Assembly (NCBI RefSeq): GCF_002105555.1
Contig: NZ_CP020612.1
Location: 585,001-649,000, forward strand
Source: Paracoccus contaminans
Lineage (GTDB): Bacteria; Pseudomonadota; Alphaproteobacteria; Rhodobacterales; Rhodobacteraceae
DNA: 64,000 bases
Reading direction: 5' to 3'
Both the position numbers and the translations under genes were made by a program. Below, piece after piece: positions 1 to 64,000 of the stretch. The notes under the pieces were generated by a model that worked only from the letters and a program-made list of their open reading frames with translations, ran no database searches and had not been told where the DNA came from. Each line of letters opens with the position of its first letter. Position 1 is the first letter of the stretch.

Positions 1-175
1 CGTTGATGACGATGACATTGTCGCCCATGTCCATGTGCGGGGTGAAGGTCGGCTTGTGCTTGCCGCGCAGGCGGCTGGCGACGATCGTGGCGAGGCGGCC
101 CAGGACGACGCCTTCGGCGTCGATCAGGATCCACTTCTTCTCGATATCCGCCGGTTTCGCGGTATAGGTCTTCAT
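1..175 (-). CDS. rplM: 50S ribosomal protein L13, N-terminal part (cut by window edge)
   Basis: Structural protein of the large ribosomal subunit that binds 23S rRNA early in assembly. The 58 visible residues begin MKTYTAKP and carry the typical L13 N-terminus: a WxLIDAEG stretch, [11 protein letters not shown], then [18 protein letters not shown]. The rest of the gene, and probably rpsI, lies beyond base 1. The ATG sits about 40 bases from a possible promoter (TTGACC, 16-base spacer, CAATAC). It is divergent from the crotonase-family gene. Identification is secure despite the truncation. Confidence 0.95.
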
Positions 176-526
176 CTCTCGTCCCTTTCGGGGGGTGTGA
201 ATTCGGATGGGCGTGTATTGCGGAACCGGCCGCGACGGTCAACACGCAGCTTCCCAGATTGTTCTAACGCGATCAACAACTTACGATATAGGTGTTTTAA
301 TACCTGAAGAAAAGCCGCGCTGCAGCCACGCTTTCCGCGGAATCGCTCGGCTCAGCTACCCGCAGCACCGGCGGGCGAAGCTGCCAACGAGCGGATCAGG
401 AGATGCCCTCCAGCACCGGCCCGTCTTTCATGGACAGGAAACACCGGCTTTGGTTCTCGCCCTCATCATCGCGCTTGCCCCTTTCTGGCGCGCCACTAAG
501 CTGACCGGGCAAGGAGGAGAGAAGCG
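176..526. other. divergent intergenic region between rplM and the crotonase gene
   Basis: This 351-base gap holds the promoters of two divergent genes. It is distinctly more AT-rich around 270-305 than its surroundings. There an imperfect inverted repeat (AGGTGTTTTAATACCT, 290-305) could be an operator or an UP-like element. A strong Shine-Dalgarno (AAGGAGGAG) sits at 511-519 before the plus-strand gene. The short ORFs that cross the gap show no family features and look like chance. Confidence 0.5.
215..242 (-). promoter_or_regulatory. possible promoter of rplM
   Basis: On the minus strand TTGACC (237-242) and CAATAC (215-220) are separated by 16 bases and resemble sigma-70 -35 and -10 boxes. 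They lie about 40 bases upstream of the rplM start, a sensible leader length. This is pattern matching in GC-rich DNA and has not been tested. Confidence 0.35.
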
Positions 527-1321
527 ATGACCCCCGACATGCTTCTGCGGCGCGAGGATCACGGTGCGGTCCTGCGCCTGGTGATGACAAGCCCAGGCAC
601 CCTCAACGCCCTGTCGCGCGCCATGATCGCCGCCCTGTCTGATGCGTTTGGCGATATCGGCCGCGCCGGGTCTGTCCATGCGGTGATCCTTGCAGCCGAG
701 GGAAAGGCGTTCTCGGCCGGGCATGACCTGCGCGAGATACAGGGCGCCCGGACGGATGCTGATCAGGGCCAAAGGGCGTATGAGACGCTGTTCGCCGAAT
801 GCGCCGCGATGATGCAGGCCATCCGCGCCCTGCCCCAGCCCGTCATCGCCGAGGTGCAGGGCATTGCAACCGCTGCGGGATGCCAGCTTGTCGCAAGCTG
901 CGACATGGCCGTCGCCGCCCAAGGAACGCGCTTTGGGGTGAACGGCATCAATATCGGGCTGTTCTGCTCGACCCCCATGGTCGCGGTGAGCCGGGCGATC
1001 CTGCCCAAGGCTGCGTTCGAAATGCTGGCCACGGGCGAATTCATCGACGCCGAGCGGGCGCGCATGCTGGGCCTGATCAACCGCGCCGTCCCCGCAGAGC
1101 GCCTGCAGGACGAAACGATGGCCCTTGCCAGCACCGTCGCGGCCAAGCTGCCGGCTGCCATGCGGATGGGCAAGCAGGCATTCTATCAGCAGGCCGGCCT
1201 GCCGCTGGATCAGGCCTATGCCGCTGCGGGCAGGACCATGTGCGACAACATCATGCTGCCCGACACTGACGAAGGGCTGAACGCCTTTCTGGAAAAGCGG
1301 GCGCCGCGCTGGCCGTCCTGA
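527..1321 (+). CDS. enoyl-CoA hydratase/isomerase family protein (ECHDC3-like), probable non-classical crotonase
   Basis: A 264-residue crotonase-fold protein of normal family length, starting after a near-perfect Shine-Dalgarno. The oxyanion-hole region FSAGHDLRE (about 62-70) and the GIATAAGCQLVASCDMA segment (113-129) place it in the enoyl-CoA hydratase superfamily. Both glutamates used by classical hydratases appear to be absent: the first position is Gln120 and the usual PE pair reads NG (139-140). ECHDC3-type proteins share this lack, so ordinary enoyl-CoA hydration is doubtful and the reaction is unknown. The gene ends three bases from the convergent ccdA stop. Confidence 0.88.
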   Translation: MTPDMLLRREDHGAVLRLVMTSPGTLNALSRAMIAALSDAFGDIGRAGSVHAVILAAEGKAFSAGHDLREIQGARTDADQGQRAYETLFAECAAMMQAIRALPQPVIAEVQGIATAAGCQLVASCDMAVAAQGTRFGVNGINIGLFCSTPMVAVSRAILPKAAFEMLATGEFIDAERARMLGLINRAVPAERLQDETMALASTVAAKLPAAMRMGKQAFYQQAGLPLDQAYAAAGRTMCDNIMLPDTDEGLNAFLEKRAPRWPS

Positions 1322-1324
1322 CGG

Positions 1325-2062
1325 TCAGCCGATCGCGGCAAGCCCCGGAAAGGTCTCGATCAGCCAATAGCTGACAGCGCCCAGCCAGCCGCTCAGCAGC
1401 AGCGCGCCGACAGCGACCAGCAACGCGCCCGACAGGCGCTCGACCGCGCCCATGTGCCGCTTGATCCTGTTCATCAGACCCATTGCACGCTCGATGAAGA
1501 TTGCCGACAGCAGGAACGGGATACCCAATCCTAGGGCATAGACACCCAGCAATCCGGTCCCCCGCGCCGGGTCGGTTGCCGCCAGCGTCAGGATCATCGA
1601 AAGCTGCGGCCCGATGCAAGGGGTCCACCCAAAGGCAAAGGCCAGGCCCAGCAGATAGGCGCCGATGGCCGAGCCGCCCTGCTGCCCGGCGTCAAGCCGG
1701 GCCTCGCGCTCCAGCAGGGGGATGCGGAAGACATGCAGGAAATGCAGGCCCAGCACGATGATGAAGGCGCCTGAAAGCCGCGCCAGCAGCGGCTGATATT
1801 GCAAGAACGCCCGCCCGAAGGCCGATGCCGCATAGCCCATCAACAGGAAGACCGTGCTCAGACCCATCACGAAGAACAGCGCCGGGACCACGGCACTGCG
1901 CTGGCGGTCCTTCAGCACGGAAACCCGGACCCCTGTCATATAGGCCAGATAGGGCGGCACGATCGGCAGCACGCAGGGCGACAGGAAGGACAGCAAGCCT
2001 GCCACCGCCGCAACCAGCGCGGCAGGCAGGAACGCGGCATTGACAAGCTCGATTCCGAACAT
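1325..2062 (-). CDS. ccdA: cytochrome c biogenesis protein CcdA (DsbD-type transmembrane thiol transporter)
   Basis: Inner-membrane protein that passes reducing equivalents from cytoplasmic thioredoxin to periplasmic thioredoxin-like partners, for haem attachment to c-type cytochromes. It is 245 residues with about six hydrophobic helices. The two family cysteines are visible as LSPCVLP (Cys30) and GWTPCIGP (Cys149), each next to the conserved prolines. A GAGAGGAA Shine-Dalgarno precedes the ATG. It lies downstream of rne on the same strand, with a hairpin between them. ccmI, another cytochrome c maturation gene, lies elsewhere in the window. Confidence 0.92.
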   Translation of the reverse strand: MFGIELVNAAFLPAALVAAVAGLLSFLSPCVLPIVPPYLAYMTGVRVSVLKDRQRSAVVPALFFVMGLSTVFLLMGYAASAFGRAFLQYQPLLARLSGAFIIVLGLHFLHVFRIPLLEREARLDAGQQGGSAIGAYLLGLAFAFGWTPCIGPQLSMILTLAATDPARGTGLLGVYALGLGIPFLLSAIFIERAMGLMNRIKRHMGAVERLSGALLVAVGALLLSGWLGAVSYWLIETFPGLAAIG

Positions 2063-2081
2063 CGGCGCAGGTTCCTCTCAT

Positions 2082-2111
2082 GCGGCGGGCCGGCAGGCTC
2101 CGGCCCGTCGC
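2082..2111 (-). terminator. hairpin between rne and ccdA
   Basis: GGGCCGG (2087-2093) pairs with CCGGCCC (2100-2106) over a six-base loop. Flanking bases extend the stem to about twelve pairs with one G-U. It lies between the end of rne and the start of ccdA. There is no T tract, so it may be a weak terminator or a processing/stability hairpin. Confidence 0.4.
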
Positions 2112-2133
2112 AGGGTTCTTGGCAGCAGGCGCC

Positions 2134-4980
2134 TCAGCCCTGGGACCACCAGCCGCGCCGGCGCGGGCGGTTCGGGTCGGACGCCCGGGGCGCCGGGGCA
2201 TCGGCCCCGGCCGGGGGCTGGGCGATATCCGCCGGCGGGGACTGGTCCCCTGCGTCATCGGCTTGCGGGAATGCGGCCGCATCGGGGATCGGGTCAGCCT
2301 CGACAGCCGGGGCAGCTTCATGCGCAAGGGCGACCGGCGCCGCAGGCTCGTTGCGGCTGAGGGCCGGCTCGCCATCCTGCTCCTCCGGGCGGCCCGGATC
2401 GTCCGGATGAACCGGCTGGTCCTGGGCAGCGGCGCTGCCCGCGGCGCCATCCTGCGCGTCGCTCAGAGTTGCCAGGGGAAAGGCTCCATCGGCGGGCGCA
2501 TCGGCGGCGGGCATGGCTGCGGCATCTGCAGGATCACCCTGCAGGGCGTCATGCTCCGGCCAGGCGCCCAGCCCATCGGCATTTGCCGGGATGCCGCCGG
2601 TCTCAATGTCCTGGGGAACGCCCGCCGCGGCATCGCGGCTTTCGTCCAGGATGGCGCCCATGGGGGCGGTCGCCTCGGATGAGGCGCCCGAATCGCGGTC
2701 CTTGCGCCGCCGTGAGCGGCCGCGCCGGCGCGAACGGCCGCCGCCCTCGGCCTCGTCACCCTCGGGGGCGGCAGCCTCTGCAGGGGCAGCATCCTCGGCG
2801 CTCTCGCTGCCACCGGCTTCCTCTGCCGCGCCCTCGTCATCCCCGCGTCCACCGCGGCGGCGGCGCCGGCGACGGCGCGTCCGGCCCTCATCCGCGTCAT
2901 CCGCGGCCTCGCTGGCCGGCCGCATCGCAGCCGCATCCGGCCTTTCGGCCTCCGGCTCGGCCATCTCGACCGGCAGGGTATCCTCGGCCTCGTCGATCTG
3001 CGCCATCAGGCTGGCATCCACCGAAAGCGCGCCCGACACCGCCTCGGGCACCGACCGCGAGGCGGTCTTGAACTTCTCCATGGTGAAATCGGGCGAAATC
3101 AGCGCCGGGTCCGCTTCGAGCCGCACCGACAGTCCATAGCGCGTCTCGATCATGCCGAGATGCTCTCGCTTGTGGTTCATCAGGAAATTAGCAACCGCAA
3201 CCGGCGCCCTGACCAGAACCTCGCGCGATCGCTTGCGCGTGCCCTCGTCCTCGATCGCCCGCAGAATGGTCAGCGCCATCGAATCGTCCGACCGGATCAG
3301 GCCGGTGCCGTGGCAATGGGCGCAGGGCTGGGTGGTCGATTCCAGCATGCCCGGCCGCAGCCGCTGGCGGCTCATCTCCATCAGGCCAAAGCCGGAAATG
3401 CGGCCGACCTGGATCCGCGCCCGGTCGTTCTTCAGCGCGTCCTTGAACCGCTTTTCGACCGCCGCATTGTTGCGCCGCTCGTCCATGTCGATGAAGTCGA
3501 TGACGATCAGCCCCGCCAGGTCGCGCAGCCGCAACTGGCGCGCGATCTCGTCGGCGGCCTCGCAGTTGGTCTTGAAGGCGGTTTCCTCGATCGAGCCTTC
3601 CTTGGTCGCCCGGCCCGAGTTCACGTCGATGGCCACCAGCGCCTCGGTGATGCCGATAACGATATAGCCGCCCGATTTCAGCTGGACGGTCGGGTTGAAC
3701 ATCCCGGCCAGATAGCTTTCCACCTGATGGCGCGCGAACAGGGGCATCGGATCGGTGTAATGCCTGACCGCCCGGACCTGGTCGGGCATGATCATCGCCA
3801 TGAAGTCCCTGGCGGTGCGATAGCCGCGCTCGCCATCGACCCACACTTCGTCGATGTCGTTGCCGTAAAGATCGCGGATCGAGCGCTTGATGAGATCGCC
3901 TTCCTCATAGATCGCCGCCGGCGCGATCGAGCGGAAGGTGCGTTCGCGGATCTGGTCCCACAGCCGCATCAGATATTCATAGTCGCGCTTGATCTCGGTC
4001 CGGGTGCGCTGGCTGCCGGCGGTGCGGATGATCAGCCCGGCGCCCTGCGGCACCTCGAGTTCGGCCGCGATCTCCTTGAGCTTCTTGCGGTCGGCGACAT
4101 TGGTGATCTTGCGGGAAATCCCGCCGCCGCGGGCGGTGTTGGGCATCAGCACGCAATAGCGTCCGGGCAGCGACAGATAGGTCGTCAGCGCCGCGCCCTT
4201 GTTGCCGCGTTCCTCCTTGACCACCTGGACCAGCATGATCTGCCGGACCCTGATGACCTCCTGGATCTTGTAGCGGCGGGCACGCGGCTTGCGGGCCGGG
4301 CGGATCTCCTCGGCCACGTCCTCCTCGGCGACCGATTCGATCTCGTCGGCGGGATTGTCCTCGCCCTGCATGTCCTCGCCCGGCGCATCCTCGTCGGCGG
4401 GCGGCTCGGCCGTGCGCTCGGGCGCGGCCTCATCCCCGCCCTGCCCTGCGAGCGAAGGATCAACCTCATCCCCCGGGGCCGCGGCAAAGCCGGCTTCGAC
4501 GGCGGCCTCGTCCTCGGCCTCGGCGGTATCGGCGATCTCCATGCCCTGGATCGCATCGCTGCGGGTGACCGCATCGCCGCCTGCGGCACGCTCGGCCCTT
4601 TCGGCTGTCCGCTCGTCGCCGCGGGCGCGGCTGCGCCGCCCCTTGCTGCCGCGGCGCTCGCGGGCGTGTTCCTCGTCCTCGTCCGCCTGGGCGGCGGCGC
4701 GGTCTTCCTCGATCAGGGCGCGGCGGTCGGCGGCGGGGATCTGGTAATAGTCAGGGTGGATCTCGGCGAAGGCCAGAAAGCCGTGGCGGTTGCCGCCATA
4801 TTCCACGAAGGCGGCCTGCAGCGAAGGCTCGACCCGCGTGACCTTTGCCAGATAGATGTTGCCAGCAAGCTGGCGCTTGTTCACCGTCTCGAAGTCAAAG
4901 TCTTCGACCCGCGTTCCATCGGCCACGACGACCCGGGTTTCCTCCGGATGCGTGGCGTCGATCAGCATTTTCTTTGCCAT
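2134..4980 (-). CDS. rne: ribonuclease E
   Basis: Essential endoribonuclease for mRNA decay and rRNA/tRNA processing, and scaffold of the degradosome. The 948-residue product starts MAKKMLIDA; an ATG five codons upstream is possible. The N-terminal S1 domain (from about residue 35) is split by an acidic, low-complexity insert of about 150 residues (roughly 90-235), then resumes at YKIQEVIRV. The catalytic core shows the metal-binding aspartates in AIDVNSGR (Asp452) and GLIVIDFIDM (Asp495). The Zn-link is PCAHCHGTG (Cys553, Cys556). The C-terminal third is a degenerate scaffold with arginine-rich RRRRRRRR and RRRGRSRRR RNA-binding blocks and Ala/Glu-rich linkers. The long leader upstream fits the known autoregulation of rne. 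Confidence 0.96.
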   Translation of the reverse strand: MAKKMLIDATHPEETRVVVADGTRVEDFDFETVNKRQLAGNIYLAKVTRVEPSLQAAFVEYGGNRHGFLAFAEIHPDYYQIPAADRRALIEEDRAAAQADEDEEHARERRGSKGRRSRARGDERTAERAERAAGGDAVTRSDAIQGMEIADTAEAEDEAAVEAGFAAAPGDEVDPSLAGQGGDEAAPERTAEPPADEDAPGEDMQGEDNPADEIESVAEEDVAEEIRPARKPRARRYKIQEVIRVRQIMLVQVVKEERGNKGAALTTYLSLPGRYCVLMPNTARGGGISRKITNVADRKKLKEIAAELEVPQGAGLIIRTAGSQRTRTEIKRDYEYLMRLWDQIRERTFRSIAPAAIYEEGDLIKRSIRDLYGNDIDEVWVDGERGYRTARDFMAMIMPDQVRAVRHYTDPMPLFARHQVESYLAGMFNPTVQLKSGGYIVIGITEALVAIDVNSGRATKEGSIEETAFKTNCEAADEIARQLRLRDLAGLIVIDFIDMDERRNNAAVEKRFKDALKNDRARIQVGRISGFGLMEMSRQRLRPGMLESTTQPCAHCHGTGLIRSDDSMALTILRAIEDEGTRKRSREVLVRAPVAVANFLMNHKREHLGMIETRYGLSVRLEADPALISPDFTMEKFKTASRSVPEAVSGALSVDASLMAQIDEAEDTLPVEMAEPEAERPDAAAMRPASEAADDADEGRTRRRRRRRRGGRGDDEGAAEEAGGSESAEDAAPAEAAAPEGDEAEGGGRSRRRGRSRRRKDRDSGASSEATAPMGAILDESRDAAAGVPQDIETGGIPANADGLGAWPEHDALQGDPADAAAMPAADAPADGAFPLATLSDAQDGAAGSAAAQDQPVHPDDPGRPEEQDGEPALSRNEPAAPVALAHEAAPAVEADPIPDAAAFPQADDAGDQSPPADIAQPPAGADAPAPRASDPNRPRRRGWWSQG

Positions 4981-5459
4981 GAAATGTTCTTTCACGCAGC
5001 CCGGTCCGGCCGCTGCAACGCGGCGGGGATGACGGGGTGCGACATGATTGGGACGCCGGCCGGTTGCGCGCCGATGACTGGCCCCAGAGGGCTATGGGAC
5101 GGGCGGGGAACCTGTCCCCCCCGGCACCGGCATCAACATTGCTCGCGCGATCCATCGCGTCTCTTTTTCCTGTGCCCCACACCACAAAGCGCGAGGCGGC
5201 GAGTGTTATGGCGGACGCCATGCGACAAGGATGCCGTCATCAGCCCGCCGGCTTTCCGACGCGGCCGGCTGCGGGAAAAGCCCCCGCCTTGCCGCCGCGC
5301 TGCGAAATCTTGTGCACGGGTCAGGGCCCGAAGGGGGCCGTCTGTCCGCGCATGTCCCCAACATAGGGCGCGGCACCGCGCAATGACAATCGGAAAGCGA
5401 CCTGGGCCATCCTTCCCCTGGCCGCCTGTCCGCCGATTGCGCCGCCAAGGCCCCGCGGC
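4981..5459 (-). other. rne upstream region / long 5' leader
   Basis: A 479-base gap between rne and the response-regulator gene. ORFs on both strands cross it, but none has family features, a good start or expected codon use. In other proteobacteria rne has a long structured 5' leader through which RNase E controls its own mRNA, and this gap could hold such a leader. I see no convincing -35/-10 pair and cannot fold it by eye. Confidence 0.4.
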
Positions 5460-6791
5460 TTACAGGTAATCGCCCCGGCTCAGCCCATATTTGGCCATCT
5501 TCTCGTTCAGCGTCCGGCGCGGCAGGCACAATTCATCCATCACCGCGCTGATCGAGCCCTTGTGCCGCCGCATGGTGTTGTCGAGCAGCATCTTTTCAAA
5601 GCTCTCGACATATTCCTTGAGCGGCTTGCCCTCGGTCGTGGTCGCATCGGCGGTCTGGCTGTCGTCGCCATCCGCCATCAGCAGCGATGCGATCGACCCC
5701 GATCCCCGCCGGTTCTGCAGGACCGCGCGTTCGGCCACGTTGATCAGCTGGCGCACATTGCCCGGCCAGGGCGCCTGCAGCAGCTGGGCTGCCTCCTGCG
5801 CGGTCACCTGCGGCGGCTCGCAGCCGTATTCGTCGGCGAACTGCTCGGTCATCCGGGTGAACAGCGACAGGATGTCCTCGCCGCGCTGGCGCAGCGGGGG
5901 CAGCGTGATCTTGAGGGCCGACAGACGGTAGAACAGGTCGGGCCGCAGGCTGTCCTCGGCCCGCCGCCCCTCGCCGCGCGCGTTCGAGATGGCGATGATG
6001 CGCGTTTCGGCCGGCTGGCCCTGATCGGCAATGAAGGCCAGCAGCCGCGCCTGCAGCGGCTCGGACAGGGCGTCGATATCCTCAAGGCACAATGTGCCGC
6101 CGCGCGCCTCCTCGACGGCGGGCAACCCGTCCTCGACCGGGCCGAACAGGCGGGTCGCCAGCGCCTCGTCGCTATAGGCCGCGCAGGACACGGGCACGAA
6201 CTTGCGCGAGGCACGCGGGCCCACCGCGTGCAGGGCATGGGCAACCAGCGTCTTGCCGGTCCCCGTCTCGCCGTCGATCAGCACATGCCCGTCGGCCTGG
6301 CCCAGGTCGAGGATGTCCTCGCGCAGGCGGTCCATGGCGGGGCTGGCGCCCATCAGCTTGGACATGACCTGCTGGCCCTCGGACAGGTCGCGGCGCAGCG
6401 CGCGGTTGTCCAGCGTGATGCGCCGTGCCTGCGTCGCCTTCTTGGCCAGCTCCGTCATCCGGTCGGGGTTGAACGGCTTTTCCATGAAATCCATGGCGCC
6501 CAGGCGCATCGCCTCGACTGCCATCGGCACGTCGCCATGGCCGGTGATCATGATGACCGGCAGGCCCGAATCCTGCCCCATCAGCCGCTTGAGAAAGGCC
6601 ATTCCGTCCATGCCGGGCATGCGGATGTCGGAAATGACCACCCCCGGCCAGTCGGGGCCGATGACCTTCAGCGCATCCTCGGCGCTGGCATAGCTTTCGG
6701 TCTGGAATCCCGACAGGCTCAGCCACTGGCTAATGGATTCGCGCATGTCGGGTTCGTCATCGACGATCGCCACCGTCATCATCTGTGCCAT
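5460..6791 (-). CDS. DctD-like NtrC-family response regulator lacking GAFTGA
   Basis: A 443-residue three-domain regulator, partner of the adjacent kinase and probably a C4-dicarboxylate-type regulator. The receiver domain (5-120) has DDE (11-13), phosphoacceptor Asp55 and Lys105. The AAA+ domain (about 145-365) has Walker A GETGTGKT (174-181), a Walker B-like GGTLCLEDID (231-240) and an RPDLFYRL sensor region. The C-terminus (395-443) is a Fis-type helix-turn-helix. The GAFTGA loop needed to contact sigma-54 is missing: after RLFG (214-217) the chain runs straight to EEARGGTL. I chose the ATG preceded by AAAGGA; an ATG six codons upstream overlaps the kinase stop as ATGA. The sequence suggests activation without sigma-54, as described for Rhodobacter capsulatus NtrC. 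Confidence 0.85.
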   Translation of the reverse strand: MAQMMTVAIVDDEPDMRESISQWLSLSGFQTESYASAEDALKVIGPDWPGVVISDIRMPGMDGMAFLKRLMGQDSGLPVIMITGHGDVPMAVEAMRLGAMDFMEKPFNPDRMTELAKKATQARRITLDNRALRRDLSEGQQVMSKLMGASPAMDRLREDILDLGQADGHVLIDGETGTGKTLVAHALHAVGPRASRKFVPVSCAAYSDEALATRLFGPVEDGLPAVEEARGGTLCLEDIDALSEPLQARLLAFIADQGQPAETRIIAISNARGEGRRAEDSLRPDLFYRLSALKITLPPLRQRGEDILSLFTRMTEQFADEYGCEPPQVTAQEAAQLLQAPWPGNVRQLINVAERAVLQNRRGSGSIASLLMADGDDSQTADATTTEGKPLKEYVESFEKMLLDNTMRRHKGSISAVMDELCLPRRTLNEKMAKYGLSRGDYL

Positions 6792-6805
6792 CCTGTGTCC
6801 TTTCG

Positions 6806-8608
6806 TCATTCCGCGGCCAGCGGCCGCGCGCCGCCGGTGCGGCTTTCGTAAAGCGGCAGCTCAACGTCGAAGACGGCGCCGCCATCGTCACGGTTGTAGG
6901 CGGTCAGGCGTCCGCCGAAATCGGCCACGATCCCCGACGAGATCGCCAGCCCCAGCCCGGTTCCCTCGCCCGGCCCCTTTGTCGTCCAGAAGGGTTCAAA
7001 CAGCTTTTCCAGATCGGTGACACCTGGCCCGTTGTCGCGCACCGACAAATGCGCGTGAGAGAGCGCGTCCACGACCAGTTCGATCGAAGGGTCTCGCACG
7101 GTGCGCGTGGCGTCCAGGGCGTTGCGGATCAGGTTGATGATGACCTGTTCCAGACGGATGCGGTCGCACAGCACCATCACCGGCTCGCGCGCGATCGATC
7201 GTTGCAGGCGCACGCGCCGATTGCGCAGCTGCGGCTCCATCATCGTCAGCGCGCCCGACAGGGCGACGCGCAGGTCCACCGGCTCGAACGCCTCGCCGCC
7301 CTTGCGGGCATAGGATTTCAGTTGCCGCGTGATCGTGCCCATGCGTTCCAGCAGATCGTCGATCCGCTGGAACGAGGTCAGCGCCTCGTCCCCCCGGTCG
7401 CGCTCCAGCAGCAGGCGGGCGCCGGCCAGATAGGTCTTCATGGCAGCAAGCGGCTGGTTCAGCTCATGGCTGACCCCGGCCGACATCTCGCCCAGCACGG
7501 CCAGCTTGGAAGCCTGCTGGACCGTCTGCTCGGCGACATGCAGCTCACGCTGGACGCGCTCGCGCTCGGCGATCTCGCGCGTCAGACGCATGTTGAGTGC
7601 CCGCAGCTCGGCCGATTCGCGCCGGTAGCGCGCCGATTGCACGCGGGCGCGCCGGGACAGCACATAAAATCCCGCCGCCAGCAGGATCGCAAAGCCCATG
7701 ATTTCAAGCGCCAGAAAGGCGTTCACCCTTTCGCGGATCGAATCATAGGTGGTGAACAGCGTCATCCGCCAGCCGCGGAAGGGGATGCGCGTTTCCGACT
7801 GCATCACCGCCTTGCCCTTGACATAGGCGTCGGCCGGACGCGTGGACCAGTCGGCCGTGACCTGAAAGGCCCGTTCGATCGCCGAAGGGGCGGACCGGAT
7901 CGCCAGCGCGTCGCTCAGCGCCAGGCCGCGCCAGCGCCCCTCGGTGGACAGGATGATCCGCCCCTCGCTGTCGGTGACGGCAACGGCATCGGATATGCCC
8001 GACCACGACCGCTCCAGCCGCGACAGGTCCGCGCCCACCACGATGACGCCAAGCGTCTTGCCGTCATGGATCACCGCCCGCGAATAGGTGAAGTCAAAGC
8101 CCCCGACCGGCGCGTCCGAGACGGTGAACACCGTGTCATTGGTGCGCATCGCCTCGACATAGAAGGGCGCGGCGACATAGTTCGTCGCCAGCAGCTTGCG
8201 GTCGGTCGCCCCGACCGTCAGGCCCGCATTGTCCAGCAGCCTGATCGAGGCGGCGCCGATGTCCTTCTGGGCGGCGATCAGGCGGGCCGAGATCCGGGTG
8301 TAATCCTTGCCCTCAAGCGAGCCGATCAATGCCGGATCACGGGCCAGCAGCAGCGGAACGACCGAGGTGCGCTGCAGCTCCGACAGCAGGTTCCCGGTAT
8401 AAAGCGCCGATCTGAGTTCGGACCGCACGCGGGTGTTTTCCGAAAACCGTTCGGTCAGCCACAGGTTCGTCCACCAGATCGCCCCAACCGCCGCGGCCAC
8501 CAGAAGCGCGGCGATCAACTGGTTCACCAGCCGCGTCTGGACCCGCCTGCGCAGCCGCCGGTTGCCCTGATCGCCTGTGGTGTGAGGATGCGCTGCGGCC
8601 ATGTCCAT
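6806..8608 (-). CDS. DctB-like membrane sensor histidine kinase
   Basis: Kinase of the two-component pair with the following regulator, of about 600 residues. After a basic N-terminus it has a first membrane helix (LIAALLVAAAVGAIWW), a periplasmic double-Cache-like sensor region of about 250 residues, and a second helix (IMGFAILLAAGFYVL). A coiled linker follows, then the HisKA domain with the phosphoacceptor in AGVSHELNQP. The HATPase domain shows the N box LIRNALDAT, G1 VRDNGPGV and G2 GEGTGLGLAIS. The architecture matches DctB, which senses C4-dicarboxylates. No dicarboxylate transporter is in the window, so the ligand is inferred. I used the ATG before DMAAAHP; one 20 codons upstream is possible. 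Confidence 0.87.
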   Translation of the reverse strand: MDMAAAHPHTTGDQGNRRLRRRVQTRLVNQLIAALLVAAAVGAIWWTNLWLTERFSENTRVRSELRSALYTGNLLSELQRTSVVPLLLARDPALIGSLEGKDYTRISARLIAAQKDIGAASIRLLDNAGLTVGATDRKLLATNYVAAPFYVEAMRTNDTVFTVSDAPVGGFDFTYSRAVIHDGKTLGVIVVGADLSRLERSWSGISDAVAVTDSEGRIILSTEGRWRGLALSDALAIRSAPSAIERAFQVTADWSTRPADAYVKGKAVMQSETRIPFRGWRMTLFTTYDSIRERVNAFLALEIMGFAILLAAGFYVLSRRARVQSARYRRESAELRALNMRLTREIAERERVQRELHVAEQTVQQASKLAVLGEMSAGVSHELNQPLAAMKTYLAGARLLLERDRGDEALTSFQRIDDLLERMGTITRQLKSYARKGGEAFEPVDLRVALSGALTMMEPQLRNRRVRLQRSIAREPVMVLCDRIRLEQVIINLIRNALDATRTVRDPSIELVVDALSHAHLSVRDNGPGVTDLEKLFEPFWTTKGPGEGTGLGLAISSGIVADFGGRLTAYNRDDGGAVFDVELPLYESRTGGARPLAAE

Positions 8609-8679
8609 CCCCGAAAGGTTAAGCCAAGGCGGAGTTCGGCTCAACCCGCGCCGTCCGGGCGGCGGCAAGGCGCCGATGC

Positions 8680-9348
8680 TCAGGCGCTTGCCAGGCTGTC
8701 CATCAGGCCGCGGAACAGCCGCGCCCCGTCCGATCCGCCATGGGCCGGCTCGGCCGCGCGTTCGGGATGCGGCATCATCCCCAGAACCCGCCGGTTTTCC
8801 GACAGGACGGCGGCGATCGCATCCACCGACCCGTTCAGGGCGCCGCGATAGGCAAGGGCGATGCGCCCCTGGCCGTGCAGGCGCGCAAGCCCTTCGTCAT
8901 CAATCTGGTAATTGCCGTCATGATGGGCAACAGGCAGCGAGATCGCCTCGCCCTCGCTGAACGCCGCCAGCCAGGGATTGTCGCGCGACACCACCCTCAG
9001 CGCGGCATCCCTGCAGATGAAGGTCAGCCCCGCATTTCGCATCAGCGCGCCGGGCAGCAGCCCCAGCTCTGTCAGCACCTGAAAGCCGTTGCAGATCCCC
9101 AGCACCAGCCCGCCGCGCCCGGCATGCTCGCGGATCGCCGCCGCGATGGGCGAACGCGCCGCGATGGCCCCGCAGCGCAGGTAATCACCGAAGGAAAACC
9201 CGCCGGGCAGGGCCACGAGGTCGGTGCCCCCCGGCAGCGCGCTGTCCTTGTGCCAGACGCGGGCGACCTGCGCCCCGGCCTGCTCCAGCGCGACGGCCAG
9301 GTCGCGGTCGCAGTTGGATCCGGGAAAGGTGACGACGGCGGCTTTCAT
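8680..9348 (-). CDS. purQ: phosphoribosylformylglycinamidine synthase, glutaminase subunit PurQ
   Basis: Class I glutamine amidotransferase that supplies ammonia to PurL in step four of purine synthesis. The 222 residues match the usual length of the separate-subunit form. The nucleophile lies in GICNGFQ (Cys86), and the rest of the triad is in MMPHPE (His194, Glu196). The N-terminal [10 protein letters not shown] and the [19 protein letters not shown] segment are PurQ signatures. purS and purL are not adjacent here. It is followed on the same strand by the DctB-like kinase, with no sign of a functional link. Confidence 0.95.
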
Positions 9349-9442
9349 CGGGGGCCTCGGGCACAGGAAGGAATGCTGGGAACAGGGGTCAGATAGCGCA
9401 GGCCCGCGCGCTTGGAAAGCGCCGGGGCTGGGGCCGGGCGGC

Positions 9443-9832
9443 TCAGCGCCCGCCGACGAGGCTCGCCCCCAGCGCGATCAGCGCCACCCCCTGCCAGTTG
9501 ATCGCGGCCAGCCGCTCGCCCAGCGCAAGGGCGCCGATGAGGGCAACCAGCACCACCGACAGCTTGTCCACCCGCGCCCCATCGCCCAGCTTCAGCGCGC
9601 GGAAACAGCACAGCCAGAACGCTCCCGTGGCCAGCCTCGGCAGCACCAGGAACAGCCCGGTGCGGGGCGAGACGCCGGACAGCAGCTGCCAGCCATGCGT
9701 CAGGCTGAGGAAAAGGGCCAGCACCGGCAGCATCACCAGCGCCCGCAGGATGGTGGCGAAGTCGGAACCGACCCCCGCCACCCCCAGTTTCGCCACAATG
9801 GCCGTCAGCGCGGCGAACCCGGCCGAGCCCAT
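9443..9832 (-). CDS. small EamA-family (DMT) membrane protein, short N-terminus
   Basis: A 129-residue protein with about four hydrophobic helices, a half-size EamA unit that would have to dimerise to transport. Recognisable segments are [12 protein letters not shown] near the start, [17 protein letters not shown] in the middle and [22 protein letters not shown] at the end. The only start in frame is the ATG at residue 1. The frame stays open and protein-like for some codons upstream (WPGSA) as far as the icd stop, so the first helix looks clipped. From memory, relatives have a few more residues (API) before DKLSV. It lies directly downstream of icd. The substrate is unknown. Confidence 0.7.
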
Positions 9833-9871
9833 CGCCGAGCCCGGCCACGCCCCCCTGCCCGGCCACCCCGC

Positions 9872-11086
9872 TCAGCCTGCGAGGGCCTTGTTCAGGTATT
9901 CATCAACCTTTTCCAGATAGCCCATCGTGGTCAGCCATTTCTGTTCCGGCCCGACCAGCATCGCCAGATCCTTGGTCATGAAGCCGTCCTCGACCGCCTG
10001 AACCGTAACCCGTTCCAGCGTCTCGGCAAAGCGCATCAGCTGGGCGTTGTCGTCCAGTTTCGCGCGGTGCTTCAGCCCGCCCGTCCAGGCATAGATCGAG
10101 GCGATCGAGTTGGTTGAGGTTTCCTTGCCCTGCTGGTGCTGGCGATAATGGCGCGTGACGGTGCCATGCGCCGCCTCGGCCTCGACCGTCTTGCCATCGG
10201 GGGTCATCAGCACGCTGGTCATCAGGCCAAGCGAGCCGAAGCCCTGCGCCACGATGTCCGATTCCACGTCCCCGTCATAGTTCTTGCAGGCCCAGACATA
10301 ACCGCCCGACCATTTCAGCGCGCTGGCCACCATGTCGTCGATCAGCCGGTGTTCATAGGTGATGCCGGCGGCCTTGAAACGGTCGGCGAACTCGGTGTCG
10401 AACACCTCCTGGAAGATGTCCTTGAAGCGGCCGTCATAGGCTTTCAGGATCGTGTTCTTGGTGGACAGATAGACGGGATAGCCGCGCTGCAGGCCATAGT
10501 TCAGGCTGGCATGGGCGAAATCGCGGATCGATTCGTCGAGGTTGTACATCCCCATGGCAACGCCGGCGCCGGGCGATTTGAACACCTCGTGCTCGATCGT
10601 CTCGCCATCCTCGCCGACGAACTTGATCGACAGCGTGCCCTTGCCCGGAAAGCGGAAATCAGTCGCCTTGTACTGGTCGCCAAAGGCGTGGCGGCCGACG
10701 ATGATCGGCTGGGTCCAGTGCGGCACGAGGCGCGGCACGTTCGAGCAGATGATCGGCTCGCGGAAGATCACGCCGCCCAGGATGTTGCGGATCGTCCCGT
10801 TCGGCGATTTCCACATCTTCTTGAGGCCGAATTCCTCGACGCGGGCCTCGTCGGGGGTGATGGTCGCGCATTTGACGCCGACGCCGTATTGCTTAATGGC
10901 GTTCGCCGCGTCGATGGTGATCTGGTCCTCGGTGCGGTCACGCTCCTCGATCCCGAGATCATAGTATTTCAGGTCGATGTCGAGGTAGGGCAGGATCAGC
11001 TTCTGCTTGATGAAGTCCCAGATGATCCGGGTCATCTCGTCGCCGTCGAGCTCGACGACGGGGTTGTCTACCTTGATCTTGGTCAT
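9872..11086 (-). CDS. icd: NADP-dependent isocitrate dehydrogenase
   Basis: TCA-cycle enzyme that converts isocitrate to 2-oxoglutarate and CO2 with reduction of NADP. The 404-residue protein is the homodimeric eukaryote-like type usual in alphaproteobacteria. It starts [20 protein letters not shown]. It carries the substrate loop KSPNGTIRN, the YDGDVESD metal-binding segment, [12 protein letters not shown], and [17 protein letters not shown] near the NADP site. It reads as complete and undisturbed. A strong hairpin lies between it and the YcnI-like gene upstream. Confidence 0.97.
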
Positions 11087-11186
11087 GGATCGCCCTCGGG
11101 TTTCAGGATTCGCTCGCGCGCCTCATAGCGCAGTCAGCCCGTCAGGGGAAGTGCGGTATGCCGTGGTATACTGAAAGGGCGTGCCT

Positions 11187-11211
11187 CCGGCCCCTGACGC
11201 GCAGGGGCCGG
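11187..11211 (-). terminator. perfect GC hairpin between the DUF1775 gene and icd
   Basis: CCGGCCCCTG (11187-11196) pairs perfectly with CAGGGGCCGG (11202-11211) across a five-base loop. It lies just after the stop of the DUF1775 gene and upstream of icd on the same strand. No T run follows, so termination may be weak or Rho-assisted. Confidence 0.5.
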
Positions 11212-11221
11212 GCCGGCGGGT

Positions 11222-11752
11222 TCAGTGATGATGGGCGTGTTCATCCGCGGGCTGGACGGTCAGCGCCGGGGCAGGATCGTCCACCGCCGCGCCCTCGGCC
11301 GCCGGAACGCCCGTCCAGTGCTCGACGCGCGCGCCGCAGGTCTGCTCGACGGGGAAATACAGCGTGGCGCCTGGTGCCAGATCGCCGCCCAGCGTCCCGG
11401 TAAAGACGAATTCGTCATACCAGGCATCCGGCAGCTCGCCCGTCCATGCGATGCGGCGCACACCCTGCGCCCGCATCGTGCCGTGATCGTCATAGGGGGC
11501 AGGGTAATCGCCATCCTGCGTCGTCAGCGTCCAGCCCGGCTTGGGCATCGGTTTTGCAAGGTAAAACCCGTCGGGCAGCGTCACCGACAGGCTGGTGGTC
11601 GCTGCGCCCTCGCAGCCATGGGGCACGGCCAGAACAGCCCGGATGGCCGACCCGGCCGGGGCCTGCGCGGGCGTCAGCTTCACATGCGCCAAAGCGGCGG
11701 TGCCCGCAAGCGCCAGCGGAATTGCCAGCGCGGTGATGAAGATGCGTTTCAT
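11222..11752 (-). CDS. YcnI/DUF1775 family periplasmic protein with His-rich C-terminus
   Basis: A 176-residue exported protein. The signal peptide MKRIFITALAIPLALAG ends near ALAHVKL, putting a histidine at the mature N-terminus as in YcnI proteins, where it helps bind copper. The fold shows the DUF1775 pattern: VPHGCEGAATTSLSVTLPDGF, KPGWTL, the AWTGELPDAWYDEF segment, then LYFPVEQTC. The last residues are histidine-rich (DEHAHHH), consistent with metal binding. AGGAGAG precedes the ATG. It is cotranscribed with the DUF2946 gene upstream, a pairing often seen in copper-handling loci. Copper binding is inferred from the family. Confidence 0.87.
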   Translation of the reverse strand: MKRIFITALAIPLALAGTAALAHVKLTPAQAPAGSAIRAVLAVPHGCEGAATTSLSVTLPDGFYLAKPMPKPGWTLTTQDGDYPAPYDDHGTMRAQGVRRIAWTGELPDAWYDEFVFTGTLGGDLAPGATLYFPVEQTCGARVEHWTGVPAAEGAAVDDPAPALTVQPADEHAHHH

Positions 11753-11780
11753 TGCGCTCTCCTGAGGGAAATGGGGAAGA

Positions 11781-12155
11781 TCAGGCATTTCCGACGCGCA
11801 AAGGGGGGCCGCAGGCCATGGGACAGGGGTGGTGATGCGCCAGGACGGGCAGCAAACGCGGCGCAGGCCCGCCCCCCCGTGCCAGCCGCATGCCCCGCGG
11901 CGCCAGGGATGGCGCGGCAGGCAGCGGCGCCGCGCCGGCCAGCAGGCAGGCCAGGCAATGATCGGCCGCCGCCGGCGGGAGCGATGCGGGATCATGCCCG
12001 CAGATCTTCCCCAGCGCCAGGACGGGCCCCGCGGCCTCAGCCCGCATCCGGGCCTGTGATGGCCCCGCCATCCCCAGCGCAAGCGCCAGCAGCGCGCAGG
12101 CCAGCAGGCGCAGGACAGCGCCGCGCCGACAAAGCGGTGCGACAGGCATGGTCAT
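11781..12155 (-). CDS. DUF2946-like small exported protein
   Basis: A protein of 124 residues with an N-terminal hydrophobic helix (LRLLACALLALALGMAG) ending near SQARMRAEA, likely a signal sequence. The mature part has the DUF2946 pattern of a first cysteine (KICGHD), then DHCLACLL, then a His-rich segment LAHHHPCPMAC. These are candidate metal ligands. It sits 28 bases upstream of the YcnI-like gene on the same strand, so a shared role in copper homeostasis is plausible but not shown. A second ATG two codons in is equally good; neither has a clear ribosome binding site. Confidence 0.68.
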   Translation of the reverse strand: MTMPVAPLCRRGAVLRLLACALLALALGMAGPSQARMRAEAAGPVLALGKICGHDPASLPPAAADHCLACLLAGAAPLPAAPSLAPRGMRLARGGGPAPRLLPVLAHHHPCPMACGPPLRVGNA

Positions 12156-12194
12156 CGCGCGCCCAGATCGGATGCCGCCCGCCGCCCTGCCCGG

Positions 12195-12854
12195 TCAGCG
12201 CGTCGATTCGGTCAGGCGGCGGCGGACATAGGTCTGAACCGTGTCGATCATCGGCTTCATATGCGCCTCGTCATCGCGGAAGAAGTGATCGGCGCCTTCG
12301 ATTTCCTGATGGGTGATTGTGATCCCCTTCTGCTCGCGCAGCTTGGCAACCAGGGCGCTGGTGTCCTTGGCGGGGGCCACGCGGTCGGCATTGCCGTTGA
12401 CGATCAGTCCGCTGGACGGGCACGGGGCAAGGAAGCTGAAATCATACATGTTCGCGGGCGGCGAAACCGAGACGAAGCCCGTGATCTCCGGCCGCCGCAT
12501 CAGCAGCTGCATCCCGATCCAGGCGCCGAAGCTGAAACCCGCGACCCAGCAATGCTTGGAATTGGGATTCATCGCCTGCAGATAATCGAGCGCGGATGCG
12601 GCATCCGACAGCTCGCCGATGCCCTGGTCAAATTCGCCCTGGCTGCGCCCCACCCCGCGGAAGTTGAAGCGCAGGACCGTGAACCCCATGCGGTGAAAGG
12701 CGTAATGCAGGTTGTAGACGACGCGGTTGTTCATCGTCCCGCCATATTGCGGGTTGGGGTGCAGGATGATCGCCAGGGGCGCATCGGGCTTGGGCTGCGG
12801 ATGATAGCGGCCTTCCAGACGACCCTCGGGTCCGGGAAAGATCAGTTCGGGCAT
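12195..12854 (-). CDS. alpha/beta hydrolase (dienelactone hydrolase-like)
   Basis: A 219-residue cytosolic hydrolase. The nucleophile elbow is AGFSFGAW (GxSxG), the oxyanion strand is IILHPNPQYGGTMNN, and the catalytic His is probably in GADHFF near the end. FNFRGVGRSQGEFD is a conserved segment of this family. The substrate is unknown. The gene is divergent from iscR. In many Rhodobacteraceae a similar hydrolase flanks the iscR-suf operon, so this looks like conserved synteny. Confidence 0.88.
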   Translation of the reverse strand: MPELIFPGPEGRLEGRYHPQPKPDAPLAIILHPNPQYGGTMNNRVVYNLHYAFHRMGFTVLRFNFRGVGRSQGEFDQGIGELSDAASALDYLQAMNPNSKHCWVAGFSFGAWIGMQLLMRRPEITGFVSVSPPANMYDFSFLAPCPSSGLIVNGNADRVAPAKDTSALVAKLREQKGITITHQEIEGADHFFRDDEAHMKPMIDTVQTYVRRRLTESTR

Positions 12855-12906
12855 TGCGGCTCCTGGTCGGCTGGCGCGGCGCGGCGGCGGACTGGCCGGC
12901 GCTTCC

Positions 12907-12935
12907 TTGACGCAGCAGGTGTCGGACTTTAGAGG
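12907..12935 (+). promoter_or_regulatory. possible promoter of iscR
   Basis: TTGACG (12907-12912) is followed after 15 bases by TTTAGA, or after 17 bases by TAGAGG. It lies in the 257-base divergent gap between the hydrolase and iscR, and would give a leader of roughly 170 bases. The GGAGG-like signal just before the iscR start supports the gene start but not this promoter. I saw no convincing IscR or iron-responsive operator in the gap. Confidence 0.28.
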
Positions 12936-13111
12936 GAAAATCTGGGGTGCGCGGCGGACTTGTGCAAGCGAAGGCTGGCCGGGCTTAGCGCAGCGTGCGC
13001 GCAGCCGTCAATCGCTGCGGCCCGGCTGCGGCGCGGCCGGGGGGCGCAATGGCCCCGCGGGGCGCGCGGCGCAGGGCGGCGGCACCTCGCGCGTCAGGCT
13101 GGAGGCGGCAG

Positions 13112-13567
13112 ATGAAGCTATCAACCAAGGGCCGGTATGCGATGGTCGCGCTGGTCGATCTGGCGACCAGTCCGGGCAGCCTGACGACGCTGGCCGAAAT
13201 CTCGCGCCGGCAGGACATCTCGCTGCCTTATCTGGAACAGCTTTTCGTCCGCCTGCGGCGCGGAGGGCTGGTGGACAGCGTGCGCGGCCCTGGCGGGGGC
13301 TACCGCCTGGCGCGGCCGCCGGCGGAAATCCGGGTCGTCGAGATCCTGGGCGCGGTGGACGAGACGGTCAGCGCCCTGCATGTGGGCGCAGGCGCGTCGG
13401 GCGGGCAAAGCGGCACCCGCGCCCAATCGATGACCAATCGCCTGTGGGAAGGGCTGTCGGCCCATGTCTATGTCTTTCTGCACAACACCACGCTGGCGGA
13501 CGTGGCGCGCAACGACCTGCTGCCCTGTCCCGCCGTGCCTGCGATCCTGCTGATCGAGGACGATTGA
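13112..13567 (+). CDS. iscR: Rrf2-family regulator, IscR type with a single cysteine
   Basis: Transcriptional regulator of Fe-S cluster biogenesis genes, 151 residues. It opens MKLSTKGRYAMVALVDLA and continues with the winged helix of IscR: ISRRQDISLPYLEQLF and RGPGGGYRLA. The region that in E. coli IscR holds the three cluster cysteines reads ASGGQSGTRAQSMTNRLWE, with no cysteine. The only Cys is 139, near the C-terminus. Rhodobacter IscR is reported to bind its cluster through one cysteine, so this is likely a lineage form and not a dead protein. No suf or isc gene follows; the next gene is a CAP lipoprotein. The start is preceded by GGAGGCGGCAG. Confidence 0.88.
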   Translation: MKLSTKGRYAMVALVDLATSPGSLTTLAEISRRQDISLPYLEQLFVRLRRGGLVDSVRGPGGGYRLARPPAEIRVVEILGAVDETVSALHVGAGASGGQSGTRAQSMTNRLWEGLSAHVYVFLHNTTLADVARNDLLPCPAVPAILLIEDD

Positions 13568-13716
13568 AAGCCTCGCCCCCCGGCGGGCTGCCCCTGCCGC
13601 TATCCGGGCGCGTGCGCTGCAAACGATGTTTGAAGCGGCGCAGCGCAGGCGGTAAGGCGCGGGAAAAGGATCGCACAGGATCATCAGGCAGGACTTTGAT
13701 GCGCGAGGCACAGATC

Positions 13717-14232
13717 ATGACCAGGCTTTCCCTTGCTGCGGCGGCCGCGCTGGCGCTGCTGGCGGGCTGCGGCTTCCGGGGACCGGCGGCCCAGGTCGGC
13801 CCGGATGGACAGCCGCTTCCCGTCGCCTATCGCATTTCCGCCCGCGAGGGGGCCGAAATACCCGGCCGCATCCTGACCCAGGTGAACCTGCTGCGGGCGC
13901 AGTCGGGCATGGCGCCCCTGGCCGACAGCCCGCAGCTGACCGCCGCCGCCATGGCCCATTCGCGCGACATGTCGGCGCAGAACCGCGCCTGGCATTTCGG
14001 CTCGGACGGGTCCTCGCCGCTGGATCGGGCGCATCGGCAGGGCTATAGCGGGCACCTTATCGGCGAGAACATCTCGGAAACCTACGAAACCGACATCGCC
14101 ACCCTGGCTGCCTGGATGCAGGAACGCGACACCCGCGACGTGCTGATGGACCCCGCTGCCCAGCAGATGGGCATGGGCTGGTATCAGGAACCGGGCAACA
14201 AGATCTGGTGGACGCTTCTGGTGGGCAGCTGA
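13717..14232 (+). CDS. CAP-domain (SCP/PR-1-like) lipoprotein
   Basis: A secreted protein of 171 residues. The N-terminus MTRLSLAAAAALALLAGC is a lipoprotein signal with lipobox LAGC. The CAP domain shows HSRDM, AWHFGSDG, RAHRQGYSGHLIGENI, a tryptophan helix AAWMQERDTRD and QMGMGWYQ, in the usual order. Bacterial CAP proteins have no settled enzymatic role; envelope or peptidoglycan roles are often suggested. An ATG six codons upstream is possible. It is separated from iscR by 150 bases. A second CAP lipoprotein lies upstream of accD. Confidence 0.85.
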   Translation: MTRLSLAAAAALALLAGCGFRGPAAQVGPDGQPLPVAYRISAREGAEIPGRILTQVNLLRAQSGMAPLADSPQLTAAAMAHSRDMSAQNRAWHFGSDGSSPLDRAHRQGYSGHLIGENISETYETDIATLAAWMQERDTRDVLMDPAAQQMGMGWYQEPGNKIWWTLLVGS

Positions 14233-14479
14233 GCCGCCCTGCCGCGGCGATCCGCCCGCGCCGGGCAAGGGCCGCGGGGCGGCCCGACACCGCCCCGCCA
14301 TGCCCTCAATCAAGGCGTCACGCGCAAGCCAGCCCAGGCGCATTGCCCTGACAGGTGCCGGGGACCAGCCCGGTGCCCTTGTCGTGCCCTTGGCGGCTGC
14401 CGCGCGCAGCCAGTGCCCCTGGATGAAAACGCCGGCCCTGATAGGACCGGCGCTCTTGTCGCCCGCATGCAGGGGCGCA

Positions 14480-14507
14480 GGGATCAGGGATCAGGGATCA
14501 GGGATAG
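14480..14507. repeat. heptamer tandem repeat at the end of an L,D-transpeptidase gene
   Basis: Three perfect copies of GGGATCA and a fourth variant (GGGATAG) lie in tandem. On the minus strand they span the last two codons and the TGA of the transpeptidase and run downstream. Slippage here would change only the C-terminal residues or add a stop. Confidence 0.7.
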
Positions 14508-15013
14508 ATCACCACCGGCGTTCCCGGCCGGACCATGGCAAAGATGTCCTCGATCTCGCTGTCGTTCACGGCGATGCACCCGGCCGTCCAGTCGCGCAGC
14601 TTCTGGCGGTTTCCATAGGGTCCGCGGCCGTGGATCATGATGTCCCCGCCGGGCTGCTGGCCCAGCATCATCGCCCGCGCCGTATCCTCGGGGTCGGGAT
14701 AGGATATGCCCAGAGACAGGTGATACTGGCTGTCGGGGTTTATCCGGTTGATGTAATAGACCCCCTCGGGCGTGCGGCCGTCGCCCTCATACATCTTGTG
14801 GCCGATCGGCTGAAAGCCCAGCCCGATGTCATAGGCCTTGAGAACCTTGCGCCCCGACAGCAGGAACATCTGCCGGTCGCCCTTTTCCACCACGATCTGC
14901 GTGACGGGCGGGCCGTTGTATCGCTTGAACTTGCCGGCCGGCGGCGCCGAAGAACACGCCGTGACCAGCACAAGCACGATCAGCGCCAGAACGCTGCGGA
15001 TGGTCGGTTTCAT
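14498..15013 (-). CDS. L,D-transpeptidase (YkuD) lipoprotein
   Basis: A periplasmic enzyme that forms 3-3 cross-links in peptidoglycan or attaches proteins to it. It has 171 residues. The start is at MKPTIR, giving a lipoprotein signal with lipobox LVTAC; an ORF extension upstream lacks signal features. The YkuD domain has DIMIHGRGPYG (His) and DWTAGCIAVND (catalytic Cys). TPEGVYYINRINPDSQYHLS is the conserved middle strand region. It stands alone between the CAP gene (convergent) and the methyltransferase operon. A paralogue lies at 31850-32458. Confidence 0.9.
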   Translation of the reverse strand: MKPTIRSVLALIVLVLVTACSSAPPAGKFKRYNGPPVTQIVVEKGDRQMFLLSGRKVLKAYDIGLGFQPIGHKMYEGDGRTPEGVYYINRINPDSQYHLSLGISYPDPEDTARAMMLGQQPGGDIMIHGRGPYGNRQKLRDWTAGCIAVNDSEIEDIFAMVRPGTPVVIYP

Positions 15014-15120
15014 GACTGCTGCCCCATGATCGCTTGAGCGACTCGTTTCCTTGCGCACTAGCAGCGTCGGCGGGTTTTCGCCAGTCGCGAAATGTCGGCC
15101 GGGGAAAGGGGGCGATCACC

Positions 15121-16341
15121 TCATCTGGTGAAATGCGCCGCCAGTTCGACATGGGGCGACCAGCGGAACTGGTCCACCACCTCGAGGCGCCCGATTCGCC
15201 AGCCGCCCCCGGCCATGATGCGGGCGTCGCGGGCAAAGGTCACGGGATCACAGGCAACCCAGGCGACCGACTGCACGGCAGAGGCCGCCAGCGCGCGCGC
15301 CTGCGCCTCGGCCCCGGCCCGCGGAGGGTCGATCACGGCCGCGTCGAACCGGGCCAGCTCGTCCGCCAGCAGCGGCCGGCGTGACAGGTCACGCTGCTGG
15401 GTCGTCACGCGCCGCAGGCCGGGGGCCGCGCGCCAGCCCGCATCCAGTGCCGCCAGCGGGGCGGCCAGCCCCTCGACCGCGTGGATCTCGGCAGCCTCCG
15501 CCAGCGGCAGGGCGAAGGTGCCCGCCCCGGCATAGAGATCGGCGATCCGGGCCGCCCCGCCCACCGCCCGGCGCACTGCCGCCAGCAGCGCGGCCTGCCC
15601 TTGGATGGTGGCCTGCAGAAATCCGCCCGGTGGCGGCACGACCTGCGCGCGCCCCATCGCCAGCGCGGGTGGGCGGCGCAGCAGCGCCTGCCCGTCCCAG
15701 TCGAGCCGCGCCCAATCGGCCGCCTCGGCCAGCGCCGACAGCCCGGCCAGCAGGTCCGGGGTCATCGGCTTGCCGCCCCGCACGGCGATATCCAGCCCGG
15801 CGGGCGTCTCGGTCACCGCCAGGGACAGTTCGCCCGCCCGTGATCCGCCCAGCGCGACCAGCCGGCGCAGGTCGGGGACCGCGGCAAGGATGGCGGGGCG
15901 GATCACCAGGCACTCGGCCATATCCACCACCACGTCCGAGGCGCGGGCGTGAAACCCGACCAGCGCCCCCTTTTTCGTCCGCCGCCCCGACAGAACCGCC
16001 CGGCGGCGCGAGCGCGGCGGCGAGGTGCGGACCGCCGCCACCGAGGCGCAAAGCCCCTGGGCCGCAAGGGCCTGTTCCACCACCCCCGCCTTCCAGCCCG
16101 CGACAAAACCGTCCGAGGCATGCATCAGCGAACAGCCGCCGCAGGCGCGGTAATGCGGACAGGGCGCCCGGACCCGGTCGGGCGAGGGTGTCACGATGCG
16201 GGGGGAGGCGATGCGCCCCTCTGCGGCCTCGCCCTCGATCTGCTCGCCCGGCAGCGTCAGGGGGGCAAGCGCCCGCGCCTCTGCGGCCACGGCCACGCCG
16301 TCGCCCCGGCGGCCCAGCCGCTCAACCTGCCACAGGGTCAT
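15121..16341 (-). CDS. class I SAM-dependent RNA (uracil-5-)methyltransferase, RlmD/TrmA family
   Basis: A protein of 406 residues that transfers methyl from SAM to C5 of a uridine in rRNA or tRNA. An N-terminal Fe-S motif APCPHYRACGGCSLMHA plus AECLVIRP gives four cysteines (Cys61, 67, 70 and one near 143). The Rossmann domain has IADLYAGAGTFALPLAE for SAM. The C-terminal VIDPPRAGAE and VACDPVTFARD carry the catalytic aspartate region and nucleophilic cysteine. Which nucleotide it modifies cannot be told from sequence. Its ATG overlaps the ABC-exporter stop (ATGA), as last gene of the hsp33-cca operon. Confidence 0.9.
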   Translation of the reverse strand: MTLWQVERLGRRGDGVAVAAEARALAPLTLPGEQIEGEAAEGRIASPRIVTPSPDRVRAPCPHYRACGGCSLMHASDGFVAGWKAGVVEQALAAQGLCASVAAVRTSPPRSRRRAVLSGRRTKKGALVGFHARASDVVVDMAECLVIRPAILAAVPDLRRLVALGGSRAGELSLAVTETPAGLDIAVRGGKPMTPDLLAGLSALAEAADWARLDWDGQALLRRPPALAMGRAQVVPPPGGFLQATIQGQAALLAAVRRAVGGAARIADLYAGAGTFALPLAEAAEIHAVEGLAAPLAALDAGWRAAPGLRRVTTQQRDLSRRPLLADELARFDAAVIDPPRAGAEAQARALAASAVQSVAWVACDPVTFARDARIMAGGGWRIGRLEVVDQFRWSPHVELAAHFTR

Positions 16342-18170
16342 GCGTCCTCGTCCGTCCCCAGAAAGCCGCCCGATTGCCGGTTCCAGTAACGGGCATACAG
16401 CCCGCCCCGCGCCAGCAGGGCCTCATGGCTGCCTTCCTCGACGATGCGGCCGGCGTCCATGACGATGATCCGGTCCATCTGGGCGATGGTGGACAGGCGA
16501 TGGGCGATGGCCAGCACGGTCTTGCCCTGCATCACGCGCATCAGCGAATCCTGGATCTGCGCCTCCACCTCGCTGTCCAGCGCGCTCGTCGCCTCGTCCA
16601 GCACCAGGATCGGCGCATCCTTGAGAAAGGCGCGCGCCAGCGCGATCCTCTGGCGCTGGCCGCCCGACAGCTTGACCCCGCGCTCGCCCAGATGCGCGTC
16701 ATATCCCTTGCGCCCGGCGAAATCAGCCAGGCCCAGGATGAAGTCATGGGCCTCGGCCGCCCTGGCGGCGGCAACCAGATCGGCCTCGGTGGCATCGGGG
16801 CGGCCATAGAGGATGTTCTCGCGGGCGGATCGGTTGAACATCGCGGTTTCCTGCGTGACCATGCCGATATTGCGGCGCAGCGATTCCTGCGTGAGGGCGC
16901 GCACGTCGATGCCGTCCACCCGCACCGCGCCATGTTCCACGTCATGCAGGCGCAGCAGCAGCGACACCAGGGTGGACTTGCCCGCCCCCGAGGCGCCGAC
17001 GATGCCGATGCGCTCGCCCGGCGCGATATGCAGCGTCAGCCGCTCGATCCCGCCCGTGCCGCGGCCATAGGCAAAGCCCACATCGTCAAAGCTGATCGCG
17101 CCCCGCGCGCGGCCCAGGACCGTCGCGCCGGGGGCATCCGTCAGGGTATGGGGGGGCGAAAGCGTCTGCATCCCGTCCTCGACCTCGCCGATCGACCCCC
17201 AGATCCCCATCAGCGACATGCTGACCCAGCCGGTCATCTGCGCCAGCCGCATGGCGATGGCGCCAAGGGCGGCGACATCGCCGGGGCTCGCCGCCCCACG
17301 CTGCCACATCCACACCGCCCCGCCCACCAGGACGACCGGAAGGATGCCGGCCACCACCGTCAGCGACAGGCGGAACCAGGTGTTCAGACGGCCGAAATCC
17401 ACCGCACGGTCGCGGAATGTCTCCATCGCGCCAAGGGCCGCCTGATCCTCGAAGGCAGAGCGGGCGAACAGCTTGACGGTCTTGATGTTGGTGATGGTAT
17501 CGACGACCTGCCCGGTGATCATCGCGCGGGCCGAGGCGCGCCCCGCCGACTGCGCCCGGATCCGGGGCAGAAAGAACCGGATCAGCGCCAGATAGGCGAC
17601 CAGCCAGGCAAGCAGCGCCAGCGCGCCCCAGCCATCGACCGAAACAAGATAGACCGCCGAACCCAGCACCGCCGACAGGGCGAAGGCAGCGGTATTGACC
17701 ATTTCCGAGGCGACATCGGTGACCGCGCGGGCGGTCTGCATCTGCTTTTGCGCGATGCGCCCGGCGAAATCATTGTCAAAGAACGTCACCGACTGGCCCA
17801 TCGTCCAGCGGTGCAGGCGCGACAGCACCAGGGGCAGCACGTTGGGGCCGATGATGACATTCGATGTCGCCGAGGACAGCCCCAGAATAGCCGGCCGCAC
17901 CAGCAGGAAGAAAAGGGCAAAGGCCGCGACCAGCATCAGCGAGGGCCCCCCCGCGCCCCCCCCGGTGCCCGCGACGGCATCGACGACCCGCCCCAGCAGC
18001 GTGGCCGAGGCGACCTCGGCCGCCCCCGACAGCGCCGAGGCAAGCGCCGCGACCCCCAGCCCCGGCCAAGCCCCCGACAGCGCCCAGCGGAAAAAGGCCA
18101 TCAGCGTGCGCGGGGGCGGGCCTTCGGCCGGGCGGAAGGCGTCGATCATGCGCTCGAAGGCTGCGTGCAT
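16338..18170 (-). CDS. ABC transporter, fused permease/ATPase (exporter type)
   Basis: A half-size exporter of 610 residues that would act as a homodimer in the inner membrane. The membrane domain spans about 25-330 with six helices. The ATPase domain (from about 365) has Walker A GASGAGKST, Q-loop VTQETAMFN, signature VKLSGGQRQRIALARA, Walker B ILVLDEATSALD and H-loop IAHRLSTIA. The sequence resembles multidrug or lipid exporters (MsbA-like), and the substrate is unknown. Its ATG shares one base with the cca stop (TGATG), and GGGAGAG precedes it. An upstream ATG would lie inside cca and is unlikely. Confidence 0.92.
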   Translation of the reverse strand: MHAAFERMIDAFRPAEGPPPRTLMAFFRWALSGAWPGLGVAALASALSGAAEVASATLLGRVVDAVAGTGGGAGGPSLMLVAAFALFFLLVRPAILGLSSATSNVIIGPNVLPLVLSRLHRWTMGQSVTFFDNDFAGRIAQKQMQTARAVTDVASEMVNTAAFALSAVLGSAVYLVSVDGWGALALLAWLVAYLALIRFFLPRIRAQSAGRASARAMITGQVVDTITNIKTVKLFARSAFEDQAALGAMETFRDRAVDFGRLNTWFRLSLTVVAGILPVVLVGGAVWMWQRGAASPGDVAALGAIAMRLAQMTGWVSMSLMGIWGSIGEVEDGMQTLSPPHTLTDAPGATVLGRARGAISFDDVGFAYGRGTGGIERLTLHIAPGERIGIVGASGAGKSTLVSLLLRLHDVEHGAVRVDGIDVRALTQESLRRNIGMVTQETAMFNRSARENILYGRPDATEADLVAAARAAEAHDFILGLADFAGRKGYDAHLGERGVKLSGGQRQRIALARAFLKDAPILVLDEATSALDSEVEAQIQDSLMRVMQGKTVLAIAHRLSTIAQMDRIIVMDAGRIVEEGSHEALLARGGLYARYWNRQSGGFLGTDEDA

Positions 18171-19348
18171 CAGGTCTCTCCCGCCAGCATGGCAATGTCG
18201 ATCAGCGCCGGCGCAGGCATCACGAAGCCGGATTCGATCCAGGCCGCCTCGGCCGCGCGCAGCCCCCGCCCCAGCGCCGCGCCCGACAGCGCCGGCAGGT
18301 CGGCTGCGCAAACCGGCATCCGCTGGCCGGCGGCAAGGGCAATCTGCTCGCGCCAGTCATCCCGCGGCGCCTCGCCCCGCGCCGCGCGCAGCAGCGCGAT
18401 CTGCCCGGCGCGCCGGGCGCCCAGACGATAGGCGGCCTCGGCCAGCGGCCCGGCAAAGCGCAGCTCGTCCTGAACCCGCGCCTCGTCCCGCGACAGGCGC
18501 AGGCGCTGCGCCGCATCGGGCGCGCCAAGGGCAGCCAGGCGCAGGGGCCAGCGCCCGTTCTTCTGCATGGAAATATCCGGGGGTCCGGGGCAAAGCCCCG
18601 GTTCCGCCGCGACGAGGGCCGCGGCCCGCGCCGCATCGGCGCCGGGCAGCACCGCCTCCAGCACCCCGGAACGGTCCATCAGCGCCAGCGCCTCGGCAGG
18701 ATCGGGGGCGTCCAGCAGCTTGCGCATCTCGGCCCCCACGCGCTCGCGCGACAGCTGCGCCAGCCCTGCCCGGCCCCGCGCGCAGGCGGCCAGCGCCTCG
18801 GGATCGGCCGCGCCGGGGCGGCCATGGCGGGCATGAAAGCGGAAGAACCGCAGGATGCGCAGGTAATCCTCGGCGATCCGCCGGTCCGGATCGCCCACGA
18901 AGCGCAGCCGCCGCGCAGCCAGATCGGGCAGCCCCCCGACCGGGTCGATCACCTGCCCATCGGCATCGGCATAAAGCGCGTTCATGGTGAAATCGCGCCG
19001 CGCCGCATCATCCTCGATGCGGTCCGAAAAGGCGACGACCGCGCGCCGGCCATCCGTCTGCACGTCGCGGCGGAAGGTTGTCACCTCGAACCCCTCGCCA
19101 TCGGTGATCACCGTCACGGTGCCATGGGCGATCCCTGTTGGAACCGTGCGCAGCCCCGCCGCCCCGGCCAGCGCGATGACCCGTTCGGGCAGGGCATCGG
19201 TGGCGATGTCGATATCCTCGACCGGCTCGCCCAGCAGGGCGTTGCGCACCGCGCCCCCCACGATCAACGCGCGGGCGGGCGAAAGCGCCGCCAGGACGCG
19301 GCGCAGCGGCGGATGCGCGGTCACGCTGCCGGGCAGGACCGCGTTCAT
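18170..19348 (-). CDS. cca: CCA tRNA nucleotidyltransferase with an in-frame palindromic repeat
   Basis: Adds or repairs the 3'-terminal CCA of tRNAs, or only the C or A part in some bacteria. It has 392 residues. The class II polymerase-beta fold shows LIVGGAVRNALLG, the metal motif DIDIATDA, RRDFTMNALYAD and the RRIAEDYLRILRFFRFHAR helix. Residues about 249-264 (PGLCPGPPDISMQKNG) are encoded by a copy of the dispersed palindromic repeat, which keeps the frame open and adds a loop between two helices of the C-terminal domain. The start overlaps the Nudix stop (ATGA) and the end overlaps the exporter start. It is probably functional, since the insert lies outside the catalytic core. Confidence 0.93.
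   Translation of the reverse strand: MNAVLPGSVTAHPPLRRVLAALSPARALIVGGAVRNALLGEPVEDIDIATDALPERVIALAGAAGLRTVPTGIAHGTVTVITDGEGFEVTTFRRDVQTDGRRAVVAFSDRIEDDAARRDFTMNALYADADGQVIDPVGGLPDLAARRLRFVGDPDRRIAEDYLRILRFFRFHARHGRPGAADPEALAACARGRAGLAQLSRERVGAEMRKLLDAPDPAEALALMDRSGVLEAVLPGADAARAAALVAAEPGLCPGPPDISMQKNGRWPLRLAALGAPDAAQRLRLSRDEARVQDELRFAGPLAEAAYRLGARRAGQIALLRAARGEAPRDDWREQIALAAGQRMPVCAADLPALSGAALGRGLRAAEAAWIESGFVMPAPALIDIAMLAGET
18558..18605 (+). repeat. palindromic repeat copy A, inside cca
   Basis: It begins TTCTTCTGCATGG, then AAATATCC, GGGGGTCCGGGG, an AAA loop and GCCCCGG. CCGGGGC (18585-18591) and GCCCCGG (18595-18601) form a perfect seven-pair stem. The tail and stem match the intergenic copies at 28866, 32481-32531 and 48796. 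It is translated in frame as part of cca on the other strand. Confidence 0.8.
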
Positions 19349-19833
19349 GCCCCCAGCCGCCGCGCCAGGGACAGCAGCACCCGCGCGGTGGCGCCCCAGA
19401 TGTAATAGGGGCCCCAGGGCGCCACGTGATAGCTGCGCCAGTCCCCGCGCCACAGCCGCCGTTCCAGCCGGTAATGGGCCGGATCGGCGACATGGGCAAA
19501 GGGGACGGTGAACGCCTCCTCGACCTCGCCGGGTTCGGGACGGGGCGTGAAATCGCCGCGGATCAGTGCCAGCACCGGGGTCATCGCAAAGCCGGTGACG
19601 GTGCGATGGGGCGGCAGGGTGCCCAGCACCTCGACCTGCGCGGGGTCCAGCCCGATCTCCTCGCGCGCCTCGCGCAGCGCGGCGGCGGTTTCGTCCGCAT
19701 CGCCCGGATCGACCTTGCCCCCCGGCAGGGCGATCTGGCCGGGATGATGGCGCAGGCCGCTGGCCCGCTTGGTCAGCACCAGCCGTCCGTCCGCATGGAA
19801 CGCGGCCAGCACGCCCGCCGGACGCCAGGCCAT
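19345..19833 (-). CDS. CoA pyrophosphatase-type Nudix hydrolase, N-terminus apparently frameshifted
   Basis: Hydrolyses CoA or related nucleotides. The open frame from the ATG at MAWRPAG gives 162 residues and holds the UPF0035 segment TKRASGLRHHPGQIALPGGK and the Nudix motif REAREEIGL. Relatives are about 190-200 residues and start upstream. An ATG at 19937 overlaps the hsp33 stop (ATGA, as at every other junction of this operon) and reads MTAAPSCIRDRLAAALGAGG. That frame then needs one extra G in a G5-C-G6 tract (19879-19890) to join SSDFDLEG. Either the gene carries a one-base deletion, the tract varies in length, or the sequence has an error. The frame 19345-19833 is certain; the true start is not. 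Confidence 0.8.
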   Translation of the reverse strand: MAWRPAGVLAAFHADGRLVLTKRASGLRHHPGQIALPGGKVDPGDADETAAALREAREEIGLDPAQVEVLGTLPPHRTVTGFAMTPVLALIRGDFTPRPEPGEVEEAFTVPFAHVADPAHYRLERRLWRGDWRSYHVAPWGPYYIWGATARVLLSLARRLGA

Positions 19834-19933
19834 GCCGTCCGGCGCATTGCCCTCCAGGTCAAAATCCGAACTGGGCAGCCCCCCGCCCCCAGGGCGGCGG
19901 CCAGGCGATCGCGGATGCAGGAAGGCGCAGCCG

Positions 19934-20953
19934 TCATCCGGCGTCCCGCGCCTGCAGCGGAAGGCCCTCGGCATCCACCGTCGCCTCAAAGCCCAGGCTG
20001 GCGGGGTCGAACTCGTAATGCGCGCCGCAGAACTGACAGTCGGCCGTCACCTGCCCCTCGGGGGTGGTCATGTGGGCGATGTCCTTGGCCGAATAGATCG
20101 ACAGCGTGCCGCGCACCCGCTCGGCCGAACAGGAACAGCCGAACTCGACCCGCTGGGGATCGAAGACGCGCGGCGCTTCCTCGTGGAAAAGGCGCACCAG
20201 CAGGTCGGTGGGGGCAAGCGTGGGGCCGATCAGTTCCAGCGTCTCGACCGTGGACAGCAGGTGGTTCGCGCGGCTCCAGTCCTCGGATTCCGCGCCCTGC
20301 AGGATGTCGGCCGCCTCGATCAGCCCGCCCTGCCCCGAGCCGCCCTCGCCCGGCGCGGCAGGCTGGGCGGGCAGGGTCTGCAGCATGATGCCGCCCGCGC
20401 GCCAGCTTGCCCCGGCATCGCCCGGCATGCGGTTCTCGCCATAGGACAGGGCAAAGCTGGTGGGCAGCTGTTCGGACTGGGCGAAATACGTCCCCGCGCA
20501 GGCCGACAGCGACCCGCCCGCCAGCGGCGTGATCCCCTGATAGGGCAGGTTGCCCGCGCCCTGGTCGATGAGGATGGCGAAATACCCCTCGCCGATCTGC
20601 TCGAAAGGCGGGCGCTCGTCCAGCCGCTCGGCGTCAAAGCTGGCCCAGCCGCGGATGCGGGCCGGACCACCTTCCTCGGCCGGGGCGTAATAGTCGGCGG
20701 CCAGCGTGCGGATCGCGCCGTTGCCGCGCACCTGGATCGACAGCTTCCAGCGCAGCTTGACCGTCGGCCCGATCAGCGCCGCCAGCAGGGCGACCTCGGC
20801 CACCAGCGCCGCGACGGGGGCGGGATAATCATGGCGGGTCAGGACATGGTTCAGCACGCCGTCCAGCCGGGCCACGCGGCCGCGAACGCCGGAACGGTCC
20901 AGTTGAAACGGCAGGACGGTATCGTCCCAGGCGATCTGGTTGATCTTGGTCAT
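19934..20953 (-). CDS. hslO: Hsp33 family redox-regulated chaperonin
   Basis: Cytosolic holdase activated by oxidation and unfolding. It has 339 residues, slightly longer than the roughly 290-residue E. coli form. The N-terminal domain includes LSIQVRGNGAIRTLAADYYA and YQGITPLAGGSL. The C-terminal zinc-binding switch is FGCSCSAER with DCQFCGAHYEF: four cysteines in CxC and CxxC arrangement. The start at MTKINQ follows a short unannotated leader. It heads a run of overlapping genes: Nudix, cca, ABC exporter and RNA methyltransferase. Confidence 0.94.
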   Translation of the reverse strand: MTKINQIAWDDTVLPFQLDRSGVRGRVARLDGVLNHVLTRHDYPAPVAALVAEVALLAALIGPTVKLRWKLSIQVRGNGAIRTLAADYYAPAEEGGPARIRGWASFDAERLDERPPFEQIGEGYFAILIDQGAGNLPYQGITPLAGGSLSACAGTYFAQSEQLPTSFALSYGENRMPGDAGASWRAGGIMLQTLPAQPAAPGEGGSGQGGLIEAADILQGAESEDWSRANHLLSTVETLELIGPTLAPTDLLVRLFHEEAPRVFDPQRVEFGCSCSAERVRGTLSIYSAKDIAHMTTPEGQVTADCQFCGAHYEFDPASLGFEATVDAEGLPLQARDAG

Positions 20954-21110
20954 CTTGGCCCTTCGGAAAGCTGCGCAGCCCGTCCCTTGGGCCGCGGCGT
21001 CGCGGGCTGATATAGGGGCAACCCGCCCGAACCCCAAGCGGGGGGCCGCCCTTCTCAATCTGCTCGTCCGCCCGCGCGCCGCGGGCGGCGGATGGCAGGC
21101 GCGCCCTGGC

Positions 21111-22148
21111 CTATGCGGCCCATCCTGCCAGATTCTCGCCCAGCACGTTCATCAGCACGCCGATATGGGCGTCGTCGTCGTTCAGGCAGGGGATATAGGT
21201 GAAATCCTTGCCGCCCGCATGCTCATACGCCTCGCGGATCTCGCCGTTGATCTCCTCGAGCGTCTCGATGCAGTCGGCGCTGAAGGCAGGCGAGATGACG
21301 GCGATGTCGGTGATGCCGCGCCGGGCCAGGTCGGCGACATGTTCGACGGTATAGGGCTTGAGCCATTCCTCGGGTCCGAAGACCGACTGAAAGGTCGTGT
21401 CGATCGCATCCTCGGGCCAGCCCAGCCGCTCGCGCAGCAGGCGCGTCGTCTTCTGGCACTGGCAATGATAGGGATCGCCCTCCTGCAGATAGCGGCGCGG
21501 CATCCCGTGATAGGATGCGACCAGCTTCTGCGGCCGCCGGCCCGACAGGGCGCGCTCGACCGATTGCGCCAGCGCGTCGATGTAATCGGGGCGGTCGAAA
21601 TAGGGCGCGCAGGTCCGCACGGCCGGCTGCCATTTCTGCGCCATCAGCGCCCGGAACAGCTGGTCGTTGGCCGTCGCGCTCGTCGCGCCCGCGTAATGGG
21701 GATAAAGCGGCAGGAACACGATCCGGTCGCAGCCCGCCTTGACCATCCGGTCCACCACCGAGATGGTCGAGGGGTTGCCATAGCGCATGCAGAAATCCAC
21801 CATCACCTGATCGCCCCAGCGGGCGTCGGCGGCCGCGCGCAGCTTGGCGACCTGCGCCTTGGTGATCGTCATCAGCGGGCTTTCGTTCGCCTCGACGTTC
21901 CAGATCGAGCGATAGTTCTTGCCCGAGGTGAAGGGCCGTTTGGTCAGGATGATCCCCTGCAGCAGCGGCTGCCATTTCCAGCGCGGATAGTCGATGACAC
22001 GGCGGTCCGACAGGAATTCGTTCAGATAGCGCCGCATCGACCAGTAATCATGGCCATCGGGCGTTCCGAGATTGGCCACGAGGATGCCCGTGCGCCGGCG
22101 CGGCAGGGCGGGATGGTCGGCGGGCGCATGGTCGGGGCGATGGGTCAT
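21111..22148 (-). CDS. hemH: ferrochelatase
   Basis: Inserts Fe2+ into protoporphyrin IX in the last step of protohaem synthesis. It has 345 residues, the normal bacterial length. Conserved segments are GILVANLGTPDGHDYWSMRR, FLPLYPHYAGATSATAND, the SYHGMPRRYL active-site loop with its histidine, FGPEEWLKPYT, and SPAFSADCIETLEEI. Its ATG overlaps the stop of the upstream methyltransferase (ATGA). The two are probably one operon, though the methyltransferase has no known tie to haem. Confidence 0.96.
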   Translation of the reverse strand: MTHRPDHAPADHPALPRRRTGILVANLGTPDGHDYWSMRRYLNEFLSDRRVIDYPRWKWQPLLQGIILTKRPFTSGKNYRSIWNVEANESPLMTITKAQVAKLRAAADARWGDQVMVDFCMRYGNPSTISVVDRMVKAGCDRIVFLPLYPHYAGATSATANDQLFRALMAQKWQPAVRTCAPYFDRPDYIDALAQSVERALSGRRPQKLVASYHGMPRRYLQEGDPYHCQCQKTTRLLRERLGWPEDAIDTTFQSVFGPEEWLKPYTVEHVADLARRGITDIAVISPAFSADCIETLEEINGEIREAYEHAGGKDFTYIPCLNDDDAHIGVLMNVLGENLAGWAA

Positions 22149-22987
22149 GGCGTTCTCGGGTTCAGGGCATCGGCAAGCCGCACCTGGGCAGAGCCGGGGC
22201 GCAGGGGCCGGGGCTGGTTGTCCGCAGGCGCCCAGCCGGTCAGAAAGATCAGGTCCAAACCCAGCAGGATGCGGTCCGGTTCCTGCGGATCGGCGGCATC
22301 GCGGGCAAGGATCTCGGCCGCCGCGCTCAGCACCGAGCGCCGCGTGGGCCGGCGCAGGCGGCGATCGAGGGCGTTCGTCTCGCCCATCGCGCGCAGATCG
22401 CGGGCCAGCGCCATCAGGCCGGTATAGCTGACAGCCTGCGTGACCTGGTCTGCCACCGGCAGCGCCAGCCCGCCGCGGGCCAGCAGCGCGCCCATGTCGC
22501 GGATCTCGCCCATGGGCGCAACGCGGGGGGACAGACCGCCGGTCAGCGCCGTTTCGGCCTCGGCCAGCGCCCTGCGCAAGGGGGCAAGCGTGCGCCCCCC
22601 CGGCAAGGCCGCGATGAACAGCCCGTCCGGGCGCAGGGCGCGCGCGCACTGGACGATCTGCCCGACCGGATCATCCGCCCAGTGCAGCGCCATGGCATGG
22701 ATCACCAGATCATGCGCGCCGGGCTCCAGCGCCAGCACCGTATCATCGGGCACCACCCGTGCGGCCGGCATCGCCCCGGCCCAGAAATCCACCGCGCCGG
22801 TCACAACGGCCGGCGATGTAAACACTCTGTTAACCTCGCCCAGCCTATCCTCGATCTCGCCCAGGACCAGCGCATGCGGCCAGTGCTCGCGCCCCTGCCG
22901 GTCGGCCCGTGCCCGCTGGCGGACCAGCGCGGCCCGGTCGGTCAGCCGCGGGGGCGCGGGTCGGGGATCGGGGGACAGGCCAGCCAT
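22145..22987 (-). CDS. SAM-dependent methyltransferase (BioC/NDUFAF5-like)
   Basis: A 280-residue class I methyltransferase. The N-terminus RLTDRAALVRQRARAD with EIEDRLGEVNRVF matches the NDUFAF5/BioC group, whose members include a hydroxylase-linked complex I assembly factor. The chain then has LEPGAHDLVIHAMALHWADD, typical of BioC-type enzymes (the LHW motif), and QCARALRPDGLFIAALPGG. The SAM glycine loop is weak, reading AVDFWAGAMPAARV, so catalytic activity is not assured. The start at MAGLSPDP is within two bases of the divergent comF upstream start. Confidence 0.8.
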   Translation of the reverse strand: MAGLSPDPRPAPPRLTDRAALVRQRARADRQGREHWPHALVLGEIEDRLGEVNRVFTSPAVVTGAVDFWAGAMPAARVVPDDTVLALEPGAHDLVIHAMALHWADDPVGQIVQCARALRPDGLFIAALPGGRTLAPLRRALAEAETALTGGLSPRVAPMGEIRDMGALLARGGLALPVADQVTQAVSYTGLMALARDLRAMGETNALDRRLRRPTRRSVLSAAAEILARDAADPQEPDRILLGLDLIFLTGWAPADNQPRPLRPGSAQVRLADALNPRTP

Positions 22988-23018
22988 GGAGCTCAGCTTT
23001 ACGGTGCTTTGCGGGGCG

Positions 23019-23783
23019 ATGAAAGCCGCCGTCACCGGCATTTTTCCGCCCCAATGCCCCGGCTGCGGCGCCGGCGTGGCCGAGGATGGGGGCCTGTGCC
23101 CCGATTGCTGGCGGGACACCGAATTCATCGGCGGCACGGCCTGCGGCCATTGCGGCGCCCCGCTGCCCGGCCCTGCGGGCGGCGGCGAGACCGCCGATGA
23201 CGAGGCGCTGGTCTGCGACGACTGCCTTGCGACGCCGCGCCCCTGGCAGCGCGGCCGGGCAGCGGTCGTCTATGCGGGGGCCGGGCGTCGGCTGGCGCTG
23301 GCGCTCAAGCATGGGGACCGTCTTGATCTGGTTCCGGTGCTGGGCGGCTGGATGGCGCGGGCCGCCGCCCCGCTGGTGCAGCCGGGGATGCTGGTCGTTC
23401 CCGTCCCGATCCATCCGCGCCGCCTGCTGGGGCGCAAATACAACCAGGCGGCGCTGCTGGCCGCACGCATCGCGCGGGCGCATCGCCTGCCGCTGGTGCC
23501 CGGCGCGCTGATCCGGCGCCGGCACACGCCGATGCAGAACCACGCATCCGTGGCCGACCGCTTTGCCAATCTCGAAGGCGCGCTGGCCGTGCCCCCCGCC
23601 ATGCAGCCACGGCTGAGCGGCAGGCCGATCCTGCTGGTCGATGACGTAATGACCTCGGGGGCGACGCTGGCGGCGGCGGCGGGGGCGCTGTCGGGCGCTG
23701 GCTGCGGCGCGGTGTCGGTTACCGTGCTGGCCCGTGCGGTCAAGGGGGGCAGGCCGGCACGGGACGGGGATACCGATGCGTGA
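23019..23783 (+). CDS. ComF family phosphoribosyltransferase-like protein
   Basis: A 254-residue protein of the ComF family, which is tied to DNA uptake in competent bacteria, though most members are uncharacterised. The N-terminal zinc region has PPQCPGCG, LCPDCW, ACGHCG and VCDDC, four cysteine pairs. The C-terminal phosphoribosyltransferase-type region has LVVPVPIHPRRLLGRKYNQA and ILLVDDVMTSGATL, the PRPP-binding signature. I chose MKAAVTG because its distance to PPQC fits relatives. An ATG eleven codons upstream overlaps the divergent methyltransferase start. No other competence gene is nearby. Confidence 0.88.
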   Translation: MKAAVTGIFPPQCPGCGAGVAEDGGLCPDCWRDTEFIGGTACGHCGAPLPGPAGGGETADDEALVCDDCLATPRPWQRGRAAVVYAGAGRRLALALKHGDRLDLVPVLGGWMARAAAPLVQPGMLVVPVPIHPRRLLGRKYNQAALLAARIARAHRLPLVPGALIRRRHTPMQNHASVADRFANLEGALAVPPAMQPRLSGRPILLVDDVMTSGATLAAAAGALSGAGCGAVSVTVLARAVKGGRPARDGDTDA

Positions 23784-23866
23784 TGCGGGCCGCAGGGTGG
23801 CGGGACACGCAATGTTTTGGGCGCGACCCTCTTACATCTGCGCCGGGACCGCTTAGTCTGCGTTCC

Positions 23867-24295
23867 ATGCTGCGCATCAACGACGCCATTTCCATCGCCG
23901 ACTGGGAACTGTCGGAACAGTTCAGCCGGGCACAGGGGCCGGGCGGGCAGAACGTGAACAAGGTCTCCACCGCGGTCGAGCTGCGCTTCGAGGCAGAGCG
24001 TTCGCCCCACCTGTCCCCCGCCGTCAAGGCGCGGCTGCGCCGGCTTGCGGGGCGGCGCTGGACGCAGGACGGCGCCATCATCATCGCCGTGCAGGACACC
24101 CGCAGCCAGGCCCGCAACCGCGAGATCGCGCGCGAGCGGCTGGCCGAGCTGATCGGCAAGGCCCTGCCCGCCCCCCGCCCGCGCATCGCGACCCGCCCGA
24201 CGCAGGGCAGCCAGCGCCGCCGGCTTGCCGGCAAGGCCCTGCGCGGCACCGTCAAGGCGCTGCGCGGGCGGGTCGCCCCGGCGGAGGAAGGATGA
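23867..24295 (+). CDS. arfB: alternative ribosome-rescue factor, peptidyl-tRNA hydrolase ArfB
   Basis: Releases peptides from ribosomes stalled without a stop codon, a back-up to tmRNA. The 142 residues start MLRINDAISI. The catalytic GGQ lies in RAQGPGGQNVNKVSTAVELRF (residues 26-28). The basic tail, rich in Arg/Lys/Gln (RPTQGSQRRRLAGKALRG), fits the mRNA-entry-channel anchor of this family. Its stop overlaps the following Nudix gene as ATGA. smpB, the partner of tmRNA, is also in this window. Confidence 0.93.
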   Translation: MLRINDAISIADWELSEQFSRAQGPGGQNVNKVSTAVELRFEAERSPHLSPAVKARLRRLAGRRWTQDGAIIIAVQDTRSQARNREIARERLAELIGKALPAPRPRIATRPTQGSQRRRLAGKALRGTVKALRGRVAPAEEG

Positions 24296-24747
24296 GCACG
24301 CTGCGCCGCCGCATCGGCAGGCTGATGGGCGCACGCCAGCCCGCATTGCAGGTCGCGGCGCTGTGCGTGAACGGCGATACCGGCAAGGTGCTGATGATCA
24401 CCAGCCGCGGGACAGGCCGCTGGATCATCCCCAAGGGCTGGCCGATGCCCGGCCGCAGCCTGGCCGAGGCCGCCCTGCAGGAAGCGTGGGAGGAAGCGGG
24501 CGTGCGCGCCAATCCCGGCCGCCGGATCGGCAGCTACAACTATGACAAGATGCAGTCGGGCGGCTTTGCCATCCCGGTGCTGGTCCATGTCTTCCTGACG
24601 CGGGTCGAAAGCCTGGCGGAGGACTATCCCGAATCGGGGCGGCGCGAACGGCGCTGGGTCGCCCCCGACGAGGCCGCCGCGATGGTGGCCGAGGGTGATC
24701 TTGCCACGCTGCTGCGCCAGCTCGGCCCCGGGCCGGCCGCGTGCTGA
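24292..24747 (+). CDS. Nudix hydrolase (diphosphoinositol-polyphosphate phosphohydrolase-like)
   Basis: A 151-residue Nudix protein. The box is GWPMPGRSLAEAALQEAWEE followed by AGV, and RWIIPKG precedes it. This pattern is shared with DIPP-type hydrolases, although bacterial members often act on nucleotide or polyphosphate substrates. The first ATG overlaps the arfB stop. The end overlaps a possible GTG start of the phosphate transporter. The substrate cannot be assigned from sequence. Confidence 0.88.
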   Translation: MSTLRRRIGRLMGARQPALQVAALCVNGDTGKVLMITSRGTGRWIIPKGWPMPGRSLAEAALQEAWEEAGVRANPGRRIGSYNYDKMQSGGFAIPVLVHVFLTRVESLAEDYPESGRRERRWVAPDEAAAMVAEGDLATLLRQLGPGPAAC

Positions 24748-24764
24748 ACGGCGGCCGCGGCCCG

Positions 24765-26189
24765 ATGGGAAAGGAAAGCGGGCCGGGGCGGTTCCGGATC
24801 CTGGACAAGGATCTCGAACGCGTTGCCAACAGCGAAAGCGCGGGCGCGCAGTCGCGCCGCCCGGTGCTGCGGCTGGGGCTGGCGCTGATCTTTGCGGCGC
24901 TTGCCTCGATCCTTGCGGGCGGGGCCTCGGCCGGGGTCAACGCCGGATGGGCGCTGATCCCCGGCGTCATGATCGGGGCCTTCCTCGCGCTGTCCATCGG
25001 CGCCAATGACAGCGCCAACGCCCTGGGCCCGGCGGTCGGCGCGGGGGCGATCTCGGCGCGGGCGGGGCTGGCGCTGGTCGCGCTGGCCGAGATAGCCGGC
25101 GCGCTGACGGGGGGCGAGCGGGTCGGCGAGACGCTCAGTTCGGGGCTGCTCGGCCCGGCCCAGCTGGCGCGGGACGGTGCGGCGACGGTCATGCTGGCGG
25201 CCATGATCGCCGCTGCCGGCTGGATCGCGCTGGCGACATGGGCGGGCGCGCCTGTCTCGACCACCCATGCGGTGGTGGGCGGCATCGCCGGCGCCGGCAT
25301 CGCCGTCTTCGGTGCCGCCGGAGCAAGCTGGCGGGGGCTGGGGATCATCGCGTCGGGGTGGATGGTCTCGCCCGTCATCGCCGGGCTGATCGCGGCGGTG
25401 CTGCTGGCGCTGCTGCGCAGCCGGATCCAGCGCGCGCCCGATCCCATCCTTGCCGGGACGCGCTGGTTCCCGGTGATCGTCGGGGTTCTGGCGGCGGTTC
25501 TGGCCGGCTATGCGCTGGCGCTGTCGGGCTTGCCGGGGGCGGGGCCGGCGGCCGGCATCACGGCGGCGGCCGGGGCCGGCGCATGGTGGCTGGCGCGCCG
25601 CCGCATCGCGGCCGAACGCGCCGCCGGCCTTCGCCCCCGCCAGGCGATGAAGCGGCTGTTCGGCCCGCCCCTGGTGGCGGCCGCGATGCTGATCGCCTAT
25701 GGGCACGGGGCCAATGACGTGGCCAATGTCGCCGCGCCCCTTTCCGTCATCGCCGGGGACGGCGATCCGGGCGCGCCCTTGTGGCTGGCCACGGGGGCGC
25801 TGGGCTTTGCGCTGGGCGCCACGCTTTTCGGCCGCCGCCTGGTGCGGATGGTGGGCAGCCGCATCACCAGGCTGAACCCGGCGCGCGCGCTTTGCGTGAC
25901 ACTGGCCACCGCGCTGGTGCTGCTGGGCGCGACCTGGGCGGGGCTGCCGGTGTCCACGACCCATGTCGCCGTGGGCGCCGTGTTCGGCGTCGGCTTTTAC
26001 CGCGAATGGGAGGAGCGCCGCCTGCATCCGGGCGCCCCTGACGCCCCCCTTCCGCCCGAGGAACTGCATCGCCGCCGCCTGGTGCGCCGCAGCGCCGTGC
26101 TGCGCACGCTGGCCGCATGGGCGGTCACGGTGCCGATCACCGGCGCCCTGTCGGCGGTGCTGGCGCTGGCGCTGGGCGCGGCCGGCTAG
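24765..26189 (+). CDS. inorganic phosphate transporter, PiT family
   Basis: A proton- or metal-phosphate symporter in the inner membrane with 474 residues and about ten to twelve helices. Two copies of the family signature are present: GANDSANALGPAVGAGAIS near the first third and GHGANDVANVAAPL in the second half. PVSTTHAVVGG and PVSTTHVAVGA, the companion repeats, are also there. The start at MGKESG is chosen over a GTG eight codons earlier that overlaps the Nudix gene. Its TAG shares the CTAG palindrome with the convergent RAM-domain gene. No phoU-like gene is adjacent. Confidence 0.92.
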   Translation: MGKESGPGRFRILDKDLERVANSESAGAQSRRPVLRLGLALIFAALASILAGGASAGVNAGWALIPGVMIGAFLALSIGANDSANALGPAVGAGAISARAGLALVALAEIAGALTGGERVGETLSSGLLGPAQLARDGAATVMLAAMIAAAGWIALATWAGAPVSTTHAVVGGIAGAGIAVFGAAGASWRGLGIIASGWMVSPVIAGLIAAVLLALLRSRIQRAPDPILAGTRWFPVIVGVLAAVLAGYALALSGLPGAGPAAGITAAAGAGAWWLARRRIAAERAAGLRPRQAMKRLFGPPLVAAAMLIAYGHGANDVANVAAPLSVIAGDGDPGAPLWLATGALGFALGATLFGRRLVRMVGSRITRLNPARALCVTLATALVLLGATWAGLPVSTTHVAVGAVFGVGFYREWEERRLHPGAPDAPLPPEELHRRRLVRRSAVLRTLAAWAVTVPITGALSAVLALALGAAG

Positions 26190-26422
26190 AACGCCTTGAA
26201 GGTCATGGTGGTCAGCGTGCGGTGAATGCCGGGAATGTCGAACAGCCGCTGGTTCAGATAGTGCCCCACATCGGCATCCTCGGGAACATAGACCTTGGCC
26301 AACAGGTCGTATTCGCCCGAGGTGGAATAAAGCTCGCTCACCACCTCGCGGTCATAGATGGCGCCGGCCACCTCATAGGTCTTGCCGGGGGCACAGCGGA
26401 ACTGGACAAAGACGGGACGCAT
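26186..26422 (-). CDS. stand-alone Lrp/AsnC ligand-binding (RAM) domain protein
   Basis: A 78-residue protein made of one RAM domain with no DNA-binding part. It reads RPVFVQFRCAPGKTYEVA, a VVSELYSTSGEYDLLAKV core typical of RAM domains, then a PGIHRTLTTM segment and TFKAF. Such stand-alone proteins bind amino acids or other small ligands and can assemble into rings. The role here is unknown. Its stop lies in the CTAG that also ends the phosphate transporter gene. The gene is monocistronic by appearance. Confidence 0.85.
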   Translation of the reverse strand: MRPVFVQFRCAPGKTYEVAGAIYDREVVSELYSTSGEYDLLAKVYVPEDADVGHYLNQRLFDIPGIHRTLTTMTFKAF

Positions 26423-26518
26423 CGGGGCCTCTCGCGCAAGGGGGGTGCAGGGCGATCCTAGCGGGCGCGCAAGGCCGGGGCCAGATGCCCGGTGCCGCCG
26501 CGCCTGTGAGGGCGCGTT

Positions 26519-27877
26519 TCAGGCGGGGACCGGGCCCCCGTCCCTGCCCCGCCGCCCCCAGAAGCGCGCCATAAGCAGAGCGGCCGCCGCGCTCAGCCCG
26601 ACCAGAAGGCCAAGCCACAGCCCCGGCGGCCCCATCCGCAGCGGAAAGGCCAGCAGCCAGCCTGCGGGCAGGCCGATCAGCCAGTAGCTCACGACCGCCA
26701 GCAGCATCGGGATGCGGGTATCCTGAACCCCGCGCAGCAGGCCCAGCGCGATGGCCTGCATGGCATCGACCATCTGGAACAGCCCCGCATACAGCATCAG
26801 CCCGGCGGCCAGCGCGACGATCGCCGGCGCGCGCCGATCGCCGGGGTTGAGATAAAGCCCCGTCAGCATCTCGGGCACGGCCAGAAAGGCGGTCATCGGG
26901 ACCAGCGCGAAACAGGCCGACAGCAGCGTCGCCGCAATGGCGGCAAGCCGCAGCCCCTGCCCGTCGCCGCGGCCATGGGCGGTGCCGACCCGGATCGTGG
27001 CGGCATTGGAAATGCCCAGATGGACCATGAAGGTCAGCGCCGCAAGCTGCAGCGCGATCCCATGCGCGGCCAGCGGCTCGGCCCCGAACCAGCCCATCAT
27101 GACATTGGCGCCGGTGAACATCCCCGTCTCGGCCACCAGCGTCAGCCCGATGGGCAGGCCCAGCGCCAGCAGGCTGCGCCCTTCGGTCCAGTCGGGCCGC
27201 CACAAGCGGCGCAACAGGTGATAGGGGCGGGCCTGGGGCAGCAGGCAGGCGGCAGCGGCCAGCGCGCCAAGCTGCATCCAGTTCACCGCCAGGCTGGCCA
27301 GCGCCGATCCGGTGACCCCCAGAGACGGCGCGCCCAGATGCCCGAACACCAGCATCCAGTTCAGCAGCGCGTTGACGGGCAGGCCGGCCACCGTCACGGC
27401 CAGCACGACATTGGGCCGCCCCAGCGCCGCCAGATAGCTGTTCAGCGCCATCGCGCACAGCGTCGCGGGCATTGCAAAGCCCATCACCCGCAGCCAGTCC
27501 TGCGCATAGGCGGCAACCTGCGGCTGCTGGCCCAGCGCCGACAGGATCGGCCCCGACCACCACATCACCGGCAAAACCATCGCGGAATGGACAACCGACA
27601 GCCACAGCGCCATGCGGGTCGAACGCCGCACCTGCGTCTCGTCGCCGCGGGCGCGGGCGGCCGCGATGACGCCCATCACCGCCAGCGCATAGCCCGAGCC
27701 CAGCATCATCAGGATCACGAAATAGGATGTCGCCAGCACCAGCGCGGCCAGCGGATCGACACCGTAGCGCCCGATCATGACCGTGTCGGTCACGCCGATC
27801 AGCATGCGGGCCAGATGCGTGCCGACCAGCGGCAGCCCCAGCAGGAAGGTCGCGGAAAGATGATGGCGAAGGTTCAT
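26519..27877 (-). CDS. MATE family efflux transporter
   Basis: A protein of 452 residues with about twelve hydrophobic helices, expected to export drugs or metabolites with Na+ or H+ coupling. The N-terminal half starts LGLPLVGTHLARMLIGVTDTVMIGRYG, whose VTDTVMIGRYG is the MATE motif. The second half repeats GLPIGLTLVAETGMFTGANVMMG and the LLRGVQDTRIP signature. Length is right for NorM-like members. The substrate is unknown. It follows fmt on the same strand. Confidence 0.93.
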   Translation of the reverse strand: MNLRHHLSATFLLGLPLVGTHLARMLIGVTDTVMIGRYGVDPLAALVLATSYFVILMMLGSGYALAVMGVIAAARARGDETQVRRSTRMALWLSVVHSAMVLPVMWWSGPILSALGQQPQVAAYAQDWLRVMGFAMPATLCAMALNSYLAALGRPNVVLAVTVAGLPVNALLNWMLVFGHLGAPSLGVTGSALASLAVNWMQLGALAAAACLLPQARPYHLLRRLWRPDWTEGRSLLALGLPIGLTLVAETGMFTGANVMMGWFGAEPLAAHGIALQLAALTFMVHLGISNAATIRVGTAHGRGDGQGLRLAAIAATLLSACFALVPMTAFLAVPEMLTGLYLNPGDRRAPAIVALAAGLMLYAGLFQMVDAMQAIALGLLRGVQDTRIPMLLAVVSYWLIGLPAGWLLAFPLRMGPPGLWLGLLVGLSAAAALLMARFWGRRGRDGGPVPA

Positions 27878-27955
27878 GGCCCGAGCGTTAGCGGCAATGC
27901 CTGCCCGCGGAAAGCCCGCCCGCAGGGGATGCCGCCCCAGCGTTGCCGGCGAAGC

Positions 27956-28849
27956 TCAGTCCAGATGCGCCGGCAGGGCCAGCCCGCGCAGCGCCTCGGC
28001 CGCGGGCAGCGGGCGCTTGCCCTCGCGCTGCAGGGACAGGATCTCGACCGCGCCCTCGCCGCAGGCGACGGTCAGGGCGCCCAGAACCTCGCCCGGCCTG
28101 CCCTGCCCCGCCACCGCCCGCGCCCGCAGCAGCTTGAGCCGCTCGCCCCCTGCCAGGCACCAGGCGCCGGGAAAGGGCGACAGGCCGCGGATCAGGCGGT
28201 CCACCTCGGCCGCAGGGCGCGTCCAGTCGATGCGCGCCTCGGCCTTGTCGATCTTGGCGGCATAGGTGACGCCCTCGGCGGGCTGGGGGACGGCCGGCAG
28301 GGGCAGGCGGTCCAGCGTCTGCACGATCAGCCCCGCCCCCATGGCCGACAGGCGGTCGTGCAGGTCCGCGGTCGTATCCTCGGGGCCGATCGGGGTGCGC
28401 GCCTCGGCCAGCACCGGGCCGGTGTCAAGGCCCGCCTCCATCTGCATGATGCTCACGCCGGTTTCGGCGTCACCGGCCATGATCGCCCGGTGGATCGGCG
28501 CCGCCCCGCGCCAGCGCGGCAGGATCGAGGCGTGGATGTTCAGGCAGCCCAGCCGCGGCGCGTCCAGCACCGGCTGCGGCAGGATCAGCCCATAGGCGAC
28601 CACCACCGCCACATCCGCGGCCAGCGCCGCAAAGGCCTCCTGCTCCTCGGCCGATTTCAGCCGCAGGGGCGTGCGCACCTCGATCCCCAGCGCCTCGGCC
28701 GCTTCCTGCACTGCCGAGAGGCGGGGTTTCTGCCCGCGGCCGGCTGCGCGGGGGGGCTGGGAATAGACCGCGACGATCTCGTGCCGCGCGGCCAGCGCCC
28801 GCAGCGCCGGGACCGAAAACGGGGGCGTTCCCATGAAGATCACGCGCAT
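27956..28849 (-). CDS. fmt: methionyl-tRNA formyltransferase
   Basis: Formylates initiator Met-tRNA using 10-formyl-THF. It has 297 residues, slightly short of the usual 310-315. It begins [20 protein letters not shown]. The active-site segment is [21 protein letters not shown], with Asn, His and the SLLPRWRG-type loop, and the C-terminal tRNA-binding domain has [12 protein letters not shown]. Three deformylase genes follow upstream in reading order on the same strand, so the formylation/deformylation cycle is clustered here. A copy of the palindromic repeat lies between fmt and the first deformylase. Confidence 0.95.
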
Positions 28850-28865
28850 CGCCGGGCCTCCCTGA

Positions 28866-28920
28866 TTCTTCTGCAGGAAAATATCCCACGGGGGTCCGGG
28901 GGTGTGAAACCCCCGGGTCC
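28866..28920 (+). repeat. palindromic repeat copy B, between fmt and deformylase genes
   Basis: TTCTTCTGCAGG, AAAATATCC, then CACGGGGGTCCGGGGG. CCGGGGGT (28896-28903) pairs with ACCCCCGG (28909-28916), and wobble pairs extend the stem. Over 51 bases it is almost identical to copy C near 32481. It could end or regulate transcription from the deformylase genes into fmt. Confidence 0.85.
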
Positions 28921-28927
28921 ACCGCGC

Positions 28928-29428
28928 CTATCGCCGCGCCAGCCTGGCCGATCTGCGGACCAGCATGCTGCGGCGCAGGGGCGACAGGCGGTCCACATAC
29001 ATCCGCCCGTCAAGATGGTCGATCTGGTGCTGAACGCTGGTTGCCCACAGGCCCACGAAGTCGCGCTCCTCGACCGCGCCGTCCGCATTGAGGAAACGGA
29101 CCGTCACCGCGCGGGGCCGCTCGATCCGCGCGGACACGCCCGGCAGGTTGGGCGAGGCTTCCTCATGCGCGCGCATCTGCCCCGATTCGTGCAGCACCTG
29201 CGGATTGGCCATCCGCACAGCCTCGCCCCGGCGGGACGAGGCATCCACCACCGCAAGGCGCAGCATGATCCCGATCTGGGGCGCGGCCAGCCCCAGGCCG
29301 GGCATGGCCTCCATCGTGTCGATCATGTCCTCCCAGATCATCCGCACCGCTTCGGTGACGGCCTCGACAGGCTCAGCCGGGCGATGCAGGCGGCGGTCGG
29401 CATAGGGCAGGAAGGGGCGGACGGTCAT
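28928..29428 (-). CDS. peptide deformylase-like protein with HQIDH in place of HExxH
   Basis: A 166-residue protein of the deformylase fold. The first motif, GLGLAAPQIG, is intact (residues 44-53). The second, normally EGCLS, reads EASPNLPG (90-97), without the metal-ligand cysteine. The third reads HQIDH (134-138), with glutamine in place of the catalytic glutamate. The flanking GLWATSVQHQIDHLDG closely resembles the third gene of the cluster, so it looks like a duplicated, diverged copy. Deformylation is unlikely by the standard mechanism; a regulatory or decoy role is possible but speculative. It overlaps the next gene by ATGA. Confidence 0.82.
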   Translation of the reverse strand: MTVRPFLPYADRRLHRPAEPVEAVTEAVRMIWEDMIDTMEAMPGLGLAAPQIGIMLRLAVVDASSRRGEAVRMANPQVLHESGQMRAHEEASPNLPGVSARIERPRAVTVRFLNADGAVEERDFVGLWATSVQHQIDHLDGRMYVDRLSPLRRSMLVRRSARLARR

Positions 29429-29892
29429 GCACCCGGCCCCGCAGGCAGGGCATCGAGGATCAGGACACCGTCAAGGTGGTCCAGTTCATGCTGGGCGATC
29501 CGGGCCGCGGCACCGTCCAGCGCGATCTCGCGCCCCGCGCCGTCGGCATCGGCAAAGGCCAGGCGGATGGCGGCGGCCCGCCTGACGCGCACGGGGCGGC
29601 CAGGGATCGACAGGCACATCTCCTCGGCCTCATCGGCAAGGGGGGAACGCCACATGATCCGGGGATCAAACATGGCCAGGGGCGAGGGCGCGCCGGCCTT
29701 CCAGCCGGCATCCATGACAAGGACGCGCCGCGTCACGCCGATCTGCGGCGCGGCCAGCCCCCTGCCGCCCGCATGATAGAGCGTTGCGAACAAATCGGCG
29801 ACAAGCGCGCGCCGCTGCGCGGCCGTCAGGGCCGCGGCCGGGGCGCAGACAGCCCGCAATACCGGATCGGGGTGCAGCATGATCGCCCGCAC
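29425..29892 (-). CDS. peptide deformylase (second copy, variant EMCLS)
   Basis: Removes the formyl group from nascent N-terminal fMet using a metal ion. From a GTG start it has 155 residues: MRAIMLHPDPVLR matches the usual deformylase N-terminus, and a GGGCGGGAC-type ribosome binding signal precedes it. Upstream ATGs and a GTG would add an Ala/Gly/Pro stretch with no match. Motifs are GRGLAAPQIG (43-52), EMCLSIPG (91-98, with Met for the usual Gly) and QHELDH (HExxH intact). It overlaps the first deformylase gene by ATGA. It is probably active, with possibly altered specificity. Confidence 0.83.
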   Translation of the reverse strand: MRAIMLHPDPVLRAVCAPAAALTAAQRRALVADLFATLYHAGGRGLAAPQIGVTRRVLVMDAGWKAGAPSPLAMFDPRIMWRSPLADEAEEMCLSIPGRPVRVRRAAAIRLAFADADGAGREIALDGAAARIAQHELDHLDGVLILDALPAGPGA

Positions 29893-30073
29893 CGTCCCGC
29901 CCGCCGCCCCTGCCGCGGGGGCTGTCACGGAAGCTGTCGGGGAAATGGCGCCAGAGGCTGCCCCAGGGCAAACCACCATGCCTGGCGACAGGGCATTGCC
30001 CGGCCCTCCGCCCGCCTGCAGCCCGCCCGCGGCCTCTCCCTCCCCGCCCTGCCTGCCTGCGGCCGGCCTGTCG

Positions 30074-30592
30074 TCAGGCACGGGCCAGATCCCGCTTCAT
30101 CTTGCCCATCCGCCGGGTGATGAGCTGTCGCTTCATCGGGCCGATATGGTCGATGAACAGCCGCCCGTTCAGATGGTCCAGTTCGTGCTGCGCGCAGGTG
30201 GCCCACAGCCCGTCGAAATCGCGTTCCTGCACCCGTCCGTCCAGCCCCGTCCAGCGCATCCTGACCTCGGCCGGGCGCGTCACCTCGGCATACTGGTCGG
30301 GGAAGGACAGGCAGCCTTCCTCATAGACGTTCAGCGCCTCCGATACCGAGACGATCTCGGGATCGACCAAGACCAGGGGGGCGCGCCCCGCCTCGGGATC
30401 GCCGGCGCAGTCCATGACGAACAGGCGGCTGAGAACGCCCAGCTGGGGCGCGGCAAGCCCGACGCCGGGCGCGGCATACATCGCGGCCAGCATCTCGCCC
30501 GCCAGCGCCTCGATCTCGGGCGTGATGCGGCCGATGGGGGCGCAGGCCTTCCTGAGCCGCGGGTCCGGGAAAAGAAGGATGGAACGGGTCAT
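30074..30592 (-). CDS. def: peptide deformylase (third copy, canonical motifs)
   Basis: The most standard deformylase of the cluster, with 172 residues from MTRSILLFPDPRLR. The motifs are PGVGLAAPQLG (42-52), EEGCLSFPD (91-99) with the metal cysteine, and QHELDH (135-140) with the catalytic glutamate. The C-terminal tail GPMKRQLITRRMGKMKRDLA is basic, as in E. coli Def, whose C-terminal helix helps ribosome binding. It is divergent from the MalY-type gene. About 180 bases of non-coding sequence separate it from the second copy. Confidence 0.95.
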   Translation of the reverse strand: MTRSILLFPDPRLRKACAPIGRITPEIEALAGEMLAAMYAAPGVGLAAPQLGVLSRLFVMDCAGDPEAGRAPLVLVDPEIVSVSEALNVYEEGCLSFPDQYAEVTRPAEVRMRWTGLDGRVQERDFDGLWATCAQHELDHLNGRLFIDHIGPMKRQLITRRMGKMKRDLARA

Positions 30593-30668
30593 ATGCCGGG
30601 CAATACTAGGGTTTCCGCGGGGCAACAACTCGCTATTGTGCGCCCGCGTGACCTCAGAGGAGACGGCG

Positions 30669-31853
30669 ATGGACCGCCCCGATTTCGACCGGCCGATCGA
30701 CCGGCGCGGCACCTTGTGCAACAAATGGGACGACATGGGCCAGGTGTTCGGCCTGAACGCCCCCGACGCGCTGGCGATGTGGGTGGCGGACATGGATTTC
30801 CGCCCGCCCGCGGCCGTCCAGCGCGCGCTTGAAAGGCTGCTGGCGCATGGCGTCTATGGCTATCCGGGCGCGAACGGGCCCTATCTGGACGCGATCCGCT
30901 GGTGGATGGAAAACCGCCATGGCTGGTCGGTCGAAGAGGATGCGATCCTGTCCGTGCACGGGCTGGTGAACGGGACGGCGCTGGCGGTGGACGCCTATAC
31001 CGCGCCGGGCGATGCCGTGGCGCTGATGACGCCGGTCTATCATGCCTTTGCCCGCGTGGTGAAAGCGGCCGGCCGCACCGTCACCGAGCTGCCGCTGGCG
31101 GTGCAGGGCGGGCAATACGTCCCAGACTGGCAGGACTGGTCGGGCCGGATGACGGGGCGCGAGCGGATGCTGATCCTCTGCTCGCCCCACAATCCGGGGG
31201 GCCGCGTCTGGTCGGCAGAGGAGCTGCGCGAGATCGCCGATTTCTGCCGCGCGCGCGACCTGATCCTGCTGTCGGACGAGATCCACCATGATCTGGTGCT
31301 GCCCGGCGCGCCGCGGCACCTGGTCACGGCGCTGGCCGCCCCCGACATCGCTGACCGGCTGGTGACGATGACGGCGGCCACCAAAAGCTTCAACATCGCC
31401 GGGGCGCATCTGGGCAATGTCATCATCCCCGATGCGGGGCTGCGCGAACGCTACAAGGCGCGGATGATGGCGCTGGGAATTTCGCCGGGGCTGTTCGGCC
31501 TGCCGATGGTGACGGCCGCCTATTCGCCCGAGGGCGCGGCCTGGATCGACGCGCTGGTCGACTATGTCGGCGAGAACGCGCGCCTGTTCGACCGGGCGGT
31601 GGGCGCGATTCCCGGCGCGCGGCCCATGCCGCTGCAGGCGACCTATCTGGCCTGGGTGGATTTCAGCGGCACCGGGATGGAGGCGGCGGAAATCCACCGC
31701 CGGATCGAGGCGGGCGCAAGGATCGCCGCCAATCACGGCGAAAGCTTCGGCACCGGGGGCCAATCGCACATGCGCTTCAACCTCGCGATGCCGCGCGCCC
31801 AGGTGGCCGAGGCGGCGGGGCGGCTGCAAGAGGCGTTCGCCGACCTGCAATGA
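30669..31853 (+). CDS. MalY/PatB-type pyridoxal-phosphate aminotransferase / C-S beta-lyase
   Basis: A fold-type I PLP enzyme of 394 residues. It opens with FDRPIDRRGTLCNKWDDM and AMWVADMDFRPPAAV, which is the MalY/PatB N-terminus. ILCSPHNPGGRVW and DEIHHDLVL lie around the cofactor site. The PLP lysine is in TAATKSFNIAG. Such enzymes cleave cystathionine or other cysteine thioethers. The gene starts after AGGAGACGGCG, and the start upstream is not used because it would lie in deformylase DNA. Its stop overlaps the transpeptidase gene by ATGA. Confidence 0.9.
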   Translation: MDRPDFDRPIDRRGTLCNKWDDMGQVFGLNAPDALAMWVADMDFRPPAAVQRALERLLAHGVYGYPGANGPYLDAIRWWMENRHGWSVEEDAILSVHGLVNGTALAVDAYTAPGDAVALMTPVYHAFARVVKAAGRTVTELPLAVQGGQYVPDWQDWSGRMTGRERMLILCSPHNPGGRVWSAEELREIADFCRARDLILLSDEIHHDLVLPGAPRHLVTALAAPDIADRLVTMTAATKSFNIAGAHLGNVIIPDAGLRERYKARMMALGISPGLFGLPMVTAAYSPEGAAWIDALVDYVGENARLFDRAVGAIPGARPMPLQATYLAWVDFSGTGMEAAEIHRRIEAGARIAANHGESFGTGGQSHMRFNLAMPRAQVAEAAGRLQEAFADLQ

Positions 31854-32458
31854 AGCTGATCGCGCTGCTCTGCCTGCTGGCGGCAGGCTGGATCGCATGG
31901 ACGAGCTGGGGGCCGGCGCTGCGCCTGCCGGTCCCGGCGGCGCCGTCCCTGCCCGTGCCGGTGCCGCCGCGGTCTGTTCCGGTGCCGCTGCCGCGCCCGC
32001 CGCACCTCACCCTGCCCCGCCCGGCGGCGCGGATCACCAGCGATGTCCAGCGCATCCTGATCGAGAAGGGCGCGCGCCGGATGACGGTCTTTCAGGCAGA
32101 GGGCAATCCGCGCGTCATGCAGATCGCCCTGGGCAAGACGCCCCGGGGCGACAAGATCCGCCAAGGCGACGGCAAGACGCCCGAGGGCCTGTTCAGGATC
32201 GACCGGCGCAACGCCCAAAGCCGCTTTCACCTGTCGCTGGGGCTGGACTATCCCCGCCCGCAGGACCGCAAGCGCGCCGCCGCGCAGGGGGTCGATCCCG
32301 GCGGCGACATCATGATCCACGGCCAGCCCAACCAGGTGGCCGAGGGATACAAGGTCAAGGGCGACTGGACCGACGGGTGCATCGCCCTCACCAACCCCGA
32401 GATCGCCGAACTGTTCGCCCATGCCCGGATCGGCACCGAGGTCGAGATCAGGCCCTGA
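31850..32458 (+). CDS. L,D-transpeptidase (YkuD) with membrane anchor
   Basis: A 202-residue paralogue of the transpeptidase at 14498-15013. The N-terminal helix (LIALLCLLAAGWIAW) is probably an uncleaved anchor or signal, followed by a proline-rich linker of about 45 residues. The catalytic domain shows DIMIHGQPN (His) and WTDGCIALTN (Cys). Both copies share PEGLFRIDRRNAQSRFHLSL-type segments. It is coupled by ATGA to the MalY-type gene, possibly only by chance of compact packing. Role: peptidoglycan cross-linking or protein attachment, inferred from the family. Confidence 0.9.
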   Translation: MKLIALLCLLAAGWIAWTSWGPALRLPVPAAPSLPVPVPPRSVPVPLPRPPHLTLPRPAARITSDVQRILIEKGARRMTVFQAEGNPRVMQIALGKTPRGDKIRQGDGKTPEGLFRIDRRNAQSRFHLSLGLDYPRPQDRKRAAAQGVDPGGDIMIHGQPNQVAEGYKVKGDWTDGCIALTNPEIAELFAHARIGTEVEIRP

Positions 32459-32480
32459 CACCGCCGGCCGCACGGCCGCG

Positions 32481-32531
32481 CCGGGGGTTTCACACCCCCG
32501 GACCCCCGTGGGATATTTCCCTGCAGAAGAA
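32481..32531 (-). repeat. palindromic repeat copy C (minus orientation)
   Basis: On the minus strand it reads TTCTTCTGCAGGG, AAATATCC, CACGGGGGTCCGGGGG, a TGTGAAA loop and CCCCCGG. It matches copy B at nearly every position across 51 bases. The hairpin at 32481-32501 lies 22 bases after the transpeptidase stop, so it may terminate the plus-strand transcript. Confidence 0.85.
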
Positions 32532-32536
32532 GGACA

Positions 32537-32600
32537 TCTTCGGTCCTCAAATATCCCGGGGGGGCCACCCGCAGGGCGGCGGGGGCAGCGCCCCCCCCCT
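32537..32600 (+). repeat. related palindromic element, head to head with copy C
   Basis: TCTTCGGTCCTC is followed by AAATATCCCGGGGGGG, the same tail-to-G-run junction as the other copies. The later part diverges and ends in a small hairpin, GGGGGC with GCCCCC (32581-32595). The pair of inverted elements occupies the convergent gap between the transpeptidase and hrpB, where both transcripts must end. Confidence 0.65.
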
Positions 32601-35012
32601 TCATGTCCCGCGCGGCTTGGCGCGCAGGGTCGGGTCGGCGGCGGCGGGATCCTCGGGCCAGGGATGGCGGGGATAGCGGCCGCGCATGTCCTTGCGCACC
32701 TCGGCATAGCCCCCTGCCCAGAATCCGGGCAGGTCGGTCGTCACGGCGATGGGCTTGTGCCCCGGCGACAGCAGCACGATCCGCAGCGGGCGGCGTCCGG
32801 CCATGGGGTGGCGGGTCACGCCGAACAGCTCCTGCAGGCGCGCCTCGATGGTGGGCGTCTCGGCGTCATAGTCGATGGGGATGCGCCGGCCCAGCGGCGC
32901 ACCGAAGGCCGCCGGCGCGGCCTCGTCCAGACGGCGCTGGCCGTCCCAGCCGATCAGCGCCTTCAGCGGTTCGGTCAGGTCGAGCGATTTCAGGTCCGCC
33001 GCCGTCCGCGCGCCGGTCAGATGGGGCAGCAGCCAGCCGGGATCCGCCAGCAGCGCCGCATCGGACACATCCGGCATCCCGTCCACCAGCGCGATGCGCG
33101 CCCGCAGCCGCGCCGCGCCCGCCGTCCAGGGCAGGCCCAGATCGCGCAGCCCGTCCCAGGCGGCGCGGGCGACGGCCACGGGGTCCGGCGCATCCAGCGC
33201 GCGGTCGGACAGGACCACCGCGCCCAGCCGTTCCTGCCGCCGGGCCAGCACCCGGCCCTCGCGGCGCGACCATTCCACCGCCTCGACCGTCTCGATCCGC
33301 CCCGCGAAAAGGGCGCGCAGGTCGCCCTCGTCCAGGGCCCCGCCGATGCGCACCCGCGCCTCGCGCAGATCGCCGTCCAGATCGGTGGCCACGATCAGGC
33401 GCGCCGCGCCCAGGGGGTCGCCTTCGGCCAGCGCGGCGCCCTTGCCGCCCGACAGGACAAAGCGCGGCGCCTCGCCCCTGCGGCGCAGGCCGATGCGGTC
33501 GGGATAGGCCAGCGCCGCCATCGCGGCCGGCGGCATCGGGGGGCCGTCCGGGACCATGCGGCGCAGGCGCCTGCCCTCAGCGCGGATGCGTTCGATGGTG
33601 GCGCGGTCCGCGGGCCAGGGGTGGCGATCGGCATAGCCGCGCGGATCGGCCACAGCCTGCAGCCGCAGCGCCAGATCGGCCGGCGCGCCGCGGATCGGGT
33701 CACGCTCGGCCAGCAGCGCCGCCAGATCGGCAGCGCCCCTGCCCGCGGTCAGCAGCATATGCGCCAGCCGCGGATGCAGCGGCAGGGCCGCCATCGCCCG
33801 GCCATGGGGAGTGATCCGCCCCCCATCGTCCAGCGCCCCCAGGCCCGCCAGCAGCGCCCGCGCCTCGGCCAGCGCGCCTTCGGGCGGCGGGGTCAGGAAG
33901 GCAAGATCGGCCGGGCCCCAGACGGCCAGTTCCAGCGCCAGCCCGGCCAGATCGGCCACGGTGATTTCCGGCGGGGCAAAGGCGGGCATCGCGCCTTCCT
34001 CGGCCCGCGCCCACAGGCGATAGCAGATGCCCGGCGCCACCCGGCCCGCCCGCCCGCGGCGCTGGTCGGCCTCGGCGCGGCTGGCCCGTTCGGTGACAAG
34101 GCGGCTCATCCCCGAGGCGGGATCAAAGCGCGCCCGCCTTGCCCGGCCCCCATCCACCACGACGCGCACCGCCGGGATGGTCAGCGAGGTTTCCGCGATC
34201 GCGCTCGCCAGCACGATCCGCCGCCGCGCGCCCGGCGGGGACAGCGCCGCCCGCTGGGCGGCAAGATCCATGGCCCCGAACAGGGGCACCACCTCGGCCG
34301 GCACCCCGTCCAGCAGGGCGGCGGTGCGGGCGATCTCGCCCTCGCCCGGCAGGAAGGCCAAGATGGTGCCGCCGCTCTCGCGCGTTTCGGCTTCGGCGCG
34401 GGCGATCAGGCGCGCCGCCTCGGGCACCAGCCGGGCGCCTGGGGGCAAGGGCCGGTCGAGCCAGCGCGTTTCCACCGGAAAGGCGCGCCCCTGCGAATGC
34501 ACGACCGGCGCATCCTCCAGCAGCGCCGCGACCGGGGCGGCGTCCAGCGTCGCCGACATGACCAGCAGCGCAAGATCGGGCCGCAGCGTCGCCCGCGCCT
34601 CGCATGTCAGGGCAAGGCCGAGATCGGCGTTCAGGCTGCGCTCGTGAAACTCGTCGAAGATCACGCAGCCGATGCCGGGCAGGTCTGGGTCGGACTGGAT
34701 CATCCGGGTCAGGATGCCCTCGGTGACGACCTCGATGCGCGTGCCGGGCGCCGCCTCGCCGCGGATGCGGTAGCCCACGCGCGCGCCCAGCGGCTCGCCC
34801 AGCGTGGCTGCCATCCGCTCGGCGGCCGCGCGCGCGGCAAGGCGCCGGGGCTCCAGCATGAGGATGCGGCCGGGGATCATGTCCATCAGCGCGAGCGGCA
34901 CCCGGGTCGTCTTGCCCGCGCCGGGCGGCGCCACCAGCACCGCGCGCCCATGCGCGGCCAGCGCGGCGCGCAGATCGGGGATGGCATCGTCGATGGGCAG
35001 GGCCTGGATCAT
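32601..35012 (-). CDS. hrpB: ATP-dependent helicase HrpB
   Basis: A DEAH-box RNA helicase-like protein of 803 residues, close to the E. coli HrpB length (about 810). The motifs are LVAPPGAGKTTRVPLA (Walker A), IFDEFHERSL (DEFH motif II, differing from DEAH), VMSATLDA (motif III), and the C-terminal LASAIAETSLTIP with QRRGRAGRVAPG (motifs V and VI). The HrpB-specific C-terminal domain follows. The cellular function of HrpB is poorly known. The gene is convergent with the transpeptidase gene and divergent from ycjX. Confidence 0.94.
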   Translation of the reverse strand: MIQALPIDDAIPDLRAALAAHGRAVLVAPPGAGKTTRVPLALMDMIPGRILMLEPRRLAARAAAERMAATLGEPLGARVGYRIRGEAAPGTRIEVVTEGILTRMIQSDPDLPGIGCVIFDEFHERSLNADLGLALTCEARATLRPDLALLVMSATLDAAPVAALLEDAPVVHSQGRAFPVETRWLDRPLPPGARLVPEAARLIARAEAETRESGGTILAFLPGEGEIARTAALLDGVPAEVVPLFGAMDLAAQRAALSPPGARRRIVLASAIAETSLTIPAVRVVVDGGRARRARFDPASGMSRLVTERASRAEADQRRGRAGRVAPGICYRLWARAEEGAMPAFAPPEITVADLAGLALELAVWGPADLAFLTPPPEGALAEARALLAGLGALDDGGRITPHGRAMAALPLHPRLAHMLLTAGRGAADLAALLAERDPIRGAPADLALRLQAVADPRGYADRHPWPADRATIERIRAEGRRLRRMVPDGPPMPPAAMAALAYPDRIGLRRRGEAPRFVLSGGKGAALAEGDPLGAARLIVATDLDGDLREARVRIGGALDEGDLRALFAGRIETVEAVEWSRREGRVLARRQERLGAVVLSDRALDAPDPVAVARAAWDGLRDLGLPWTAGAARLRARIALVDGMPDVSDAALLADPGWLLPHLTGARTAADLKSLDLTEPLKALIGWDGQRRLDEAAPAAFGAPLGRRIPIDYDAETPTIEARLQELFGVTRHPMAGRRPLRIVLLSPGHKPIAVTTDLPGFWAGGYAEVRKDMRGRYPRHPWPEDPAAADPTLRAKPRGT

Positions 35013-35164
35013 GGGGGCGTCATGGCGCGAATTGCGGCCGCAGGAAAGCCGCTACCCGCGCCCCTGCGGCAGGGGCAACCCGCCGGCCCCTCTGGTCGTT
35101 GGGGGCGCGGCGCCCTATCTGACAGGTCGTTGATGAGGCGATGTTCGACCGGGAGAGAGAGCGC

Positions 35165-36544
35165 ATGGGCTTGGCCGACACCGCAGACGGTCTGATGCGC
35201 GGGCTGGGACTGGGCGATCCGGTGCTGAGGATCGGCGTCACCGGCCTGTCGCGCGCCGGCAAGACGGTGTTCATCACCTCGCTGGTGGCGAACCTGCTGG
35301 ACCGGGGCCGGATGCAGGCGCTGCGCGCTGCCGCCGACGGCACCATCCGCGCCGCCTGGCTGCAGCCCCAGCCCGACGACACCGTTCCGCGGTTCGAGTT
35401 CGAGCGCCATCTTGCCGCCCTGACCGGACCCGATCCGCACTGGCCCGAAGGCACGCGCCATGTCAGCGAGCTGCGCCTTTCGCTGCGCATCCAGCCGCGC
35501 GGGCTGCTGGCGGGGTGGCGGGGGGTGCAGAACCTGCATCTCGACATCGTGGATTACCCCGGCGAATGGCTGCTGGACCTGCGCCTGATGGATCGCAGCT
35601 TTGCCCAGTGGTCGGCCGAGGTGCTGGAGCGCATCGACGGCCGGCCGGGGGCAGAGGCGTTTCGCGCGGGGCTGGCCGCGCTCGACCCGCGCGCGCGCCT
35701 TGACGAACCGGCCGCCCAGGGGCTGCACCGGCTTTATGCGGCGCATCTGGCGCTGGCGCGGGATGCGGGCTTTTCCGACACCACGCCCGGACGGTTCCTG
35801 CTGCCGGGGGAAATGGAGGGCTCGCCCGCGCTGACCTTCGCGCCGCTTCCGGCCGAGCAGTCGTCCTCGGCGCTCTACCGCGAATTCGAACGGCGGTTCG
35901 ACGCCTACAAGACGCGCGTGGTGCGACCCTTCTTTCGCAACCACTTTGCCCGCATCGACCGGCAGGTGGTGCTGGTGGACGTGCTGGGCGCCATTCATGC
36001 AGGCCCGCAGGCGCTCCAGGACATCCGCCGCGCCATGGCCGACATCCTGTCGGCCTTCCGCCCCGGCCGGGCGGGGTGGCTGGCGCAGCTGCTGGGCACG
36101 CGGCGGGTAGAACGCATCCTGTTCGCCGCCACCAAGGCCGACCACCTGCACCACACCCAGCATCCGCGCCTCGCCGCCATCCTGACGGCGATGCTGCGCG
36201 AGGCGCGCGACCGCGCCGATTTCCAGGGCGCGCGGACCGAGGCCCTGGCGATCGCCGCGCTGCGCACCACGACCGAGGAAATCCTGCACCAGGACGGCCA
36301 TGACCTGCCGGCGGTGCGCGGCACGCTGATGGATGGGCGCGAGGCGGCCTTCTATCCGGGCGACCTGCCGGACAACCCCGCCGCGCTGCTGGCCCCGGCG
36401 GCCGAGGGGGCGACGCGCTGGCTGGACGGCGACTATGCCGCGATGAACTTCGCCCCCGCCCCCGCCACGCTGCGCCCCGGAGACGGGCCGCCCCATATCC
36501 GCATGGACCGCGCCGCCGAGTTCCTGATCGGGGATCGCATCTGA
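35165..36544 (+). CDS. ycjX: YcjX family P-loop protein
   Basis: A 459-residue protein of the YcjX family, with Walker A GVTGLSRAGKTVFITS and a VDYPGEWLLDLRLM G3-like segment. I take the start MGLADTADG, preceded by GGGAGAGAGAG, instead of an ATG eight codons upstream. YcjX proteins are stress-associated GTPase-like proteins in E. coli, and the family's precise role is unclear. It shares one base with the following gene (TGATG), so the two are coupled. In E. coli ycjX and ycjF are also neighbours. Confidence 0.93.
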   Translation: MGLADTADGLMRGLGLGDPVLRIGVTGLSRAGKTVFITSLVANLLDRGRMQALRAAADGTIRAAWLQPQPDDTVPRFEFERHLAALTGPDPHWPEGTRHVSELRLSLRIQPRGLLAGWRGVQNLHLDIVDYPGEWLLDLRLMDRSFAQWSAEVLERIDGRPGAEAFRAGLAALDPRARLDEPAAQGLHRLYAAHLALARDAGFSDTTPGRFLLPGEMEGSPALTFAPLPAEQSSSALYREFERRFDAYKTRVVRPFFRNHFARIDRQVVLVDVLGAIHAGPQALQDIRRAMADILSAFRPGRAGWLAQLLGTRRVERILFAATKADHLHHTQHPRLAAILTAMLREARDRADFQGARTEALAIAALRTTTEEILHQDGHDLPAVRGTLMDGREAAFYPGDLPDNPAALLAPAAEGATRWLDGDYAAMNFAPAPATLRPGDGPPHIRMDRAAEFLIGDRI

Positions 36545-37728
36545 TGGAAGGCACATCCCGCCGCCGCGGCCCGGTCCTGATCGAATACGCGCCATCCGCG
36601 CAGCAGGAGGGCACGCCCGATACCCTGCCCCCGCCATCCGACCCCGCCCAGCCCAGCCCCCATCCGGACAGTCAAGGCCAGGACAGGCGCGATCCGCCTG
36701 GCCGTGATCCCGGCCAGCCGCAGGGGGACGGGCGCGACGCACGCGCACCGCGCACCGCCATTCCGCGCCCTTCGCCCGCGGATGCACCCCCGATCGACGA
36801 CGGGCTGCCCTCGGCCCTGCCCCAGCCGCGGACTATGCAGCTGATGGCGCGCATCGCGGGCAAGGGGCCGTCGCGGGTGACGCGGTTCTTCCTCAACACG
36901 CTGGCAGCGCTGCTCACGTTCCTGCTGTCGATGGCGGCGCTGCGGTTCTTTGACAGCCTGATGGCGGCCTATCCGCTGCTCGGCTGGATCGGGATCGGGC
37001 TGTTCGGGCTGTTCACGATCGCCGCGCTGGCGGTGGGCGTGCGCGAATATGCGGCATGGGCACGCCTGGCCCGGATCGACCAGGTGCACCGGCAGGCGGG
37101 CGAGGCGCTGGCCAGGGGCGATCTGACGCTGGCGCGGGGGGCGGTGGACCGGCTGGACGCGCTGTATGCCCGCCGCCCCGAACTGGCCCGCGCGCGCCAG
37201 ACGGTCGCGCAGCGCCGGGGCGATGCCTTCGACGCGCTCAGCCTGCTGGCGCTGGCCGAAACGGAACTGCTCGCCCCGCTCGATCAGCAGGCGCGACGCG
37301 AGATCGAGGCGGCGGCCCGCACCGTCGCCGCCGCCACCGCGCTGATCCCGCTGGCGCTGGCCGACGTGATCGCGGCGCTGGCGGCCAATCTGCGGATGAT
37401 CCGGCGCATGGCTGAAATCTATGGCGGCCGCGCCGGCGCTGTCGGCGGCTGGCGCCTGGCGCGCACGGTGCTGGCCCATCTGGTGGCCACCGGGGCCGTG
37501 GCCGCGGGCGACGATCTCATCCACACCGTCGCGGGGGGCGGCCTTCTGGCAAAGCTCAGCCGCCGGTTCGGCGAAGGGGTGGTCAACGGCGCGCTGACCG
37601 CCCGCGTGGGCATCGCCGCGATGGAGGTCTGCCGCCCCCTGCCCTTCATCCACCAGCGCCGCCCGTCGGTCGGCAATCTGGTCAGCCGCGGGCTCAAGGG
37701 GCTGTTCGGCACGGACGAGCGTGGCTGA
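36544..37728 (+). CDS. YcjF/TIGR01620 family inner-membrane protein (DUF697)
   Basis: A protein of 394 residues. A long disordered N-terminus rich in Pro, Gly and Arg (about 1-110) is followed by two hydrophobic helices (NTLAALLTFLLSMAALRFF and LLGWIGIGLFGLFTIAALAVGV). The C-terminal part resembles DUF697 (ALIPLALADVIAALAANLRMIRRMAEIYGG). The gene follows ycjX with a TGATG overlap, matching the conserved ycjX-ycjF arrangement. Function is unknown in detail; a membrane partner of YcjX is a reasonable guess. Confidence 0.88.
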   Translation: MEGTSRRRGPVLIEYAPSAQQEGTPDTLPPPSDPAQPSPHPDSQGQDRRDPPGRDPGQPQGDGRDARAPRTAIPRPSPADAPPIDDGLPSALPQPRTMQLMARIAGKGPSRVTRFFLNTLAALLTFLLSMAALRFFDSLMAAYPLLGWIGIGLFGLFTIAALAVGVREYAAWARLARIDQVHRQAGEALARGDLTLARGAVDRLDALYARRPELARARQTVAQRRGDAFDALSLLALAETELLAPLDQQARREIEAAARTVAAATALIPLALADVIAALAANLRMIRRMAEIYGGRAGAVGGWRLARTVLAHLVATGAVAAGDDLIHTVAGGGLLAKLSRRFGEGVVNGALTARVGIAAMEVCRPLPFIHQRRPSVGNLVSRGLKGLFGTDERG

Positions 37729-37770
37729 GCGCCCCTTTCGCCGCCGCGCGCGACGGGGTAGCCTGCGCGC

Positions 37771-38394
37771 ATGACGCTGAACCTGCCCAATCTGCTGACC
37801 CTGCTGCGCCTTGTGGCCGCGCCCGGCGTGCCGCTGATGTTCCTGTATTTCAGCCGCCCCTTCGCCGATTTCGCGGCGCTGGCGCTGTTCATCATCGCCG
37901 CGGTCACCGACTGGTTCGACGGCCATCTGGCCCGCAGCTGGCAACAGGAAAGCCGCTTCGGCGCCGCCATGGACCCCATCGCCGACAAGGCGATGGTGGT
38001 CATCGCGCTGGTGGTCATCACCGGCTATTCGGGCATGAACCCCTGGCTGATCCTGCCCGCCACGGTGATCCTGTTCCGCGAGGTCTTCGTCAGCGGCCTG
38101 CGCGAATTCCTGGGCGCCGATGCCGCCACGCTCAAGGTCACGCGCATCGCCAAGTGGAAGACGACCGCCCAGATGATCGCCATCGCGATGATGTTCCTGG
38201 GAACGGGGCTGGACTTCTTCGAAAAGGGCCATGCGCCGCTGGTGGGCGAGGGCCGCCTGCCCTGGTCCGACAGCTGGTCGGACCTTGCGACGCAGATGGG
38301 GCTGCTGCTGATGTGGGTGGCGGCGGTCATGACGGCGATCACGGGCTGGGACTATTTCACCAAGGCCCGGCCCTGGCTGAGGGATGTGCGATGA
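37771..38394 (+). CDS. pgsA: CDP-diacylglycerol--glycerol-3-phosphate 3-phosphatidyltransferase
   Basis: Makes phosphatidylglycerol phosphate, the committed step to anionic phospholipids, in the inner membrane. It has 207 residues and several helices. The CDP-alcohol motif DG-x2-AR-x8-G-x3-D-x3-D is clear: DGHLAR, then G and MDPIADKA. LPNLLTLLRLVAAPGVPLMF is the standard first helix. It ends with an ATGA overlap onto moaD. In related genomes pgsA often follows uvrC; here it follows the YcjF-like gene. Confidence 0.95.
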   Translation: MTLNLPNLLTLLRLVAAPGVPLMFLYFSRPFADFAALALFIIAAVTDWFDGHLARSWQQESRFGAAMDPIADKAMVVIALVVITGYSGMNPWLILPATVILFREVFVSGLREFLGADAATLKVTRIAKWKTTAQMIAIAMMFLGTGLDFFEKGHAPLVGEGRLPWSDSWSDLATQMGLLLMWVAAVMTAITGWDYFTKARPWLRDVR

Positions 38395-38642
38395 CGCTCG
38401 ACGTGCTGTATTTCGCCTGGCTGCGCGAGCGGATCGGCGCCCCCCGCGAACGGATCGAGACCGCGGCCGCCACCGTGGCCGAGCTGGTGGCCGAACTGGT
38501 GCGCCGCGACGACCGCCACGCCGCCGCCCTGAGCGATCTGGATGCCGTGCGCGTGGCGGTGGACCAGCAGCTGGCCGGGCTGGACACCCCGCTTGCCGGC
38601 GCGCGCGAGATCGCCTTCTTTCCGCCGATGACGGGCGGCTGA
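38391..38642 (+). CDS. moaD: molybdopterin synthase small subunit MoaD
   Basis: The ubiquitin-like sulfur carrier of molybdopterin synthase, 83 residues. It ends FFPPMTGG, the double-glycine tail that becomes the thiocarboxylate. VLYFAWLRERIGAPRERIE opens the domain, and the VAVDQQLAGLDTPLAGAREIAFFPP end is typical of MoaD. It is coupled to pgsA upstream (ATGA) and to moaE downstream (TGATG). This gives the two subunits in balanced amounts. Confidence 0.94.
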   Translation: MTLDVLYFAWLRERIGAPRERIETAAATVAELVAELVRRDDRHAAALSDLDAVRVAVDQQLAGLDTPLAGAREIAFFPPMTGG

Positions 38643-39076
38643 TGCGGGTCGTGGTCCAGTCCGAACGCTTCGACGCCGGCGCCCTTCTGGACGGGTTCGG
38701 CGCAGGGGCGGGTGCCGTCGTCACCTTCACAGGCCTCGTGCGCGGCGACGGGGGCCTGGTCGCGCTCGACATCGAACACTATCCCGGCATGACCGAAAGG
38801 GCCCTGACAAGCCATGCGCAGGCGGCGATGGACCGCTTCGGCCTTGCCGATGTGCTGATCGTCCACCGCCACGGGCATCTGCCGGTGGGCGAGCCGATCA
38901 TGATGGTCGCCACGGCCGCCCGCCACCGCCGCGCCGCCTTTGACGCGGCCGATTTCCTGATGGACTGGCTGAAATCCCGCGCCCCCTTCTGGAAGCGCGA
39001 GATCGGCCGGGGCGGCCCCGGCGCATGGGTCGCCGCCAGGGCAGAGGACGAAACCGCGCTGGGCCGCTGGGGCTGA
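38642..39076 (+). CDS. moaE: molybdopterin synthase catalytic subunit MoaE
   Basis: Catalyses sulfur transfer from MoaD thiocarboxylate to precursor Z (cPMP) to make molybdopterin. It has 144 residues. GAVVTFTGLVRG, LDIEHYPGMTERAL, IVHRHGHLPVGEPIMMVATAA and APFWKREIG are all MoaE landmarks; the last contains the active-site lysine region. Its ATG shares a base with the moaD stop. A perfect hairpin sits in the convergent gap after it. Confidence 0.95.
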   Translation: MRVVVQSERFDAGALLDGFGAGAGAVVTFTGLVRGDGGLVALDIEHYPGMTERALTSHAQAAMDRFGLADVLIVHRHGHLPVGEPIMMVATAARHRRAAFDAADFLMDWLKSRAPFWKREIGRGGPGAWVAARAEDETALGRWG

Positions 39077-39081
39077 CAGGG

Positions 39082-39103
39082 CTTCTTTCTGGCCCAAATA
39101 CCC
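39082..39103 (+). repeat. partial copy E of the palindromic-repeat tail
   Basis: CTTCTTTCTGGCCCAAATACCC resembles the TTCTTCTG...AAATATCC tail of the full copies, with one tail base changed and no G-rich stem of the usual kind. It lies in the convergent gap between moaE and the Lrp gene. It may be a decayed copy, so I am less sure of it than of copies A to D. Confidence 0.45.
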
Positions 39104-39122
39104 ATGCAGCGGTGCCGCCAGA

Positions 39123-39141
39123 CCGCCCGGCGGCCGGGCGG
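39123..39141. terminator. bidirectional hairpin between moaE and the Lrp gene
   Basis: CCGCCCGG (39123-39130) pairs perfectly with CCGGGCGG (39134-39141) over a three-base loop. It lies between two converging stops, so it could serve both transcripts. No T tract follows on either side. Confidence 0.45.
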
Positions 39142-39150
39142 GACGCCGCA

Positions 39151-39582
39151 TCAGACGGCCCGGTCGAACTTGGTGGACAGATGCACCAGGCTTTCGGAGG
39201 ACCGCACCCCGGTCAGATTGCCGATCTGATCCAGCACCTCGTCCAGTTCGGTTGTCGAGGCACAGGCGATTTGCAGCAGCAGGTCCACCCGGCCGCTGGT
39301 GGAATGGACCCGCTCGACCGCCGGAATGGCCTTGAGCCGGCCCAAGATCGCCGGCTGCGCCCGCGCCTCGATGGTCAGAAGGCAGGTGGCGCGGATCCGC
39401 GTCAGCCGCGCGGCCTCGCCCAGGCGCAGCGTATAGCCGGCGATGACGCCCGATGTCTCCAGCCGCTCCAGCCGCGCCTGCACGGTCGAGCGCGCCAGCT
39501 TGATCCGCCGCGCCAGCACTGCGACCGACACGCGGGCATCCTGGCCCAGATGCGCCAGAATGGCGCGGTCCGTCTCATCCAT
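39151..39582 (-). CDS. AsnC/Lrp family transcriptional regulator
   Basis: A 143-residue regulator with an N-terminal winged helix (MDETDRAILAHLGQDARVSV, recognition helix near RIKLARSTVQARLERLE) and a C-terminal RAM domain. It is divergent from the ornithine decarboxylase-like gene across 147 bases, the usual position for an amino-acid-sensing local regulator. A strong AGGAGAGG ribosome site precedes the ATG. The ligand is unknown; a basic amino acid such as ornithine or lysine would fit the neighbour. Confidence 0.92.
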   Translation of the reverse strand: MDETDRAILAHLGQDARVSVAVLARRIKLARSTVQARLERLETSGVIAGYTLRLGEAARLTRIRATCLLTIEARAQPAILGRLKAIPAVERVHSTSGRVDLLLQIACASTTELDEVLDQIGNLTGVRSSESLVHLSTKFDRAV

Positions 39583-39597
39583 CTGAACCTCTCCTGC

Positions 39598-39645
39598 GAA
39601 ATGTCGGCGCTTTCCGGCGTTTTAACGGGACGGAAAGGATATTTC
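39598..39645. promoter_or_regulatory. nested inverted repeats in the Lrp/decarboxylase intergenic region
   Basis: CTTTCCG (39610-39616) and CGGAAAG (39631-39637) form a perfect inverted repeat with a 14-base spacer. GAAAT (39598-39602) and ATTTC (39641-39645) flank them as an outer pair. AT-rich bases lie in the middle. This symmetry suits an operator of the divergent Lrp-type regulator. Unproven. Confidence 0.45.
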
Positions 39646-39729
39646 ACCCTTTTCATCGCTGCATGTGCGCCCCATAGCGCGCATTCTGCGCCGCAGAGGC
39701 ATCCAGGCGAGCACGAGAAAGGACCGCGC

Positions 39730-40887
39730 ATGGGACTGAGCGAAGGCAACCAGGCCAAGACCGTCTGGGACAATCCGGCCGAGATCGTCCGCAGCCTCAG
39801 GCCGGAAAATCCCGTGCTGGTCTTTGCCCCGACCATCCTGCAGGACCGCGCGCGGCAGTTCATCGAGGGCTTTCCCGGCCTTGTGACCTATGCCGTCAAG
39901 TCCAACCCCGAAGAGGCCGTCATCAACAACCTCGTGGCCGCCGGCATCCGCGGCTTTGACGTGGCCTCGCCCTTCGAGATCGACCTGATCGGCCGCCTCG
40001 CGCCGATGGCGGCGCGCCATTATCACAACCCGGTCCGCTCGACCGCCGAGATCGCCCATGCCGTCGCGGCCGGCATCAAGGCATGGTCCGTGGACAGCCG
40101 CTCGGAGCTCGACAAGCTGTTCGCGCAGGTGCCGGCCGAAGACTGCGAGATCTCGCCCCGCTTCAAGCTGCCGGTGCTGGGCGCGGCCTATGATTTCGGC
40201 GCCAAGTTCGGCGCAACGCCCGACCGCGCGGCCGAACTGCTCGCTGCCGTGGCGGCGCGGGGCTATGTGCCGTCGCTGACCTTCCATCCGGGCACGCAAT
40301 GCGTCGATCCGGGCGCATGGGAACAGTATATCCGCACCGCGCGCGAAATCGCCGACAAGGCCGGCGTCATGCCGCGGCGGCTCAATGTCGGGGGCGGCTT
40401 TCCGTCCTGGCGCGTCCATGGGGTCGAGCCCGACCTGCCGGCCATTTTCGAGCGCATCGGCACGGTCACGGCCGAGGTGTTCGGCGAAAACGCGCCGCAA
40501 CTGGTCTGCGAGCCGGGGCGCGGCCTGTGCGGCGATGCCTTTGCGATCATCGCCCGCGTCAAGGCGCTGCGCGACGATGGGGCCGTGTTCCTGAACGACG
40601 GTGTCTATGGCGGGCTGACCGAATTGCCGATGATCGGCAATCTCGACCGCATCGACGTGCTGACCCCGCAGGGAGAGCGGCGGAGCGCCCCCGACGCAGG
40701 CCGCGTCGTCTTTGGCCCGACCTGCGATTCGGTGGACCGCCTGCCGGGCGAGCTGGCGCTGCCCGGCGACATCGCCGAGGGCGATTACCTCGTCATCAAT
40801 GGCGCCGGGGCCTATTCGGTCGTCACCAATACCCGCTTCAACGGCTTTGGGGAATTGCAGCAGCTGACCGCGATGAGCCTGGGCTGA
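39730..40887 (+). CDS. type III PLP-dependent decarboxylase (ornithine decarboxylase-like)
   Basis: A fold-type III (alanine-racemase fold) decarboxylase of 385 residues, in the eukaryotic-like ornithine/lysine/diaminopimelate group. The PLP lysine is in YAVKSNP (Lys57). The phosphate and substrate elements include LNVGGGFPSW and CEPGRGLCGDA. FGPTCDSVD carries the catalytic cysteine typical of ornithine-type enzymes, contributed by the partner subunit. Ornithine is the likeliest substrate and would give putrescine, but lysine or a mixed specificity cannot be excluded. AGAAAGGA precedes the ATG. The divergent Lrp-type gene probably controls it. Confidence 0.9.
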   Translation: MGLSEGNQAKTVWDNPAEIVRSLRPENPVLVFAPTILQDRARQFIEGFPGLVTYAVKSNPEEAVINNLVAAGIRGFDVASPFEIDLIGRLAPMAARHYHNPVRSTAEIAHAVAAGIKAWSVDSRSELDKLFAQVPAEDCEISPRFKLPVLGAAYDFGAKFGATPDRAAELLAAVAARGYVPSLTFHPGTQCVDPGAWEQYIRTAREIADKAGVMPRRLNVGGGFPSWRVHGVEPDLPAIFERIGTVTAEVFGENAPQLVCEPGRGLCGDAFAIIARVKALRDDGAVFLNDGVYGGLTELPMIGNLDRIDVLTPQGERRSAPDAGRVVFGPTCDSVDRLPGELALPGDIAEGDYLVINGAGAYSVVTNTRFNGFGELQQLTAMSLG

Positions 40888-40897
40888 CGGCTCAGGC

Positions 40898-41752
40898 TCA
40901 GGCCGCCGCGGCGCGGCTCGTCGCCCCCAGCGCGGCGCAGACCTCGGCCGTCAGTTCGGGGCGGTTCAGCGTATAGAAATGCAGCCGGTCCACCCCGCCC
41001 TCGGTCAGCCGGCGGCACAGCTCCACCGCCAGGTCGCGCGCCAGCGCCCGCTCGCCCGCGGCGCCGGCGCGGGCAAAGGCGTCCTCGGCCCATTGCGGCA
41101 CGCTGGTGCCGCAGCGGGCGGCGAAACGCTTGGTGCCGGCCCATGACTGGATGGGCAGGATGCCGGGGATGACCGGGGCGGCGATCCCGGCGGCTGCGCA
41201 GGCATCGCGGAAGCGGAAGAACGTCTCGACGTCAAAGAAGAACTGGGTGATGGCGCTGGACGCGCCGGCCTCGATCTTGCGTTTGAGAAAGGCCACGTCG
41301 GCGGCCGTGCCGGCGCTGTCGGGATGGGGTTCGGGATAGGCGCCGCAGCGGATGGTGAACCCGCCGCGGGCTGCGATGGCGCCGATCAGCTCGACCGAAC
41401 TGGCAAATCCGTCCGGACAGGCCGTCCAGGCCGCCGCGCCCTGCGGGGCATCCCCGCGCAGGGCCACGATCTCGCGCACCCCGGCGGCGGCATAATCGTC
41501 CACGATCTGCATCGTCTCGGCGCGCGTCGCCTCGACACAGGTCAGATGCGCCGCCACGTTCAGCCCGTAATGCGAGGCAAGGGCAGTCACCGCCTCATGC
41601 GTCAGCTGCCGCGTCGTGCCCCCTGCCCCATAGGTGACCGACACGAAATCGGGGCCAAGCGGCGCCAGCGCCCGCGCCGTTTCCCACAGCCTGAACGACT
41701 GATCGAGCGTCCGGGGGGGAAAGAATTCAAAGCTGACAGCAGGCACGGGCAT
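40898..41752 (-). CDS. metF: 5,10-methylenetetrahydrofolate reductase
   Basis: Reduces methylene-THF to methyl-THF with FAD, supplying the methyl group for methionine synthesis. It has 284 residues. The start MPVPAVSFEFFPP is preceded by AGAGGAATC; an ATG ten codons upstream adds nothing that matches. Conserved parts are SFEFFPPRT, SVTYGAGGTT, AAHLTCVEATRAE, IVALRGDAP and AITQFFFDVETF. It is divergent from metR across 84 bases that hold a candidate MetR site. Confidence 0.96.
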   Translation of the reverse strand: MPVPAVSFEFFPPRTLDQSFRLWETARALAPLGPDFVSVTYGAGGTTRQLTHEAVTALASHYGLNVAAHLTCVEATRAETMQIVDDYAAAGVREIVALRGDAPQGAAAWTACPDGFASSVELIGAIAARGGFTIRCGAYPEPHPDSAGTAADVAFLKRKIEAGASSAITQFFFDVETFFRFRDACAAAGIAAPVIPGILPIQSWAGTKRFAARCGTSVPQWAEDAFARAGAAGERALARDLAVELCRRLTEGGVDRLHFYTLNRPELTAEVCAALGATSRAAAA

Positions 41753-41793
41753 GACGATTCCTCTTTGACGCCCTTGTGCCATGGCCGGCGCCG

Positions 41794-41806
41794 TGAGACT
41801 AATTCA
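41794..41806. promoter_or_regulatory. candidate MetR binding site between metF and metR
   Basis: TGAGACTAATTCA differs by one base from the MetR consensus TGAA-N5-TTCA. It lies in the 84-base gap between two divergent genes, one of which encodes a MetR-like protein. From established work MetR controls metF and itself in several bacteria, so the placement is right. Confidence 0.6.
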
Positions 41807-41836
41807 TATTGTGCAACTTTATGATGACCGTCTTTC

Positions 41837-42769
41837 ATGCATCTTGAACTTCGCCACCTGCGCACGATCCGCGCCATCCACGATCATGGCGGGCTGGCGC
41901 GGGCGGCCGAGGTGCTGAACATCACCCAATCCGCCCTGTCCCATCAGGTCCGCGCGATGGAGGAGCAGGCCGGCACCGCGCTGTTCTTGCGCCCGGCCAA
42001 GCCGATGCGTCTTTCGCCCGCCGGGATGCGGCTGCTGACGCTGGCGCGTCAGGTGCTGCCGCTGGTCGAGGCGGCCGAGGCCGAGATGCGCGGCGTCACG
42101 CAGGGCCGCGTCGGGCGCATGCACATTGCGATGGAATGCCACGCCTGCTTCAACTGGCTGCTGCCGGCGCTGGACCGCTTTCGCCACCGCTGGCCGCAGG
42201 TGGATATCGACGTGCGCGCCGGGCTGGCCTTCACCGCGCTGCCCGCGCTGGTGCGGGGGGACGCGGATCTGGTGGTGTCCTCCGACCCAGAGGACCTGCC
42301 CGGCGTCACCTTCGAGCCGCTGTTCGACTATCACCCGCTGCTGGCGGTTCCGGCCAGCCATCCGCTGGCCGCCCGCCCCTTTGCCGAACCGGCCGACCTG
42401 GCGGGCGAGACGCTGATCACCTATCCGATGGACCGGGCGAGGCTCGACGTGTTCTCGCATTTCCTCGGGCCTGCCGGGGTCCGCCCCGCCGCTGTGCGCG
42501 AGATCGAGCTGACCGACGTGATCCTGCTGCTGGTCGCATCGGGCCGCGGTGTCGCGGTGCTGCCCGACTGGGTTCTGGCGCGCGAGGCGGGCAATCCCGA
42601 CCTGCGGACCCTGCGGCTGGGCCATGGCGGCGTCACGCGCCGCCTTTTCGCCGCCGTCCGCGACGAAGATCGCGCCCGCCCCTATGTGCAGGACATGCTG
42701 CGCCTGGCGCGGGAGAGCCGCTCGGCGGAACCCGCCCCCGCCCTGCAGGCGTTTGATCCTCATCCATGA
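41837..42769 (+). CDS. metR: LysR-family regulator, MetR type
   Basis: A 310-residue LysR-type regulator. The helix-turn-helix reads AAEVLNITQSALSHQVRAMEE. The effector domain includes MECHACFNWLLPALDRFR, a hallmark of MetR, in which homocysteine is the coinducer. It is divergent from metF. A plausible MetR site lies between them, so it likely activates methionine biosynthesis genes. Its stop is followed 14 bases later by the DUF4126 gene. Confidence 0.92.
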   Translation: MHLELRHLRTIRAIHDHGGLARAAEVLNITQSALSHQVRAMEEQAGTALFLRPAKPMRLSPAGMRLLTLARQVLPLVEAAEAEMRGVTQGRVGRMHIAMECHACFNWLLPALDRFRHRWPQVDIDVRAGLAFTALPALVRGDADLVVSSDPEDLPGVTFEPLFDYHPLLAVPASHPLAARPFAEPADLAGETLITYPMDRARLDVFSHFLGPAGVRPAAVREIELTDVILLLVASGRGVAVLPDWVLAREAGNPDLRTLRLGHGGVTRRLFAAVRDEDRARPYVQDMLRLARESRSAEPAPALQAFDPHP

Positions 42770-42782
42770 CGGAGTGTTCTTG

Positions 42783-43241
42783 ATGCTGGCTTCATTCCTG
42801 CTGGGCCTTGTCGGCGGCCAGCGTTCGATGACCCCGCTGGCCGCCGTGGCGCTGGCCGCGGCAAATGGCCGTCTGCCGCGGGGCCGTGCCGCGCCTGCCT
42901 TTCTGCGCACCGACGCCGCCGCCGGAGGCGCCCTGATGCTGGCACTGGCCGAGATGGCCGGGGACAAGATGAAGGGCGCGCCCGACCGGATCGTGCCCGC
43001 AGGGCTTGCCGCGCGGGCCGTCATGACCGGCTTCGCCGCCGGCTGCGCGGCCCCGCGGGGCCGGTTCTGGCAGGGCGCGGCGCTGGGGGGCGTGACCGCC
43101 GTCGCGGCCTCGTATCCCGGCTGGCGCGCCCGGATCGCGGCGATGAAACGCCATGGTCAGACCGATACGGGCCTGGTCGAGGATGCGCTGGTCATCGCCG
43201 GGGCCGCGGCGATCATGGGCGCGATCGGCCGCGCCGGGTGA
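42783..43241 (+). CDS. DUF4126 family membrane protein
   Basis: A 152-residue protein with helices near LASFLLGLVGGQRSMTPLAAVAL, RAVMTGFAAGCAA and the end LVIAGAAAIMGAIG. The GGQRSMTPL motif near the N-terminus is typical of DUF4126. Function is unknown. GACGGAG precedes the ATG. It is immediately downstream of metR, possibly in one transcript, but no link to methionine is evident. Confidence 0.8.
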   Translation: MLASFLLGLVGGQRSMTPLAAVALAAANGRLPRGRAAPAFLRTDAAAGGALMLALAEMAGDKMKGAPDRIVPAGLAARAVMTGFAAGCAAPRGRFWQGAALGGVTAVAASYPGWRARIAAMKRHGQTDTGLVEDALVIAGAAAIMGAIGRAG

Positions 43242-43315
43242 TGCCGCCCCCGCTTTCCTTTCGGCGGTGCGCGGCCTAAACGGTCCTGCCATCCCCAGCC
43301 CGCCAAGGAACGCCG

Positions 43316-44107
43316 ATGCCCAGCGCCAATCTCAATGTCATGATCAAGGCCGCGCGCAAGGCCGGCCGCAGCCTCGTCAAGGACTTCCGCGAGGTCGAGA
43401 ACCTGCAGGTGTCCTCGAAAGGCCCGGGCGATTTCGTCAGCCGCGCCGACCGCGAGGCCGAGCGAATCATCCGCGAGGAATTGCGCGGCGCACGCCCCAC
43501 CTATGGCTGGCTGGGCGAGGAAACCGGCACCGAGGCCGGCGAGGACCCAACCCGGCGCTGGATCGTCGATCCCCTCGACGGCACGACCAACTTCCTGCAC
43601 GGCCTGCCGCACTGGGCGGTCAGCATCGCGCTCGAGCACAAGGGCGAGATCGTCGCCGCCGTCGTCTTCGACCCCGCCAAGGACGAGCTTTACACCGCCG
43701 AGCGGGGCGACGGCGCCTTTGTCAACGATCAGCGCCTGCGGGTATCGGGGCGGCGCGACATGAACTCGGCCATCTTCGCGACGGGCGTGCCGTTCGGCGG
43801 GCGCGGCACGCTGCCGGCGACGCTGCGCGATCTGGCGCGGCTGATGCCGGTCTGCGCGGGCGTGCGGCGCTGGGGTTCGGCCGCGCTGGACCTGGCCTAT
43901 GTGGCGGCGGGCCGCTATGACGGCTATTGGGAACGCGGCATCCAGCCCTATGACGTGGCCGCCGGCTGGCTGCTGGTCAAGGAAGCGGGCGGCTTTGTCG
44001 AGCCGTTGCGCCCCCATGACGGGCCGGGCGTCGATGCCGGCGACATCGTGGCGGCCAATGCACAGCTGTTCGACGGCTTTGCCGCCATCGTGCGCAGCCG
44101 CGACTGA
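43316..44107 (+). CDS. suhB: inositol-1(or 4)-monophosphatase, SuhB-like
   Basis: A magnesium-dependent phosphatase of 263 residues in the IMPase fold. The metal motif is GEETG with WIVDPLDGTTNFLHGLP (Asp-Pro-Leu-Asp-Gly-Thr-Thr), and the second Asp is in WERGIQPYDVAAG. In many bacteria SuhB also acts in rRNA transcription; whether this one does is not visible. AAGGAACGCCG precedes the ATG. It sits between DUF4126 and the DMT permease with no overlaps. Confidence 0.93.
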   Translation: MPSANLNVMIKAARKAGRSLVKDFREVENLQVSSKGPGDFVSRADREAERIIREELRGARPTYGWLGEETGTEAGEDPTRRWIVDPLDGTTNFLHGLPHWAVSIALEHKGEIVAAVVFDPAKDELYTAERGDGAFVNDQRLRVSGRRDMNSAIFATGVPFGGRGTLPATLRDLARLMPVCAGVRRWGSAALDLAYVAAGRYDGYWERGIQPYDVAAGWLLVKEAGGFVEPLRPHDGPGVDAGDIVAANAQLFDGFAAIVRSRD

Positions 44108-44260
44108 TCGCCTCGGCCCTGCCGCGGCCTGCCGCGGACCATCCATGGGGGCATGGCGCAACGCCTCAAGGGCCGGCACGCGGCGCGGGACTGCTTGACA
44201 GGCGACCAGGATCGCAGTGACGCACAAGCCGTCCCCCCGTTCCTTCAGCCGGACATCGCC

Positions 44261-45259
44261 ATGCCCCTTACCGAACCGACGGCCCCCGAACCGGGCGTGC
44301 CGGACATCCCGCCCGGCACGCCGGCCGGAACAGGGCGGGACGCCGTCCCGCGGCCTGCGCCCCATCCTGCGCCCGAACGCCGGCGCCGGATGGAAGGCCA
44401 GCGCGCGGGCATCCTGATCATGTGCATCGTCAGCCTGATCTTTGCCGTGCAGGATGCGGTGTCGCGCCATCTTGGCGCGCTTTACCCGCCCGTCTTCGTG
44501 ACCATGCTGCGCTACTGGTTCTTTGCGCTGTTCGCCGTGGTCATGGCGGCGCGCGGACCAGGCGGGCTGCGCGCGGCGCTGCGTTCCGCGCATCCGGTGC
44601 TGCAGTCCCTGCGCGGGCTGATCCTGGTCGCCGAGGTCGTGCTGATGCTGGTCGCCTTTGTCAAACTGGGCATCGTGGCGACCCATGCGGTGTTCACCGT
44701 CGCGCCGCTGCTGGTGGTGGCGCTGTCGGGGCCGGTGCTGGGCGAACGGATCGGCTGGCGGCGCTGGCTGGCGGTCGGGGTGGGCTTTGTGGGGATGCTG
44801 GTCGTTCTCAGGCCCGGCTTTGCGGTGTTCTCGCCCTGGGCCATCCTGCCGCTGGTCTCGGCGTTCATGTTCGCCCTTTACGCGCTGATGACCCGCCGCG
44901 TGGCTGCCGAGGACAGCGCGCTCGTCAGCTTTTTCTGGACCGGGCTGGCAGGGGCGCTGGGGATCACTCTGGCCGGCATCTGGTTTGCCCGGCCCATCGC
45001 CCCGGCCGACTGGCCATGGATGGCGGCGCTGTGCCTGACGGGCGTTGCCGGCCATTACCTGCTGATCCGCGCCTATGAACTGGCCGAGGCGTCCAGCCTG
45101 CAGCCCTTCGCCTATACGCAGCTGGTCTGGGTCACCGTGATCGGCGTGTTCCTGCTGGGCGAGAGGGTCGAGCCGCCTGTCATCGCCGGCATGGCGATCA
45201 TCGTGTCGGCAGGGCTGTTCACCTGGTGGCGGACGATGCAGGCCGCGCGGCAGGACTGA
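44261..45259 (+). CDS. EamA/DMT family transporter
   Basis: A ten-helix drug/metabolite permease of about 332 residues. It carries two EamA units, for example ILIMCIVSLIFAVQDAVSRHL and LLRYWFFALFAVV in the first and LVSAFMFALYALMTRRV, VTVIGVFLLGERVEPPV in the second. I chose the ATG in MPLTEP; a later ATG (MEGQRAG) would drop a Pro-rich cytoplasmic tail. The substrate is unknown. Its last 41 bases overlap the 3' end of the transglycosylase gene on the other strand. Confidence 0.88.
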   Translation: MPLTEPTAPEPGVPDIPPGTPAGTGRDAVPRPAPHPAPERRRRMEGQRAGILIMCIVSLIFAVQDAVSRHLGALYPPVFVTMLRYWFFALFAVVMAARGPGGLRAALRSAHPVLQSLRGLILVAEVVLMLVAFVKLGIVATHAVFTVAPLLVVALSGPVLGERIGWRRWLAVGVGFVGMLVVLRPGFAVFSPWAILPLVSAFMFALYALMTRRVAAEDSALVSFFWTGLAGALGITLAGIWFARPIAPADWPWMAALCLTGVAGHYLLIRAYELAEASSLQPFAYTQLVWVTVIGVFLLGERVEPPVIAGMAIIVSAGLFTWWRTMQAARQD

Positions 45260-47801
45260 CGGGCCCGCCGGCAAGGGGATCAGCAGCCGAACCGGCAGGC
45301 GCGGCACTGGCTGGGGCACCGGCTGGGGGGCCGGCTGCGGGGCTTGATGCGGTACCGGCTGCGGCGCTGGCGGGCGGCTTGGCTGCGGGGCTGGCGGGCG
45401 GCTTGGCGCCCGGACGGGCCGCGGGCTTGAGAAGGGGACCAGCCTGGGCGAGCGCGGCGGCGACCGCCGCGATCTGGGCGGCGGGGATCGGCGGGGCGGC
45501 CGCTTCCTGGCCGGCCGTGGCCGTCCCGGCCTGCGCGGCAGGGGCGGCGGCCGGGGCTGGGCCGGGGGCCGCCAGCTCAGGGGTGGCGGCTGGCGCTGGG
45601 GCGGCGGCTGGGACGGGGGCAGGCGCGGGCATCCCTGCACCCGCGGGATCATCGCCCCCCTTTCCCCCCGGCGCTGCCCGAACCGTCTGCGCCCCCCCGC
45701 CCGTTGCCGCCGGCATTTGCGCCCCTGCCCCCGCCCCTGCTGTTGCCACGGCCAGCGCCCTTGCCCTGGCTGCGGCCGCGCGCACCCATTCCGCCGCCGG
45801 GCGCGGCCGATCCGACAGGGCCAGCACCAGCGGCGAGACAGCAGGCGGCGGTTCGGACAGGCCGCCGCGCAGATCCCAGCTGGGCACCAGCGGGACTGGA
45901 TGCCCCGCGATGCGGGCGCGATAGATGGGCAGCGACTCGGCCACGCGCATCACATAGGTGCGGGTTTCGTCAAACGGGATCATCTCGACCCAATCCACCG
46001 GATCGACCCCTTGCGGGCCGGCAAGCCGCAGATCGCCGATGTCCCGCAGCCACCGGGCCGAACGCCCCGGCCCCGCATTATAGCCGGCCGCCACCAGCGC
46101 GACCGAATGGCCGAAACGGCCCCGCAGCCCGCGCAGATAGGCCGCGCCCAGGCGCGCGTTATAGGCCGCGTCCTGCGTCAGCCGGGCAGGCTCGAACGGC
46201 TCGGCGATGAGGGCGGCCATCAGGCGGGCGGTGTCGGGCATCACCTGCATCAGCCCCTTGGCCCCGGCGGGCGAGCTGACGGTATGGTTGAACTCGCTTT
46301 CCCGCCGGGCGATGGACAGAACCAGCTCGGCCGGCAGGCCGGTATCGGCACGCTCAAGCCCCGTCAGGGGGAAATAGATCGCCGGCCAGACGCCCCCCTT
46401 CGCCGCCGCCGCCTTGCCCAGCCGCAGCGCGTCCCAGGGGCGGTGCAGTTCCATCATCAGGCGGGCCATGCGCGCGATGTCGTCGGGCGCGGCCGTTTCC
46501 GCCAGGTGCAGGAAGAACCGCTGCGCCTGCGCCCCGTCCCCCGCGGCGACCAGCCACAGCCCGGCCTGAAAGACCCCGTTGCCGCGCAGCGCCGCGCCGC
46601 GCCAGTCGGGCAGGCTGTCCACGCCCGCGCCGGGCAGCGCCAGCCCCGCCTGCATCGGCGCCCCGATGCGCTCGGCGGCAAGCTGGCCGTAGAAGGCGGT
46701 CTGGTGGCGCGCGGCCTCGGCATAGCTGGCGCGGGCGCCCGCCGCGTCGCCCGCCGCCTCGGCCGCGCGGCCGCGCCAGTAATGGGTCCGCGACAGGGTG
46801 ATCGGCCCGCTGCCCGTGGCCGGCAGGCGCGCGAAATACGCCGCCGCCCGGTCCGCCGCCCCGGCGCGCAGCGCCCCATAGCCGGCCAGCCAGTCCAGAT
46901 CCTGCGCATCATCGCCCGCGGGCAGGAAATGGTTGGCGGCCAGCCGCTCGGCCATGGCCCAGTCGCCGGCGCGCAGCGCGGCGCGGGCCATGTCGCGGCG
47001 CTGCGCCGCCCAGGCGGCGGGGTTGCCCAGCCCCTCGGCCGAGGTCGAGCGTTCCAGCATCAGCGCCCGCGCCAGATCGCCCTGCCGCGCCGCCACGCGC
47101 CAGCGAAAACGGTCGAGCGCCAGCCCCGCATCCGCCCGCTGCGCCTCGGGCAGGGCCAGGATCAGCGCGTCCACGCCCGGCCGGCGCGCCTGCACGGCAA
47201 TGCGCGCCCGTGCCAGATCGGCCGCCGGGCCGGCGGGGATCAGGGTCAGCATCCGTTCGGCCGCGGCCCATTCGCCCTTGTCCAGCAGCGCGCTGATCCG
47301 CGCGCCATGCCAGGGTGCCAGCGCGGGGCCATGCGCGGCCAGCATCGCCACCTCGTCCCGCGGGTCGAGCGCGGCGGCCTGCACCCACCAGCGCCCTGCG
47401 GCCTCGGCCCGCTTGGCAGCGGGCTGAGCCGCGATCCAGGCCCGCGCGCCATTCGCCGTCAGCGGCAGGCGATCGCCGAACCAGGCCAGCACCTCGGGCG
47501 CGGGCAGATCCTCGCGCAGCGCCGCCTCGCCCCGGCGCAGCAGCAACTCCATGCCCGGCCAGTCGGGATGACGGGCGGCAAAGCCCCTGTATTCCGCCCA
47601 GCTTCCCTGCCCGGCGCGCAGCCGCTGCCACAGCACCAGATCAAGGGCCATCGGCCCGGAGGCGCGCGCCGCGGTTTCGGCGCCCGCCCAGTCGCGCGCG
47701 CCCGCCGCCGCCAGGGCGCGGGCGATCAGGGCCGCATCCTCGGCGCAGGCGGGCGCAGCGGTCAGCAGCGCAAGGGCGAATGGCAGCAGGCGGGCCTTCA
47801 T
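45219..47801 (-). CDS. lytic murein transglycosylase (Slt70-like) with a long Ala/Pro tail
   Basis: Periplasmic enzyme that cleaves peptidoglycan with 1,6-anhydromuramic acid formation. It has 860 residues; relatives usually end near 650. The signal peptide is [21 protein letters not shown] helical superhelix of repeats fills about 20-480. The SLT domain has the catalytic glutamate in [25 protein letters not shown], and then YNAGPGR. After [14 protein letters not shown] an Ala/Pro/Gly tail of about 190 residues begins, with KPPAS repeats. The last 41 bases run under the DMT gene. The start at MKARLL is chosen over an ATG twelve codons upstream. Confidence 0.92.
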
Positions 47802-47908
47802 GCGCCGCACTGTGCGGGGCCGGGACGGCGGCGGCAACTCATATCCTTGGAATCGTCCTGCCTTGGCTGTATCGGGAACGGACCGCCACCCAGATGGACC
47901 CGCGCATC

Positions 47909-48784
47909 ATGTTCAAAGGCTCCCTGCCTGCCCTGATCACCCCGCTGCGCGAGGACGGCGAGATCGACTGGCCGACGCTTGAAAGACTGGTCGAATGGCA
48001 CATCGCCCAGGGCAGCGACGGGCTGGTCCCGGTCGGCACCACCGGCGAAAGCCCCACGCTCAGCCATGCCGAACACCAGGCGGTGGTCGAGGCGGTGGTG
48101 CGCCACGCCGCCGGCCGCATCCCGGTCATCGCGGGCGCGGGGTCGAACAACACGCGCGAGGCGATCGGGCTGGCCCAGCATGCCTGCAGTGTCGGGGCGG
48201 ACGGGCTGCTGATCGTGACGCCCTATTACAACAAGCCGACCCAGGACGGGATGATCGCCCATTTCACGGCGGTCCATGACGCCACCGACAAGCCGATCAT
48301 CATCTACAACATCCCGGGCCGTTCGGTCGTGGACATGACGCCCGAGACGATGGGCGCGCTGGCGCGTCTGCCGCGCATCGCCGGGGTCAAGGACGCGACG
48401 GGCAAGCTCGAACGGGTATGCTGCCAGCGCATCACCTGCGGGGCCGATTTCATCCAGCTGTCGGGCGAGGATGCGACCGCCCACGGCTTCAACGCGCAGG
48501 GCGGGACGGGCTGCATTTCAGTCACCGCCAATGTCGCCCCGGCGCTGTGCGCACAGATGCAGGCCGCCTGCCTCAGGGGCGATTATGCCGAGGCACTGCG
48601 GCTGCAGGACCGGCTGATGCCGCTGCATATCGCGATCTTCATCGAACCGGGGCTGGTGGGGGCGAAATACGCCATGTCGCGGCTGGGCCTGTGCGGCGAA
48701 ACCGTGCGCCTGCCGCTGGTGCCGTTGACCCAGGGGACGCGCGCGCGCATCGACGCGGCGCTGGATCACGCCGGGCTGCTGTAA
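47909..48784 (+). CDS. dapA: 4-hydroxy-tetrahydrodipicolinate synthase
   Basis: Condenses pyruvate and aspartate semialdehyde, the first step specific to lysine and diaminopimelate synthesis. With start [12 protein letters not shown] it has 291 residues. The catalytic residues then fall at the same numbers as in E. coli DapA: Thr44, Thr45, Tyr107, Tyr133 and Lys161 (in VKDATGK). That is why I choose this ATG over MDPRI five codons upstream. It is divergent from the transglycosylase, which also acts on peptidoglycan. A copy of the palindromic repeat follows it. Confidence 0.96.
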
Positions 48785-48795
48785 CGGCGCCGCCG

Positions 48796-48846
48796 GACCG
48801 GGGGCCAGCCCCCGGACCCCCGGGATATTTGGGGCCGCCCGAAAGG
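48796..48846 (-). repeat. palindromic repeat copy D
   Basis: On the minus strand it reads GGCGGCCCC, AAATATCCCGGGGGTCC, then GGGGGC, a two-base loop and GCCCCCGG. The hairpin is CCGGGGGC with GCCCCCGG (48798-48815). It occupies the convergent gap between dapA and the HisC-like gene, so it may stop both transcripts. Confidence 0.8.
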
Positions 48847-49944
48847 CTAGCGCCGCGCCGCGGCCAGCGCGTCCGGCAGGGCGGCGGCCAGGGCGTCAAG
48901 CTCGGCGTCCGGGCCGCAGCTGATGCGGATGCAGCGGTTCTGGGGCGCAACCCAGGGCATGCGCACGAAGACGCCCCGTTCGGCCAGCCCGGCCAGCACG
49001 GCGCGCGCCAGATCGCCATCCCCGCCACAATCCACCGCGACGAAATTCGTGGCCGAGGGCAGCGCCGACAGGCCGTTGTCGCGCGCGATCGCGGCGATCC
49101 GGTCACGCGCTGCGACCACGCGGGCCACGGCCCCGGCCAGATGCGCCCGATCGCCCAGCGCCGCCAGCGCCCCGGCCTGGGCGATGCGGTTCACCCCGAA
49201 ATGGTTGCGCACCCGGTCAAAGGCGCGGATCACCGCGGGCGCGCCAATGGCCCAGCCGATCCGCGCCCCGGCCATGGCATAAGCCTTGGAAAAGGTCCGC
49301 ATCCGCAGGATGCGCGGATCATCGGGGTCGATCCGCGGCAAGGCGGGGGCGAATTCGGCATAAGCCTCGTCCAGGATCAGCAGGATGTCGGGCGGCAGGG
49401 CGGCGACGGCCGCCTCGATCGCCTCGGGCGCATGCCAGCCGCCCATGGGATTGTCGGGGTTGCACAGATAGACCATGCGCGCGCCGGTCTGCGCCGCCCG
49501 CGCGACCAGCGCGGCAGGATCCTGGCGGTCGCCCGCATAGGGGACGCGGACCAGCGTTCCGCCAAAGCCGGCGACGTGAAAATCAAAGGTCGGATAGCCG
49601 CCTTCCGAGGTCACCACCTTGGCCCCCTCGCCCACCATCAGGCGGACGGCAAGGCCCAGCAGGCCGTCGATCCCCTCGCCCACGACGACATGATCGGGCG
49701 TCACCCCGCAATGGACGGCGATCGCGGCACGCAGGTCATGGCTGGTCGGATCGCCGTATTTCCAGACCTCGGCCGCCGCCGCCTGGATGGCAGCAACGGC
49801 ACGCGGCGAGGGGCCGAAGCCGTTTTCATTGGCCCCCAGCCGCGCCGCGAAGGACGCCCCGCGCTGGCGCTCCAGCGTTTCGGGGCCGACGAAGGGGACC
49901 GAGTCGGGCAGGCGGGACGGCAGGGGCGCAAGGGTCGGTATCAT
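48847..49944 (-). CDS. PLP-dependent aminotransferase, histidinol-phosphate aminotransferase-like
   Basis: A fold-type I aminotransferase of 365 residues, resembling HisC. The cofactor region includes RLGANENGFGPSP at the N-terminus, LCNPDNPMGGW and ILDEAYAEF, and the PLP lysine is in MRTFSKAYAMAGAR. The C-terminal arginine-type motif is RISCGP. It could be a true HisC or a related aminotransferase; no his genes are adjacent to decide. An upstream extension is GC-rich without match, so the start is at MIPTLAP. Confidence 0.88.
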   Translation of the reverse strand: MIPTLAPLPSRLPDSVPFVGPETLERQRGASFAARLGANENGFGPSPRAVAAIQAAAAEVWKYGDPTSHDLRAAIAVHCGVTPDHVVVGEGIDGLLGLAVRLMVGEGAKVVTSEGGYPTFDFHVAGFGGTLVRVPYAGDRQDPAALVARAAQTGARMVYLCNPDNPMGGWHAPEAIEAAVAALPPDILLILDEAYAEFAPALPRIDPDDPRILRMRTFSKAYAMAGARIGWAIGAPAVIRAFDRVRNHFGVNRIAQAGALAALGDRAHLAGAVARVVAARDRIAAIARDNGLSALPSATNFVAVDCGGDGDLARAVLAGLAERGVFVRMPWVAPQNRCIRISCGPDAELDALAAALPDALAAARR

Positions 49945-50169
49945 CCTGCCAGATGACCCCGAACGTGGCCCTGCTGCAAGCGGGCAATGCCCCGCCGAGA
50001 GCGGCAGGGGCCATTCCCCCGGACGCGCAGCGGGGCAATTCGCCACAGCCGGCGGCCGCAAGCCCCCTGCTTGGCCGCCGGCGACTGCCTTTGCGGCCGC
50101 GACCCGCGGCGCGGCATGGCCGCCGAAGGCGGAGGGCCGCTCCTCTCGGCCAGGGCCGGCGCGGCACGG

Positions 50170-51831
50170 CTACCCGGCCTGCCGGGCAGCCTCGCCTGCG
50201 GCGCGCACCTCGCTCAGCGTCGCGCCGGTGGTCAGCGCCTCGGGGTCCAGCCGCAGCTCGATCAGCGCGAGCCCGCCGCTGGCCTGCGCGCGGCCGAAGG
50301 CACCGGCGAAACCGGCCTGGTCCGTCACCACCTCGCCATGCCCGCCATAGGCGCGCACCAGCGCGGCGAAATCGGGGTTGAACAGGTCCGTTCCCGACAC
50401 CTTGCCGGGATAATGCTTTTCCTGGTGCATGCGGATCGTGCCATAGCGGCCGTTATTGGCCACGATGACAATGACCCGTGCGCCTTCCTGCGCGGCGGTG
50501 GACAGCTCGTTGATCGTCATCTGCAGGCAGCCGTCCCCGGCCATGCAGATCACGGTGCGCCCGGGATGGGCGATGCTGGCCGCGATCGCCGCCGGCAGGC
50601 CATAGCCCATCGAGCCGGAGGTCGGCGCCAGCTGCGTTCCCGCCCGCTTGAAGCGGAAATAACGGTGGATGAACGAGGCATAGTTGCCAGCGCCGTTGGT
50701 GATGATGGCATCCTCGGGCAGGTTGTCCGACAGCCAGCGGACCACCTCCTCCATCCGCACCGCGCCGGGGGTCGGCCTAGGGGCCTGCCAGTCCTCGTAT
50801 CGCGCACGCAGCCCGGCAGTCCAGTCGTCCCAGCGGCGCGGGGCCGGCCGGCCCGCCAGCGCCGCCAGCACGGCGCGCGGACAGGCGGCGATGCCAGGAT
50901 CGGCGCGCCACAGATGCCCGATCTCGTCGGGCGAGGGATAGACGTGGATGATCCGCCGGCCCTGCGCGGCAGGGCTCATCAGATCATAGCCATTGGTCAG
51001 CGTGTCCCCCAGCCGCGAGCCGAGCGACAGGATGCAATCCGCCTGTTGCAGCGCCTCGCCCAGGCGCGGATTCATCCCCACGCCCAGATCGCCGGCATAG
51101 TTCGGGTGCCGGTTGTCCATATGGCTCTGCCGGCGGAACGGCACCGCGACGGGCAGGCCCCAGCTTTCGGCAAACCGCGCCAGATTGGCCGCATCCTGCG
51201 GCGACCAGACCGAGCCGCCCGGCACGACCAGCGGGCGTTCGGACGCCGCCAGGGCGTCAGCGATCGCGGCAAGCTGGCTGTCCGAAAGGCCCGCGACGGG
51301 GCGGGCCGCGGGGGCGAGATCGGCGGCATCCGACAGGGCCGACAGCATGTCCTCGGGCAGGGCCAGCACCACCGGGCCGGGGCGGCCCGACTGCGCCAGG
51401 TCAAAGGCGCGGGCGACATATTCGGGAATACGGTCGGTGTGGTCGATCTCGGCCGCCCATTTGGCGATGCCGCCGAACATCTGGCGGTAATCGACCTCCT
51501 GGAAGGCCTCGCGGTCGCGGTCGGACCGGGCGATCTGGCCGACGAACAGGATCATCGGGGTCGAATCCTGCCGCGCCACATGCACGCCCGCGCTGGCATT
51601 GGTCGCGCCCGGACCGCGGGTGACAAAGCAGACGCCCGGCGCGCCGGTCAGCTTGCCCCATGCCTCGGCCATCATGGCGGCGCCGCCCTCGTGCCGGCAG
51701 ACGGTATTGTCGATGCCGGTATCATGAAGGCCGTCCAGGGCCGCCAGAAAGCTTTCCCCCGGCACGGAAAACACCCGCCGCACCCCGTGCAGCGCCAGTG
51801 CATCCGCCAATATCCGCCCGCCATGCCGCAT
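50170..51831 (-). CDS. thiamine diphosphate-dependent enzyme, acetolactate synthase-like
   Basis: A protein of 553 residues in the POX/ALS family. The N-terminal domain has [16 protein letters not shown] with the conserved glutamate. The central domain and a C-terminal ThDP motif, [14 protein letters not shown] with NNGRYGTIR (GDG to NN), follow. It differs enough from IlvB/IlvI that acetolactate synthesis is not certain. Related branches make or break 2-oxo acids. The ATG (MRHGGRIL) lies 121 bases from the divergent smpB start. No ilvN-type small subunit is present. Confidence 0.88.
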
Positions 51832-51952
51832 TGCTGGCCCCCTTTTGCCGATCACCGCCGCAACGATGGGGCAAGCCCATGCGACAGGCAAGCCGCCGCC
51901 ATTGCGCAGCATCCTTTACTTGGACCCGATGCGCGCCTATCTGGACCGGATC

Positions 51953-52426
51953 ATGGCGCAGGCAAAATCAGACCCCAACTACAAGGTGATCGCCGAAAAC
52001 CGGCGGGCGCGGTTCGATTACTTCATCGAAAGCGATATCGAGGTGGGGATCGTCCTGACCGGATCCGAGGTCAAGGCGCTGCGCACCGGCCAGTCGAACA
52101 TCGCCGAATCCTATGCCAGCGTCGAGAATGGCGAGCTGTGGCTCATCAACGGCTATATCTCGGCCTACAAGCAGGCCGGGGTATTCGGGCATGAGGAACG
52201 CCGCCATCGCAAGCTGCTGGTCAGCGCCAAGGAACTGTCGCGCCTGTGGCAATCGGTCGGGCGCGAGGGGATGACGCTGGTTCCGCTGGTGATGTATTTC
52301 AACCATCGCGGGATCGTGAAGCTCAAGCTCGGGGTCGCCAAGGGCAAGAAGAACCACGACAAGCGCGCGACCGAGGCCCAGCGCGACTGGGGCCGCGAAA
52401 AGCAGCGCCTGCTCAAGCAGGGCTGA
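51953..52426 (+). CDS. smpB: SsrA-binding protein SmpB
   Basis: Binds tmRNA and brings it to ribosomes stalled on broken mRNA. It has 157 residues. [20 protein letters not shown] and [21 protein letters not shown] are core SmpB segments, and the basic C-terminal tail with [20 protein letters not shown] is characteristic. I use [11 protein letters not shown]; upstream ATGs would add an unmatched stretch. tmRNA itself was not found in the window. Confidence 0.95.
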
Positions 52427-52564
52427 GCGCGCGGCGGGCATGCGGGGTGCGGCAGGTCCGCTGCAGCGCGGGGCCTGTCGTTCCCGGCCGGTGTCGGGCG
52501 GCGGGATGCCAGAACAGAAGGCCGGCGTCACGGCGCGCCCGGCGGCAGGATGGCGCGGCGCCCC

Positions 52565-52972
52565 CTACAGCAGCGCCAGCGTGGCCGGGTCGGGCTGGCC
52601 GCCATGGAACGCGGCCAGCAGCCTGTCGAACAGCTCGCCCCCGCCCGCCGCGGCGAACAGGGTCGCACAGGAGCGCAGCTTGAGCGCATCCACCGGCCCC
52701 AGCACCGCCTCGGCCGGGGTGCCGGCGTTTTCCAGCATGGCGCGCGCGGCCTCGCGCAGGTTCGCCGCCAAGACCGGATCGTCCAGATAGGCGCGGGCCT
52801 CGGCCAGGTCGCGGATGCCGTAATGCCGGGCCGTTTCAGACCGACCCAATGCGGCAAGCTGCGGAAAGACATACCACATCCAGTGGTTTGTCTTTCGCCC
52901 GGCGCGCAGCTCGGCCACCGCGCGGGCCTGATCGCGCGCCTGGGCCTGGTGAAAGCGGTGCAGGTCGTTCAT
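52565..52972 (-). CDS. DUF1810 family protein
   Basis: A 135-residue protein with LHRFHQAQ, then ELRAGRKTNHWMWYVFPQL, ARHYGIRDLAEARAYLDDPVLA and LRSCATLFAAAGG, which are typical of DUF1810 (YbiA-neighbour-like small cytosolic proteins). Function unknown. It is convergent with smpB and divergent from the sulfurtransferase gene by about 105 bases. Confidence 0.88.
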   Translation of the reverse strand: MNDLHRFHQAQARDQARAVAELRAGRKTNHWMWYVFPQLAALGRSETARHYGIRDLAEARAYLDDPVLAANLREAARAMLENAGTPAEAVLGPVDALKLRSCATLFAAAGGGELFDRLLAAFHGGQPDPATLALL

Positions 52973-53077
52973 CGCCCCATGGATGCGCCCGCACGGGCCA
53001 TGCGGTCAAGGGCCGTTGTCCTGCCCGCCCGCCGGGGCTAAGAGAACGCGGTGCCGCGCCATGGGGGGGAGAAGGGA

Positions 53078-53929
53078 ATGGACGATCCGAAAACGCTGGT
53101 CTCCACCGAATGGCTGGCCGCGCATCTGAACGATCCCGACCTGCGGATCATCGATGCAAGCTGGCACATGCCCGGCGCCGGCCGCGATGCGCGCGCCGAA
53201 TACGAGGCCGCGCACATCCCCGGGGCGCGCTTCTTCGACATCGACGCGATTGCCGACAGCCGCTCGCCCCTGCCGCACATGGCCCCTCCGCCCGAGGTCT
53301 TCGTCAGCCGCCTGCGCGCGATGGGCGTCGGGGACGGCCATCAGGTCGTCGTCTATGACGACTCGGCGGTTCATTCGGCCAGCCGCGTCTGGTGGACCTT
53401 CCGCCTGATGGGCAAGACAGACGTGGCCGTGCTGGACGGCGGCCTGGCCAAATGGCGGGCCGAGGGACGGCCGGTCGAGGACATGCCCCCCGCCCTGCGC
53501 GACCGCCACATGACCGTCCATCGCCAGGCCGGGCTGGTGCGCGACGTGACGCAGGTCGCCGCCGCATCCAAGCTGGGCGATCAGCAGATCGTCGATGCCC
53601 GCAGCCCCGCCCGCTTTCGCGGCGACGAGCCAGAGCCGCGCCCCGGCCTGCGCGCCGGCCACATTCCCGGCGCGCGGAACCTGCCCTTCGGGCAGCTGTT
53701 CGATGCCGACGGCACGATGAAGGACACCGGCGCGATCCGCGCCGCCTTCGATGCCGCGGGCGTGGACCTGTCGCGCCCGGTCATCGCGACCTGCGGATCG
53801 GGCATCACCGCGGCCAGCCTGGCCCTGGCGCTGGAACGGCTGGGGCATCGCCACTGGTCGCTGTATGACGGCAGCTGGACCGAATGGGGCAGCTTCCCCG
53901 ACCTCAAGATCGCAACCGGAGACGCCTGA
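53078..53929 (+). CDS. sseA: 3-mercaptopyruvate sulfurtransferase
   Basis: Transfers sulfur from 3-mercaptopyruvate to thiols or cyanide. It has 283 residues in two rhodanese domains, the second catalytic. The active loop is CGSGITA (Cys239), the mercaptopyruvate type; thiosulfate sulfurtransferases usually have CRKGVT. WHMPGAGRDARAEYEAAHIPGARFFDID is the conserved first domain. GGGGAGAAGGGA precedes the ATG. Its stop shares a base with the next gene (TGATG); cysteine and aromatic amino-acid transamination can both feed mercaptopyruvate, so coupling is plausible. Confidence 0.93.
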   Translation: MDDPKTLVSTEWLAAHLNDPDLRIIDASWHMPGAGRDARAEYEAAHIPGARFFDIDAIADSRSPLPHMAPPPEVFVSRLRAMGVGDGHQVVVYDDSAVHSASRVWWTFRLMGKTDVAVLDGGLAKWRAEGRPVEDMPPALRDRHMTVHRQAGLVRDVTQVAAASKLGDQQIVDARSPARFRGDEPEPRPGLRAGHIPGARNLPFGQLFDADGTMKDTGAIRAAFDAAGVDLSRPVIATCGSGITAASLALALERLGHRHWSLYDGSWTEWGSFPDLKIATGDA

Positions 53930-55113
53930 TGTTCGGCAACCTGCAACCGCAAGCCCCCGACAAGATCCTGGCCCTGATGGGCGAGTTCCGCGCCGACACC
54001 CGGCAGGGCAAGATCGACCTGGGCGTGGGCGTCTACAAGGATCCCACCGGCGTGACCCCGGTGATGCGCGCGGTGAAAGAGGCCGAGCGCCGCATCTGGG
54101 AAGCCGAGACCACCAAGGCCTATACCGCCCTGGGCGGCGAGCCGGCCTATCTGTCCGCGATGAGCCGCCTGGTGCTGGGCGAGACGCTGGATGCCGACCG
54201 CACCGCCGCCCTGTCCACGGTCGGCGGGACCGGCGCGATCCGGCAGGCGCTGGAACTGGCGCGGATCGGCAATCCCGGCCTGACCCTGCACGTGTCCGAT
54301 CCGACCTGGCCGAACCATGTGTCCATGGCGCGCTTTCTGGGCATCCCGGTCGCGGAATACCGCTATTTCGACGAGGCCAGCCGCGGCGTCGATTTCGAGG
54401 GAATGAAGGCCGACATCGGCCGCGCCAGGGCGGGCGATCTGGTCCTGCTGCACGGCTGCTGCCACAATCCCACGGGCGCCAACCTGACGGCGGACCAGTG
54501 GGCCGAGGTGTCGGCGATCCTGGCCCGCACGGGCGCGGTGCCCTTCGTGGACCTGGCCTATCAGGGTTTCGGCGACGGGCTGGACGAGGACGCGGCGGGC
54601 ACCCGCCTGATCGTGGCCAACGCGCCCGAGGCGCTGGTCGCGGCGTCCTGTTCCAAGAACTTCGGCATCTACCGCGAACGCACGGGCGTGCTGCTGGCCA
54701 AGGTCGAGGGGCGGGCGGCGCGCGATCTGGCCGCCGGCACCATGGCCTTCCTGAACCGGCAGACCTATTCCTTCCCGCCCGATCACGGCGCCCGCATCGT
54801 CCAGACGATCCTGGACGACGCCGCCCTGGCCGCCGACTGGAGGGCCGAGCTGGAGGAGGTGCGCCTGGGGATGCTGTCGCTGCGCCGCCAGCTTGCCGGG
54901 GAAATGCGCAGCCTGACGGGCACAAACCGGTTCGACTTCATCGAACATCACCGCGGCATGTTCTCGCGCCTTGGCGCGACGCCCGCGCAGGTGCAGCGGA
55001 TCAGGGATGAGCACGCCATCTACATGGTGGGCGATTCGCGCCTGAACATCGCCGGGCTGAACGAAGGCAGCGTCCCGGTGCTGGCCCGCGCCCTTGTCGA
55101 GGCCGGTGTCTGA
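53929..55113 (+). CDS. aromatic/aspartate aminotransferase (TyrB-like)
   Basis: A fold-type I aminotransferase of 394 residues in the AspC/TyrB subgroup. LGVGVYKDPTG, the WPNHVSMARFLGIP region, HGCCHNPTGANLT, and the PLP lysine in SCSKNFGIYRERTGVL are characteristic. The GDSRLNIAGL end carries the substrate arginine. The choice between aspartate and aromatic amino acids cannot be made from these motifs alone; the coupling to a mercaptopyruvate enzyme suggests a cysteine-aminotransferase role too. It starts by TGATG overlap. Confidence 0.92.
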   Translation: MFGNLQPQAPDKILALMGEFRADTRQGKIDLGVGVYKDPTGVTPVMRAVKEAERRIWEAETTKAYTALGGEPAYLSAMSRLVLGETLDADRTAALSTVGGTGAIRQALELARIGNPGLTLHVSDPTWPNHVSMARFLGIPVAEYRYFDEASRGVDFEGMKADIGRARAGDLVLLHGCCHNPTGANLTADQWAEVSAILARTGAVPFVDLAYQGFGDGLDEDAAGTRLIVANAPEALVAASCSKNFGIYRERTGVLLAKVEGRAARDLAAGTMAFLNRQTYSFPPDHGARIVQTILDDAALAADWRAELEEVRLGMLSLRRQLAGEMRSLTGTNRFDFIEHHRGMFSRLGATPAQVQRIRDEHAIYMVGDSRLNIAGLNEGSVPVLARALVEAGV

Positions 55114-55204
55114 GCGCCGCCAGCGCCCGCGTGCCTTGCCGCCCCGCACCCTGACGGGGCGATGAACCGCTGCGGCAGGGCCGCGGCTGAAGGATGAGAC
55201 AGCG

Positions 55205-56443
55205 ATGTTCTGGATCATGGCGGGTGCGATGATGGTGCTGGTCGGGGGGGCGATCCTGCTGCCCTTCATGCGCCGCGGCGCGGCCCCCGCCCTATCGCCC
55301 GCGGCGTTCGACCTGCGCGTCTATCGCGAACAGCTGCGCGAGGTGGACAGGGACATCGCGCGCGGCGTGCTGGCGCCCGACGACGCCGCGCGGCTGCGCA
55401 CCGAAATCGGCCGCAAGGTGCTGGAGGCCGACCGCGCGCTGACCCGGCAGGCCGCGCCCGATCACCGCGCGCCGCGCGCCGCGATCGCGGCGGCGGCGCT
55501 GGCCGCGCTGCTTGCCGGCAGCGTTGGGGTCTATGCCCGTCTGGGCAGCCCCAGCATGCCCGATCTGCCGCTGGCCGAACGGATCGCGGCGGCAGACCGG
55601 CGCATGGCCGCGCGCCCCCTGCAGGCCGAGGCCGAGGCGGCCGCCCCCGCGCGCCCCCGGCCCCAGCCCCCCGAGGATTATGCCCGCCTTGTCCAGCAGC
55701 TGCGCGATGCCGTGGCCAGGCGGCCGGGCGATGCGCAGGGGCTGGCGCTGCTGGCCGAACACGAGGCGCGGCTTGGCAACCTTGTTGCCGCGCGGCAGGC
55801 GCAGGAAAGCCTGCTGTCCGCCCGCGGCAAGGACGCCACCGCCGAGGATCACGCCCGCCTTGCCGGCCTGATGATCGAGGCCGCCGGGGGCGCCGTCTCG
55901 CGCGAGGCCGAGGCGCAGCTTGGCACGGCGCTCAAGCTCGATCCGCAGAACGGGCAGGCGCATTACCTGCAGGGGCTGATGCTGGCGCAGGGTGACCGCC
56001 CCGACCTTGCCTTTGCGATCTGGCGCAGGCTGGCGGAAACCAGCCGCCCCGATGATCCCTGGATGGAGCCGCTGCGCCGCCTGCTGCCGGACCTGGCCTG
56101 GCTGGCCGGCCATCCGGATTATCAGCTGCCCGGCGGCAATGCGCCCCCCCTGCCCGGTCCCGATGCCGCCGACATGGCCGCAGCCGCCGCGATGACGCCC
56201 GAGCAGCGCCAGCAGATGATCCGCGGCATGGTTACGCAGCTGGAAACCCGCCTCGCCGATCAGGGCGGCGCGCCCGAGGAATGGGCACGCCTGATCACCG
56301 CGCTGGCGCGCCTGGGCGATACCGCCCATGCGCAGGAAATCTGGACCGAGGCGCAGGGCCGCTTTGCCGGCCGCCCCGAGGCGCTGGCGGCGATCGCCGG
56401 GGCCGGCGCCGAGGCCGGGCTGACCGGCACGGCGGCGCCGTGA
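55205..56443 (+). CDS. ccmI: cytochrome c biogenesis protein CcmI
   Basis: Membrane chaperone that holds apocytochrome c for haem attachment by CcmFH. It has 412 residues: an N-terminal helix ([21 protein letters not shown]), a cytoplasmic coiled region ([17 protein letters not shown]), a second helix ([18 protein letters not shown]) and a periplasmic tetratricopeptide-like part. It ends with a GTGA overlap onto ruvX. A strong AAGGATGAGA ribosome site precedes it. ccmF and ccmH are not in the window. Confidence 0.93.
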
Positions 56444-56907
56444 TCTGCGCGCGCATCGAGGATCTGGCCGGCGCCCTGCCGCCCGCCGGCGCGATCGCGG
56501 GGCTTGATCTGGGCACCAAGACCATCGGCGTTGCGGTCAGCGACGGGCTGCGGCAGATCGCCTCGCCCCTGACGGTCATCCGGCGCGTCAGGTTCACCGC
56601 CGATGCCGCCGCGCTGCTGGATATCGTGGCCGGGCGCGGGCTGGCGGGCATCATCCTCGGCCTGCCTCTGAACATGGACGGCAGCGAAGGGCCGCGCGCG
56701 CAGTCCACCCGCGCCTTTGCCCGCAACCTGGAACGGCTGACGCCGCTGCCGATCGGGTTCTGGGATGAACGGCTGTCCACGGTGGCCGCCGAACGCGCCC
56801 TGCTGGAAGCGGATGCCTCGCGCCGCCGCAGGGCCGCCGTGATCGACCAGGTGGCGGCAGGCTATATCCTGCAGGGCGCGCTCGACCGGCTGCGGTATCT
56901 GGCATGA
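56440..56907 (+). CDS. ruvX: putative Holliday junction resolvase RuvX / pre-16S rRNA nuclease
   Basis: RNase H-fold nuclease of 155 residues, implicated in pre-16S rRNA processing. It opens with a GTG start overlapping the ccmI stop (GTGA). [16 protein letters not shown] is the first catalytic-aspartate strand, [20 protein letters not shown] the middle, and [15 protein letters not shown] holds the second acidic site. The end overlaps the DUF1289 gene by ATGA. The operon ccmI-ruvX-DUF1289 is seen in related genomes. Confidence 0.92.
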
Positions 56908-57104
56908 CCGTCGCCAGCCCCTGCCGCAACATCTGCCAGCTGGATGCGGCACGGCGCCTCTGCCTGGGCTGCCGGCGCACGATCGAGGAAATCGGGCTGT
57001 GGTCACGGATGTCCGACGCCCAGCGCCAGGCGGTGCTGGACCGGCTGGCGGCGCAAACCCGCACAGGGGCATCTGGCGGGCTCGACCCGCAGCCGCGGCT
57101 GTGA
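56904..57104 (+). CDS. DUF1289 family small zinc-motif protein
   Basis: A 66-residue protein. CRNICQLD (two cysteines) and [15 protein letters not shown] (two cysteines) form a likely metal site. Ends in an Arg/Gln-rich tail. The family is small and uncharacterised. Its start overlaps ruvX by ATGA, so the two are coupled in one operon with ccmI. The role is unknown. Confidence 0.88.
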
Positions 57105-57153
57105 GACCCTGTCCGCGACACCGCCGGACAATGGGCGAGCCGAGGGGGATGCG

Positions 57154-57513
57154 ATGCGCGTGATGGTGCTGGTCAAGGCGACCGAGAACAGCGAGCGGGG
57201 CGAGATGCCCTCGGCCGAACTGCTGGCGGCGATGGGGGCGTTCAACGCGGAATTGGCCGCCGCGGGGGTGATGACCGACGGGGGCGGGCTGCGGCCATCC
57301 TCGGAGGGGCGGCGCATCGCCTTTGACGGCGCAGGCCGGCAGGTGTCGGACGGCCCCTTCGCTCCTGCGTCCGAGCTGGTCGCGGGATACTGGATCTGGA
57401 CTGTGCGCGACATGGAGGAAGCAGGCGCCTGGGCCAGGCGCTGCCCCAACCCGATGCCGGGGCCCAGCGTGCTGGAGCTGCGTCCCCTCTACGAGGAAAC
57501 GGACTTCGGCTGA
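57154..57513 (+). CDS. YciI-like (DGPF domain) protein
   Basis: A 119-residue protein of the YCII/DGPF family. MRVMVLVKATENSE starts the fold; RQVSDGPFAPASELVAGYWIW contains the DGPF signature; VLELRPLYEETDFG ends it. Family members are often fused to or placed near sigma factors, and their function is unclear. GAGGGGGATGCG precedes the ATG. It follows the ccmI-ruvX run by 49 bases and is probably independent. Confidence 0.87.
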   Translation: MRVMVLVKATENSERGEMPSAELLAAMGAFNAELAAAGVMTDGGGLRPSSEGRRIAFDGAGRQVSDGPFAPASELVAGYWIWTVRDMEEAGAWARRCPNPMPGPSVLELRPLYEETDFG

Positions 57514-57558
57514 TGGCGCGGGCTTGCGCGGGGCGCGCGGATTTGGCACGGGCGCGGC

Positions 57559-58686
57559 ATGACCAACGCCGCCGCCCGCCCCGTCACCGCCGCCTATGAG
57601 GCCCGAATCGCCGATGGCCGCCTGATCGGCGATCCGGCCCAGCGCGCCGTGCTGCCGGCGCTTGACGGGCTGGCCGTCGCCATGTCCGCCCCCCCGCCTG
57701 CCGAAAGGTCGGGCGGGCTGATCGGGCGGCTGTTCGGGGCCGCGTCTTCGCCCGCGCCGCAGGCGGGGGCGCCGCGCGGCATCTATCTGTGGGGCGGGGT
57801 CGGGCGCGGCAAGTCGATGCTGATGGACCTGATGATGGACACGGCCCGAACCGGGGCAAAGCGGCGCGTCCATTTCCATGCCTTCATGCAGGAGGTCCAT
57901 GCCGGGCTGAACGCGGCGCGCGCGCGCGGCGATCAGGACGCCGTCCGCCCGGTGGCCGAGGCGATCGCCGCCCGCACGCGGCTGTTCTGCTTTGACGAGA
58001 TGCAGATCACCGACATCGCCGATGCGATGATCGTGGGCCGGCTGTTCCAGGTGCTGTTCGACCGGGGCGTGTCGGTCGTCACCACCTCGAACCGACCGCC
58101 CGAGGATCTGTACAAGGACGGGCTTAACCGGGCGCTGTTCCTGCCCTTCATCGACCTGATCCGCGAGCGGATGCAGGTCCTGCGGCTGGGCAGCGAACGC
58201 GACTATCGGCAGGACCGGATGCAGGGCGGACAGGTCTGGTTTTCACCCGATGACGCGGCGGCGCGGCGGGCGCTGGACGGCATATGGGACGAGCTGACCG
58301 GCGGGGCCGAGCCCGCCCCGCGCGTGCTGGCCGTGGGGGGGCGGCAGCTGGGCATCCCGGCCGCGGGCCGGGTGGGGCGCAGCAGCTTTGCCGATCTGTG
58401 CGGCCAGCCGCTTGGCCCGGCCGACTATCTTGCCATCGCCGATGCCTTCGACACCCTGATCCTTGACGCCATACCGCGGCTTGGCCCGCAGAACCATGAT
58501 CAGGCGCGGCGCTTCGTGACGCTGATCGACGCGCTTTACGAGGCGCGCGTGCGCCTGATCGCCAGCGCCGCCGACGCGCCCGAACAGCTGTATGCCACCG
58601 GCCGCGGCAGTTTCGAGTTTGAGCGCACCGCCAGCCGCCTGCAGGAAATGCGCGATGCCGGCTGGGGGACAGTGCCGGCGGGCTGA
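57559..58686 (+). CDS. zapE: cell division ATPase ZapE (AFG1-like)
   Basis: P-loop ATPase that destabilises FtsZ rings in E. coli and acts as AFG1-like mitochondrial ATPase in eukaryotes. It has 375 residues. IYLWGGVGRGKSMLMDLMMD is Walker A, RLFCFDEMQITDIADAMIVG is Walker B with the acid, and VVTTSNRPPEDLYKDGLNR is the sensor region. It is convergent with folC. No other divisome gene is near. Confidence 0.94.
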   Translation: MTNAAARPVTAAYEARIADGRLIGDPAQRAVLPALDGLAVAMSAPPPAERSGGLIGRLFGAASSPAPQAGAPRGIYLWGGVGRGKSMLMDLMMDTARTGAKRRVHFHAFMQEVHAGLNAARARGDQDAVRPVAEAIAARTRLFCFDEMQITDIADAMIVGRLFQVLFDRGVSVVTTSNRPPEDLYKDGLNRALFLPFIDLIRERMQVLRLGSERDYRQDRMQGGQVWFSPDDAAARRALDGIWDELTGGAEPAPRVLAVGGRQLGIPAAGRVGRSSFADLCGQPLGPADYLAIADAFDTLILDAIPRLGPQNHDQARRFVTLIDALYEARVRLIASAADAPEQLYATGRGSFEFERTASRLQEMRDAGWGTVPAG

Positions 58687-58803
58687 CAAGGCCGCGGCCC
58701 GCGCCATGCGCCCCACGCCGCGCGGCGATGGCCGGCGCCCTGCCCCCGCGGCATTGGCAGAGGCGCGCCTGGCGGCCGCATCCGCGGCGCCAGGGCGGGC
58801 GCG

Positions 58804-60075
58804 TCAGCCGTTTTCGCGCAGAACACGGCCCGCGAGGTAAAGCGAGCCGCAGATCAGCAGCCGCGATCCGGGATGATCGGCGGCCAGCCGGGCGATGGCG
58901 GCGGCGGTATCGGGTGCGATCTGCGCCGGGATCGCGGCCTGCGCGGCTGCCTCGGCCGTCGCCTCGGCCGGCAGGGTGTTCGCCTCGCCCGGAATCGCCA
59001 CGGCCGTCAGGCTCGCGGCGACCGCGGCAAGGGGGCGCATGTAACCCGCCACATCCTTGGTGTTCAGCATCCCGCAGACCAGATGGGTCGGCTTGGGCGG
59101 CATCGCGGCGAGCGTCGCCGCCACCGCCTGCCCGCCCGCGGGATTGTGGCCCCCGTCGAGCCACAGCTCGCAGGCCCCCGCGGCCTCGACCAGCGGGCCG
59201 CGGGTCAGCCGCTGCATCCGTGCGGGCCAATCCACCCCCGTCAGCGCCGCCGCAGCCTCGGCCCTGCCGAAACCCAGCTCGCGCAGACAGGCGGTCGCGG
59301 TGGCGGCATTATCGATCTGATGGGGGCCGGGCAGGGCCGGCAGGGGCAGGTCGAGCAGGCCCCGTTCATCCTGAAAGACCAGCGAATCACCCTCGCGCTG
59401 GGCGGTCCAGTGCTGGCCCGCCGCCGACAGGCGGCAGCCCAGCCGCAGTGCCTGCCGTTCGATCACGGCCAGGGCGGCATCGTCCTGGCGCGCCACCACG
59501 CAGGGCACGCCGCGTTTGAGGATGCCCGCCTTTTCACCGGCGATCTCGGCCAGCGTCTCGCCCAGATACTGGGTGTGATCGATGCTGACCGGGGTGATGA
59601 CGCATAGCCGGGGGCGCCGGACGACATTCGTGGCATCCAGCCGCCCGCCAAGGCCGACCTCAAGCAGGGTATAATCCGCCGGCACCCGCGAAAAGGCCAG
59701 AAAGGCCGCCGCCGTCGTCACCTCGAAGAAGGTGATGGGGCGGCCGTCATTCACCCGCTCGACCTCGGCCAGCATGTCCGCCAGCAGGGCGTCCGAGATC
59801 AGCGTGCCCGCCAGCCGGATGCGTTCGTTGAAATAGGCCAGATGCGGCGAGGTATAGGCGTGAACCCGCAGCCCGGCCGATTCCAGCCCGGCGCGGATAT
59901 AGGCCTGGGTTGATCCCTTGCCGTTCGTGCCCGCCACATGCACCACGGGCGGAATGCGGTCCTGCGGATCGCCCAGATCGGCCAACAGGGCCGACAGGCG
60001 GTCGAGCGAGAGGTCTATGACCTTGGGATGCAGCCGCGTCAGGCGATCGAGAATCACGTCGGTCGCCGCGCTCAC
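58804..60075 (-). CDS. folC: bifunctional folylpolyglutamate synthase / dihydrofolate synthase
   Basis: Joins glutamate to dihydropteroate and then adds glutamates to folates. It has 423 residues. The P-loop is [31 protein letters not shown] and [16 protein letters not shown] are the folate-binding and metal sites. [10 protein letters not shown] lies near the end. It starts at a GTG overlapping the accD stop (GTGA). This accD-folC pairing is common in many bacteria. Confidence 0.95.
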
Positions 60076-61022
60076 GCCGGGCCGGCCTCGGGCGAGGGTT
60101 GATCCTCGGGATGGGTGTCAGGGATCGAGACGGGGATGACACCCGGCGCCGGCAGGTCGGCGACGATGGGCGCGGACTGGCGCGTCAGCATCCGCAGGAT
60201 CGACACGAGTTCCTCGCGCAGCTTCTTGCGGTGGGTGACGCGGTCCAGCATCCCGTGTTCCAACAGGTATTCGGCGCGCTGGAATCCCTCGGGCAGCTTT
60301 TCGCGGATGGTCTGTTCGATCACCCGCGGGCCGGCAAAGCAGATCAGGGCGTTCGGCTCGGCGATCTGCACATCGCCCAGCATCGCATAGCTGGCGGTGA
60401 CGCCGCCGGTTGTCGGATGGGTCAGCACGACGACATAGGGCAGCCCCGCCTCTTTCAGCATCTGCACGGCGACCGTGGTGCGCGGCATCTGCATCAGCGA
60501 CAGGATGCCTTCCTGCATCCGCGCGCCGCCCGCGGCCGAGAACAGCACCAAGGGGCGTTTGAGGGCCACGGCGCGCTGCGCGGCGGCCAGGATGGCGTTG
60601 CCGACATACATCCCCATCGAGCCGCCCATGAAGCTGAAATCCTGCGCCGCCGCGACGATCGGGGTGCGCCCCATCTCGCCCTCGGCGACCAGCATCGCCT
60701 CCTTCTCGCCCGTGGCCTTCTGCGCGGCCTTCAGCCGGTCGGGATATTTCTTCTGGTCGCGAAAGCCCAAGGGATCGGCAAGCGGCTCGGGCACCTTGAC
60801 CTCCGAGAACACGCCCCCGTCGAACAGCGCGGTGAAGCGGGCGCGGGGCGTGATGGGCAGGTGGTGATCGCAGTTGGTGCAGACATTCAGGTTGTCGGCC
60901 AGTTCGCGGTGGAACAGCATCGTCCCGCATTCCGAGCACTTGGTCCACAGGTTCTCGGGCACCTCGCGGCGCGAGAACAGCGAATTGATGCGCGGGCGCA
61001 CATAGTTCGTGATCCAGTTCAT
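60072..61022 (-). CDS. accD: acetyl-CoA carboxylase carboxyltransferase subunit beta
   Basis: Transfers carboxyl from biotin to acetyl-CoA with AccA, giving malonyl-CoA for fatty-acid synthesis. It has 316 residues. The zinc finger has CSECG and CTNCD (Cys29, Cys32, Cys48, Cys51). The oxyanion and CoA-binding segments are [17 protein letters not shown] and [18 protein letters not shown]. It precedes folC with an overlap. The upstream gap, where trpB often lies in related genomes, is GC-rich and has no recognisable gene. Confidence 0.96.
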
Positions 61023-61341
61023 CGGGCAAGCCTCGCGATCGGCAATCCGCCGGTCAGATAGGCGGCGCAGACGGCGAATGCAATCGCCGTGCCGACAGGG
61101 GGGCGGCCCCGCACCCGCCCCGCCGGCCGGCCCGGCCGTGTTCCTCGGCCCATGGCCGCTGCTGCCCTGCCGGCACCGGCAGGCGCCCCGCCGCAGGAAA
61201 GGCCGCGGCCCCGCGGCCGGCCGGGCATCCGGCCCGGCGGGCCGGACGGGGCGGCTGGATGGATGTCAGGCCGATCTGGCGGCGCCATCGGCCCCATGGG
61301 CGGGCGGGCCGCCCCTGCCCGCCAGGCCCGCCTTTGCGCCC
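61023..61341. other. unannotated gap between accD and a CAP lipoprotein gene
   Basis: This 319-base gap is extremely GC-rich, with several short inverted repeats such as GGCCGGCCGGG and GGCCCATGGGC-type pieces. Minus-strand frames are open through it but match nothing I recognise, and the codon use looks random. It presumably holds the accD promoter. I saw no good -35/-10 pair. Confidence 0.4.
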
Positions 61342-61947
61342 TCAGCGCGGCTGGGCATAGATCGTCGTCCAATAGGTCGTCTTGCCATCCGCGCCCGAGG
61401 CATGGCCGATGCCCATATGCCTGAGGCCGGGCCGCACGATGTTGACCAGATGCAGGGGCGAGCTGCCCCATTCCGCCAGCACCCGCCCTATGTCCATGCG
61501 CCCGGCCGCGATGTTTTCGGTCGTGACGGCCGGGCGGTATCCCGCAGCCTTGAGACGCGGTCCGGGGCGGCCGCCGCTTTGGCTGACATGGGTCATGGTG
61601 CCGCGGCGGGCCATTTCGCAGGCCTGCTGTTCGGCGACGCGCTGCAGCGTGGGGTGGGTGGCCACCGGCGGCTGCCCCCTGTCGCGCCGCGCCGCGTTCG
61701 CCGCCGCGGCGGCGGCCGCAGCCTCGGCGGGCGCGGTGCGCGGGCAGGCTGCCTGCCCTGCGGATGCGATCAGCAGATCTCCATGCCCATCCGTGCGGAC
61801 ATAGCCGCGCGGCAGGCCGAGCGGCGCCTTTCCCCCGGCGGCAGGCGGCGGCGCCGGGGCGGGGCCGGCGCAAGCCGCCAGCATCGCCGCCGCCAGCAGC
61901 CCCGCGCAAGCCGGCATGACCGCTCGCCTGGAAACCGTTTTTCTCAT
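61342..61947 (-). CDS. CAP-domain (SCP/PR-1-like) lipoprotein
   Basis: A secreted protein of 201 residues, second CAP lipoprotein in the window. The signal ends in LAAC (MLAACAG). A proline/alanine-rich linker follows. The CAP domain has RVAEQQACEMARRG, MTHVSQSGGRPGPRLKAAGY and TTENIAAG, with WGSSPLHLVNIV later. It differs from the copy at 13717 in linker and loop sequences and is longer. Role unknown. It lies between accD and ilvD, divergent from ilvD across about 190 bases. Confidence 0.87.
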   Translation of the reverse strand: MRKTVSRRAVMPACAGLLAAAMLAACAGPAPAPPPAAGGKAPLGLPRGYVRTDGHGDLLIASAGQAACPRTAPAEAAAAAAAANAARRDRGQPPVATHPTLQRVAEQQACEMARRGTMTHVSQSGGRPGPRLKAAGYRPAVTTENIAAGRMDIGRVLAEWGSSPLHLVNIVRPGLRHMGIGHASGADGKTTYWTTIYAQPR

Positions 61948-62138
61948 GGGCCGTCCTCATTCCTGTAATCGGGCTTGCATGGTGCGGCGCGCCCGATCGT
62001 CACCGGGCGAAGGGGCAGGCCTGGCCCGGCCAAGCTAGCGGACGGCGGTTGAGAAATCCTTAAATCCGCTGGGCCGAGCCTTGCTCTTGCCGCCCCACGG
62101 CACGCGGATTATGCCCAAGGCAGCCAAAGGGGACAGCC

Positions 62139-63872
62139 ATGCAGAACACGCGCTTCGACAAGTCGAAACTGCCCAGCCGCCATGTGACCGAGGGGCCGGC
62201 CCGTGCCGCGCATCGCAGCTATCTCTATGCGATGGGCGTGACCGAGGAGGAGATCCACCAGCCGCTGGTGGGCGTGGCCACCTGCTGGAACGAGGCCGCC
62301 CCCTGCAATATCGCGCTGAACCGGCAGGCTCAGGTCGTCAAGATGGGCGTCAAGCGCGGCGGCGGCACGCCGCGCGAGTTCACCACCATCACCGTCACCG
62401 ACGGCATCGCCATGGGGCACGAGGGGATGCGCTCGTCGCTGGCGTCGCGCGACGCGATCGCGGACACGGTCGAGCTGACCATGCGCGGGCATTGCTATGA
62501 CGCGCTGGTGGGGCTGGCGGGCTGTGACAAGTCGCTGCCCGGCATGATGATGGCGATGATCCGCCTGAACGTGCCGTCGGTGTTCATCTATGGCGGCTCG
62601 ATCCTGCCTGGCCGCTATCAGGGCCGCGACATCACCGTGCAGGACATGTTCGAGGCGGCCGGCAAGCACGCCGCCGGGCTGATTTCCGATGCCGAACTGG
62701 ACATGATGGAGCGGGTGGCCTGCCCGTCCTCGGGCGCCTGCGGGGCGCAGTACACCGCCAACACCATGGCCTGCGTGTCCGAGGCGATCGGGCTGGCGCT
62801 GCTGAACAGCTCGGGCGCGCCGGCGCCCTATGAATCGCGCGACCAGTTCTGCGACGCCTCGGGTTTCGCGGTGATGAACCTGATCGAAAAGAACATCCGC
62901 GCCCGCGACATCGTCACCCGCAAGTCGCTGGAAAACGCCGCCCGCGTCGTCGCCTGCACGGGCGGGTCGACCAATGGCGGGCTGCATCTGCCCGCGATGG
63001 CGCATGAGGCGGGGATCGATTTCGACCTGTTCGACGTCTGCGACATCTTCAAGGACACCCCCTATTTCGTGAACCTGCGCCCGGGCGGGGAATATGTCGC
63101 GAAAGACCTGTACGAGGTCGGCGGCATCCCGGTGGTGATGAAGGAACTGGCCAAGGCCGGGCTGCTGCATCTAGACTGCATGACCGCATCGGGCCGCACC
63201 CTGGGCGAGGAACTGGACCAGATCCGCGGCGAGCCGGACGGCCGCGTCATTCATCCGGTCGCAACGCCGCTGACCCCGACCGGCGGCGTTGTCGGCCTGA
63301 AAGGCAACCTTGCCCCCGACGGGGCGATCGTGAAGGTCGCCGGGATGAGCGCGGCCGAACAGGTGTTCACCGGCCCCGCCCGCGTCTTTGAATGCGAGGA
63401 GGACGCCTTTGCCGCCGTGCAGGCCCGCAGCTACAAGGAAGGCGAGGTCATCGTGATCCGCAACGAAGGCCCCGCCGGCGGGCCGGGCATGCGCGAGATG
63501 CTGGCCACCACCGCTGCCCTGTCGGGACAGGGCATGGGCAAGAAGGTCGCGTTGATCACCGACGGGCGCTTTTCGGGCGCCACGCGCGGCTTCTGCGTCG
63601 GCCATGTCGGACCCGAGGCCGCCCATGGGGGGCCGATCGCGCTGGTGCGCGATGGTGACATCATCACCCTGGATGCGGTGAACGGCACCATATCGGTCGA
63701 TGTCAGCGAGGATGAACTGGCCGCCCGCAAGGCCGCCTGGGCGGGGCCGCGCCCGACCGACTATGCCTCGGGCGCCTTGTGGAAATATGCGCGGCTGGTG
63801 GGCGTTGCCCGCTATGGGGCGGTCACCCATCCCGGCGCCAAGGCCGAAACCCACATCTACATGGACCAGTGA
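62139..63872 (+). CDS. ilvD: dihydroxy-acid dehydratase
   Basis: An Fe-S enzyme that dehydrates dihydroxy acids to 2-oxo acids in valine, leucine and isoleucine synthesis. It has 577 residues. The cluster and metal cysteines lie in [21 protein letters not shown] and the [14 protein letters not shown] segment. The long [16 protein letters not shown] region and the ending [18 protein letters not shown] are IlvD landmarks. It starts [10 protein letters not shown] and is divergent from the CAP gene. A short unknown gene follows 25 bases later. Confidence 0.97.
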
Positions 63873-63897
63873 CCCCGGGCCAAAGGAAAGGCGTGAC

Positions 63898-64000
63898 ATG
63901 GCGATCCGACCCCGCCGCTGGATCAGGAACAGGTGGCGCCGCCATGCGCTTGAGGAATGGCTGCGGCTGGAGGGCGAGGCAGGACGGATGCCCCTGCGCC
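63898..64000 (+). CDS. start of an unknown gene, cut by the window end
   Basis: 34 codons are visible: MAIRPRRWIRNRWRRHALEE and a continuation LRLEGEAGRM. It is rich in Arg and Trp and has no recognisable family. AAAGGAAAGG is a good ribosome binding site, and it begins 25 bases after the ilvD stop on the same strand. It could be a small basic protein or the N-terminus of a longer one. Confidence 0.55.
   Translation, partial: MAIRPRRWIRNRWRRHALEEWLRLEGEAGRMPLR

Follow-up and report, generated by a model that had tools for sequence, protein, structure and literature searches.

Palindromes lying in frame have been described before, in Rickettsia, in Wolbachia and in some genomes rich in REPs. 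The Wolbachia palindromic elements are described as protein-coding palindromic repeats. The Rickettsia palindromic elements (RPE) are given a length of 105-146 bp, the first report placed them in frame within 19 reading frames, and a guanylate kinase bearing such an element was active with an altered substrate affinity (PMC2229807). Palindromic copies of RPE are reported to occur both between genes and in frame within genes, many of them in conserved proteins, and are viewed as a tolerated extra peptide (PMC2229807, PMC10969869); those of R. conorii carry CGTC at one end (PMC3733652). The GTAG/CGTC REPs are described as short palindromes that mostly adjoin 3′ ends in spaces flanked by convergent or co-directional genes; others lie within ORFs, many of these for DNA synthesis and repair, and two Xanthomonas species carry different REPs at about the same recB site (PMC3733652). 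Neither Paracoccus nor Rhodobacter occurs in the main text of that paper, and no description of the Paracoccus repeat treated here was found in the open-licence literature, judged by title and opening abstract.

The window (the whole stretch of 64,000 nucleotides of Paracoccus contaminans DNA that was analysed) contains the gene cca at 18173..19348 on the minus strand, encoding a CCA tRNA nucleotidyltransferase of 392 aa as read from the ORF and its Pfam matches. The product matched the profiles PF01743 (PolyA_pol, 4e-31) and PF12627 (PolyA_pol_RNAbd, 7.5e-10), and its best solved relative was the tRNA CCA-adding enzyme 1miv (2.1e-43); matches to the NCBIfam CCA nucleotidyltransferase models fell under the curated cut-offs. 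The first-pass annotation had claimed a palindromic element translated in frame inside cca, and this was confirmed by the reading of the sequence and of the genome family: a 44-nt copy of a dispersed element lies on the minus strand at 18558..18601 (CCGGGGCTTTGCCCCGGACCCCCGGATATTTCCATGCAGAAGAA) and corresponds to residues 250-264 (PGLCPGPPDISMQKN). The start given there, 18558, was retained and the end moved from 18605 to 18601; the segment is indeed in frame, but its assignment to residues 249-264 was one off, as PGLCPGPPDISMQKNG constitutes residues 250-265, the element covering two of the three bases of its own final codon, 264. The copy is laid out as CCGGGGC TTT GCCCCGG A CCCCC GGATATTT CCA TGCA GAAGAA. 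Its head at 18585..18601 (minus strand) is of type A and forms a 7-bp hairpin, CCGGGGC-TTT-GCCCCGG, as indicated by RNA folding and by intergenic copies with the same head type. The GGATATTT box at 18571..18578 (minus strand) occurs in all 59 copies, the search having required it. The tail TGCAGAAGAA at 18558..18567 (minus strand) is of a class that, of the 14 genomes counted, only this one has (GGATATTTNNNTGCAGAAGA, 31 copies here and none in 13 relatives). An RNA fold of the copy reached -19.6 kcal/mol (z = -2.36), a stability equalled or exceeded by 4 of 200 shuffles. When up to three mismatches were allowed, an 18-nt piece of the copy matched the window three times, its own site being one of these; 100 shuffles gave a mean of 0.00. 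From the sequence alignments to the profile and to 1miv, the insert is predicted to lie in a loop of the enzyme, beyond residue 239, the last of the PolyA_pol_RNAbd match, and in a stretch aligning poorly to 1miv.

Members of this family consist of a GC-hairpin head, the GGATATTT box, three loose bases, a tetramer and then either GAAGAA or GAAGAT, with CCGCCCGA as the ending of a third class. Downstream, conservation stays strong as far as position +20 of the box. In a comparison with the MITEs of DDE transposons, marked by terminal inverted repeats and target-site duplication, the palindrome was seen to lie in the head. A strict pattern (TTCTGCANGNAAATATCC) yielded 26 matches in the genome and none in its reversed-pattern control; a looser one (CCCCN{1,7}GGATATTT) yielded 82 overlapping matches, its control again giving none. 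After removal of duplicates at least 59 copies were read in the 3.03-Mb genome, with at least one further match, C1:12233, outside the 59. By a home-made gene caller based on codon usage, 47 of the 59 copies were intergenic, eight lay across a gene edge and four within genes; under a slightly narrower definition (n=57) the corresponding numbers were 47, six and four. The intergenic copies occupied 19 convergent, 26 co-directional and two divergent spaces. A sample of 0.23 Mb of the relative G011, chosen around listed copies, contained 45 matches, 41 of them intergenic, in 13 convergent, 23 co-directional and five divergent spaces by the same kind of gene calls. The head types, sorted by eye, were A (GGGGCnnTGCCCC), B (GGGGG...CCCCC with a longer foot, including B′, GGGGGCTGTCTGCCCCC), C (two hairpins) and D (ACGGTCCACCGGACCGT). 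The dominant tails among the 59 copies were TGCA (32), GACC (16) and GCCG-like (9), and heads A, B and C were each found with all three of them.

The window contains further elements. Two copies with a type B head and a TGCA tail, both intergenic by the home-made gene calls, are located at 28866..28916 on the minus strand and at 32481..32531 on the plus strand. A fourth element with a two-hairpin head and the tail GACCGAAGATG lies at 32535..32599 on the minus strand, tail to tail with the third; the stretch 32481-32599 thus resembles a REP dimer whose members have differing tail classes and share a single convergent intergenic space. Matches to the loose pattern varied about twentyfold among relatives (G011 312, G002 15, G108 0), overlapping matches being counted, so that these are not copy numbers. 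Transcription termination was considered as the main role of the element and rejected, because copies in co-directional spaces were oriented nearly evenly (14 vs 12 in this genome and 14 vs 9 in the G011 sample) and the hairpin has no U-run directly after it; termination may be a secondary role.

A search of the genomes of the genus gave a cca match in 124 of 125. The alignment comprised 121 proteins, that of this genome and those of 120 loci; absent from it were G023 (broken), G075 and G104:C527 (N-terminal part only), G092 (C-terminal part) and G086 (no match), and L190, which was aligned, stops at the insert site and was excluded from the informative count. The insert occurred at a single point and in one clade, in which 12 of 15 genomes had a recognisable element, clear in ten and altered in two. 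Clear copies were those of this genome and of G044, G084, G088, G061, G024, G073, G049, G002 and G011; the altered ones were a longer composite with a D head in G109 and a decayed form in G104. Of the remaining members, G026 had a degenerate sequence and G057 and G108 had none, the loose pattern finding no copy across the entire G108 genome. The element pattern was found in none of the 105 informative cca proteins outside the clade, and the insert segment measured 38-50 residues in these proteins vs 55 in the protein studied here. A tree was computed from 24 cca genes with the insert left out, 15 from the clade and nine from elsewhere, and in it the clade split off with a bootstrap of 99. Among 80 cca loci of named records, mostly from other genera, the Paracoccus-type pattern was present only at the P. 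marinus locus. Outside the insert, cca was under purifying selection in all eight pairs computed (dN/dS 0.13-0.28). The first-pass annotation had expected the segment to be missing from most relatives and inserted at one point, and the alignment agreed with this: all 105 informative outside proteins lack it, the clade has a single insertion point, and the same residues are not shared by all close relatives. By its distribution across the 121 aligned proteins the in-frame insertion would be ancestral, as had been proposed, and insertion of the element into cca itself is near certain.

The heads of the cca copies were compared with the rest of the gene. Type A copies differed by 0-4 bases over the 31-nt head, as against 13-26% over the remainder of cca, and type B′ copies by 0-5 bases over the 37-nt head, as against 14-27%. 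The genes of G049 and G011 are 27% different, and their 37-nt heads are identical; none of 1067 windows was equally similar. The heads of G002 and G011 differ by one base, again with no window of 1067 as similar. Two other pairs were unremarkable, G088/G002 being matched by 316 and G088/G049 by 233 of 1073 windows. In the nucleotide tree the sisters G011 (B′) and G073 (A) have different heads (bootstrap 100), and G084 (B′) grouped with G024 and G061, both of type A (bootstrap 100); the protein tree retained the two groups with a support of 1.00 and 0.95, respectively. The head type in cca had thus changed and yet the reading frame had been kept, the lengths of 31 and 37 nt being two codons apart. 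Deep nodes of the clade were weak (bootstrap 29-71), so that the number of head switches, four by hand parsimony, is uncertain. The palindrome of G088 is a variant that looks compensatory, and it is identical over 37 nt to L096, an intergenic copy of the genome studied here (G000). Compensatory evolution of the stem within cca was rejected for this variant, as the identity with L096 favours exchange.

Five tail tetramers were counted genome-wide in 14 genomes. TGCA was present in 31 copies in this genome and in none in the 13 others. TGAT occurred only in G011 (59) and G073 (38). CGAA was found mainly in G061 (33), G024 (30), G084 (28) and G088 (21), with one copy in G109, and CAAA mainly in G109 (62), with 1-12 copies in seven others. 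CAAG was distributed over G073 (32), G044 (22), G011 (15), G057 (13), G026 (7) and G104 (1). With the cca copy itself subtracted, 8 of the 11 readable cca tails belonged to a class represented by other copies of their own genome. When tails were shuffled among genomes, own copies not being subtracted, a mean of 3.9 matches was obtained vs 8 (P 0.004); the shuffle treats genomes as unrelated, which makes this P too optimistic and the tails of this genome and of G011 the most telling ones. In the three unmatched cases the tail of G109 was of a counted class absent from its genome, and those of G084 (CCAG) and G073 (GACA) were outside the counted tetramers. The element within the gene is thus not merely decaying but looks renewed, and its sequence tends to follow that of the other copies of its genome as these change.

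The cca gene is not the only one with an internal in-frame element. Another is the gene of a TIGR03862 flavoprotein (L085:501-1748, minus strand, where L085 is G000:C1:1236725-1239737; NCBIfam 4.3e-127). In an alignment of 28 genomes a strict pattern was present at the flavoprotein slot in 14, giving at least 14 occupied slots; diverged forms of the element were visible in e.g. G044, G039 and G070, and none in e.g. G109, G108, G047, G005 and G034. Head types A, B′ and C were all represented. The tail was GACC in this genome, a class with 16 copies there, the flavoprotein copy counted, TGAT in G011 and G073, and CGAA in G061, G084 and G024. Five of six flavoprotein tails of the GAAGAA type matched the genome counts, G044 being the miss. 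The 13-nt tail in G043 was identical to that of both other G043 copies fetched. The tail in G002, GACA-GAAGA, was common to seven of eight further fetched copies, all intergenic by the home-made gene calls, one of them with a spacer shorter by one base. One stop codon was observed within the flavoprotein matches of G044, G057, G026, G084, G124, G053, G066, G047 and G005, possibly the terminal stop.

The recO gene of G011 (L347:1668-2537, minus strand, where L347 is G011:C6:459500-464000) contains an in-frame composite element with the TGAT tail of that genome. Its product is RecO (TIGR00613, 3.7e-18), and alignment with RecO of the genome studied here showed a clean 48-residue insertion at the point of the element. 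In recO of the latter genome (L019:798-1559, plus strand) the reading frame runs through an antisense copy close to the C-terminus. The ATP-dependent DNA ligase and the thiamine phosphate synthase of this genome (L084 and L023, respectively) appear to end inside or just past a copy, so that the repeat would supply C-terminal residues to the DNA ligase and to ThiE, and also the ThiE stop codon. Three candidates of the G011 sample were set aside: the in-gene match L344 has no hairpin and was taken as chance, though it is counted among the 45 matches, and the antisense in-gene calls in L345 and L370 are near predicted starts that may have been placed wrongly, so that neither is put forward as a slot.

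The reading that we favour, with a probability of about two in three, is that a REP/RPE-like repeat was inserted in frame into an ancestral cca and has since been overwritten by copies of its own genome. In the common ancestor of a single Paracoccus clade, a REP-like palindrome would have entered the cca loop in sense orientation and without breaking the frame. That the slot is shared and the frame open is observed, and the tree points to a single origin of the insert. The insert would be translated as about 15-20 extra residues. The switching of heads and the matching of tails suggest that the element in the slot was then repeatedly overwritten by copies from the same genome, most likely through gene conversion over short tracts or through template switching from one copy to another. 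Such overwriting would leave the slot with a near-perfect palindrome and with the tail class of the host genome, and selection on the enzyme would retain only versions that are in frame and free of stop codons. The flavoprotein gene shows the same pattern as cca. Translated copies were probably overwritten by gene conversion. More tentatively, a homogenisation process other than RAYT might rewrite the copies of a genome to its specific tails and reach the coding sequences of the CCA transferase, the flavoprotein and RecO.

The variety of heads and tails at one slot would also be expected if the cca loop were a hot target at which lineages had gained their own copies by repeated independent insertion, and this would suit both the 5′ and 3′ junctions, which differ by a few codons between lineages, and the flavoprotein slot, filled in many species with several head types. 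However, many strikes would be needed at one codon of a 1.2-kb gene, with about 59 copies in 3.03 Mb, the cca loci L027-L041, with flanks of up to 1.5 kb, contain no second match to the pattern, and junction lengths, compared by eye, are common to sister pairs. Repeated insertion is therefore regarded as unlikely, and we judge conversion to be about three times as likely. A single insertion followed by vertical descent, with hairpin and tail selected as RNA structure or for protein binding and all copies co-evolving with a species-specific binding factor, would account for the conserved heads, the stable hairpin and the genome-specific tails across unlinked loci. Against such selection at the nucleotide level, the heads switch between discrete circulating subtypes and show no pattern of drift, and cca is kept where the element is degenerate (G026) or absent (G057, G108); this explanation appears improbable. 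High-GC codons favour short GC palindromes, and an ordinary GC-rich loop might resemble the repeat by chance. That is hardly credible, since the match spans 44 nt, the family numbers at least 59 copies and its 3′ end is sharp, the reversed-pattern control gave 0, and the cca genes of relatives have elements at the identical point.

One slot in a core enzyme can be traced across 15 species, with occupied, decayed and empty natural states and with exchange of repeat subtypes, and it lets the spread and homogenisation of short repeats by gene conversion be tested. The findings suggest that a repeat may dictate part of a protein sequence, and repeat-derived residues should be masked in protein phylogenies. 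If the homogenisation reading is true, stretches of core enzymes evolve in concert with a selfish repeat and not with their own gene.

The analogy with RPE drawn in the first-pass annotation holds for the behaviour of the element, a short palindrome with many intergenic copies and with in-frame copies in conserved enzymes, and, on the features compared, does not extend to membership in that family, the element having no CGTC tag, being shorter and belonging to another genus. CGTC was present near the 5′ and 3′ ends of five and three of the 59 copies and GACG near those of four and three, which indicates no CGTC tag; the figures were 0 and one for GTAG and 0 and 0 for CTAC, indicating no GTAG tag. 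A RAYT (Y1 transposase, PF01797) was found in none of the 15 genomes searched, the control giving matches in 5 of 14 known genomes, and a RAYT/Y1 transposase was rejected as the mobiliser on the strength of this result in 15 of 15 genomes. Like RPE, the Paracoccus palindrome has in-frame copies in cca, in the TIGR03862 flavoprotein gene and in recO of G011. Unlike RPE, given as 105-146 bp, the cca copy comprises 44 nt, composites being longer (48 residues in G011 recO), and its tail classes follow the genome, which sets it apart from RPE as these are described in print. It differs from the Wolbachia palindromic elements in its host genus, Paracoccus, and resembles them by description only. In its preference for convergent and co-directional intergenic spaces (19 and 26 of 47) it is like the GTAG REPs, whereas the GGATATTT box, the genome-specific tail and the absence of either tag and of a Y1 transposase match distinguish it from the GTAG/CGTC REPs. 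The Paracoccus element is filed in neither the RPE nor the GTAG/CGTC REP family, though it behaves like both.
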